Source of the DNA: Thermoplasmata archaeon | GTDB lineage: Archaea > Thermoplasmatota > Thermoplasmata > Lutacidiplasmatales > UBA184 | Direction: 5' to 3' | Length of the DNA: 43,872 nucleotides | NCBI GenBank assembly: GCA_030037815.1 | Contig: JASHPZ010000055.1 | Coordinates: 1-43,872 of the forward strand | Shown: in pieces, positions 1-43,872 of the stretch | Layout of the letters: each line of letters opens with the position of its first letter | Numbering within the stretch: the stretch's first letter is position 1 | Notes under the pieces: model-generated | The model's input: only the letters and a program-made list of their open reading frames with translations | What the model was told of the DNA's origin: nothing | Database searches by the model: none | Translations under genes and position numbers: made by a program

Positions 1-2
1 TC

Positions 3-77
3 GACCGCGGCCCGGGCGCCGCGCCGCCGGGAGGTGCGTCATCCCCGCCGGAGAAGCGGTCCCGCCCGCCGAAGTGA
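3..77 (+). CDS. C-terminal tail of an upstream CDS, truncated by window start; product unknown
   Basis: Frame 3 is open from base 3 to TGA at 75-77 (..DRGPGAAPPGGASSPPEKRSRPPK*), giving a 4-bp GTGA overlap with the Pcc1 start at 74. Confidence 0.35.
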   Translation, partial: DRGPGAAPPGGASSPPEKRSRPPK

Positions 78-301
78 CGGTCGAGGTTCGCCACCGGGCG
101 ACCTCCCCCGCGCGGGCCCGGGCGCTCGCGGCCGCCGTTGGAGCCGACACCCCGAAGTTCGTCACCCTCACCACGGACGGCGCGGAACTGGTCGTGCGGG
201 TCGCCCCCGCGAGCGCGGGCAGCGTCCGGGCGACGCTCGAGGACCTGCTCGCCTGCCTGCGCGCCGCGGAGAAATCCGGCGACGCCTCACCGACGGAGTA
301 G
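74..301 (+). CDS. pcc1: KEOPS complex subunit Pcc1-like protein
   Basis: 75 aa, GTG start; pattern ..TTDGAELVVRVAPASAGSVRATLEDLLACLRAAEK matches the small Pcc1 fold (DG-L-I-I..S-RA-LND-L-WL..AE). Confidence 0.75.
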   Translation: MTVEVRHRATSPARARALAAAVGADTPKFVTLTTDGAELVVRVAPASAGSVRATLEDLLACLRAAEKSGDASPTE

Positions 302-2098
302 CTGCGCGACCGGCGCGTCGAGCAGCGGCAACGCGGCCTCCACGTCGGCGACCAGGCCGAGGTCGGCGGAGCGGAAGACGGGCGCCGCCGGGTCGCGGTT
401 GACGGCGACGATCGTCCGGGCGCGCCGCCAGCCGATCAGGTGGTTGGTCGACCCCGACACCCCGAGGAGGACGACCAGCCGCGGCGCGCCCGACCGTCCC
501 GTCAACCCCACCTGGTAAGGCACGGGCAGCCACCCGGCGTCGACGACCCGACGCGTGGCGGCGAGACCGGCGCCCCACCGCGCGAGGAGGGGGGCGAGGG
601 CGCGGATCGCCTCCGGACTCTCGATCCCCATTCCGACCGTCACGACGACGTCGTGCCCGTCGGGTCCGTCGGTGCCCGACCACTCGGTCGCGGCGTCGAC
701 CCGCTCGGGGCGGTGCCCCTCCTCGACCGCGGCGACGCGCTCCCACGCGACCGTCGGCCGTCGCGGCGCCGAGCCGGGAAGGGGCGGCGCGAACGCGCCG
801 GGGCGGATCGTGGCCAGCTCGGGCGTCGTGCGGCAACGGATCGTCGCCTCCGTGCGGTCGCCGAACGACGGCTTCGACCATGCGAAGCCTCGGTCCGGCG
901 TCCACGCCCATCCGGTGGCGTCCCCGACCAGTCCGAGTCCGAGCTCCGCGGCGACGGCGCCCGCGAACTCGCGCCCGTACGGGTGGCTCGGAAAGAGGAC
1001 GGCCGAGACGGACCCGCCGCCTCGGACGTAGCCGGCCAGCGCGCGGGCCGCGGCGCGGGCCTCCGGAGGGGCCGAAGCGGCCTCGATTCGGATCCCTGCG
1101 CCGACGCCGGCCGATCGGAGCCGCTCCTCGTCCTCCGCCCTGGGGCTCCGCCCGGCCCAGACGGCCCGCACGGTCGCATCGGGGAACCTGCGGCCCAGCT
1201 CCGCGGCGACCTCGAGACCCGTCGGGTCGAGCCGACCGTCGTCGTCCGACGCGAGCACGAGGAGCGGGCCGGGCGGCGTCGCGCGCTCCGGCGCGACGGG
1301 GTGGGCCCCGGTCGGGTCGCCGAGCGCGGTCCGGAGGCGTTCGACCAGCCGCCCGACGCGGTCGGCGAGCGGGCCGTCCGACTCGACGACCGGATGCCGG
1401 GTCGGCGCGACCTCGGTCACGGCCTCGACCGACGTCGGCGACCCCTCGAACCCGACCGTCGCGGGGTCGACCCCGACGTCGGACCGCGACCACACCTCCA
1501 CCGCGTCCGGGCCGAACTTCGCGAGCTCCGCGGGCGTCGGCTTCAGCGGTTTCGCGACCTTCTCCCCTACGGTGAGGACGACCGGGGCCGCGCACCGGTA
1601 CCGGGCCCAGCCGCGCGCGGTGTCGACCGTCGCGTCGAACTCCGGCCCCGCGTCCCGCCGGCGCAGCGCCCGGACGTTCGACAGGATCGGACGGCCGAGG
1701 AGGGTCGCGAGCTCGGGCCCGACCTGGCCCGTCTCGCTGTCGGTCGACCACGCCCCGGTGAGGACCACGTCGTGGGGGAGGCGCCGCAGCGCCGCCGCCA
1801 GGACGCGCGCGGTGGCGAGCGTGTCGGAGCCGGCGAACGCCGGGTCGGAGACGAGGACCGTGCGGTCGGCGCCGACCGCCCGCGTTTCGGCGAGCACGGT
1901 CCTCGTGGCCGGAGGGCCCAGGGAGACGACGGTGACGGTCTCCGCGGGGCGACGCAGCTCGAGCGCGACGCGGAGCGCCCGCGGGTCGAACGGGTTGAGG
2001 AACAGCGGGACCCCGGAGCGGTCGACCACGCGCCGCACCGGGTCGAACGTCAGTGCGTCGACCGCGGGCACGACCTTGACGAGGACGACGAACTCCAT
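287..2098 (-). CDS. Fused electron transfer flavoprotein (beta domain N-terminal, alpha domain C-terminal)
   Basis: N-term MEFVVLVKVVPAVDAL..NPFDPRALRVALEL..GAD (EtfB-like); C-term TGRSGAPRLVVLLGVSGSTNHLIGWRRARTIVAVNRDPAAPVFRSADLGLVADV (EtfA FAD-binding motif). Confidence 0.88.
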   Translation of the reverse strand: MEFVVLVKVVPAVDALTFDPVRRVVDRSGVPLFLNPFDPRALRVALELRRPAETVTVVSLGPPATRTVLAETRAVGADRTVLVSDPAFAGSDTLATARVLAAALRRLPHDVVLTGAWSTDSETGQVGPELATLLGRPILSNVRALRRRDAGPEFDATVDTARGWARYRCAAPVVLTVGEKVAKPLKPTPAELAKFGPDAVEVWSRSDVGVDPATVGFEGSPTSVEAVTEVAPTRHPVVESDGPLADRVGRLVERLRTALGDPTGAHPVAPERATPPGPLLVLASDDDGRLDPTGLEVAAELGRRFPDATVRAVWAGRSPRAEDEERLRSAGVGAGIRIEAASAPPEARAAARALAGYVRGGGSVSAVLFPSHPYGREFAGAVAAELGLGLVGDATGWAWTPDRGFAWSKPSFGDRTEATIRCRTTPELATIRPGAFAPPLPGSAPRRPTVAWERVAAVEEGHRPERVDAATEWSGTDGPDGHDVVVTVGMGIESPEAIRALAPLLARWGAGLAATRRVVDAGWLPVPYQVGLTGRSGAPRLVVLLGVSGSTNHLIGWRRARTIVAVNRDPAAPVFRSADLGLVADVEAALPLLDAPVAQLLRR

Positions 2099-2133
2099 CG
2101 GGAACGTCCCGCGCTCGGGAGGGATGGGGGCAT

Positions 2134-3021
2134 ATGTCTCCCCCGCTAGCCGGGGCCGTGACGGGGACGGTTCCGCCGAACTCGGGCGGCCCCTCGCACG
2201 CCCGGTACGCGGTCGGCGTGGTCGTGACCGTCCTGGCCGTGCTGAGCCAGTACTTCGTGCCCCAGACGTGGTCGCCCGCGCGCGCGCTCTACGACAACCT
2301 GCCCGGCGACCTGTTCGTCGTCTACGGGGTCCCGGTGGTCGCCTTCCTCCTCCTGGTCGGGGCGGCGCCGCTCCGGCACTGGAAGGACCGGATGGGGGCG
2401 GCGACGTGGGAGGGGCTCCGGTGGTACGGCGGCCTCTCGCTGCTCGGGCTGGTCGTCCTCTACGTGATGGCGATCGTCTACCAGGTCGTCGACCCGTCCG
2501 CGCTCCAGCTCCTGTCGAAGCCGAACCCCGCCCTCACCCAGGCGCAGTCCGACCCGTGGTTCTACGTCGGGCTTTCGTTCGTCGTGGGGGCGTTCGAGGA
2601 GACGATCTTTCGCGGGTGGATCTTCGGCTACTGGGCCGGCCGCGGAGGCTCCTGGTTCGGTCCGGCGGTCTGGACGAGCGTCGTCTTCGCCGGCGTGCAC
2701 CTCTACTACGGCACGACGTACGGGGCCGCCTCCCCGCTGATCTTCCCGACCCTCTTCCTGATCGGGTTCGCGTTCGCGGCGACGTACAAGTTCACGGGCG
2801 GGAATCTGGTCGTCATCGCCCTCCTCCACGGCGAGAACGACGCGAGCGCCTACCTCGAGCTGATCTCCCAACCCGCCGGCCTCGCGCTCCACTACCTCGT
2901 CATCCTGATCGGCGGCCTGGTCGCGCTGATCGCCTACCTCCGCGCGGAACGGACGCCGACGGTCGCTGCCCCGCCGCCCCCGATGCCGTTCGCGCCGCCC
3001 AGTCCCCCGGGTCCGGGGTGA
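2134..3021 (+). CDS. CPBP family intramembrane metalloprotease (CAAX protease-like)
   Basis: Multi-TM; motifs FEETIFRGWIFGYW, FAGVHLYYG and ALLHGENDAS match the EExxxR / H..H signature. Confidence 0.85.
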   Translation: MSPPLAGAVTGTVPPNSGGPSHARYAVGVVVTVLAVLSQYFVPQTWSPARALYDNLPGDLFVVYGVPVVAFLLLVGAAPLRHWKDRMGAATWEGLRWYGGLSLLGLVVLYVMAIVYQVVDPSALQLLSKPNPALTQAQSDPWFYVGLSFVVGAFEETIFRGWIFGYWAGRGGSWFGPAVWTSVVFAGVHLYYGTTYGAASPLIFPTLFLIGFAFAATYKFTGGNLVVIALLHGENDASAYLELISQPAGLALHYLVILIGGLVALIAYLRAERTPTVAAPPPPMPFAPPSPPGPG

Positions 3022-3190
3022 CCTCGGACCGCCGCTGCGCGACGCGACCTTCGAAGCGCACTTCGACTCCCACTGTAGCCTCGGGCCCCGCCGAAGCCCA
3101 CGCGCCCGCGTCTCCACGGCCTTCCGCAACTCGGGAGCGTCCGGCCGGGACCGCCAGCATCAAGAGCGGGGCGTACGTCCCCGCGCCGCC

Positions 3191-3622
3191 GTGCTGCCGA
3201 GCGACTCCGAACTGCGGGCGATCCTCGAGAAGGCCCGAACGATCGCCGTCGTCGGGCTCTCCGACCGCGAGGACCGCGACTCCCACCAGATCGCGCGGTT
3301 CCTTCAGGGCCAGGGGTACCGCGTGGTGCCGGTGAACCCGCGCCTTTCGGAGGTGCTCGGCGAGAAGGCGTGGCCGAGCGTGCGGGAGATCCCGTCCGAC
3401 GTGCCGATCGACGTGGTCGACATCTTCCGTCGGAGCGAAGAGGTCCCCCCGATCGTCGACGAGGCGATCGCGCGTCGGGTGCCGGTCGTCTGGATGCAGC
3501 TCGGCGTCGAGCATCCGGCGGCCGCCGCGAAGGCGCGCGCCGCCGGGCTGACGGTCCTCGAGAACGAGTGCATCATGGTCCAGCACCGGCGGCTCCACAT
3601 CGGGCCCGTCGGGTCCGCCTAG
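3191..3622 (+). CDS. CoA-binding (YccU-like Rossmann) domain protein
   Basis: TIAVVGLSDREDRDSHQIARFLQGQGYRVVPVNPRLSEVLGEKAWPSVREIP..DVVDIFRRSEEVP..VWMQLGVEH..NECIMVQH. Confidence 0.88.
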   Translation: MLPSDSELRAILEKARTIAVVGLSDREDRDSHQIARFLQGQGYRVVPVNPRLSEVLGEKAWPSVREIPSDVPIDVVDIFRRSEEVPPIVDEAIARRVPVVWMQLGVEHPAAAAKARAAGLTVLENECIMVQHRRLHIGPVGSA

Positions 3623-3628
3623 ACGCCC

Positions 3629-4429
3629 ATGGCCGCGGCAGTACCGACTCCGGCACCCTCGCCCCCGAGCGCCCCGGCCCCTCCCTCCACCCCCGCACCC
3701 CGGGTCGGACGACGCGTGGAGCGCGGAGCGGTCCGCCACGACAGCGTGCGGGCGGCCGAGTGGTCGATCCGCGGCGCGGCGAAGGTCCTCGGGGACGTCG
3801 ACGTCACCCGGTTCACCTCCTCGGGCGACGTGAGCGTCGGGGGCCGACTCCGCGCGGACCGGTGGGACGCGCGCGGCGACCTCCGGCTGTTCGGGCCGGT
3901 CGAGGTCGGGGGGCCGTGGACCGGGTCCGGGGAGGTCCGAGCGGGCGCGACGGTCCATGCGGGCGACCTCACGTTCAAGGGCTCGGTCCGGATCGCCCAG
4001 GAGCTCACGGTCGACGGCACGGCGGACCTCGTCGGCTCGCTCGAGGTCCCGAGCGCGCGGGTCGGGGTGCTCCGACTCACCGGCGCTGCGCAGGTGCCGG
4101 GCGAGGTGGCGTCGATCCAGATCGCGCTCCGCCTGCGCGAGACGTCGCGGCTGGGGACCCTGCGGGGGCGTCGCGTCGAGGTGCGCGGACGCGCGCCGAA
4201 CCCCGTGGAGGAGGCGCTCCTCAAGCACGTCGCGGTCACGGTCGAGCGGATCGACGCCGAGGAGGTCGTCCTCGAAGCGGTCGACGTCGGGTTCGTCCAC
4301 GCCGAGCGGATATCGCTCGGGCGCGGGGCGCATGTGACGACGGTCGAGGGCACGGTGGTCGCGCGGCACGCCTCCGCGACGGTCGGACCGGAGTCGAAGA
4401 GCCCGCCGCCGTACGGGCTCCGCCGGTAG
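3629..4429 (+). CDS. Bactofilin-like polymer-forming protein (beta-helical repeats)
   Basis: Repeating short beta turns: SIRGAAKVLGDVDVTRFTSSGDVSVGGRLRADRWDARGDLRLFGPVEVGGPWTGSGEVRAGATVHAGDLTFKGSVRI.. typical of polymer-forming/bactofilin-like families. Confidence 0.6.
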   Translation: MAAAVPTPAPSPPSAPAPPSTPAPRVGRRVERGAVRHDSVRAAEWSIRGAAKVLGDVDVTRFTSSGDVSVGGRLRADRWDARGDLRLFGPVEVGGPWTGSGEVRAGATVHAGDLTFKGSVRIAQELTVDGTADLVGSLEVPSARVGVLRLTGAAQVPGEVASIQIALRLRETSRLGTLRGRRVEVRGRAPNPVEEALLKHVAVTVERIDAEEVVLEAVDVGFVHAERISLGRGAHVTTVEGTVVARHASATVGPESKSPPPYGLRR

Positions 4430-4439
4430 CGCGCCGCGC

Positions 4440-4448
4440 GCTTTTATC
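4440..4448 (+). promoter_or_regulatory. Putative TATA box for ileS
   Basis: gcttttatc, about 30 bp upstream of the GTG at 4472. Confidence 0.5.
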
Positions 4449-4462
4449 CGCCGCCGGCCGTC

Positions 4463-7432
4463 GTGCCGCCGGTGAGCGCGCCGGAGCCGTCGAGCGGGGC
4501 CCCCTCCTCGAAACGGGTGCACGAGCGGACGCTCGAGTACTGGGAGCGGACGGGGGTCACCGCGCGGCTGCTCGAGGGGACCCCGGGCGGCCCGGTGTTC
4601 CGGTTCACCGAAGGCCCCCCGACCGCCAACGGGGCGCCGCACATCGGCCACCTCGTCTCCCGCACGATCAAGGACCTCCAGCTCCGCTACCACCGGATGC
4701 GGGGCGACGAGATCGTCACCGCGATGGGCGGCTGGGACTGCCACGGGCTCCCGGTCGAGCTCGAGGTCGAGAAGCGGCACGGGATCAAGTCGAAGAAGGA
4801 GATCGAGGCGTACGGCGTCGCGCGGTTCTGCGACGAGTGCCGGGCGTCGGTGCTCGAAGTCGCGGACGTCTGGCGCGAGATGAGCCGGCGCCTCGGCTAC
4901 TGGCTCGACTACGACCACGCCTACCGCACGATGGACCCGCCGTACATCGAGAGCGTCTGGTGGTCGCTCAAGACGCTGTTCGACCGCGGGCTGCTCGAGA
5001 AGGGGCACTACGTGCTGCCGTACTGCCCGCGGTGCGAGACGTCGCTGGCCTCCCACGAGGTCGCGCTCGGCTATCGCGAGGCGACCGACCCGTCCGTCAC
5101 CGTCCGCTTCCCGCTCGAGGGCACGCCGGCCCGCGACCTCCTCGTGTGGACGACCACCCCGTGGACCCTCCCCTCGAACCTCCTCGTCGCCGCGAAGGCG
5201 GACGTCGAGTACTCGGTCGTGCGGGACGCGGACGGCCGGGAGGTCGTCCTCGCCTCCGCCGCCGTGCCCCGCTACTTCCCCGACGGGACCGAGGTCGTCG
5301 CGCGTCTCCCGGGGTCGGCGTTCGCGGGGCGGGGCTACCGACCGCCGTTCGACCTCGCCGGCCCGGGCCCCGGACGGTACCGGGTGGTGCTGGACGATTT
5401 CGTCACGACGACCGAAGGCACCGGGTTCGTCCACATCGCCCCGAGCTTCGGGCCCGACGACCAGCGGATCGGCGCGCGCGAGAAGGTCGGAGTGTTCGAC
5501 CCGCTCGACAACCGCGGCCGGTTCGGGGCGGACGCGCCGTTGGTCGCCGGGAAGCCGTTCAAGGCCGCGGACCCGATCCTGACGAAGGACCTCGAGGCCC
5601 GCGGTCGGTTGTTCCGCGCCGGGACGCTGAAGCATACCTACCCGTTCTGCTGGCGGTGCGACTCCGCCCTCCTCTACCGGGCGGTCGACTCCTGGTTCGT
5701 CCGGACGTCGCGGTTCACCGACCGCTTGGTCGCGGCGAACCAGAAGGTCCACTGGATCCCGGCGTACTTCCGGGACGGCCGGTTCGGCAACTTCCTCACC
5801 GAGGCGAAGGACTGGGCGCTGTCGCGCAGCCGGTACTGGGGCACCCCGCTCCCGGTCTGGATGTGTCCGGACGGCCACCCGACGTGCGTCGGCAGCTTCG
5901 CCGAGCTGGCGGAGCGCGTCGGCGCCCCCCTCCCGTCGCCGTTCGACCCGCACCGTGTCACCGTGGACGCCCTCGGGTTCCCGTGCCCGACGTGCGGGCA
6001 GCCGGCGCGGCGCGAGCCGTACACGATCGACGCCTGGTACGACAGCGGGGCCGCGCCGTTCGCGCGCTACCACTACCCGTTCGAGCCGAGCCGGTTCGAG
6101 CCGAGCCAGCCGCTCGACTACGTGGCGGAAGGGATCGACCAGACGCGGGGGTGGTACTACTCCCTCCTCGTCCTCGCGGTCGCGCTGTTCGACCGGCCGG
6201 CGTACCTCGCCTCGCTGTCTAACGACATGGTCCTCGACGACACCGGGCGCAAGATGTCGAAGTCGAAGGGGAACTCGATCGAGCCGCTGACGCTCCTCGC
6301 CCAGCTCGGCGGCGACACCGCGCGCTGGGGGTTCCTCGCGATCGACTTCACCGAGCCGATGCGGACGAGCCCGGCCGCGATCGAGAAGGCGGCGGCCCGC
6401 ACGCTCGGGACGCTCCGCAACGTGGTCGCGTTCCACGTGGAGAACGCCCGTGCGGACGGCCTCGCCCCGGTCGCGGAGCGCCCGGCGCCCGCGGCGCTGA
6501 TCGACCGGTGGATCCTCTCCCGCCTCGAGGGGACCCGCGCGGCCGTCACCGCCGGACTCGACGCCTACGACCCGCGCCCCGCCGCCGCGGCGGTGCGCGC
6601 GTTCGTGGACGACCTCTCGACGTGGTACCTGCGCCGCTCGCGGCCCCGGTTCTGGTCGGACCGGGACGCCGACGACCGACGCGCCGCGCACGCGACGCTC
6701 TCCTACACGCTCCTCTCCTGCGCGCAGCTCGTCGCGCCGCTCCTCCCGTTCACCGCCGAGTGGGTCCACCAGGAGGTCGGGGAGCACGGCTACCGCGACC
6801 CCGCGGACTCGGTCCACGCCTGCCGGTGGCCGGCGAACCTGGCGGAACGGGATGAGGCGCTCGAAGCCGGCATGGCCGAGCTCCGGGAGCTGGTCGAGGT
6901 CGGGCGGGAGCTCCGGCAGCGGGCCGAGGTGAAGTCGCGGATCCCGCTCGGCGAGATGGTCGTGTTCGCGCCGGGCGTTCCGGCGTTCGACGCGCTCGGC
7001 GACGACGGCCGCCGGCTGGTCGCCGACGAATTGAACGTGCGGTCGGTGCGTCGTGCGCCGGCCGCGGAGCGGGGCGCGCTCGCGGACGCCGACTGGGTCG
7101 TGCGGGAGGGGACGGACGGACCGGTCGCGGCGCTCGTCCGTCGCCCGACCCCCGCTCTCCTCGAGGAGGGTCTCGCCCGGGAGGTCGCCCGGCGGCTCCA
7201 GCAGACGCGCAAGGAGCTCGGGCTCCGGTACACCGACGCGGTCGAGGTGACGGTCGGCGCTTCCGGTCCGCTCTACCGCGCGCTGGTCGACCGGACGGAC
7301 GACCTCGCGCGCGACCTCCTGGCCGACCCGTTCTCGGTCGTCGACGGCCCGCTCGCCGCGGGCCCCGACGTCCGCCACTGGGAGCTGGACGGCGTCAGCT
7401 TCGACGCGCGGGTCGTCCGTCGTCCGGGCTGA
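4463..7432 (+). CDS. ileS: Isoleucyl-tRNA synthetase (start may be GTG 4472)
   Basis: PTANGAPHIGHLVSRTIKD..GWDCHGLPVE, WTTTPWTLPSN, GWYYSLLVLA, KMSKSKGN. Confidence 0.97.
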   Translation: MPPVSAPEPSSGAPSSKRVHERTLEYWERTGVTARLLEGTPGGPVFRFTEGPPTANGAPHIGHLVSRTIKDLQLRYHRMRGDEIVTAMGGWDCHGLPVELEVEKRHGIKSKKEIEAYGVARFCDECRASVLEVADVWREMSRRLGYWLDYDHAYRTMDPPYIESVWWSLKTLFDRGLLEKGHYVLPYCPRCETSLASHEVALGYREATDPSVTVRFPLEGTPARDLLVWTTTPWTLPSNLLVAAKADVEYSVVRDADGREVVLASAAVPRYFPDGTEVVARLPGSAFAGRGYRPPFDLAGPGPGRYRVVLDDFVTTTEGTGFVHIAPSFGPDDQRIGAREKVGVFDPLDNRGRFGADAPLVAGKPFKAADPILTKDLEARGRLFRAGTLKHTYPFCWRCDSALLYRAVDSWFVRTSRFTDRLVAANQKVHWIPAYFRDGRFGNFLTEAKDWALSRSRYWGTPLPVWMCPDGHPTCVGSFAELAERVGAPLPSPFDPHRVTVDALGFPCPTCGQPARREPYTIDAWYDSGAAPFARYHYPFEPSRFEPSQPLDYVAEGIDQTRGWYYSLLVLAVALFDRPAYLASLSNDMVLDDTGRKMSKSKGNSIEPLTLLAQLGGDTARWGFLAIDFTEPMRTSPAAIEKAAARTLGTLRNVVAFHVENARADGLAPVAERPAPAALIDRWILSRLEGTRAAVTAGLDAYDPRPAAAAVRAFVDDLSTWYLRRSRPRFWSDRDADDRRAAHATLSYTLLSCAQLVAPLLPFTAEWVHQEVGEHGYRDPADSVHACRWPANLAERDEALEAGMAELRELVEVGRELRQRAEVKSRIPLGEMVVFAPGVPAFDALGDDGRRLVADELNVRSVRRAPAAERGALADADWVVREGTDGPVAALVRRPTPALLEEGLAREVARRLQQTRKELGLRYTDAVEVTVGASGPLYRALVDRTDDLARDLLADPFSVVDGPLAAGPDVRHWELDGVSFDARVVRRPG

Positions 7433-8033
7433 CCGGGGGCTCCCGCTCGACCGGACCGCCGGGGGCCGTCTCGCCGAACACCTCGGCTTCGAACCGTCGG
7501 ACCCGCACCCACGGCTCCCGCCAGGCCGTCGGCGGCAGACCCGCCTTCTCGCACGTGCCCTCGAGCAGCTCCTCCGCGTCCCACCCCTGTTCCGGGGCGA
7601 CCTGCGGGAGGAGGAGTCCGCTCGCGCCCCGGCCTTCGACGATCAGCCCGTCCCGGCCGACGCGGACCGCCGCGATCATCGCTTCGGGCGTGCCCCGCGG
7701 CACCGTCTCGGGCACGGTGAGGACGGAGACCTCGACCGTGAGGTGCGGAAGCTCCTCCGCCCGGATCGGCGGGAACCGGGGGTCCTCGGTCGCCGCGGCG
7801 ATCGCCGCCTCGGGGATCGCCCGGGTGAGCGCGAGCACCGCGATCGGGAACCCGACGCAGCCGCGGAGCTCGCCGCCCGGATACCGCTTCCACGTCACGA
7901 ACGCGCCGCGTCGTTCGGACCAGGCGGCCGGAAGGTCGAGCGGCAACGGACCGGTCGGGGGGATCCCGAGCGCCTGCGCCGCGCTGAGTCGGGCGAGCCG
8001 GACGGCAAGAGCCCCTTCCGCGTCCGAGAGCAC
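7395..8033 (-). CDS. AMMECR1-domain protein (AmmeMemoRadiSam system protein A-like)
   Basis: GGELRGCVGFPIAVLALTRAIPEAAIAAATEDPRFPPI..ELPHLTVEVSVLTVPE..QVAPEQGWDAEELLEGTCEKAGLP; likely GTG start at 8033 rather than the longer ORF. Confidence 0.88.
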   Translation of the reverse strand: MLSDAEGALAVRLARLSAAQALGIPPTGPLPLDLPAAWSERRGAFVTWKRYPGGELRGCVGFPIAVLALTRAIPEAAIAAATEDPRFPPIRAEELPHLTVEVSVLTVPETVPRGTPEAMIAAVRVGRDGLIVEGRGASGLLLPQVAPEQGWDAEELLEGTCEKAGLPPTAWREPWVRVRRFEAEVFGETAPGGPVEREPPVSPDDGRPARRS

Positions 8034-8127
8034 GTTCGTCCGAGGCCGACGGGGCACAAAGCCCCGGGGTGCCGCGGGTCGGGCGGAAGGTGTTTGACCG
8101 AAGCCGCGCCTCGACGAGGCGTCGGCT

Positions 8128-8697
8128 GTGTTCGCGCGCAAGACCGCCCGCCCACCGCTCAACGCAGCGCTGGTCGTCGGGGTACTGGTCGGGGTCGCCC
8201 TGGTCGCGGTCGCGTACCCCCGCGCCACGCCCGCGTCGAACCCGGGCGGATGTCTCTGCGCGCCGACCTTCTCGATCGGCAACCCCGTGGGACCGACCGA
8301 GTGCCGCGTACCCCTCGCCCCCGGGTGCGTAAGTTCGGGGGAGTTCGTCTACGACGTCACGGTCCTGGGGAACACCGTCCCGCTCGGCGCCGCCCTGTAT
8401 CGGGTCGCCGACGCCTCCGGGGCGAACGTGACCGATCCGTCGGAGGCCGGGTTCGCGTACGTGACGTCCCACGGAACGGTGCTCGCGAGCTACGTCGTCC
8501 CGGCCGGCGCGCCCCTCGCGATGAACTCGACCGCCCAGTGGACGTTCGCGAACGGGGCCACGGCCACCACGCCGACCGGCGACGTCACGCTCGTCGTGGA
8601 CGTCGGCGCCGTGGACCCGTCGGGGATGGGGTGGTCGATCTACGCCCGGACGACCGGTGCGGGGCCGGATTCGTCGGCCTCGACCGTGCTGCCGTAA
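8128..8697 (+). CDS. Hypothetical secreted/membrane-anchored protein
   Basis: N-terminal hydrophobic segment AALVVGVLVGVALVAVAY followed by an extracytoplasmic-like Thr/Ser/Ala-rich domain with four Cys. Confidence 0.6.
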   Translation: MFARKTARPPLNAALVVGVLVGVALVAVAYPRATPASNPGGCLCAPTFSIGNPVGPTECRVPLAPGCVSSGEFVYDVTVLGNTVPLGAALYRVADASGANVTDPSEAGFAYVTSHGTVLASYVVPAGAPLAMNSTAQWTFANGATATTPTGDVTLVVDVGAVDPSGMGWSIYARTTGAGPDSSASTVLP

Positions 8698-8712
8698 CCC
8701 GCACCCCCGGAC

Positions 8713-8720
8713 CTTTTATA
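8713..8720 (+). promoter_or_regulatory. Putative TATA box for L40e
   Basis: cttttata, about 30 bp upstream of ATG 8746. Confidence 0.6.
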
Positions 8721-8745
8721 CCCCACCCGGCGTCCCCGCGTTCCC

Positions 8746-8898
8746 ATGCCGTTTCCCGAGGCGGTCGAGCGCCTTCTGAACAAGAAGGTCTGCATGAACT
8801 GCTCCGCGCGGAATCCGCCGAAGGCGGTCCAGTGCCGCCGGTGCGGCTACAAGGGGCTCCGCGTGAAGTCGCGGGAACGGTCCGGAAAGACCCAGTAG
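8746..8898 (+). CDS. rpl40e: 50S ribosomal protein L40e
   Basis: My translation: [50 protein letters not shown]. Four-Cys zinc ribbon typical of L40e; absent from the ORF track because it is only 50 aa. Confidence 0.93.
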
Positions 8899-8913
8899 GG
8901 CCTCCCCGTCGGG

Positions 8914-9705
8914 CTACGGCGGCAGTCCGCGGTCGTTCGACCGCGCGAACGGTACCGGCGCGCCCCGCGCCCGTTCGCGCGCGACGTCGAGCCGCTTCTC
9001 GGCGAGGAACATCATGTTGCGGATTCCGTCCTTCCAGCTCGACAGCTTCGGGCGGCCCCACCGCTCCCCGTACCGGATGGGCAGCTCGACCAGCTTGAGC
9101 CCCCGCATCACGACCTCGAGCTTGAGTTCCTCGGAGAACGCCATCCCGTCCTGCGTCAGGTGGACGCGGTCGAGCACCGCGCGCCGGAACACCCAGAACC
9201 CGCTCTGGCTGTCGACCAGGCGCTGGCCGGGGAGGTCCTGGAGGTAATGGTGGTACGCGACGCCGACGAACACGTTCAGGAGGCGGTTGCCGATCCGGTG
9301 CTCGGTCGTCATCGCCTTCGCGTCCAGGTACGCCATCCGGTTCCCGGTCAGGAAGTCGATCCGCTCGTCCAGCAGCTTGCGCACGAGACCGGGCACGGTC
9401 TCTACGGGATAGGTCGCGTCCCCGTCGGCGGTCGCGAGGACCTCCCCTTTCGCGGCGCCGAAGCCGGTCTTGTACGCGCGGCCGTAGCCGCGCCGCCGCT
9501 CGATCAGCACGCGGGCGCCCTCGGCCTCGGCGAGGGCGGCCGTCCCGTCGGCGGAGGCGCCGTCGACGACCAGCACCTCCCAGTCGAGCGGGTCGCCGCG
9601 GAAGATCGTGCCGTTCGCTTCGCTCGCCGCCGCGCGGAACAGCCGGATCACGTGGGCGATCGACGCCGCTTCGTTCAGCGTCGGGATGACGAGGGAGGCC
9701 TTCAT
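8914..9705 (-). CDS. Family 2 glycosyltransferase (dolichyl-phosphate mannose synthase-like)
   Basis: SLVIPTLNEAASIAHVIRLF..VVDGASADGTAALA..RRGYGRAYKTGFGAAKGEVLATADGDATYP. Confidence 0.9.
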   Translation of the reverse strand: MKASLVIPTLNEAASIAHVIRLFRAAASEANGTIFRGDPLDWEVLVVDGASADGTAALAEAEGARVLIERRRGYGRAYKTGFGAAKGEVLATADGDATYPVETVPGLVRKLLDERIDFLTGNRMAYLDAKAMTTEHRIGNRLLNVFVGVAYHHYLQDLPGQRLVDSQSGFWVFRRAVLDRVHLTQDGMAFSEELKLEVVMRGLKLVELPIRYGERWGRPKLSSWKDGIRNMMFLAEKRLDVARERARGAPVPFARSNDRGLPP

Positions 9706-9761
9706 CCGGGGCGCGCGGAGGGTCCGAGTCGGCTTAAACCCCTCGCGCGGTCCGACCGGCG

Positions 9762-10208
9762 ATGCCGGCCCGCCGGAGCGCGCGCCCCGCCGTTCGGCGA
9801 TGGGGCCGGTTCCCGACGACCGCGGACGTCGGCGTGTGGGCGACCGGTCCGAGCGCGGGCGCTCTCCTGGAAGCGCTCGGGATCGGCATGTTCTCGGTGA
9901 TGACGGACCGGCGGCAGGTCCGGGCGCGGGAGGAGCGCGCGGTCAGCGCCTCCGCGGACGACGCGCCGGCGCTCGTCGTCGCCTTCCTGAACGAGCTCCT
10001 CCTCCTCCACGCGACGGACGGGTTCCTCGTCCGGGACGTCCACGCGCGGCCGGTGGGGGAGCCGCCGACCGCGGTCATCGCGAGCGTCACCGGCGAGCCG
10101 TTCGACCCCGACCGTCACACCGCCCGCACCGAGGTGAAGGCGGCGACGTTCCACCGGCTCGTGTTCGACCCGGCGCGCGGCCGCGCGCGGGTGATCGTGG
10201 ACATCTAG
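9762..10208 (+). CDS. Archease
   Basis: PTTADVGVWATGPSAGALLEALGIGMFSVMTD..FLNELLLLHATDGFL..GEPFDPDRHTARTEVKAATFHRLVF..RVIVDI. Confidence 0.87.
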   Translation: MPARRSARPAVRRWGRFPTTADVGVWATGPSAGALLEALGIGMFSVMTDRRQVRAREERAVSASADDAPALVVAFLNELLLLHATDGFLVRDVHARPVGEPPTAVIASVTGEPFDPDRHTARTEVKAATFHRLVFDPARGRARVIVDI

Positions 10209-10215
10209 CGATCGG

Positions 10216-11352
10216 TTACGGCATCCGGTCGACGATCGCGCGGAGCGCGGCGCCCGGGGTCGGCAGCTTCCCGGCCTTCCCCAGGATCCGCTCGAGCGCG
10301 GCGAACGTGACGAGGAGGTCCGGCCAGTCGGCGATCCCCATGTGGCCCACCCGGAAGATCTTGCCGGTGAGCGCGCCCTGGCCGCCCTGGAGCAGGACGT
10401 TGTACTGCTTCTCGAGGACCTTGCGGACCTCGGGGTCGCCCATCCCCGGCGGGTTCACGATCGCCGTGACGGTGTCGGAGGCGTACCGCCGGTCGGGGAA
10501 CAGCTCGAGGCCGAGCGCGTCCACCGCGGCGCGGGTCGCCTCCGCCAGCCGGTGCGTCCGGGCGAGGCGGGCGTCGAGTCCCTCCTCCTTCAGGAGGAGG
10601 AGCGCCGCGTGGAGCGCGAGGAACAGCGGGACCGCCGGGGTCCACGGCGTGTCGTTCTTCTCGAGCGACTTCAGGTGGGCCGCGAGGTCCAGGTAGAACG
10701 TCCCCGGGTGGAGCGCCGCGACCGCGCGGTCCGAGAGGTGGACGAGCGCGAGGCCGGCGGGGGCGGCGAGCCCCTTCTGGCTGCCGGCGACGATCGCATC
10801 GATCCCCCAGGCGTCGATCGGGACCGGGATGCCCGCGACGGCGCTGATCCCGTCGACCAGGAACAGCGCGCCCGACGACCGGATCGCCGGGACGAGCGGG
10901 GCGAGGTCGTTCGCGAGCCCGACGCTCGTCTCGTTGTGGACGACGCAGACCGCGCCGACGTCCCCCTTCTCGAGCTCGGCGCGGGCGGCGTCGAGCGGCA
11001 GCGCCTTCCCCCACGGGGCCGTGATCGTCGTGACGTTCGCACAGTAGCGCCGGACGATCTGGTCCGACCGCTCCCCGAAGTTGCCGTTCGTCAGGACGAG
11101 CGCGCGACGGTCCCGCGGGACGAGCGAGGAGTACATCGCCTCCAGCCCGGAGGAGCCGCTGCCGCTCAGGACGACCTGGTGGCCCTTCGCGGCGAACAGC
11201 ATCGGGAGGAGGTCGCGGATCTCGCGGACGATGCCGTGGAAGAAGTCGCCGCGGTGGTTCACGCTCGGCATCGACATCGCGCGGAGCACGCGCGGGTGGA
11301 TGCGGACCGGCCCGGCGACAAGGAACGTCGCGGTCTCGGGGTCGAACGTCAT
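10216..11352 (-). CDS. Class V aminotransferase (phosphoserine/alanine-glyoxylate aminotransferase-like)
   Basis: AGPVRIHPRVLRAMSMPSVNHRGDFF..LSGSGSSGLEAMYSSLV..NETSVGL..VDGISAVAGIPVPIDAWGIDAIVAGSQKGLAAPAGLA; overlaps the upstream serA-like gene by 4 bp. Confidence 0.9.
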   Translation of the reverse strand: MTFDPETATFLVAGPVRIHPRVLRAMSMPSVNHRGDFFHGIVREIRDLLPMLFAAKGHQVVLSGSGSSGLEAMYSSLVPRDRRALVLTNGNFGERSDQIVRRYCANVTTITAPWGKALPLDAARAELEKGDVGAVCVVHNETSVGLANDLAPLVPAIRSSGALFLVDGISAVAGIPVPIDAWGIDAIVAGSQKGLAAPAGLALVHLSDRAVAALHPGTFYLDLAAHLKSLEKNDTPWTPAVPLFLALHAALLLLKEEGLDARLARTHRLAEATRAAVDALGLELFPDRRYASDTVTAIVNPPGMGDPEVRKVLEKQYNVLLQGGQGALTGKIFRVGHMGIADWPDLLVTFAALERILGKAGKLPTPGAALRAIVDRMP

Positions 11353-12302
11353 CGCGCGCCTCCCGCCGGGGCGGCGACCAGCGCGGTCAACGGCTCGCCC
11401 CGGAGGGCGCGGAGCACCTCGTCCACGGTGTCCCCCCCGGCGCGTCGCTGGGCTTCCTCGGTCGACGCGCCGAGGTGCGGGGTCGCGATCACGCGGGGGT
11501 GGGCGAGCAGTTTCGCGTTCATCGGAGGTTCCACCTCAAAGACGTCGAGCGCGGCGCCGCCCAGCTGGTCCGAGTCCAGGGCGGCGAGGAGGGCGGCCTC
11601 GTCCACGAGGGCGCCGCGGGCGACATTGACGAGGAACGCTCCGCGCTTCATCGCGGCGAACGCCGAGGCGTTCAGGAGGTGCTGGTTGTCGGGAGTGAGC
11701 GCCGCGTGGAGGCTCACGATGTCCGACCGGGCGAGGAGGTCGGCGAGCGGGACGATCGCGGTCCCGTCGGACGACGAGGGCACGAACGGGTCGAACGCGA
11801 CGGTCGTGACCCCGAACGGCCGGAGCCGGCGCGCCACCTCGCGGGCGATCCGTCCATACCCGACGAACCCGACCGTGCGGCCGGCGAGCTCGTGGCCGTG
11901 CGTCCCGCGCTCCCACGTTCCGCCCTTGGTCGCGACGATCGCGGGGAAGAGACCCCGCACGAGCAGGAGGTAGTTCGTGATCGTCAGCTCGGCGACGCTC
12001 TGGGTCGCGGCGGCGGGCGCGTTCACGACGCGGACCCCGCGCGCGGACGCGGCGCGCATGTCGACGTTGTCCACGCCGACCCCCGCGCGGGCGATCAGTT
12101 GGAGCGCGGGTGCCTGCGCGAGGAGTTCGGCGGTGACCTTTGTCCGGCTCCGCACGACCAGCCCCCAGGCGTGCGCGAGCTCGCCGCCGAGCTTTCCGGG
12201 GTCGCGGCTCACGTCGGCGACGCGGCACGGTCCGGCGCGCAGCCGGTCGACGGCCTCGCGGTCGATCGGGTCCGCGACGACGACGAGCGGCGCCTCCGCC
12301 AT
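11349..12302 (-). CDS. serA: D-3-phosphoglycerate dehydrogenase-like 2-hydroxyacid dehydrogenase
   Basis: LQLIARAGVGVDNVDMRAASARGVRVVNAPAAATQSVAELTI..GRTVGFVGYGRIAREVARRLRPFG..LVNVARGALVDEAALLAAL..TPHLGASTEEAQ; internal ATG at 12302 chosen. Confidence 0.88.
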   Translation of the reverse strand: MAEAPLVVVADPIDREAVDRLRAGPCRVADVSRDPGKLGGELAHAWGLVVRSRTKVTAELLAQAPALQLIARAGVGVDNVDMRAASARGVRVVNAPAAATQSVAELTITNYLLLVRGLFPAIVATKGGTWERGTHGHELAGRTVGFVGYGRIAREVARRLRPFGVTTVAFDPFVPSSSDGTAIVPLADLLARSDIVSLHAALTPDNQHLLNASAFAAMKRGAFLVNVARGALVDEAALLAALDSDQLGGAALDVFEVEPPMNAKLLAHPRVIATPHLGASTEEAQRRAGGDTVDEVLRALRGEPLTALVAAPAGGAR

Positions 12303-12325
12303 CGGCCCGCCGAGCGGGGTCGCCT

Positions 12326-13303
12326 TCAAAACTCTTGGCCCGGTGCGGGCGCCGCGTCGACCTTTGGGACCGCCGTCCGCTCGAGCGCGCTGCGGACGAC
12401 CGCCTCGCCGCGGACGCCGCGGATCCACGGCTCGGGCTTCACGATGATCCGGTGCGCGAGCGCGGGCTCGGCCAGCGACTTCACGTCGTCCGGCAGCACG
12501 AAGTCGCGTCCGGCGAGCAGCGCCCGCGCACGGGCGAGCTTCTGGAGCGCGAGCGCCCCCCGCGGCGAAGCGCCGACCTCGACCCGGCCGTCCTCGCGGG
12601 TCGCGCGGACGAGGTCGACCAGGTAGTCGGCCACCGACGGCTCGACCTCGACCTCCTCGGTCGCCTCCTGGAGGGCGACGAACTGGGCCGCGGAGGTCAC
12701 GGCGACCACCGACGTCGGGTCGGCCTTGCGCGCGCGCCGCCGGGCGAGGATCGTCCGCTCCTCGTCGGACGTGGGGTACCCCACGCGCAGCCGCATCAGG
12801 AACCGGTCCACCTGCGCCTCCGGCAACGGGTAGGTCCCCTCGAGCTCGAGCGGGTTCTCGGTCGCGAGGACGAGGAACGGGCGGGGGAGCGGATGGGTCG
12901 TCCGCTCGCTCGTCACCTGGTGCTCCTGCATCGCCTCGAGCAGCGCGGACTGGACCTTCGGCGGGGCGCGGTTGATCTCGTCGGCGAGGAGGAGGTTCGT
13001 GAAGATCGGCCCCGGGCGGAACGTGAACGCGGCGTGCGCCTGGTCGAGCATCTCGCCCCCGGTGATGTCGTGCGGGAGGAGGTCGGCGGTGAACTGCACG
13101 CGCTGGAACTCGAGGCCGAGCGCCTGCGCGAACGACTTCGCGATCAAGGTCTTGCCGAGGCCGGGGTTGTCCTCGAAGAGGAGGTGGCCGTCCGCGATCA
13201 GGCCGGTGAGCACCTGGTCGACCACGACGTCGCGGCCCACGACCGCGCCCTGGACCGACTCCCGGATCGCGCGGGCGAGCGCGCGGGCCTCCTCCGCGTT
13301 CAC
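12326..13303 (-). CDS. MoxR-family AAA+ ATPase
   Basis: VVDQVLTGLIADGHLLFEDNPGLGKTLIAKSFAQALG..RVQFTADLLPHDITGGEML..GPIFTNLLLADEINRAPPKVQSALLEAMQEHQVT. Confidence 0.95.
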   Translation of the reverse strand: MNAEEARALARAIRESVQGAVVGRDVVVDQVLTGLIADGHLLFEDNPGLGKTLIAKSFAQALGLEFQRVQFTADLLPHDITGGEMLDQAHAAFTFRPGPIFTNLLLADEINRAPPKVQSALLEAMQEHQVTSERTTHPLPRPFLVLATENPLELEGTYPLPEAQVDRFLMRLRVGYPTSDEERTILARRRARKADPTSVVAVTSAAQFVALQEATEEVEVEPSVADYLVDLVRATREDGRVEVGASPRGALALQKLARARALLAGRDFVLPDDVKSLAEPALAHRIIVKPEPWIRGVRGEAVVRSALERTAVPKVDAAPAPGQEF

Positions 13304-13574
13304 GCGCCGCCCCCCTCGGGCCCCCGAGCCACCTCGCCTCTTAGCGGGTCCGCCCGTGGCTCTCCGTCCGTCCGTGTGCCCCGGCCGTAACGATCCGCGT
13401 CACCGCAGGCCGACGCCCTCTCGGCGGTCTGACCCCGGCCGGGGGTATCGGACATCGGGGTTGTCCTCACGTCATCCTCGGCGGACGACCCGTCCGCGTT
13501 GAGTCGAGAGGGACCCTTCGTCGATGTTCGGACGCGCCCGTCGGGCGTCGTCCCGGAACGGACGGGAACCCCGC

Positions 13575-14090
13575 TCAAGAAGCTGCCGCCTCCTCCTCCG
13601 CGGCGATCAGCTCGGGCCGGGCGATCAGGAGGGAGACGAGCGCGACGACCGCGAGGAGCAGCGCGGCCGCGACGCCGAGCGGCGCCGCGGTCGGGGGGAG
13701 GACGACCGCGCTGCCCCAGGCGAGGACCGTGACGAGGCCCGCGATCGCGACCGTCGGCACCGCGCGGAGGGCGCCCCGCGCGAGGCGGCGGGGGTCGTCG
13801 GCCAGCCAGACGAGGAACAGCACGACCGCGACCCCGAGGAGGAGCTCCGAGACCGCGCCCGGAGGCACGGAGACCGCGAGGCCGCCGATCGCCACCAGCG
13901 GGCCGACCGGCGCGACCCCGCGCAGCCACGGGTCGGCGCTCGCGCGCAGGCCCGCGCCGGCGGCGACCCCGACCACCACCAGGAGGAGCGCGAGCGCCTC
14001 GGACGCCACCGACAGCGCCGGGAGGATCAGGAACGCCCCGAGGAGGGCGGTCGAGGCGAGGCCCCGGTACCACGCCGCTCGGGCGGTCAC
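13575..14090 (-). CDS. Hypothetical multi-pass membrane protein
   Basis: 171 aa, several hydrophobic segments; GTG 14090 overlaps the TGA of the DUF58 gene. The longer listed ORF is a shadow of DUF58. Confidence 0.65.
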   Translation of the reverse strand: MTARAAWYRGLASTALLGAFLILPALSVASEALALLLVVVGVAAGAGLRASADPWLRGVAPVGPLVAIGGLAVSVPPGAVSELLLGVAVVLFLVWLADDPRRLARGALRAVPTVAIAGLVTVLAWGSAVVLPPTAAPLGVAAALLLAVVALVSLLIARPELIAAEEEAAAS

Positions 14091-15385
14091 GCGCCCGTCC
14101 TCCGGCCCCATCGCGGACGCTGGAGCAGGCTGACCAGGCCCTCGAGCGACCAGTAGTCCTGCCAGTCGATGACGGGCGCGTCCTGCCAGGCCCGCGCCAC
14201 GCGGGTGCGGCGCTCGAGCCGCTGCAGCCGTTCCGCGAGCGGTTCGACGTCCTCGGCGAGCCGCGGGGTGCGCGGCATCGCCTGGAGCGGCGACGGGCTC
14301 AGGACGGCGACCGGGAATCCCCTCCGTCGCAGGTGCGGCACGAGGTCGAACGACGTCTCGTCCGCGAGCGACGTGAACAGGAGCGTCGTCACGCCGCTCG
14401 GAAAGAATCGTCGGGCGGAGACGGCGCACCGCTCCGCCGGGCCGGCGATCGGCGAGAGGACGGTGCGGTGCACGGCCTCGCGCAGGCGCAGGCGCTGCGC
14501 CCGGCCGCCCGAGAGCGGCACCGCCTCGAGGAACTCCCCGAAGCGGGCGTAGCCGACCCGGGCCTTCTGGTGCAGGAACGCGTCCGCGACACCGTACGCC
14601 GCCGCGCGCGACACGCCGAGCAGTCGCTCGTCGATCGCGTGGCCGAGCGACGTCGGCCGCGCGTCCACGATCAGGAGGACGTCCCCCGTCCGGTCCACCT
14701 CGAACTCATTCGCCAGGAGTCGGCCGACCCGCGCCGTCGCGCGCCAGTTGATCCGACGCGGCGGCTCCGTCGGGGACGCCTCGCGCAGTCCGAAGAACTC
14801 CCCGCTCGGTCCGATCCGGCGGGACGGCGTCTCCCCCGGGAGCGCCAGCGTGTGCTCGAGCCGCGCGCGGCCGAGCCGGAGGAGCTCGGGGGGGAACCGC
14901 TCGACGACGAGCGGGTCCTGGGTCCGCGTCGCACGGCGCTCGGCGAGGCCGGTCGGGTCGATCCAGGTGACCTCGGGCGGCGCGACGTTCGCGACCGTCG
15001 GTTCGGAGGCGCCCCAGCGCAGCCGGAACGAGACGTCCCCGTCCTCGTGGACCACCTCGGGGGGCGCCGCCTCGTAAAGTTGCGCCGGGCGCTCGAACGT
15101 GACGACCAGGTCGTCCGCGTCGGCCTCGCGGTCGGGGTGCACGAGTCCGGTCACTTCGACCTCGCGGCCCGTGCCGCGGTCGCGCCAGCGGAGCTCGTGG
15201 TCGGCCGAGTGGCCCAACGAGGCGACCGCGGCGGCGAGCGGCGCCGCGAGCAGCGGCAGCGCCGCGAACAAGGGCACCGGGTCCCGAAGCGCGAGGGCGG
15301 CCACGACGAGCAGGCTGCCGGCGCCGGCGAGCAGGTAGGCGCGGGGCGTCCACGCGACCCGGGCGGCCGGACGGGCCTCCGTCAG
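14087..15385 (-). CDS. DUF58 domain-containing membrane protein (start uncertain; CTG 15385 abuts upstream stop)
   Basis: Two N-terminal TM segments then ..GPSGEFFGLREASPTEPPRRINWRATARVGRLLANEFEVDRTGDVLLIVDARPTS, the DUF58 pattern. Confidence 0.82.
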   Translation of the reverse strand: MTEARPAARVAWTPRAYLLAGAGSLLVVAALALRDPVPLFAALPLLAAPLAAAVASLGHSADHELRWRDRGTGREVEVTGLVHPDREADADDLVVTFERPAQLYEAAPPEVVHEDGDVSFRLRWGASEPTVANVAPPEVTWIDPTGLAERRATRTQDPLVVERFPPELLRLGRARLEHTLALPGETPSRRIGPSGEFFGLREASPTEPPRRINWRATARVGRLLANEFEVDRTGDVLLIVDARPTSLGHAIDERLLGVSRAAAYGVADAFLHQKARVGYARFGEFLEAVPLSGGRAQRLRLREAVHRTVLSPIAGPAERCAVSARRFFPSGVTTLLFTSLADETSFDLVPHLRRRGFPVAVLSPSPLQAMPRTPRLAEDVEPLAERLQRLERRTRVARAWQDAPVIDWQDYWSLEGLVSLLQRPRWGRRTGA

Positions 15386-15795
15386 GTCTCGGCCTCCAGC
15401 GTGGTGAGGCGGGCCGCGACGTACCGGCGGAATTCGTTCGCCGGGAGGGCCGTGAGCTGGGCGACCGCGTCGGCGTCCCGGACCGGCAGCGTCGGGTTCG
15501 GCCCCGCCCGCTCGATCTTGTCGAGGAGGAGGACGATGTCCTCCCGCCCCATCGGACCCGAGGCGAACGCCTCCCGGACGTTCACCCCCGGACTGATGCC
15601 GGGTTCGCTCTCGACCGGCGCGATCGGGCTCCGCGCCTTCCGTTCGTAGGCGAGGACGAGGAGGAACCCTCCGACCACGAGCGCGGCCGTCGCCGCCGGG
15701 ATTGCGAGCCCGACGTTCGGGCCCGCCCAGATCGCGAGGCCGACGAGCGCCGCCGCCCCGAGGAGGAGCGTCCACCACCCGCGCGGCAGGCGCAT
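15382..15795 (-). CDS. Hypothetical small membrane protein of the MoxR module
   Basis: 137 aa; N-term TM pair (WWTLLLGAAALVGLAIWAG..ATAALVVGGFLLVLAYERK); 4-bp overlap with the upstream DUF4129 gene. Confidence 0.65.
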   Translation of the reverse strand: MRLPRGWWTLLLGAAALVGLAIWAGPNVGLAIPAATAALVVGGFLLVLAYERKARSPIAPVESEPGISPGVNVREAFASGPMGREDIVLLLDKIERAGPNPTLPVRDADAVAQLTALPANEFRRYVAARLTTLEAET

Positions 15796-16703
15796 CAGGG
15801 AACCACCCGGCGGTCGAGGTCCAGTTCGGCGTCGCGGATCGCCTCGCGGGCGCGGTCCGCCGCGTCGGCGTTCAACGGGTGGGTCGAGTAGCGGGCCTCC
15901 TCAAAGAGTCGCGTCAGCGCGTTCGCCGGCGCCTCTCCGATCCCGAGCGCGAGCAGGTGGTACGTCCGGATCTCCTCCGGCGTCTCGGTCTCGACGCTGC
16001 CGATCAGCGGTCCGACCCGGGCGAGGAGCCGCGCGTAGAGCGCCTGGATCACGGCCCGCGGGTCGCTCCCCGCTTCGAGCGCCCGCGCGGCCGCCGCGAG
16101 GGCGTCCAGGGCCTCGTCCTGTTGCTGCGCGAGCGCCCGCCGCCGCTCCCGGTCCCCGCGGAGGTCCGAGAGCCGGACCGCGAGGGCGGGGGCGGCGATC
16201 ACCGCGATGACGAGCGCGACGCCGAACAGCAGGACGAGCGGCAACCAGGGCGGGACGCTGAAGTGGAGGAACGAGACGGTGCCCGAGCCGCCCGTGAGGT
16301 TCTGGGTGCCGTTCGTGGTGCCGGTCGTATTGCCGGTCGAGTTGTTGGTCGCGCCCGTGGCGTTGCCGGACCCGCCGGGGGAGCCGTTCTCGTTCAACAA
16401 CGCCGACATCGCGACGAACGCGACGCCGATCAGGAGCGCGATCAGCGCCGTCACGATGATCCGGTTCGGCAGCCCGACGGACGGGGCGGTCAGGCGACGA
16501 TAGATCAGGAGCGCAAAGCCGACGAGGACGAGCGCGACGAACAGGATCACCAGCACCTCGGGCGACGCGAGCACGGTCTGGTTCGACCGGCCGGACGGGG
16601 CCGCCGACGGGGCCCGGACCAGCACGCTCGCCGCGCCCCCGACGGCGATCGCCCCGAGCATCAGCGCGAGGAGCACGATCGGGATCGGCGCCCGGGTCGC
16701 CAT
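15795..16703 (-). CDS. DUF4129-like membrane protein
   Basis: TM segments, then QQQDEALDALAAAARALEAGSDPRAVIQALYARLLARVG..TPEEIRTYHLLALGIGEAPANALTRLFEEARYSTHPLNADAADRAREAI. Confidence 0.75.
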   Translation of the reverse strand: MATRAPIPIVLLALMLGAIAVGGAASVLVRAPSAAPSGRSNQTVLASPEVLVILFVALVLVGFALLIYRRLTAPSVGLPNRIIVTALIALLIGVAFVAMSALLNENGSPGGSGNATGATNNSTGNTTGTTNGTQNLTGGSGTVSFLHFSVPPWLPLVLLFGVALVIAVIAAPALAVRLSDLRGDRERRRALAQQQDEALDALAAAARALEAGSDPRAVIQALYARLLARVGPLIGSVETETPEEIRTYHLLALGIGEAPANALTRLFEEARYSTHPLNADAADRAREAIRDAELDLDRRVVP

Positions 16704-16748
16704 CGACCGCCCCGCCGCCGAGGCCCGGTTGGGGCGATATACTCTTCT

Positions 16749-17651
16749 TCACCCGTTTTCGGCGGCCGGACCCGGGGGGGACCCCTTCGGCCCCGGCTCT
16801 AGGAAGTAGACGCTCCGCCGCTCGTGCTCGACCGGCACGACCGCGAAATCGTCGACCGCGTAGCCGACGTCGAACGCCGCGCGGAACGCGTCCCGCACCG
16901 CATGCCGCCAGCGGCGGACCGCGTCGGGCTGGTGCTGGCGCACCGCGCCGAAGTCGAACGGGATCTCCAGCCGGGCGGAGCCGCCCGTGGGCTCCGCGAC
17001 CGCGGTCGGCACGCGCAGGCCGCTCTCGGCGGCCTCGGTCGTGACGATCTCGAACGAGCGCTCATACCGCGCGAGGTCCTGTTCCGGGGTCGGCGTGCGC
17101 CCCGCGAGACGCTCCTCGACCGTCGGGCGGTCCAGGGTCCAGACGGTCCGCAGGCGGTCGGTCTCGAGCCCGCGGTTCGCCGCGTCGTCGAGCTGCCCGT
17201 AGTAGTGGGGCAGGTAGCGGGCCGGCCGGCTCCCGAGCTTGCGGACCGAGAGCATCGCGTTGCGGCTCAGGAGCGGGTCGAACGTCCATCGGACCTCGTT
17301 CAGCCCGAGCTTCTGGACCTCCTCGCGCTGGAATTGCTTCAGGCGGAACCCGAGGTGGTGGCTCTGGTACTCCGGTCGGACGGCCGTGACGTGGGAGTAG
17401 TGGTAGAGGGTCGTGCCGTCCCAGCCGATCAGCGAGATCGCGACGCCGGCCAGGTAGATGTCCGCGAACGCGCCGAGGACGAGCCCGCCGTTGTCCTGGA
17501 GCGCCCGTTGGAGCGCCGGCGGGACCGGGCCGGACCCCTCGGCGCCGAACGCCGCGCGGTAGACCTCCTCGACCTGCCGGAACTCCTCGGGCTTCTCGAG
17601 ACGGCGTAGGCGGAACCCTTCCACCCGTCCGGGAGACGTTCCCGCCGCCAT
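16749..17651 (-). CDS. GNAT-superfamily acyltransferase, COG3375-like
   Basis: EEVYRAAFG..LVLGAFADIYLAGVAISLIGWDGTTLYHYSHVTAVRPEYQSHHLGFRLKQFQREEVQKLGLNEVRWTFDPLLSRNAMLSVRKLGSRPARYLPHYYG. Confidence 0.75.
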   Translation of the reverse strand: MAAGTSPGRVEGFRLRRLEKPEEFRQVEEVYRAAFGAEGSGPVPPALQRALQDNGGLVLGAFADIYLAGVAISLIGWDGTTLYHYSHVTAVRPEYQSHHLGFRLKQFQREEVQKLGLNEVRWTFDPLLSRNAMLSVRKLGSRPARYLPHYYGQLDDAANRGLETDRLRTVWTLDRPTVEERLAGRTPTPEQDLARYERSFEIVTTEAAESGLRVPTAVAEPTGGSARLEIPFDFGAVRQHQPDAVRRWRHAVRDAFRAAFDVGYAVDDFAVVPVEHERRSVYFLEPGPKGSPPGPAAENG

Positions 17652-17697
17652 CGCGGCCGGACCGGAGCGCGCTACTTAACCCGTCGGCGGGCGGGAG

Positions 17698-18126
17698 TCA
17701 GCGGCGGACCTTCAATTCGGTCCGCTTCTCGTCGTACCGGACCTCGTCCGCGGGGGTGAGCTCCCACAGGAGGTCCTCGAGCTCGGGGATGTTCCGGAGG
17801 AACTCCGCCTTGCTCTTCGTCAGCATCAGGTGCTCGAACTTGCGGCGGGCGACCAGGTACGCCCCGACCAGGTAGGCGCCGACGATCGCGATGATCGGGC
17901 CGAGGACGACGAACACGAGGTTGTAGTTCGCGCCGCCGGTCGGTCCGGTGGCGCCGTTGATCGTCGTGAACGGCTCGACCGCGTTGAGCGGCGTCCAGTA
18001 GCCGATCGCGAGCACCGACAGCAGCAGGCCGACCGCAAACACGACGATCGCGATCGCCCACCGGTGGGTCCGGAGCCCCCGTCGGAACCGCGTGCCGAAG
18101 CGGGCGTCGGCGTCGGGGGTGGGCAT
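17698..18126 (-). CDS. Hypothetical two-TM membrane protein with charged cytosolic C-terminal domain
   Basis: 142 aa; WAIAIVVFAVGLLLSVLAIGYW and LVFVVLGPIIAIVGAYLVGAYLVA, then a charged tail SKAEFLRNIPELEDLLWELTPADEVRYDEKRTELKVRR. Confidence 0.7.
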   Translation of the reverse strand: MPTPDADARFGTRFRRGLRTHRWAIAIVVFAVGLLLSVLAIGYWTPLNAVEPFTTINGATGPTGGANYNLVFVVLGPIIAIVGAYLVGAYLVARRKFEHLMLTKSKAEFLRNIPELEDLLWELTPADEVRYDEKRTELKVRR

Positions 18127-18193
18127 GCCGCCGGCGGGAACCCCCTCGGCTTATGAGGCTAGCGCGACGGCGAACGATGCGGCCGGAGTTCGC

Positions 18194-18964
18194 TCACGGC
18201 TTCGGCGACTCCGGCTCGCGCTCGCGGGTGCGCCCGAACGCCGGTTTCGACACCGGCTCCGACGCGGGCGGCGGCGCCGCCGGCGGCGGGACGGTCGCGA
18301 GCAGCGGCCGGAGCCGGCGGTAGACCATCGCGGCGCCGCCCAGCGCGAGCAGCGCGCCGGCGTACGCGGCCACCGTTCCGCCGAGCGAACCGATGCCGAT
18401 CAGGAAGAATCCGACCCCGCCGATCAGGACCCCCGACACCGGGCCGCCGCCGGTGCGCAGGCTGCCCGGACGCGGCGGCATCGACACAAGCGCGCCGGCG
18501 ACCTCGAGCGCGAGCACCGCGCACGCTTGGGCGACGACGAGGCCGACCCCGACGAGCGAGACCGCCGGCTGCCCGAGGTACTGGGCGACGAGCGCCAGGG
18601 CGACGATCCCGCCGATCGCGGCACGGTAGCCGAGGGCGTAGAACGGGCGGCTCTCGCCGGTGCCCCAAAACCGCGTGCGCAAGAGCGCCCACTGGGCGAC
18701 CTCGGTCGCGCCGAGCAGGAGGGTGAGGAAGAGGACCGCCCCGATCAGCGCGGCGTTCGCCATCGAGTCGAGGAACAGCACCGCCGCGAGGGCGATCGGC
18801 ACCCCCACGAACAGTCCGGCCGTGTAGGCGAACAGTTCGCGCCGCTCGTCGAACAGGGTCGCCGGGACCTGCGGGGTCGCGAACCGTCCGACCTCGTACC
18901 AGACGAACCCGCCCGAGAGCAGCACGCCGACCAGCGCGCCGAGGGAGAGGGAGGCCGCGACCAC
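18194..18964 (-). CDS. Hypothetical polytopic membrane protein
   Basis: GTG 18964 follows the trmI stop closely; several TM segments in VVAASLSLGALVGVLLSGGFVWYEVGRF.. The longer ORF upstream is a shadow of trmI. Confidence 0.65.
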   Translation of the reverse strand: MVAASLSLGALVGVLLSGGFVWYEVGRFATPQVPATLFDERRELFAYTAGLFVGVPIALAAVLFLDSMANAALIGAVLFLTLLLGATEVAQWALLRTRFWGTGESRPFYALGYRAAIGGIVALALVAQYLGQPAVSLVGVGLVVAQACAVLALEVAGALVSMPPRPGSLRTGGGPVSGVLIGGVGFFLIGIGSLGGTVAAYAGALLALGGAAMVYRRLRPLLATVPPPAAPPPASEPVSKPAFGRTREREPESPKP

Positions 18965-18966
18965 GG

Positions 18967-19758
18967 CTAGGCCACCCGCCGGCCGGCCGCGAGGAACCCC
19001 GTGTGCCCGAGCATCTCGAACTCGGGGCGCGTGCCGCCGTCCCCGACATGGAGCGGCCGCTCGAGGAGTTCCAGCGCGCGCACCTCGTCGAACCCCTCGG
19101 TCCGGAGCGTCCGCACCGTGCGCTCGAGCTGGTTGTACGTCGGGGTGAACGTCGCGACGTAGCCGCCCGGACGGAGCGCGGCATGGGCCGACGCGAGGAC
19201 CGCCCACGGCTCGGGGAGGTCGAGCACGACGCTCGTCAGCCCGTCCAGGTCGAGCCCGTCTTTCGCGACGTCGCGCTCCCGGAACGACACGCGGCGCTCG
19301 AGGGCGGCGCGCCGGACGTTCGCCCGAGCCGCCTCGAGGAAGTCCGCCCGCCGGTCGAACGTGGTGACGTGGCCCGTCGGGCCGACCGCGTGGGCGAGGA
19401 CGATCGTCAGGGCACCGCTGCCCGCCCCGGCTTCGCCGACGCGCGCGCCCGGCCCGACGCCCGCGAGGAAGACCAGCTGGGCCGCGTCCTTCCCGGTGAC
19501 GATCTGGGCGCCCCGTCGGAGCCCACCGAGGAGGTCGGAGAGCGACGGACGGAGGAGACGGTAGTCGGCGTCGAGCCACCGGACCGACCCGCCCGGGGCC
19601 CGGCCGATCTGCCCGCCCAGGTCGACCGCGCCCATTTCGCCCACCCGTTGCGGCCCCGGGACCATGCGGGCGAAAATCGGCGGGACCCCGGCGCGCTTGA
19701 GGACGACCGGGTCCCCGTCGGCCCACACGTCCGTCAGCGGTTGCGCGCTCCCGGCCAT
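18967..19758 (-). CDS. trmI: tRNA (adenine-N1)-methyltransferase, TrmI family
   Basis: DYRLLRPSLSDLLGGLRRGAQIVTGKDAAQLVFLAGVGPGARVGEAGAGSGALTIVLAHAVGPTGHVTTFDRRADFLEAARANV..LTSVVLDLPEPW; ATG 19758. Confidence 0.9.
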   Translation of the reverse strand: MAGSAQPLTDVWADGDPVVLKRAGVPPIFARMVPGPQRVGEMGAVDLGGQIGRAPGGSVRWLDADYRLLRPSLSDLLGGLRRGAQIVTGKDAAQLVFLAGVGPGARVGEAGAGSGALTIVLAHAVGPTGHVTTFDRRADFLEAARANVRRAALERRVSFRERDVAKDGLDLDGLTSVVLDLPEPWAVLASAHAALRPGGYVATFTPTYNQLERTVRTLRTEGFDEVRALELLERPLHVGDGGTRPEFEMLGHTGFLAAGRRVA

Positions 19759-19794
19759 ACCATCAAATATCCCGGCACCTAGCGCGGACGGGCC

Positions 19795-19868
19795 GCGGGC
19801 ATAGTGTAGTCTGGTTATCACATAGGCTTGCCAAGCCTATAACTCGGGTTCAAATCCCGGTGCCCGCA
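19795..19868 (+). tRNA. tRNA-Gly (anticodon GCC)
   Basis: GCGGGCATAGTGTAGTCTGGTTATCACATAGGCTTGCCAAGCCTATAACTCGGGTTCAAATCCCGGTGCCCGCA: 7-bp acceptor, anticodon loop TTGCCAA, T-loop GGGTTCAAATCCC all pair. Confidence 0.97.
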
Positions 19869-19988
19869 CTCTCTTCTCCGCCGCGGGACCGAACGCGCCT
19901 CCCCGGTCCGCGGGGCGGGCGGCCCCCTCGCGCGGGGCCACAAGGTTTTTCCCGTCCGCGTCGCAGATTCAGACATTACCTCACGCCC

Positions 19989-22022
19989 ATGGACCGTCGT
20001 TCTCTGCGCATCGGAGGCTGTGCCGTCGCCGTACTCGTGCTCCTGAGCTTCGCGGCCCCGCTGGCGGCGAGTTCGCCCACGGTCCGCGGATCCGGCCCCG
20101 CGACCGGCGCGCCGCCACTTGGGGAGACGGCGACGGCCGGGCCCTCGGGAGTCGCGCAGCCGGCGGCGACCATGGCGCTCGGGTTTACGGGCCTCGACCC
20201 CACCGCGGTCGCGCTCAACTGGACCGCGACGACCGTCTTCCTGCCCGGAAGCTACACCGTCGAGTACTCCACGAACGGGTCCGGCGGACCGTGGACCACC
20301 GCGGCGGTCGTGGCGAACTCGGCGACGTCCACGGTCGTCTCCGGGCTCAGCCCCGGGGGCGACTACTGGTGGATGGTCACCGTGTCGGGGACGCTCGGGG
20401 GTTCGGAGAGTTCGAACGTCCTGGCCGTCCCCCAGCCGTCGCTCGCCTACCTCTGGAACTCGGCCGAGACTTCCACCAGCGTCACGCTCAACTGGACGAA
20501 CAACGCGACCTACGCCGGCCCGATCGGCTTCGGTTCGTACGCGCTCTACGAGGCGCAGAACGGAAGCCTGCCGATCCGGGAGGCCACGCTCACGAACGTC
20601 TCGCAACTTTCCGCCACCGTCGCCGGTCTGACGCCGGGCGCGAGCTACTCGTTCTTCCTCAACACGACCGACTGCGACAGTGCGTGCGCCACCGCCTCCG
20701 AGTACTGGACCGACTCGAACAGCGTGACGGTCGGGACCGTCTACGCCCTCAGCGTCACGATCACGGCCGGGCGCTCGGAGGTCGACACCGGCGTGCCCGA
20801 CCTGTTCACCTGCACCCCGTCGGGCGGCGAGTCGCCGTTCCAGTTCACGTGGGACTTCGGGAACGGCACGAACGTCTCCGGGGCCGGCAGCGTCAGCCAC
20901 GCCTTCGCGTCGGCCGGGGCCGTCGACGTCTCCTGCTCGGTGACGGACCACGTCGCGAACCACGCGAGCGCTTCCGTCAACGTCTCCGTGCAGCCGTACC
21001 CCTCCGTGGTCGCCTCGACGAATCGCACGGCGGCCGACGTCGGGGAGACCGTGAGCTACCGCTGCTCGGCGGTCGGCGGGACGTTCCCGACGGAGCTCGA
21101 GTGGTCGTTCGGGGACAACGTCACCTACGACGGCGGGAACACGACCCACGTCTACGGCGCCGCGGGCACCTACGCCGCGGTGTGCTCCGTGGTCGACGGG
21201 GCGGGCGGGTCGTACGCCGAGACGATCCCCCTCAACGTCAGCCGCGCCCTTGGCGCGGTCGCCTCCGTCAGCTCGACCGCCGCGGCCCCCGCGACGGAGC
21301 TGACGTTCACCGGGACGCCCGAGAACGGGAGCGCGCCGTATTCGAACCTCACGTGGGCGTTCGGGGACGGCACGACAGGCGCAGGCGCGTCCGCGACGCA
21401 TGCCTACGGCGCCGCGGGCAACTACACCGCCACGTTCCGCGTGCGGGACGCGAACGGCGGCGTCGCGACGGCGACCGTGCGGGTCGCCGTCACCGCGGTC
21501 GACGTCACGGTCGACGCGATCCCGAGCTCGATCGGGCGCGGGAGCGCGGTCACGTTCAGCGCGTCCGCGACCGGTGGGGCTGGCGGACCGTACAACTTCA
21601 CCTGGCAGTTCGGCGACGGGGCGGTCGGCTACGGCGCGACCCCGACCCACACGTACTCGGCTGGCGGCACGTTCACCCCGACCGTCACGGTGCGCGACCG
21701 CCTGGGCGGGAACGCGACGGTGACGCTCGACACGCTCACCGTCACCGTACCTCCCGCGCCCGGCCCATGGTTCACTCCCTTCCTCGTCCTCCTGGTCGCG
21801 GCCGTCCTGGGCCTCCTCATTGCAATCGTGGTGCTTGCGCGTCGGCGCCGGTCGGAGCAGGCGAGCGTGCCGGACGCGCTCAGTCGCTGGGTGCCGCCGA
21901 CGGGTCCCCAGCGGAGCGTCGGAGGGTCCCGCGTCTGCGCGTCGTGCGGGGCGAGCAACCTCTCGATCCGGCGCACGTGCAGCAACTGCGGCGCCGCCCT
22001 TCCGCGGACGCCGCCGAACTAG
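19989..22022 (+). CDS. FN3/PKD-repeat surface protein with C-terminal TM and zinc ribbon
   Basis: Signal-like N-term, FN3-like repeats, about four PKD domains (WDFGNGT, WSFGDN, WAFGDGT, WQFGDG), TM PFLVLLVAAVLGLLIAIVVLA-RRRR, then CASCGASNLSIRRTCSNCG. ATG 19989 preferred to the ORF start inside the tRNA. Confidence 0.85.
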   Translation: MDRRSLRIGGCAVAVLVLLSFAAPLAASSPTVRGSGPATGAPPLGETATAGPSGVAQPAATMALGFTGLDPTAVALNWTATTVFLPGSYTVEYSTNGSGGPWTTAAVVANSATSTVVSGLSPGGDYWWMVTVSGTLGGSESSNVLAVPQPSLAYLWNSAETSTSVTLNWTNNATYAGPIGFGSYALYEAQNGSLPIREATLTNVSQLSATVAGLTPGASYSFFLNTTDCDSACATASEYWTDSNSVTVGTVYALSVTITAGRSEVDTGVPDLFTCTPSGGESPFQFTWDFGNGTNVSGAGSVSHAFASAGAVDVSCSVTDHVANHASASVNVSVQPYPSVVASTNRTAADVGETVSYRCSAVGGTFPTELEWSFGDNVTYDGGNTTHVYGAAGTYAAVCSVVDGAGGSYAETIPLNVSRALGAVASVSSTAAAPATELTFTGTPENGSAPYSNLTWAFGDGTTGAGASATHAYGAAGNYTATFRVRDANGGVATATVRVAVTAVDVTVDAIPSSIGRGSAVTFSASATGGAGGPYNFTWQFGDGAVGYGATPTHTYSAGGTFTPTVTVRDRLGGNATVTLDTLTVTVPPAPGPWFTPFLVLLVAAVLGLLIAIVVLARRRRSEQASVPDALSRWVPPTGPQRSVGGSRVCASCGASNLSIRRTCSNCGAALPRTPPN

Positions 22023-23152
22023 CGGCGGCGCCCGTCGGACCGAGTGAGGCGGCGCGAACGGCGTCGCGCCCGCGCCCGGACGGACTCCACCACCTCGACC
22101 CCGATCCCGGTCCCGCGGGGCACCTCGAGCGTGCTCCCCGGCCCCAGTCGGAACGGTGGGTCGACGAGCTCCTGCGAGTAGTAGCGGTCCGACGCCGACA
22201 GGTCGCCCGGGAGTCGGAACGGGGCCAAGGAGGCGAGGTGGACGTTGTGCGCGCGGCCCACCCCCGTTTCGAGCATGCCGCCGACCCACGCGGGGATCCC
22301 GCGGCGCACGGCGGCCCGCGCGAGCTCGCGGGCCGAGAGGAGTCCGCCGACGCGGGCCGTCTTCAGGTTGAGGCTGGTCAGGGCGCGCGCCGCGATCGCG
22401 TCATCCAGCGACGCGCGGTCGACGATCGACTCGTCCAGACAGACCCGGAATCCGGCGTGGAGGGCCAAGTCGGCGTGGGCCCGCACCGCGCGCTCCGCGA
22501 ACGGCTGCTCGACCTGGGCGACCTGGAACCGCCGGGCGAACGCGCGCACGTGGTCCGCCGCGGCGACCGGATACGCCTGGTTGGCGTCCACCCACAGTTC
22601 GAGGTCGGGGAACTCGGAGCGCACCGCGGCGAGCGGCCGCACGTCCCACCCCGGCTTCACCTTCAGCTTGACCCGACGGTAGCCGTCGTCGAGGTACCGA
22701 CCGACCCGTCGGACGAGCGCGGGGACGGTCGGCTGGATCCCGACGCTCACGCCGACCTCGACGCGCGTGCGCCGGCCGCCGAGCCAGCGCCCGACCGACC
22801 GGCCCTGACGCCGTGCCGCGAGGTCGATCAGCGCGGTCTCGACCGTCGCCCGGGCCATCCGGTGGCCCCGGTATCGCTCGGCGTCCCGTCGGAACCGAAG
22901 GACGTCCGCGTCCGCGCGCGCGAGGAGGGGCGGGAGCAGGAACCGCGTGAGCATCTCCCAGGCGCTCCCGACCGTCTCGCCCGAGTAGAGCGGCTCCGTG
23001 GCCGCCGCGCACTCCCCGTACCCGACTTCGCCGTCGGCCGACTCGAGCTCGAGGAGCAGGAAGCGGCGGCGGCGTTCCACCCCGAAGCTCGTCTCGAACG
23101 GTTCGACCAGCGGGAGCTCGAGCTCCTCCAGCCGGGCGGAACGCAGCTCCAT
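22019..23152 (-). CDS. Enolase-superfamily o-succinylbenzoate synthase / N-acylamino acid racemase (MenC-like)
   Basis: GYRRVKLKVKPG (KxK), WVDANQAYP, VEQPF, CLDESI, SLNLKTARVGGLLSA, GGMLETGVGRAHNVHLASL; ATG 23152 chosen. Confidence 0.9.
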   Translation of the reverse strand: MELRSARLEELELPLVEPFETSFGVERRRRFLLLELESADGEVGYGECAAATEPLYSGETVGSAWEMLTRFLLPPLLARADADVLRFRRDAERYRGHRMARATVETALIDLAARRQGRSVGRWLGGRRTRVEVGVSVGIQPTVPALVRRVGRYLDDGYRRVKLKVKPGWDVRPLAAVRSEFPDLELWVDANQAYPVAAADHVRAFARRFQVAQVEQPFAERAVRAHADLALHAGFRVCLDESIVDRASLDDAIAARALTSLNLKTARVGGLLSARELARAAVRRGIPAWVGGMLETGVGRAHNVHLASLAPFRLPGDLSASDRYYSQELVDPPFRLGPGSTLEVPRGTGIGVEVVESVRARARRRSRRLTRSDGRRR

Positions 23153-23265
23153 CGCGCGGCCCTCGCCGTCCACGCCCCGGCGCTACATAACCCACGGTCG
23201 CCCCGCTCACCGGCGCGGCCGTCGGCGACGCACGTCTTTTGAGCGGGACCTCACTACCGCCCGGC

Positions 23266-24138
23266 ATGGCACGCCTGCGCCGGGTGACGGTCGCCGGGGG
23301 CCGTTCGTTCGAGTACGTCTCGCAGGGGACCGGCCCCGCGACGCTCCTCGTCCACCCGGGCGGTCCCGGCCTCACGTACCACTACCTGCGCGGCTTTCTG
23401 AAGCTCGCCAACGCGAACCTGCGGGTCGTGCTGTTCAATCCGCGCGGCGTCGGGCACAGCTGGGCGCCGAAGCGGGACGCCGAGTACACGGTCCAGAACA
23501 TGGCGGAGGACGTCGAGGCGATCCGCCGCGCGCTGCGGATCACCGAGCTCCACCTCTTGGGATTCTCGGCGGGCGGGTTCGTCGCGCTCGAGTACGTCCA
23601 TCGGTACGAGAAGCACCTGACCTCCCTCCTCCTGTGCGCCACCGCCGGGAGCGCGGAGGAGATCCGCCAGGCGAGCCGGATGGCGCTCGGGACCGCGTCG
23701 CCCGCGCAGCGGGTCCGCCTCCGCGACCTGACCCGCGCGAAGTCGTTCTCCTCGCGGGAGTACCAAGAGCTCTCCGACAAGATCTTCCGGCCGTTCCAGA
23801 CGCGCTTCCTCCGCGGGACGCACCCGGACTGGAAGGCGACCAAGCTGAACCGGACGGTCTACCGGGCGATGGTGACGCGGTCGGGCGACGAGTTCACCGT
23901 CGACGGCACGCTCGCGAAGTGGGACGGGCGCAAGTACTACTCGAAGATCGAGGTGCCGACGCTGGTCGTCGTCGGGCGGTACGACTTCTTCCTCGAACCG
24001 TCGATGGAGATGAACGACCGGATCGAACCGGCGCACCTCCGGGTGCTCCCGCGCTCGAGCCACATGGCGATCTTGGAGCAGCCCCGCGAGTTCCTCGGGA
24101 CCGTGCGGGAGTTCCTCCTGGACGTCACCGGCGGGTAG
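23266..24138 (+). CDS. Alpha/beta hydrolase (proline iminopeptidase-like)
   Basis: LLVHPGGPGLTYHYLRGF, FNPRGVGHS, ELHLLGFSAGGFVALEYVHRYE (GxSxGG nucleophile elbow), C-term VVGRYDFF and SSHMAILEQP. Confidence 0.88.
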   Translation: MARLRRVTVAGGRSFEYVSQGTGPATLLVHPGGPGLTYHYLRGFLKLANANLRVVLFNPRGVGHSWAPKRDAEYTVQNMAEDVEAIRRALRITELHLLGFSAGGFVALEYVHRYEKHLTSLLLCATAGSAEEIRQASRMALGTASPAQRVRLRDLTRAKSFSSREYQELSDKIFRPFQTRFLRGTHPDWKATKLNRTVYRAMVTRSGDEFTVDGTLAKWDGRKYYSKIEVPTLVVVGRYDFFLEPSMEMNDRIEPAHLRVLPRSSHMAILEQPREFLGTVREFLLDVTGG

Positions 24139-24202
24139 CGGGTCGCGACCGGCGCGACGATAGGGGTAAACCCCCGCGCCGGCTAGTCCGTCCGGGATTC
24201 CG

Positions 24203-24880
24203 ATGCCGAGCGCGAAGCCCCGGCGCGACGAGGCGGGCCCGGCGCCGCCCCGCGTCCGACTGATGCCGGAGGCGCGCGACGCCCTCCGCTCCGCGCTCAC
24301 CGGCCGTCCCGACGGCACCGGGGTCCGCATCTGGGTCGAGCGGGGGCTCCATCCGCACGCGCAGATGATGCTCGACAAGCCGTCCAGCCGAGACGTGCCC
24401 GTGGAGCTCGACGGCGTCCTCCTCCTGCTCGACGAGGCGAGCCGCAGCTTCCTCGAGGACGCCGAGATCCGCTACCGCACCGACCGCGCGCCGGCCGGCT
24501 TCGAGGTCGTCAGCCCGCGCCTCCCCGCCGCCGGGGCACCGCCCGCGCCCAGCGGCCCGCCGGCACCGGGGGTCGCGGCGGACGTCGACGGCCGCGTGCG
24601 CGAGGCGCTGAAATCGATCTTTGACCCGGAGATCCCGATGAACATCATCGACCTCGGGCTGATCTACGCGATCGGGTGGAAGGCCCCGGGCGAGCTCGAG
24701 ATCCGGATGACGATGACGAGCCCCGGCTGCCCCGCGGTGGAGGAGCTGGTCGCCGAGGTCCAACGGGTCGCGGCGCCCGCCGCCGGCGCCGACCGGGCGC
24801 ACGTCGAGGTCGTCTGGGAGCCGCCCTGGGGACCCGAGAAGATGAGCGACTTCGCGAAGCGGCAGTTCGGCTACGCGTAA
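24203..24880 (+). CDS. MIP18/SufT-like (DUF59) protein with an N-terminal cysteine-less A-type (HesB/IscA-like) domain
   Basis: C-term REALKSIFDPEIPMNIIDLGLIYAIGW..ELEIRMTMTSPGCPAVEELV..VEVVWEPPWGPEKMSDFAKRQFGY; N-term GVRIWVERGL..MMLDKPSSRDVPVELDGVLLLLDEASRSFLEDAEIRY..GFEVVSP. Confidence 0.8.
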   Translation: MPSAKPRRDEAGPAPPRVRLMPEARDALRSALTGRPDGTGVRIWVERGLHPHAQMMLDKPSSRDVPVELDGVLLLLDEASRSFLEDAEIRYRTDRAPAGFEVVSPRLPAAGAPPAPSGPPAPGVAADVDGRVREALKSIFDPEIPMNIIDLGLIYAIGWKAPGELEIRMTMTSPGCPAVEELVAEVQRVAAPAAGADRAHVEVVWEPPWGPEKMSDFAKRQFGYA

Positions 24881-24971
24881 GGTCCCGCGCGGCCCGGGTG
24901 CGCGCGGCGCCCCGCGTTCCCGACGAGGATAACTAGCGGGACCGGTACACCGCCTCAAATCGCGGGGCTCG

Positions 24972-24995
24972 CGGCGCCGGGGGCCCCCGGCGCCG
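24972..24995. promoter_or_regulatory. Perfect 24-bp palindrome upstream of ABC transporter gene
   Basis: cggcgccgggggcccccggcgccg is its own reverse complement; ends 22 bp before ATG 25018. Confidence 0.6.
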
Positions 24996-25017
24996 GCCCC
25001 GTGCGCGGAGCAGGTCG

Positions 25018-25701
25018 ATGGCGGAAGTGGTGGTGTCGGGGGAGGGGGTCTGGAAGGTCTACGGACAGGGCGAGACGAAGGTCCAGGCGCTCCGCGGGCT
25101 CGACGTCGCCATCGAGCGGGGCGAGATGCTCGCCGTGATGGGACCGTCCGGTTCCGGGAAGACGACGTTCCTCAACTGCTTCTCGGGCCTCGACGACATC
25201 TCGGACGGTTCCGTCAAGATCGACGGCGTCGACATCCACCGGCTTCGGGACAAGGCGAAGAGCGACTACCGGGCCCGGCGGATGGGGTTCGTCTTCCAGT
25301 CGTACAACCTCCTGCCGGTGCTCTCGGCCGTCGAGAACGTCGAGATGCCGCTGCTCATCACGGGAGTGAGCGCGAAGGAGGCCCGCGAGCGGTCGCTCGC
25401 CCTCCTGGGCGAACTCGGCCTGGGGGAGCGGGTCCACCACTTCCCCGCCGAGCTCTCCGGCGGGCAGCAGCAGCGCGTGTCGCTCGCCCGGGCGCTGGTC
25501 GCGCGGCCCGCGATCGTGTGGGCCGACGAGCCGACCGGCAACCTCGACGAGGAGGGGTCCCACCAGGTGACCGTCCTCCTGCGCGACCTGAACCAGCGCC
25601 ACCACCAGACGATCGTCATCGTGACCCACGACCCGATGGTCGCGAAGGTCTGCGACCGGACCCTCCAGATGCACGACGGCCACTTCGTCGACGCCGAGTA
25701 G
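25018..25701 (+). CDS. ABC transporter ATP-binding protein (LolD/MacB-type)
   Basis: GPSGSGKTTFLN (Walker A), LSGGQQQRVSLARALVARPAIVWADEPTGNLDE. Confidence 0.96.
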   Translation: MAEVVVSGEGVWKVYGQGETKVQALRGLDVAIERGEMLAVMGPSGSGKTTFLNCFSGLDDISDGSVKIDGVDIHRLRDKAKSDYRARRMGFVFQSYNLLPVLSAVENVEMPLLITGVSAKEARERSLALLGELGLGERVHHFPAELSGGQQQRVSLARALVARPAIVWADEPTGNLDEEGSHQVTVLLRDLNQRHHQTIVIVTHDPMVAKVCDRTLQMHDGHFVDAE

Positions 25702-25713
25702 GGAACGACCCCG

Positions 25714-28644
25714 ATGGCGTCGATCTCCGGCCTCCTCCTCCTGCTGCTCGCCGTGGTGCTGATCGCCACCGCGGTCCTCGCGCTGCGCTACCGGCTTCCG
25801 TTCCGGATCGCGATGCGGAACGTGCGCCGCGGAAAGTGGCGGACGCTCCTGATCGTCTTCGGCCTCCTGGTCGGCACGACGATCATCTCGGGGAGCCTCG
25901 TCATCAACGACACGATCACGGCGGTGAACGTCCACTTCACCTACCAGGCGTTCGGCTACACGGACGAGGGCGTCTACAACGCCTCGGTCGCCCAGGGCGG
26001 CGCCCCCTACCGGTTCTTCCCAACGTCGGTCTACACCAACCTCTCGAGCGCGGCGGCGACGAATTCGCTGATCGCCGGCACGACCCCCGAGGTAATCGTC
26101 TCGGGGAGCGCGTTCGACCGCACTACGGGGGTCCCCGAGTCCGGGATCAACATCATCGGCGTGAACGCGAACGAGAGCGCGGCGCTCGGCCCGTTCACCT
26201 ACGACAACGGCTCGACCGTGCAGGGTCCCGCGCCCGGCGAGGTCCTGATCGACGACCAGCTCGCGTCCAACCTCGGGGCGAGCGCGGGCGACCACCTGGT
26301 CGTCTACGGCCGAACGTCGGCCGCGCTGACCGTCCAAGGGGTCGTGAAGGACGACGTGCGCGGCGGGTTCCTGTTCGGGAACAGCGCGTTCGTCACCCTC
26401 GCCACCGGGCAGTCGCTCTGGAACGCGACGGGCCAGATCAACTTCATCGCGGTCACGAACGTCGGGTCGCTCACCGGCGGGGTCGCGCACTCGGACGCGG
26501 TCGCGTCGTTCCTCAACGCCACCCTGGTGCGGATGGGCTCGCCGGCCGGCCTCGCGGCCTACCCGATCCTCCAGATGAACCTGAACGACGCGGTCCAGTC
26601 GGGGATGAGCGTCGCGACCCTCTTCCTCGTCTTCGGGCTCTTCTCGATCGTCGCGGGCGCCCTCCTGATCGCGGGGATCTTCATCAACCTCGCGGAGGAG
26701 CGCAAGGGCGAGATGGGGATGCTGCGGGCCGTCGGCCTGCGGCGTCGCTCGCTCGTCCTGATCTACTACTTCGAGGGGATCGTCTACGCGGCGGCGAGCG
26801 CGATCGCGGGTACGCTGCTCGGGGTCGCGGTCGGGTTCGTGCTGCTCGACCTGTACATCCACTCGACGAAGCTCTCCGCGTCGGTCGTCACCGCGTTCTA
26901 CGAGTCGTTCACGGTCACGCCGCAGAGCCTCATCCTCGCCTACGTCGCCGGGTTCCTCCTCACCATCGGGACGATCGCGGCATCGAGCGGCCGCGTGAGC
27001 CGGCTCAACATCGTCCGCGCGATCCGCTCGGTGCCGGAGCCGCCGCCCACGCTCCGCGCGTACACCTACTTCGCGTACCTGGGCGCCGTGCTCGCCGCGT
27101 TCGGCGTGCTGCTCTTCCTGCCCAACCGCGGGGGCACCGGGGACATCTCGGTCCCGCTCGCCGGGCTCGGCCTCGCGATCGTCGGCCTCGGCCTGGTCGC
27201 GACCCGGTTCGTGAAGAACCGGTACGCGTTCACGGCGGTCGGTCTCGCGCTCGTCGCGTGGGGCGGCACGGTCGACCTCCACCGCGCGGTCCTCGGTTCG
27301 AGCCACTCGGGGTCGATCTTCTCGATCTTCGTCGAAGGGATCGAGATCGTCCTCGGGGCCGTGCTCCTGTTCGTCTTCAACTCGGACCTCCTCACGTCGG
27401 CGATCGGTCGCCTGGGCGGAACGTCCGGGCGCCGCGGGTCCGTCGTCCGCATCGGCCTTGCGTACCCGCGCCGCCGCCCGACCCGGAGCGCCGTCAACTT
27501 CGCGATCTTCGCGATGGTCGTGTTCGTGGTCGTCCTGGTCGCCGCGTTCGGGTCCTCCGTCGCGGGCGCGCTCCAGAGCGAGATCACGACGCAGTCCGGC
27601 GGCTACACGTTCTTCGGCTACACGTCCCAACCGGTCCCGAACCTGCCGGCGCAGGTCGCGGGCAACGCGACGCTCGCCCCACAGTTCTCGAACGTCGTGC
27701 CGCTCACGGTGGGCGGCGTCCTCGTCCGGGTCGCCGGTTTCCCCGGGGGGTACGCCGACGACCTGTTCGCCGCGCCCCTGAACGCGTCCCCGTCCGAGAA
27801 CTTCTACACCACCAACCAGTACAACTTCACGTCGACCCTGAACGGGATGTCGACGGCCGACGTCTGGCACGCGCTCCAGACGAACCGGACGGTCGCGATC
27901 GCGGACGCCTCCTACGCACCGGGCCAGGTCAACTTCGGCGGCTCCGCGCACCCGACCCTGGCGCTCGGGCAGCGCGTGCCCCTCCAGAACCCCGCCACGC
28001 TCGGCGTGCTGAACGTCACGATCATCGGGTTCATGAGCCAGGAGTTCCTCCCCGGACTCTGGGTCAACCCGACCGCGGCCGGGTCGGTCGGCTACGCGAA
28101 CACCTCGGGATTCCTGTTACGCATCGCGCCGGGCGCCTCGTCGGCGACCGCGTCCCAGGACCTCAAGCGGGCGTTCTTCCCGGACGGCCTCCTCCTCTAC
28201 GACTTCGCGCAGCTCCTCCAGACGTCGATCCAGGACATCGAGAGCTCGGTCGGCCTGCTCGAGGTGTTCGTCGCCCTCGGGCTCGCGGTCGGGATCGCCG
28301 GCATGGGGATCGTGGCGCTCCGTGCGGTGACCGAGCGACGGGTCCAGATCGGCATGCTCCGCGCCCAAGGATTCACCCGTCGGATGATCCTCGGCGCGTT
28401 CCTGATCGAGTACAGCTACGTCGCGCTCCTCGGGATCCTGGTCGGCACCGGCCTCGCGATCTGGCTCTACTACAACGCCGTGAACTCGGGCGGCGTCTCG
28501 GGACTCGGCGTGTTCGCGGTCCCGACCGTGACGATCCTTGGGATCACGACGGTCGCCTACGCGCTGACGATGGCCGCGATCCTCGGTCCGTCGTGGAAGG
28601 CGGCGAACCTCGCGCCGGCCGACGCGGTGCGGTACACCGAGTGA
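25714..28644 (+). CDS. FtsX/MacB-like ABC transporter permease with large extracytoplasmic domains
   Basis: 976 aa; IAMRNVRRGKWRTLLIVFGLLVGTTIISGSLV; GEMGMLRAVGLRRR and VQIGMLRAQGFTRRMILGAFLIEY repeats; 12 bp downstream of the ATPase stop. Confidence 0.92.
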   Translation: MASISGLLLLLLAVVLIATAVLALRYRLPFRIAMRNVRRGKWRTLLIVFGLLVGTTIISGSLVINDTITAVNVHFTYQAFGYTDEGVYNASVAQGGAPYRFFPTSVYTNLSSAAATNSLIAGTTPEVIVSGSAFDRTTGVPESGINIIGVNANESAALGPFTYDNGSTVQGPAPGEVLIDDQLASNLGASAGDHLVVYGRTSAALTVQGVVKDDVRGGFLFGNSAFVTLATGQSLWNATGQINFIAVTNVGSLTGGVAHSDAVASFLNATLVRMGSPAGLAAYPILQMNLNDAVQSGMSVATLFLVFGLFSIVAGALLIAGIFINLAEERKGEMGMLRAVGLRRRSLVLIYYFEGIVYAAASAIAGTLLGVAVGFVLLDLYIHSTKLSASVVTAFYESFTVTPQSLILAYVAGFLLTIGTIAASSGRVSRLNIVRAIRSVPEPPPTLRAYTYFAYLGAVLAAFGVLLFLPNRGGTGDISVPLAGLGLAIVGLGLVATRFVKNRYAFTAVGLALVAWGGTVDLHRAVLGSSHSGSIFSIFVEGIEIVLGAVLLFVFNSDLLTSAIGRLGGTSGRRGSVVRIGLAYPRRRPTRSAVNFAIFAMVVFVVVLVAAFGSSVAGALQSEITTQSGGYTFFGYTSQPVPNLPAQVAGNATLAPQFSNVVPLTVGGVLVRVAGFPGGYADDLFAAPLNASPSENFYTTNQYNFTSTLNGMSTADVWHALQTNRTVAIADASYAPGQVNFGGSAHPTLALGQRVPLQNPATLGVLNVTIIGFMSQEFLPGLWVNPTAAGSVGYANTSGFLLRIAPGASSATASQDLKRAFFPDGLLLYDFAQLLQTSIQDIESSVGLLEVFVALGLAVGIAGMGIVALRAVTERRVQIGMLRAQGFTRRMILGAFLIEYSYVALLGILVGTGLAIWLYYNAVNSGGVSGLGVFAVPTVTILGITTVAYALTMAAILGPSWKAANLAPADAVRYTE

Positions 28645-28656
28645 GGCCGGCCCGGG

Positions 28657-29895
28657 CTACGACGGGACGGTCGGCGCCGGGTCGGGCGCCGCGGCCGGGG
28701 CCGTCGGGGGCGCGCCGAACGTGCCGGCGAGGCGCCGCACGAAGTACGCCCCCGCGAGCGTGGTCGCGAGGCTCATCAGGAGCACCTCGCCGAGCATCGT
28801 CTGGTCGAACACGCCGAGCGACAGCCCGATCGAGCCGACGATGAGGCCGATCTCGCCGCGCGGGACCATGCCGACCGCGACCGCGCCGGACGCCGGGGAC
28901 GGACCGAGCCGGAGCCGGGCGAACGGGTAGACGCCGAGGACCTTCCCCGCGGCCGCGAGGGTCGCCAGGAGGAGGCCGAGGCCGACCAGCGCGAGGTTCG
29001 TGAGCTCCCCGACGTCGAACTGGGCGCCCGTGACGACGAAGAACAGCGCGCCGAACACGAGAAGGAGCACCTCCGTGATCTCGCGCGTGCGGTCGGCGGC
29101 GATGCTCTCCGCGATCGCGAGCCCCGCGATGAACGCCCCGATCACGGCCGAGAAGCCGAGGGCGATCACGATCGCCACCAGGACGAACAGGATGAGGAAC
29201 GGCATGCCGCGGAGCTCGCGGACCCGCGGCACCTTGAGCACGCGCGGGATGACCACGACCGAGGCGAGGAGGAGCACCACCCACGCGACCACGGACTCCG
29301 CGACGGAGCCGGTCACGGAGATCACGTCGAACTGGCCGCCGACGATCGTCAGGACGACCGAGAGGAGGATCAGCGCGACCACGTCGTCCAGCGCGGCGAC
29401 GTTCATCAGGAACTGCCCCGCGTCGGTCTTCGCGATCCGCTCCCGCTGCGTCACGGACGCGACCACGGCGGAGCTCGTTGCGGCGGCGGCGACCCCGAGG
29501 AGGAGCGCGGCGTCCAGGTCGTAGATCCGGGAGAAGAGGAACGCCACGACCGCGAACGGGAGCACGTCGCCGGCGATCGCGGCCCCGACCGCCGGCCACC
29601 CCGCCCGGCGCAGTCCCTGGAAGCCGCCGCCGAGCCCGGCGGCGAACAGGAGGAGGATGACGGAGAAGTCGGCGAACAGGAGGAGGTACGGCGAGATGCC
29701 GAAGAGCGGGACGCCGAGGAGCGCGTTGAGGAGCCCGCCGAGCGCGAACCCCGAGAGCGCCATCCCGAGGACGAGGTCGGCGACGATGTCCGGGAGCCCG
29801 ACCTTCTCCGCGAACGAGTGGACGAGCTCCGCGAACGCGAGGAAGACGAACACCTCGACGAGCGCGTAGTACGCGTCGCTCGGGAGAACGGCCAC
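28657..29895 (-). CDS. Cation:proton antiporter (CPA2/KefB-like membrane domain)
   Basis: KVGLPDIVADLVLGMALSGFALGG..LLFAAGLGGGFQGLR..ATSSAVVASVTQ..VAALDDVVALILLS..GAFIAGLAIAES..GMVPRGEIGLIV. Confidence 0.92.
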   Translation of the reverse strand: MAVLPSDAYYALVEVFVFLAFAELVHSFAEKVGLPDIVADLVLGMALSGFALGGLLNALLGVPLFGISPYLLLFADFSVILLLFAAGLGGGFQGLRRAGWPAVGAAIAGDVLPFAVVAFLFSRIYDLDAALLLGVAAAATSSAVVASVTQRERIAKTDAGQFLMNVAALDDVVALILLSVVLTIVGGQFDVISVTGSVAESVVAWVVLLLASVVVIPRVLKVPRVRELRGMPFLILFVLVAIVIALGFSAVIGAFIAGLAIAESIAADRTREITEVLLLVFGALFFVVTGAQFDVGELTNLALVGLGLLLATLAAAGKVLGVYPFARLRLGPSPASGAVAVGMVPRGEIGLIVGSIGLSLGVFDQTMLGEVLLMSLATTLAGAYFVRRLAGTFGAPPTAPAAAPDPAPTVPS

Positions 29896-29946
29896 GCGAA
29901 AACGACCGCTCGACCGGAACTTAAACGGCGGGGGCGGACGGGGCGA

Positions 29947-31002
29947 CTATCGGCCCTGGTCGATCCCGTACCACTGGCGGAACCGCTTCGTGTTCGCCAC
30001 CGTCCCGATCAGGATCAGCGCGTCGCCGGGGGCGAGCGGGACGTTCGTCTCGGGGTTGACGTTCGCGAGGTACTCCCCCGTTCCGTTCGGATGGGCGTAG
30101 CCGATCAAGAGGCAGCCGCTCGAGGCCCGGACCATCCGCTCCGCCTCGCCGAACGTCTGGCGCGAGATCGGGGTCCGGTCCGTGACGCGGTACTCCTGCA
30201 CGTCCGCCCGGAGGTCGCCCTGCGTGAGGTCGTCCAACGCGTCCGCGACGTCCGGCTCGAACGCGGCGCTCGCGCACAGCCGTCCGCCCATGTCCGCCGG
30301 GCTCGCGACGAACGTCACGCCGGCGGCGCGGAGGGTGTCGCGCAGTTCGGGGCGCGACATCGAGACCACCACGCGCACGTGGGGGGCGAGCGTGCGGACG
30401 TTCAGCGAGGCGATCATGTTGGTCGCGTCGTCGGCGGTGCAGACGATCACGCTGTGGGCACCCGCGACGTTCGCGCGGGCGAGGATGTCGCGCTCGGCCG
30501 GGGCGCCGTACGTCACGTAGAGGGCCCGCTCGTGCGCGAGCGCCTTCACGTTCGGGACCTCCTCCGCGGTCTCGCAGACGACCGCGACCGTCTGGTCTTG
30601 GCCGAGGAGCTCTCGGACCGCGGCGCGGCCGACCGCCGAGTAGCCGAGGACGACGACGTGGTCCTTCATGTCGGTCCCGAGGAGCCCGAGGGAGCGCTTC
30701 TGCTGTTCCGTGGTGACGGTGGACGTGATCACGCTGATCAGGTACCCCAGCAGGAAGATCTGGATGAACATGGCGGACATCGCGACCAGGCGGGCGTCGG
30801 TCGTCCCCGGCAATACGTCGCCGTAGCCGACGGTCGAGAGGGTCGTGATCGCCCAGTAGAACGACGTGAAGAGCGTGTAGTTCGGCGCCTCGAAGAAGTA
30901 GAACAGGACCGCCGACGCGACGTAGACGGCGCCGAACAGCGCGAGGAACGGCCAGATGCGGCCCGCGACCTCCCGCGCGTAGCGGGCGCGCAAGCCGGCC
31001 AT
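29947..31002 (-). CDS. Potassium channel with TrkA-N/TrkA-C (RCK) domain, MthK-like
   Basis: TTLSTVGYGDVLPGTTDARL (selectivity filter), HVVVLGYSAVGRAAVREL (Rossmann), C-term TrkA-C-like region. Confidence 0.92.
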   Translation of the reverse strand: MAGLRARYAREVAGRIWPFLALFGAVYVASAVLFYFFEAPNYTLFTSFYWAITTLSTVGYGDVLPGTTDARLVAMSAMFIQIFLLGYLISVITSTVTTEQQKRSLGLLGTDMKDHVVVLGYSAVGRAAVRELLGQDQTVAVVCETAEEVPNVKALAHERALYVTYGAPAERDILARANVAGAHSVIVCTADDATNMIASLNVRTLAPHVRVVVSMSRPELRDTLRAAGVTFVASPADMGGRLCASAAFEPDVADALDDLTQGDLRADVQEYRVTDRTPISRQTFGEAERMVRASSGCLLIGYAHPNGTGEYLANVNPETNVPLAPGDALILIGTVANTKRFRQWYGIDQGR

Positions 31003-31169
31003 CGACCGGCGCGCACCCGGTCACGGTCCTTAGCGTTGCGCCCTCGCGTCCGGACGACGCGGAGACCGGCGGACATCGAGGGGCCCGACGGACTCCGCCA
31101 GCGGGCGAGGCGAGGAGCCGGTGCGGGAGTCCGGTCGCCGTCGTGCGGGTCGCGCCCCCGTGGCAAACC

Positions 31170-31177
31170 GTTAATAC
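31170..31177 (+). promoter_or_regulatory. Putative TATA box for rpoK
   Basis: gttaatac, about 30 bp upstream of ATG 31202. Confidence 0.5.
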
Positions 31178-31201
31178 AGGGACTTGGTGGTCGCGCGCCC
31201 C

Positions 31202-31456
31202 ATGGCCGCGGCGACCCCGACGGCCCGAGGGAGTGGGATCGTGACCCCCCGTCCGTCATCCCGAGCTTCCCCGGCCGAACCGTACACCCGCTTCGAGCGC
31301 GCCCGGATCCTCGGCGCGCGCGCGCTGCAGGTCTCGCTGGGGGCGCCGATCCTGATCGACATCCCCGCGGGGCTGGTCGATCCGGTCGAGATCGCGGAGC
31401 GGGAGTTCGCGGCGAACCGGATCCCGATCACGGTGCGGCGCGGCACCGCCGAGTAG
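31202..31456 (+). CDS. rpoK: DNA-directed RNA polymerase subunit K (Rpo6)
   Basis: [52 protein letters not shown] 31202 fits the TATA spacing better than the ORF start at 31184. Confidence 0.92.
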
Positions 31457-31466
31457 ACCCGGCGGC

Positions 31467-32255
31467 CTACACGCCGGCCTGGTCGAGCGCCCGGGCGCAG
31501 GCGCACTCCGGAGCCTCGAGCAGCGACGGCAACATCCGGGCGAGCACCCGGGCCATGCCGTCGACGTTCTTTCGCATGGTCGCGAGAATCTCGTGCGTGT
31601 CGACCGGCCGGTCCGCCCAGACGTCGAAATCGGTGACCATCGCGAGTGCGACATAGCAGAGCGCCCGCTCGCGCGCGAGCGTCACCTCCGGGACGAGCGT
31701 CATCCCGATGATGTCGGCGAAGGTGCGGAAGAAGGCGGACTCGGCGCGCGTGCTGAACCGCGGCCCCTCGACGCAGACGTACGTCTTCCCTCCGGCGAAG
31801 GCGATCCCCTCCGCGGTCCCGGCGGCGTTCGCCCGGCGGGTGAGGTCCGGACAGAACGGGTCCGCGAGCGACACGTGGTAGACGCGCCCGCCGTCGAAGA
31901 ACGTGGTCGGCCGCTGCTTCGTGAAGTCGACGAACTGGCTCGGCAGGACGAAGGTGCCCGGCGGCAACTCCTCGCGGAGAGAGCCGACCGAGCTGACCGT
32001 CACGAGGCGCCGCGCCCCGAGCGACGCGAGCGCGTCGACGTTCGCCCGGTAGTTGACCCGGTGCGGGGGAATCGTGTGGCCGGGGCCGTGGCGGGGCAGG
32101 AACAGGACCCGCACGCCGCCGACCTCTCCCTCCTCGATCGGACCCGACGGAGGTCCCCACGGCGTCGCGACGCGATGGGTCCGGCGCGCGCCGCCTTCGA
32201 AGATCCCGGTGACGCCCGAGCCTCCGATCACCCCGACCGCGGGAGACTCGGTCAC
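31467..32255 (-). CDS. mtnP: S-methyl-5'-thioadenosine/thioinosine phosphorylase
   Basis: VGVIGGSGV..GVRVLFLPRHGPGHTIPPHRVNYRANVDALASLGARRLVTVSSVGSLREELPPGTFVLPSQFVDFTKQRPTTFFDG..MVTDFDVW. Confidence 0.92.
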   Translation of the reverse strand: MTESPAVGVIGGSGVTGIFEGGARRTHRVATPWGPPSGPIEEGEVGGVRVLFLPRHGPGHTIPPHRVNYRANVDALASLGARRLVTVSSVGSLREELPPGTFVLPSQFVDFTKQRPTTFFDGGRVYHVSLADPFCPDLTRRANAAGTAEGIAFAGGKTYVCVEGPRFSTRAESAFFRTFADIIGMTLVPEVTLARERALCYVALAMVTDFDVWADRPVDTHEILATMRKNVDGMARVLARMLPSLLEAPECACARALDQAGV

Positions 32256-32905
32256 GGGCGCACTGCCCCCCCGCCGTCCGACCGGGCGCGGGCGAGGAAC
32301 CGGGCCATGACGACTTCGCCGCGCGTCCGCTCGAGCAGCGCCCGCGCGGTATCCTGCTTCGGCTTCAGCTGCACGATCGCCCGCGTCGTGTCGAACCGGA
32401 GGAGCGAGTGCGTGAGCGTCTCCATCAGCGTCAGGCCGGCCGCGGCGCCCCCGAGGTCGTCCCGTCCGAGGCGGTCCAGCACGAGGCGGCGCACTTCCCC
32501 GATGACGTCGCCCAGTCCGAGGAGGTACGGCTCCGGGTCGACGCCGAGGTCGGCGGGGCCGGGCAGCGGTCGACTCCGCAGGATCGCGTCGAGCAGCGAC
32601 GCCTCCACGCCCTCCTGCAGCGCGTCCGTCACGAGCCCTTCGTCGCCGCGTCCGTCGCGACGCACGAGGTCCGCCAGCTCGGCGAGCTCCCGACGCACCT
32701 CGTCGACGCCGGTCGACGCGGGGCCGGCGGCGTGCAGGTGCGTCATGGTCGACTGGGCGCGGCGCCGGAGCCGGCGGGCCCTCTGCGCCAACTCCTCGCG
32801 GCGGCCCTCACGCTGCCGCAGGTGCTCCTCGATCGCGGCGAGGGTGGATTCGGGCAGTCCGCCCGAGCCCGCGGGGTCAGCGGAAGAGGGTGAACCGCTG
32901 GTCAT
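32252..32905 (-). CDS. Translin-family protein
   Basis: PEPYLLGLGDVIGEVRRLVLDRLGRDD..LMETLTHSLLRFDTTRAIVQLKPKQDTARALLERTRGEVVMARF; 4-bp overlap with mtnP start. Confidence 0.82.
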   Translation of the reverse strand: MTSGSPSSADPAGSGGLPESTLAAIEEHLRQREGRREELAQRARRLRRRAQSTMTHLHAAGPASTGVDEVRRELAELADLVRRDGRGDEGLVTDALQEGVEASLLDAILRSRPLPGPADLGVDPEPYLLGLGDVIGEVRRLVLDRLGRDDLGGAAAGLTLMETLTHSLLRFDTTRAIVQLKPKQDTARALLERTRGEVVMARFLARARSDGGGAVRP

Positions 32906-33161
32906 CGGCTCCTCCGTCCAGGATCCCGAGGCGGACTCCGGCGTCCAGCCAGCCGTGCGCGTAGCTGACGGCGGCGAGCGCGCGGTCCCGGTCCCCCTGC
33001 GCCGCGAAATGCTCCGCGTCGGCGAGGTACGCGCGGGCCATCGCGAGGAAATCGTCGGTCGCGCCCCGAAGGAACGACCGCTCGGGCGCGCCGGGCCGGA
33101 CGCGGTCGAGCGCCTCGTGCGTCAGCCGGAGGTACCGGTCCAGAAGGTTCGGCGCGCTCAT
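32877..33161 (-). CDS. DUF357-like helical protein
   Basis: 94 aa: RYLRLTHEALDRV..FLAMARAYLADAEHFAAQGDRDRALAAVSYAHGWLDAGVRLGIL; typical DUF357 pattern (A..Y..DA.HF...GD...ALAA..YA.GWLDAG). Confidence 0.8.
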   Translation of the reverse strand: MSAPNLLDRYLRLTHEALDRVRPGAPERSFLRGATDDFLAMARAYLADAEHFAAQGDRDRALAAVSYAHGWLDAGVRLGILDGGADDQRFTLFR

Positions 33162-33178
33162 CGGCCCGCGGCTCGGCC

Positions 33179-33826
33179 TCAGCCCTTCGGGACCTTCTCC
33201 CAGTCCTTCAGGAACTGGGCGAGGCCTGAGTCGGTCAGGGGGTGACGCGCCAGCTTCTCCATCGTCGCGTACGGCATCGTCGCGATGTCGGCGCCGATCT
33301 TGGCGGCCTCGAGGACATGCACCGGGTGGCGGACGCTCGCCACGAGGACCTTGGTCGTGAACGAATAGTTCCGGTAGATCTGCACGATGTCGCGGATCAG
33401 GTCCATCCCGACCTGGCTCTGGTCGTCGAGCCGGCCGATGAACGGGCTGACGTACGCCGCGCCGACCTTCGCGGCGAGCAGCGCCTGGTTCGCGCTGAAC
33501 ACGAGCGTCATGTTGACGCGCGTCCCCTCGTGGGCGAGCGTCTTGGTGGCGCGGAGCCCCGCCGGGGTCATCGGGACCTTGACGTAGATCGACGGGTGGA
33601 TCGTGCGGAGGTGGCGACCCTCCTTCAGCATCCCTTCCGTGTCGGTCGCGACGACCTCGGCCGAGACGGAGGGCACGCCGAGGGCGCAGATCTCGCGCAG
33701 CACGTCCTCGAACTTCCGGCCCTCCTTCGCGACCAGGGTCGGGTTCGTGGTGACCCCGTCGAGGATCCCCATCTCCCACATCGTCCGGATCTCGGCGACG
33801 CTTGCGGTGTCGAGGAACAGCTGCAT
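33179..33826 (-). CDS. Transaldolase / fructose-6-phosphate aldolase family
   Basis: [69 protein letters not shown]. Confidence 0.95.
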
Positions 33827-33853
33827 CCGACCGACCTCCCGAGGGTCTCCGCC

Positions 33854-34807
33854 CTACTGAACCTTGCCCCGGAGCTTGAGGAGCTCCCACGCCTCGTCCC
33901 GGATCCGTTCCTTCGACATCCCGTACCGGTCGAGGAGTGCCCACGGCTCGCCGGACTCCCCGAAGACGTCGGGGACGCCGACCCGGCGGACCGGGACGGG
34001 ATAGTTCTCCGCGGTCGCCGCGGCGACCATCGCCCCGACGCCCGTCGTCACGGAGTGCTCCTCGAGCACGAGGATCGCCCCGGTCTCGCGGGCGGCACGG
34101 ACGACCGCCGGCACGTCGAACGGCTTCACCGACGCGAGGTCGAGCACCCGCGTCTGCACGCCGACCTGCGCGAGCTCCTCCGCCACCTCGAGCGCCCGCG
34201 GGACGAGCGCCCCGACCGCGACGATCGTGAGGTCGGTCCCCGCCCGCAGTTCGCCCGCGACGCCGATGCGGAACGACCCGTCCGTCACCGTCGGCAGGTT
34301 CTCGCGCGTCAGGCGGACGTACGCCGGCCCGTCGCGCTCGGCAACCTCGAGCACCGCCGCACGGGTGGTGGGGGCGTCCGACGGGACGATCACCGTCATC
34401 CCCGGGAGGCCGCGCATCAGGCCGATGTCCTCGATCATCTGATGCGTGCCGCCGTCCCCACCGACCAAGAGTCCCCCGTGGGTCGCGACGATCTTCACGT
34501 TCGCGCGGTTGTAGCAGACGGACTGGCGGACGAAGTTGTACGCCTGCCCGGCGGCGAACACCGCGAACGTGCTCGCGAACACCGTCCGGCCGCCGAGGGC
34601 GAGGCCCGCGGCCATCGAGACCATCGTCGGTTCCATCACCCCGACGTTGAAGAAACGGTCCGGGTACTTCTGGCCGAACAGTACGGTTCGAGTCGACCCC
34701 GAGAGGTCGGCGTCCAGGACGACCAGGCGCGGGTCACGGCCGCCGAGCTCGAGGAGCGTCTTCCCGTACGCATCCCGCAGGCTCTCGGGCTTGCCGAGCG
34801 GGGTCAT
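33854..34807 (-). CDS. Transketolase, C-terminal subunit
   Basis: SLRDAYGKTLLELGGRDPRLVVLDADLSGSTRTVLFGQKYPDRFFNVGVMEPTMVSMAAGLALGG..; ATG 34807, 4-bp overlap with N-terminal subunit. Confidence 0.95.
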   Translation of the reverse strand: MTPLGKPESLRDAYGKTLLELGGRDPRLVVLDADLSGSTRTVLFGQKYPDRFFNVGVMEPTMVSMAAGLALGGRTVFASTFAVFAAGQAYNFVRQSVCYNRANVKIVATHGGLLVGGDGGTHQMIEDIGLMRGLPGMTVIVPSDAPTTRAAVLEVAERDGPAYVRLTRENLPTVTDGSFRIGVAGELRAGTDLTIVAVGALVPRALEVAEELAQVGVQTRVLDLASVKPFDVPAVVRAARETGAILVLEEHSVTTGVGAMVAAATAENYPVPVRRVGVPDVFGESGEPWALLDRYGMSKERIRDEAWELLKLRGKVQ

Positions 34808-35658
34808 CGCGGAGGGACCTCCCCCGGCGCCCCGAGCTCCGTGAGCGCCTGCCTCGCCTCGGCTTCGTTCGGAGGCTTGCCGTGGAACGCGTGCTGGCCC
34901 TCCATGAACGAGACGCCCTTCCCCTTCACCGTCCGGGCCACGATCGCGGTCGGCCCCGCCGTGTGGGCGCGCGCCGCGGCGAAGGCGTCGAGGATCTGGT
35001 GGAAATCGTGCCCGTCGACCTCGATCGTGTGGTAGCGGAAGGCGCGGAACTTGTCGGCGACGGGCTCGATGCCCATGATCGACTCGGTCGAGCCGTCCGT
35101 CTCGAGCCCGTTCCGGTCCAAGATCGCGACCAGGTTCCCGAGCCGGTAGTGGCCCCCGGCCATCAGCGCCTCCCAGGTCGGTCCGGCCTGGCACTCGCCG
35201 TCGCCCAGGATCGCGTAGACGCGGTTCGACCGGCCGGCCAGCCGGGCGTCGAGCGCCATTCCGACCGCCATTCCGATCCCTTGCCCCAGGCAACCGGTCG
35301 ACGCCTCGATGAACGGGAGCTTGTTCCGGTCGACGTGCCCCTGGAGCCGGCTCCCGAGCTTGCGCAGCGTCAACAGCTCCGCGCGGGGGAGGTACCCCCG
35401 CAGTGCCAGCGCGGCGTAGAGGGCCGGCGCGGCATGCCCCTTCGACAGCACGAGGCGGTCGCGGTCGGGCGCGTCGGGATGCGCCGGGTCGAGCCGCATC
35501 TCGCGGAAGAGGAGGGCGGTGATCAGGTCCGTCGCGGAGAGGCTCCCGCCGGGGTGCCCGCTCCCGGCGACGTACGTCATCCGGATGATCTCGCGCCGGA
35601 CCTCGAGCGCCGTCGCCGAAAGCGCGTCGAACGCGCCGGACGACGGCTCCTCCCCCAT
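34804..35658 (-). CDS. Transketolase, N-terminal (TPP-binding) subunit
   Basis: VRREIIRMTYVAGSGHPGGSLSATDLITALLF..RDRLVLSKGHAAPALYAALALRG..STGCLGQGIGMAVGMALDARL..GDGECQAGPTWEALM; ATG 35658. Confidence 0.95.
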   Translation of the reverse strand: MGEEPSSGAFDALSATALEVRREIIRMTYVAGSGHPGGSLSATDLITALLFREMRLDPAHPDAPDRDRLVLSKGHAAPALYAALALRGYLPRAELLTLRKLGSRLQGHVDRNKLPFIEASTGCLGQGIGMAVGMALDARLAGRSNRVYAILGDGECQAGPTWEALMAGGHYRLGNLVAILDRNGLETDGSTESIMGIEPVADKFRAFRYHTIEVDGHDFHQILDAFAAARAHTAGPTAIVARTVKGKGVSFMEGQHAFHGKPPNEAEARQALTELGAPGEVPPR

Positions 35659-35683
35659 GCGCGGCGCGCGGAGGTAGGGCGCT

Positions 35684-36601
35684 CTATTTGACGGTTGAGG
35701 AGCCGCGTCGCGCCCGGCCGCCGGTACGCGACGATCCGGCCGCTTCCGGCGCCGGCGCGAGCAGGGAACGGAGCGTCCGAAGGTCGGTCGCGTAGCGGTC
35801 GTACGAGTCGGGGTCGAGCGGGGTTTCGAGGTATCCCGGCGTGTTCGCCCAGCGCGCGTCGTTGACGAACGACCGGAACCCGTTCTCGCCGATCTGTCCG
35901 CGCCCGATGTTCTCGTGCCGGTCGAGGTGCGAGCCGAGCTCGGCCTTCGCGTCGTTGAGATGGAACGCCCGCACGGTCGGGCAACCCAGCACGCGGTCGA
36001 GGTGGTCGACCATCGCACCGTACTCCTCCTCGGTGCGGAAGTCGACGCCGCTCGCGAACAGATGGCAGGTATCGAGCGCCACCCCGAGTCGGTCCGGCCG
36101 GTCGACCATCGACAGGATCTCTTGGAGCTCCTCGAACGAGCGCCCGAGGGTCGTCCCCTGCCCGGCCGCGTTCTCGAGGAGGATCCGGACCCGGCCGTCG
36201 GGGGCGGTCTCGAGGATCCCCGTCAGGCTCTCGGCCAGGGTCCGGATCCCCGCTTCGGGGCCCGAGTTGAGGTGCGCGCCGGGATGGAAGATGAGCGCGT
36301 CGACGCCGAGCAGTTCGGCGCGGGCGAGCTCGTCGACGAACGCCGTGCGCGAACGGGCGAGGGTCTCCTTCTTCGGGCTCGCCAGGTTCGCGAGGTACCC
36401 GTGGTGGACCGCGCTCCCGCGGATCCCTTCGCGCGCGACCGCGTCCCGGAACTCGCCGGCGGCCGCGGGCGAGGTCGGGGGACCGGCCCACATCTGGGGG
36501 CTCTTCGAGAAAATCTGGATCGACTCGCAACCGATGCTGCGGCCGGTCGCGACCGCCTGAGCGAGCCCTTCCGCGATCCCGATGTGCGCGCCGAGGTGCA
36601 T
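35684..36601 (-). CDS. nfo: Endonuclease IV (AP endonuclease)
   Basis: MHLGAHIGIAEGLAQAVATGRSIGCESIQIFSKSPQMW..VHHGYLANLASP..IFHPGAH..LENAAGQGTTLG..LGVALDTCHLFASG..HLNDAK..GRGQIGENGFR. Confidence 0.95.
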   Translation of the reverse strand: MHLGAHIGIAEGLAQAVATGRSIGCESIQIFSKSPQMWAGPPTSPAAAGEFRDAVAREGIRGSAVHHGYLANLASPKKETLARSRTAFVDELARAELLGVDALIFHPGAHLNSGPEAGIRTLAESLTGILETAPDGRVRILLENAAGQGTTLGRSFEELQEILSMVDRPDRLGVALDTCHLFASGVDFRTEEEYGAMVDHLDRVLGCPTVRAFHLNDAKAELGSHLDRHENIGRGQIGENGFRSFVNDARWANTPGYLETPLDPDSYDRYATDLRTLRSLLAPAPEAAGSSRTGGRARRGSSTVK

Positions 36602-36657
36602 CGCGTCGCTTCCCCCCTCGGGCGCCGGACTATCCGCCCGAAATTAGAGCACCCGGA

Positions 36658-36780
36658 GGCTGACAGCTTTCCGCGCTTCCCGTAGGCTCGCGCACTTCAG
36701 TACCACGCGGAACGCCAGTGGGCTTAACTGCCGGGTTCGGAATGGGACCGGGTGTTTCCCCACCGCTTTGGCCGTCAGCC
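36658..36780 (-). rRNA. 5S rRNA
   Basis: Reverse complement starts GGCTGACGGC and ends GCTGTCAGCC (pairing helix I) and contains GGTCCCATTCCGAACCCGGCAGTTAAGCCC, the 5S loop B/C signature. Confidence 0.95.
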
Positions 36781-36929
36781 GAGCGGCGGACCCCGGTGGG
36801 CTACTTAAGGTTGGCCGGGCCGGCGAGGCGCGCGTGCCGCGCGCCGCCCCGGCGGGCAACGTTCAAGCCCGGAACGCGCTCCCGCCCTCGAGGCCGTCGC
36901 GGGCGTCCCGCACGGCCCGCCGCGCATCG

Positions 36930-39359
36930 ATGGAGAACGCCCCCCGGGTTGACGCCTATCGCCTCGCGCTCGACGTCGACTTCGCCGGACTCTCCTGGTC
37001 GGGGGCGGTCGAGATCGAACTCCACCCCGAAGGCCGCACGGTTTCGCTCGACTGCGAAGGGCTGACCGTCACCCGGGCCACCTGGGCCGGCGGCGCCGCG
37101 ACCCATCGAGTCGACCCGTCGCGCCATCGGCTCGACGTGACCCTCCCGGGGGCGGACGGAGGCACGGGTCCCCTCCGCGTCGAGTTCTCGGGACAGATCG
37201 AGCAGGGGGGTCTCCTCGGATTCTACCGCAGCCGGCACGGGAAGGGGTACGCCCTCGTCACGCAGTGCGAGCCGGTGGGGGCGCGCAAGGTGTTCCCGTG
37301 CATCGACCGCCCGGATCGCAAGGCGCCACTCTCCCTGACGGTCCGCACGCAGTCCGGACTCGAGGTCGTCGCGAACGCCCCCGTCGCCCAGCGGGACGAG
37401 CGCGGGGACCGCACGACGTGGAGCTTCGGGCCGACCCCGGCGATGGCGACCTACCTGTTCTTCCTGGGAGTCGGCACGTTCGACGCGCTCGAGGACCGGT
37501 CGTCCCGGGTCGCGCTCCGCGTGCTCACCCCGCCCGGCCGGGGGGCGGCCGGCCGATTCGCTCTGGACGCCGCCCGTCGGATCCTTGCGGCATACGAGGC
37601 GTACTACGGCATCCCGTACCCGCTCCCGAAGCTCGACCTGCTCGCGGTCTCCGAGCACGCGTTCGGCGCGATGGAGAACTGGGGGGCGATGAGCTTCCGC
37701 GACATGCGCCTCCTGGTCGACGAGACGACGAGCGCCCAAGGAAAGGACGAGATCCTCGACACGATCTCGCACGAGATCGCCCACCAGTGGTTCGGGAACC
37801 TCGTGACGCTGACGGACTGGGAGGACGTCTGGCTGAACGAAAGCTTCGCGTCGTTCCTCGCCACCAAGATCGCCCACCAGGTCGAACCGTCGTTCGACCC
37901 GAAGACGGCGTCGATCCTCCACGTCGCGGGGACGTCCGCGGCGTTGCTCGGCGACTCCCTGCGCTCGACCCACCCGGTGCGCGCCGCAGCGGTGCGGCCG
38001 GAGGAGATCAGCCAGATCTTCGACGAGATCAGCTACGGCAAGGGGTCGGCCCTCCTCGGGATGATGGAGGCGTACCTCGGGCCGGACCAGTTCCGGGCGG
38101 GCGTGACCCAGTACCTCGACCGGTTCCGGTACCGGAACTCGGTCACGACCGACCTCTGGAACGCCCTGAGCGAGTCGACCGGGGAGCCGGTCGCGACAAT
38201 GCTCGGGCCGTGGACCGACCGCTCCGGACTCCCGCTCGTGCGCGCGGGGGTCGTGCCGGGGGGGCTCCACCTCCGCCAGGAGCGATTCTGGATGGGGGGT
38301 CCGGGGGAGCCGACGACGTGGCCGATCCCCCTGATGCTCGAAGTGAACGGCCGGCCGCAGACGGTGCGGTTCGACGCGCCCGAGATGCACGTGCCGGTCC
38401 CCGACGGAGCGGTCGTGCACCTGAACCCCGAAGCGGTGGGTTTCTACCGGGTCCTCTACGACGCGGAGCTCTACGATCGACTGTTCCGCGTCCTGCCCGG
38501 TCGGTCGGCCGCCGACCGGTGGGTCGTGCTGGAGGACCTGGCCGCGTTCCTCCCCTCGGGGGCCGTCCCGTGGGCGACGTTCGAGCGGTTCGCGCGCGCC
38601 CACGCGGGCGCGACCGAACGCCTCGTGGTCGACTCCCTCGTCACTTCGCTCGCGACGGGCGCCCTCGTCCTGCCCCACCACGTCCCGGTGCAGGACCTCG
38701 CCCGGGCGTACTTCGCGGGACAGTACGAACGGATCGGCCCGCGCCGCCGCCCGGGCGAACCGACCTCGGACTCGCTCGCGCGCGAGAGCATCGTCTCGGC
38801 CCGCGTGCGCATCGACCGGGCGTTCGCCCGTGACTTCTCCGAGATGTTCGTCGAGTGGGACCGGCTGGACGCCGAGGTCCGCGGCGCGGCCGCGCTCGCG
38901 CGGGCTCGGGCGGACGGCGCAAGCGCCCACCGCGAAATTCGGACCGCGCTCGAGCACGCCGCGACCGAGGTCGACGTCCTCCGGCTCGAGCGGGCGCTCG
39001 CGTGGAGCGCCGATCCGGCCTCACTGAGAGAGACCCTCGCCTGGGTGCTCGATGGGACCGTCAACCGCGGACACGCCGCCTCGGTGATCTTGCAAGCGGC
39101 GATGAATCCCGAGGCCAGGGACCTGACCTGGGAGTGGTTCCAGCGGGAACTGCCGCGCATCGACCAACTGTTCCGGGGCTCCGGGTTCCTTTCCCAGACG
39201 TTCGAGCACGCGATCCCGTACCTTGGACTGGGCCGGCGTACCGCGGTCGAGGAGTACTTCGCCGCGCACGAGTACCCCGAGGGGGCGCGAGGCCTTGCGA
39301 AGGGACTCGAGCGGCTCGATATCCTCCAGGCGCTCGCGAGCCGGCTCCCCCGCGACTAA
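36930..39359 (+). CDS. M1 family aminopeptidase (zinc metallopeptidase)
   Basis: AFGAMENWGAMSFRD, TISHEIAHQWFGNLVTLTDWEDVWLNESFASF (HExxH..E), ISYGKGSALLGMME; ATG 36930 chosen because the upstream ORF start overlaps the 5S gene. Confidence 0.95.
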   Translation: MENAPRVDAYRLALDVDFAGLSWSGAVEIELHPEGRTVSLDCEGLTVTRATWAGGAATHRVDPSRHRLDVTLPGADGGTGPLRVEFSGQIEQGGLLGFYRSRHGKGYALVTQCEPVGARKVFPCIDRPDRKAPLSLTVRTQSGLEVVANAPVAQRDERGDRTTWSFGPTPAMATYLFFLGVGTFDALEDRSSRVALRVLTPPGRGAAGRFALDAARRILAAYEAYYGIPYPLPKLDLLAVSEHAFGAMENWGAMSFRDMRLLVDETTSAQGKDEILDTISHEIAHQWFGNLVTLTDWEDVWLNESFASFLATKIAHQVEPSFDPKTASILHVAGTSAALLGDSLRSTHPVRAAAVRPEEISQIFDEISYGKGSALLGMMEAYLGPDQFRAGVTQYLDRFRYRNSVTTDLWNALSESTGEPVATMLGPWTDRSGLPLVRAGVVPGGLHLRQERFWMGGPGEPTTWPIPLMLEVNGRPQTVRFDAPEMHVPVPDGAVVHLNPEAVGFYRVLYDAELYDRLFRVLPGRSAADRWVVLEDLAAFLPSGAVPWATFERFARAHAGATERLVVDSLVTSLATGALVLPHHVPVQDLARAYFAGQYERIGPRRRPGEPTSDSLARESIVSARVRIDRAFARDFSEMFVEWDRLDAEVRGAAALARARADGASAHREIRTALEHAATEVDVLRLERALAWSADPASLRETLAWVLDGTVNRGHAASVILQAAMNPEARDLTWEWFQRELPRIDQLFRGSGFLSQTFEHAIPYLGLGRRTAVEEYFAAHEYPEGARGLAKGLERLDILQALASRLPRD

Positions 39360-39396
39360 CGCCCCCGACCGGCCGGCGAGCGCCCCTAGGGTGCGG

Positions 39397-39404
39397 TATT
39401 TAAG
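39397..39404 (+). promoter_or_regulatory. Putative TATA box for the giant surface protein
   Basis: tatttaag, 42 bp upstream of ATG 39439. Confidence 0.6.
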
Positions 39405-39438
39405 ACTGGACCAATTCGGCCCCCCGGTTTCCACTCCG

Positions 39439-42400
39439 ATGACGAGCGCAGCGTACGCCCGAAGTGCCCCGCCGTGGACGAACGGATCCTGGGCCGCCCG
39501 CCGGTCGACCGCGGTCGCGGTCGCCCTCGTGGTCGTGCTGTCGGCGGCGTTGGGCGGAATGCTGGCCGTCGCCTTCGCCACACCCGGCGCGCCCGCGACC
39601 GGGTCGGCTCCGGTGATCGGCGCGCACGCAACCCCCTCCGCACCATCGACCACGGTTGCGAGTTCCGCCGCGACGTCGGCGGCCGCAGCCTCCCTGTCCG
39701 AGGCAAAGTTGCTCGCGCCGAACGCGCCCCAGCCCCAGACCAACTCGGTCGCGTTTCCGTCCGATTTCCACCTCCCGAACGTCACCGCCTCGGGGAACCG
39801 ACCGAACTCGTGGGGCGGCTCTGCGCTGCCCCCGGGCGTCCTCCTCCCGACCTCCTCGGGCGGCTCGATCCCGGGCTGGGGGGGCGGCGGAAACAACTCC
39901 ACCAACTCCTACTCGAAGTTCTGCAACGGCATCTGGCCCGACGGCGGCCAGAGCGTCTACCAGAACGAGTACTGCTACGGACACGATGAGCCGGGCATCG
40001 ACTTCTACTCCCCGCTCTCCGGCAGCGGCGGGAACATCACCTGGAACATCACGCTGCCGATCGACCGCTCCCCCGTCCTCAACCAGTCCGATCTCTACGT
40101 CGCGATCTGGTTCGGGCTGACCCTGACCGACCCGTACGGGTGGATGGACAACTGCATGCTCGAGCTCCAGTTCTATCCGGACTCAAGCTGGTACGCGCCC
40201 GGCCCGACCAACCCCGCGGACACGGTCTACGGGCAGTGGGTCGGCGAGGCGGTCGCCTGGCAGATCGAGGCCGCCACCGGCGCCGAAGACCCGTGCTTCA
40301 TCTCGCCGCTGTTCACGAACGGCACGTTCGGACCGGACTTCTTCAACATGTCCCAGGGCGACAACATCATCGTGAAGATGAGCGGCTGGACGAACGACCC
40401 CTGGGGCGAGAACCTCACCATCCAGGACGTCACCAAGGGCACGGAGTCGCTCGTCAACCTCTACAACCGCACCGGTGCCTACGCGAACGAGTACAGCGAG
40501 CAGGACAACTACGTCACGGGGACCCCGCTCTACCCCCTCGACCCGGCGTACACGACCAACGACGTAGAGAACGCCCTCTCATGGACGCCGGGCGGTGAGT
40601 TCCCGGCCTCGTTCGCGTTCGAGATCGGGCACAGCGGGAATCCGACCGTGCCCGAGACGAACTCGTACGGAGGCTGTTCGCCGGGCGTACCGCCGAGCAA
40701 CCCGTCGACACCGTGCCCGAGCTACGACCCTGGGAGCTGGCTCAACGACACGCAGCAGCCGTGGGAGATTCACGCCCCGACTTTCTCGAACGGCTCGACC
40801 TCGATGGTCGCCGCGCAGGTCGGATTCCACCAGGACATCGGAGCGCAGGGGTTCGTCGACAACTCGACCGGTACCGCCGTCACGACGGCGTGCATCGGCT
40901 CGACGCCCGGCGCCTGGTGTGACTACCCCTGGTACTCGTATTCGTGTTCGGAGCAAGCGTTCAACTACGGCGCGGTCGACTACGCATCGACCTCGGACGA
41001 CTTCGGGCAGGACAACGAGTACCAGTACGGGACCCAGTACAACACCGCCGGCCTCGGCTTCTACCCCCCGTCGAATGTCTCGATCCCGACGTGCGGCGCG
41101 GCGTCGTACTCGGTCTCCGTCGGCGTGACGAGCGGCGGCGGATCGGCGTTCTTCCTCAGTCACGAGTACGTCAACTCGTCGACAACGGTCTCGGGCGTCG
41201 GTGCGGGGGAGTACTCCGTCAACGCGATCCCCGAGTCCGGCGAGTATTTTGTCGACTGGACCGCCACGGGCGGCATCTCGGTCGGGAACGCGTCCACGCC
41301 CTGGACCTCGATCGACGTCAGCGGGACCGGGACGGTCTCGGCCACGTTCGCGGTCGTCGGAGTCCCGACCTTGGTGACGTTCGACGGGTCGCCGTCCACA
41401 GGGTCCGTCGAGATCGCCCCCGGCTACACGCTCACCCTGACAAGCGGCAGCCACGAGGCCAGCGGCTCGAGCGACAGCCTCTACGCCGGCTCGTACGGCA
41501 TGTTGGCGATCCCCGGTCCCGGCTACAACTTCAGCCACTGGGAAGTCTCGGGGAGCGGGGCGAGCGTCGCGTCGCCCAACCTGCCGTTCACGACCCTCTT
41601 CGTGCAGGCCGGCGGCCTGCCGACCACTGTGACGGCCGAGTACGTCTCGACGTCGCTGACGACCACGTTCGTGATCGAGGACTACATCGGGGACGGCACC
41701 GTCTCGTTCAACGGAAACGGCGCGGTCTCGGAGCACGAGTACACGAACATCGACCTCGGGGGCTACGTGATGACCGCGACTCCGGCCTCGGGCTGGCACT
41801 TCGTCGAGTGGGCGTACGGCGGCACCGCGGTGGTCACCAACGTCGCGGATTCGACCGACTACGTCCTATTGGAGCAGGCCCCGAGCTACTCGATCGTCGG
41901 CGCGGTCTTCGCGCTCGAGCTGACGATCGACACCACCCCGACCACGGACGGGAACGTCGCAATCGCGAGCCAGGGCTCGCCCGCCGAGCCGTCCGGGACG
42001 ACGTACAACATCTCGCCGGGCAACTACACCCTCGTCGCCGCGCCGTCCGCGGGCGACGTCTTCTCCGACTGGACGGTCTCGAGCGCGTCGGCGATGTGGG
42101 CCGAAGAGGGCACGAGCGCCGTGACGGTCCTCTGGCTCAACACGACCGGCACGATCACGGCCCACTTCACCACGGCGACCTCGACCACCAAGGTCTTCCT
42201 CAACGCGACCCCCTCGGCCGGCGGAAGCTTCCTGTTCAACTACGTCGAGCTGCCGTCGGGCTCGACCCAGAACACGGTCGGCGCCGGGGTGTACGTCGTC
42301 TACGCGCTCACGAACCCGGCGTACTCGTTCTCCGGTTGGGCGTCGGCCGTCTTCAGCGGCGACGTGGGACTGCTCCAGGCGCAGGGCGACGCCGCGATCA

Positions 42401-43872
42401 TCCAGATCGGGACGACGGTAGGACACGGCGCGATCGCGGCGACCTTCACCCCGCTCAAGGAGAACGTGACGTTCGTCGGCTTCGGCCTCGCGACCATCAA
42501 CTCGGCGTCGGTGAAGCCCGGCACGAGCGTCGGCGAGTACGCGGGGTCGTACGCCATCAGCCTCGCGATGCCGTCCAACACGACGTTCCTCCGCTGGGTC
42601 GTCCAGGGCGCCACTCTCGCGGACGCGAACGCGATCTCGACCACGCTCAACGTGTCGGGGCCCGCGCTGGTCGAGGCCATCGAGACTCCGAACTCCCCGC
42701 TGGCCGTCGGGGCGGTCACGGTCTCGCCGTCGACGACGATCACCGCCGGGACGAACCTTTCGATCTCGGTGGCGGTGTCGGGCGGTGCGGCGCCGTACCG
42801 CTACAGTTGGACGGTCCCGAGCGGTTGCGGAACGCCGACCACGCCGTCGTTCTCCTGCACGCCGAACGCGCAAGGGATCTTCCACGTCAGCGCGAACGTC
42901 ACCGACAGCTTCGGAGAGAGCATGCTGTCGTCCGTCGTCACCGTCCAGGTCGTCGGCGCGCTCGCGATCGGGGCGTTTTCGATCGCGCCCGGCGTCGTGA
43001 CGCTCGGCACGGCGGTCAACCTGACGGTCGTCACCGTCGGCGGTGAGGCGCCCTACAGCTACGTCTACTCGGGCCTCCCCGGCTGCACGACCCTCACGGC
43101 CCCCTCCGGCCTCTGCACGCCGACCGCGGCCGGTAACTTCACCGCGGAGGTCACGGTGACCGACCACGCGGGAACCGTCCGAACGGCGAACGCGACCATC
43201 CTGGTGAACCCGGCGCTGGTCCTCACCGCGTTCAATGCGACTCCCGGTGCGCTCACCAAGGGAACGCTCACCCTGATCGGCGGGATGGTGTTGGGCGGCA
43301 CCTCGCCGTTCAGCTACACGTACACGGGGCTCCCCACGGGGTGCGTCCCCGCGAACCAGTCGTCGGTCAGCTGCACGCCCGGGGCGACCGGGTCGTTCGT
43401 CGTGACGCTGTTCGTGAACGACTCCGGTGGAGGCCACACCTCGAGCACGACCACGGTCGTCGTCAACGCGCTCCCGTCGGTCGCCTCGTTCACGGCGAGC
43501 CCCTCCTCCGTGTCGAGCGGCACCGCGTTCACGCTGACGGTCGTCGTCGCCGGCGGGACCGCGCCGTTCACCTACGCCTACTCGGACCTCCCGGCCGACT
43601 GCCCGAGCGCGAACGTCTCGGCGCTCCCTTGCACGAGCCACGACTCGGGGTCGTACAACGTCACCGTCCTCGTGACGGACGTCGACGGGAAGACGGCGCA
43701 CGGCTCGGCGGCGGTCACGGTCTCGTCCGCGCCCGGCGGCACGAGCGGGTCGGGGTCGAGCGGGATCCCCACGCTCGACTGGATCCTGATCGCGGTCGTC
43801 GTCGTGGTGGTGGTCGCGGCGCTCGCGGTCTTCCTGATGCGGCGGAAGCCGCCGGCGGCCGCCTCCGCCCCC
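39439..43872 (+). CDS. Giant secreted/surface protein (>=1478 aa, 3' end beyond window): unique N-terminal domain, InlB-like B-repeats, Cys-paired Ig/PKD-like repeats, C-terminal TM
   Basis: My translation from ATG 39439 has no stop to the window end (4434 nt). Starts MTSAAYARSAPPWTNGSWAARRSTAVAVALVVVLSAALGGMLAVAFA..; ends ..GIPTLDWILIAVVVVVVVAALAVFLMRRKPPAAASAP. Missing from the ORF track because it has no stop in the window. Confidence 0.93.
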   Translation, partial: MTSAAYARSAPPWTNGSWAARRSTAVAVALVVVLSAALGGMLAVAFATPGAPATGSAPVIGAHATPSAPSTTVASSAATSAAAASLSEAKLLAPNAPQPQTNSVAFPSDFHLPNVTASGNRPNSWGGSALPPGVLLPTSSGGSIPGWGGGGNNSTNSYSKFCNGIWPDGGQSVYQNEYCYGHDEPGIDFYSPLSGSGGNITWNITLPIDRSPVLNQSDLYVAIWFGLTLTDPYGWMDNCMLELQFYPDSSWYAPGPTNPADTVYGQWVGEAVAWQIEAATGAEDPCFISPLFTNGTFGPDFFNMSQGDNIIVKMSGWTNDPWGENLTIQDVTKGTESLVNLYNRTGAYANEYSEQDNYVTGTPLYPLDPAYTTNDVENALSWTPGGEFPASFAFEIGHSGNPTVPETNSYGGCSPGVPPSNPSTPCPSYDPGSWLNDTQQPWEIHAPTFSNGSTSMVAAQVGFHQDIGAQGFVDNSTGTAVTTACIGSTPGAWCDYPWYSYSCSEQAFNYGAVDYASTSDDFGQDNEYQYGTQYNTAGLGFYPPSNVSIPTCGAASYSVSVGVTSGGGSAFFLSHEYVNSSTTVSGVGAGEYSVNAIPESGEYFVDWTATGGISVGNASTPWTSIDVSGTGTVSATFAVVGVPTLVTFDGSPSTGSVEIAPGYTLTLTSGSHEASGSSDSLYAGSYGMLAIPGPGYNFSHWEVSGSGASVASPNLPFTTLFVQAGGLPTTVTAEYVSTSLTTTFVIEDYIGDGTVSFNGNGAVSEHEYTNIDLGGYVMTATPASGWHFVEWAYGGTAVVTNVADSTDYVLLEQAPSYSIVGAVFALELTIDTTPTTDGNVAIASQGSPAEPSGTTYNISPGNYTLVAAPSAGDVFSDWTVSSASAMWAEEGTSAVTVLWLNTTGTITAHFTTATSTTKVFLNATPSAGGSFLFNYVELPSGSTQNTVGAGVYVVYALTNPAYSFSGWASAVFSGDVGLLQAQGDAAIIQIGTTVGHGAIAATFTPLKENVTFVGFGLATINSASVKPGTSVGEYAGSYAISLAMPSNTTFLRWVVQGATLADANAISTTLNVSGPALVEAIETPNSPLAVGAVTVSPSTTITAGTNLSISVAVSGGAAPYRYSWTVPSGCGTPTTPSFSCTPNAQGIFHVSANVTDSFGESMLSSVVTVQVVGALAIGAFSIAPGVVTLGTAVNLTVVTVGGEAPYSYVYSGLPGCTTLTAPSGLCTPTAAGNFTAEVTVTDHAGTVRTANATILVNPALVLTAFNATPGALTKGTLTLIGGMVLGGTSPFSYTYTGLPTGCVPANQSSVSCTPGATGSFVVTLFVNDSGGGHTSSTTTVVVNALPSVASFTASPSSVSSGTAFTLTVVVAGGTAPFTYAYSDLPADCPSANVSALPCTSHDSGSYNVTVLVTDVDGKTAHGSAAVTVSSAPGGTSGSGSSGIPTLDWILIAVVVVVVVAALAVFLMRRKPPAAASAP

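Follow-up and report, generated by a model that had tools for sequence, protein, structure and literature searches.

A ligand-free A-type domain fused to a MIP18/SufT domain in a family of Thermoplasmata archaea

DUF59/SufT proteins are needed for the maturation of Fe-S proteins, yet no cluster has been found on the SufT of S. aureus or M. tuberculosis. What, then, could be the use of a SufT domain joined to an A-type (HesB/IscA) domain that has itself lost the means of holding a cluster? We have analyzed such a gene in a stretch of 43,872 nucleotides (hereafter the window) from a Thermoplasmata archaeon. The gene (24203..24880, plus strand) is an open reading frame of 225 aa with an ATG start, and homologous full-length fusions support its extent. 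The initial annotation had placed the start at 24257, which does fall inside this reading frame but cuts off the initial residues of the true gene.

The N-terminal domain (aa ~17–106, 24251..24520, plus strand) would be overlooked by routine annotation because the single sequence falls under the curated cut-off of Pfam for the A-type family (PF01521, E = 0.13, 12.9 bits against a cut-off of 26.3). The NCBIfam models for NfuA (TIGR03341, aa 21–99, E = 2.6e-7) and TIGR00049 (E = 6.7e-5) did match it. When 21 homologous fusions were compared by hhalign with canonical A-type carriers and with NfuA N-domains, the HH-probabilities were 99.0% (E = 2.3e-18) and 98.7% (E = 2.1e-16), respectively, with the E. 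coli IscA, SufA, ErpA and NfuA sequences among the references. The AlphaFold model of the domain alone had a pLDDT of 94.6 and a pTM of 0.83, and a PDB structure search with it gave nine matches at E ≤ 0.001 with IscA and SufA at the top. These comprised E. coli IscA (1r94, 1s98) and SufA (2d2a), cluster-bound IscA (1x0g), DsrR (2k4z, E = 1.3e-4), HI1723 and 9a4q, a crosslinking-MS integrative model listed as ODPA-YNER. The hhalign comparison, the model and the PDB matches rule out an unrelated domain. The HesB/IscA likeness proposed in the initial annotation thus came through the profile and structure check, and the domain is a genuine A-type (IscA/SufA/ErpA) fold.

The cluster ligands are another matter. 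The segment ERGLHPHA (aa 46–53, 24338..24361, plus strand), with G48 and P51 invariant and no cysteine in any homologue, occupies the site of the first ligand loop (GGCSG) of the carriers; in the profile alignment GLHP faces their GCSG. Where the carriers run on as NPNA..CxCG, the window protein has SPRLP (aa 104–108, 24512..24526, plus strand) followed by the linker, again free of cysteine. C176, in TSPGCP, is the only cysteine of the protein, and all three A-type ligands (C35, C99 and C101 in IscA numbering) are absent, which excludes a carrier role via that site in spite of the common fold. The absence of cysteine at the GGCxG and CxCG positions had been claimed before from this one sequence; the check was now run over 39 distinct homologous fusions, and none of them retains a cysteine at any A-type ligand position. 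The protein is therefore A-type-derived and not an A-type carrier. The SufT cysteine, on the other hand, is kept in 38/38 fusions that are not interrupted by a contig end before the site. A few fusion clades have cysteines elsewhere in the N-domain, but usually there is one per protein, too few for holding a cluster unaided. Histidines as substitute ligands were rejected, since relatives have R, Y, Q, A or T where the window protein has H50 and H52, and so were frameshift, mis-assembly or chance, given 39 distinct fusions with common architecture and without ligand cysteines. Over the 21 aligned fusions (42–72% identity), A24, R42, G48, P51, D77, L84, F100 and P105 are invariant in the N-domain and M169, T172, G175-C176-P177 and W205-x-P-x-W in the C-domain. 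Surface residues of the old cluster site are more strongly conserved within clades than across them.

A flexible Ala/Pro-rich linker (aa 107–129, 24521..24589, plus strand; A 26% and P 22% over 39 homologues) leads to the MIP18/DUF59 (SufT-type) domain (aa 130–225, 24590..24877, plus strand). In the full-length AlphaFold model (pTM 0.48) the two domains have no fixed arrangement and the linker drops below a pLDDT of 50 at aa 112–120. The C-terminal domain matches PF01883 over aa 131–203 (E = 3.6e-14, 53.2 bits against a curated cut-off of 23.5), its best NCBIfam model is SUF_assoc (E = 1.3e-28), and its solved relatives are 2cu6, 3lno, 5ird and 1uwd, the same set that the structure search matches. 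The reactive-cysteine signature of DUF59, DPE-X26-31-T-X2/3-C (PMC9045647), is present as DPE (aa 141–143, 24623..24631, plus strand), X28, T172, X3 and C176 (24728..24730, plus strand). Hence the earlier reading of a MIP18-like domain that keeps its cysteine was right: aa ~130–225 are a complete MIP18/SufT domain with reactive Cys176. Its score with TIGR02945, the equivalog of stand-alone SufT, stays below the cut-off (99.3 vs 143.4 bits), and the same is true of the PaaD models NF041868 (74.1 vs 180) and TIGR02159 (39.5 vs 108). No paa genes were seen adjoining the fusion gene.

The build of this protein resembles that of NfuA from E. coli and Azotobacter, in which an N-terminal A-type domain without ligand cysteines, similar in sequence and profile to ours, precedes a C-terminal Fe-S assembly domain. 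The "degenerated" A-type domain of NfuA, which does not itself hold a cluster, is required in vivo and directs NfuA to apo-proteins (PMC8593673). The differences are that the C-domain of the fusion is MIP18/SufT (PF01883) and not Nfu (PF01106), so that, lacking the CxxC, it is not expected to carry a cluster; that the N-domain cysteines proper to NfuA (AECGVSYC) are missing; and that the fusion is archaeal and found in one family only in the data examined. With the SufT of S. aureus and M. tuberculosis (Rv1466; TIGR02945) it shares a complete DUF59, DPE-X28-T-X3-C and WEPPW, but it adds an A-type domain, lies below the TIGR02945 cut-off and coexists with a separate stand-alone SufT in the genome. 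M. tuberculosis SufT binds no Fe or Fe-S and interacts through its cysteine with SufS, SufU and aconitase (PMC9045647), while in S. aureus the functions of SufT and Nfu overlap (PMC4982691; PMC8593673). SufT is known to be modular: a survey of 761 homologues described modules added at the N-terminus (U-type scaffold, Rieske, CysE) and four others at the C-terminus (PMC4982691). The fusion is similar to these architectures (S2–S9, for example the U-type scaffold of S5 or the P-loop NTPase of S4) in having DUF59 with a terminal module, but the catalogue contains no A-type module (PMC4982691). No report of an A-type/DUF59 fusion was found in open-licence papers, and we rate the pairing of A-type domain and SufT as new, the folds and the logic of NfuA being already known. 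An A-type fold is also found in DsrR of Allochromatium vinosum, which has been described as IscA-like without Fe-S binding; it is, however, a stand-alone protein of sulfur oxidation.

On these comparisons, the protein is rather probably a two-domain Fe-S maturation adaptor of NfuA-like build with SufT in the place of Nfu. Because the carrier fold is kept but a cluster cannot be held, the A-type domain would most likely be a docking surface for true A-type carriers and/or apo-target proteins. The flexible linker would tether it to the SufT domain, whose single reactive cysteine would contact the SUF machinery or clients. In this way the fusion could direct SufT activity to selected targets beside the housekeeping stand-alone SufT, probably under oxidative or nitrosative damage. 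We infer this docking role, the partners and the role in stress. The initial annotation had suggested a non-cluster-binding scaffold or adaptor; the sole cysteine, the precedent of NfuA (PMC8593673) and M. tuberculosis SufT (PMC9045647) argue by analogy for the adaptor, and a scaffold is unlikely since the ligands are missing.

The Fe-S machinery that such an adaptor would serve occurs in the same genomes. SufB/SufD were detected in most genomes of the genus, including that of the window, and an ApbC/Nbp35-type ParA in all 25 genus genomes tested. Canonical A-type carriers (PF01521) were found in 34/37, one to four in each. The window's own genome, 89% complete, gave no PF01521 match, and the missing carrier probably lies in the absent 11%. 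Stand-alone SufT is present in most family genomes, again including that of the window. Nfu (PF01106) was found in 0/37 genus genomes, one of them 100% complete, which is weak evidence of replacement because genomes of the class that lack the fusion often lack Nfu too.

The gene neighbors differ between the fusion clades and gene orientations vary. In the window an alpha/beta hydrolase (proline-iminopeptidase-like, 23239..24138, plus strand) ends 64 bp upstream of the fusion gene, and it lies directly before it on the same strand, at 33–78 bp, in 12/12 closest orthologues. This constant neighbor has no Fe-S link, and we count it against the adaptor together with the clade differences in neighbors and in the surface residues of the old cluster site. 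A second clade (L001, L004–L007) has the fusion near genes for Ni-SOD, its maturation protease and thioredoxin. In a third (L002, L008, L009, L099, L135, L137–L139, L141) it adjoins a conserved pair coding for a DUF2249 protein and a protein of ~390 aa (for example L138:4512-6221, L137:295-1788 and L099:3206-4912). The latter has no Pfam or NCBIfam match and is a probable membrane protein, presumably like NnrS judging by eye. Hemerythrin-type proteins are often nearby, one of them weakly similar to the Fe-S repair protein RIC. The Ni-SOD/thioredoxin and DUF2249/hemerythrin settings suggest oxidative or nitrosative damage or stress.

Neighbors conserved within clades could also mean that the fusion matures a single enzyme or pathway, much as PaaD is devoted to phenylacetyl-CoA epoxidase; the A-type domain would then be an enzyme-specific hook and the clients would differ by clade. 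The hydrolase present in 12/12 within the genus, the Ni-SOD/thioredoxin or DUF2249/hemerythrin genes of the other clades and the matches of PaaD models to the C-domain (1e-20 and 6.1e-10) would fit this reading. We consider it improbable nonetheless: no Fe-S enzyme was recognized adjoining the window gene, both PaaD models stay under their cut-offs and SUF_assoc scores best. A real carrier, in which a cluster would be held between two or more copies by Cys176 together with thiols from a partner or a non-protein source while the A-type domain only dimerizes, is likewise unlikely. Cys176 is strictly kept and some DUF59 proteins such as HCF101 do bind clusters (PMC9045647), but there is one cysteine per chain, M. 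tuberculosis SufT carries no Fe or Fe-S (PMC9045647) and SufT homologues have no recognized cluster motif (PMC4982691).

We regard as very unlikely a passive, relic A-type domain that does no more than stabilize or oligomerize SufT. It has lost its ligands, and it is separable, as the bare domain without SufT at one locus (L176, see below) indicates. Against this, the fold core together with G48, P51, R42, D77 and F100 is invariant among 21 fusions of 42–72% identity, and the equivalent domain of NfuA is needed in vivo (PMC8593673). The adaptor remains our preferred reading. A SufT domain tethered in nature to a ligand-free A-type domain argues that both can act by protein contact, and the fusion offers a single-cysteine construct for testing such action.

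As to its distribution, the full-length fusion was found in 38 of 400 genomes of the class, plus three interrupted by contig ends, all of them in six genera of the window's Thermoplasmata family, which contributes at least 95 of the 400. Other families of the class yielded no full-length fusion, the matches listed there being to the SufT domain alone; a phylum-wide search with the N-domain outside the family gave weak matches only, to separate short frames. A scan of 84,980 species, sensitive to close relatives alone, found the fusion in Thermoplasmata MAGs only, and a like fusion could thus exist in distant phyla. One bin labelled "bacterium" (L005, JAKBKR010000062.1) has a fusion locus near-identical to that of a Thermoplasmata contig (L006) and is for this reason probably contaminated. 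Two apparent N-domain-only cases (G173 and G370) were rejected, both being interrupted by contig ends.

The N-domains of the fusions form one clade (support 99/88, and 97/76 in a second tree with one bare domain inside). This bare domain is the stand-alone cysteine-less A-type protein without SufT at L176 (G202:C36:102800-103900, minus-strand ORF 325-735); it sits beside L002 and, from that position inside the fusion clade, may have split off again from a fusion. Among family members, the best profile scores go to Cys-rich A-type paralogues from tandem pairs (E of about 1e-24 to 1e-29), with canonical carriers at 1e-14 to 1e-18 by the same profile. The trees did not discriminate between the NfuA N-domain and the Cys-rich paralogue as sister of the fusion N-domain (AU test, p = 0.47, with long-branch warnings). 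The simplest story is a single fusion event within the family followed by cysteine loss, but an NfuA-like domain may instead have been imported. We advance tentatively, as a possibility below even chances, that the NfuA plan was re-invented independently in this archaeal lineage, from a lineage-specific A-type carrier paralogue and SufT, with loss of all ligands to give a dedicated targeting module that different clades use beside oxidative or nitrosative damage genes. If true, the conversion of a carrier domain into a docking module would have been reached with another partner, possibly independently.

The tandem A-type pairs of the family (L101:2141-2470 and 2548-2991; also L171, L173 and L178) consist of a canonical GGCSG...CSCG protein followed by the paralogue. 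The latter has a Gly/Cys-rich stretch (for example GGGGCGCGSGGGGCGCGGGG) at the first cysteine site, and its Cys-rich tail ends in GGCGCG; such sulfur-rich loops look unusual for an A-type carrier. A third A-type protein (L105:2659-3075), with a GGGGCGGGS loop and a CGSCGS...GGGCGCG tail, adjoins genes that read like heme biosynthesis (hemA/hemC-like) and an ABC transporter.
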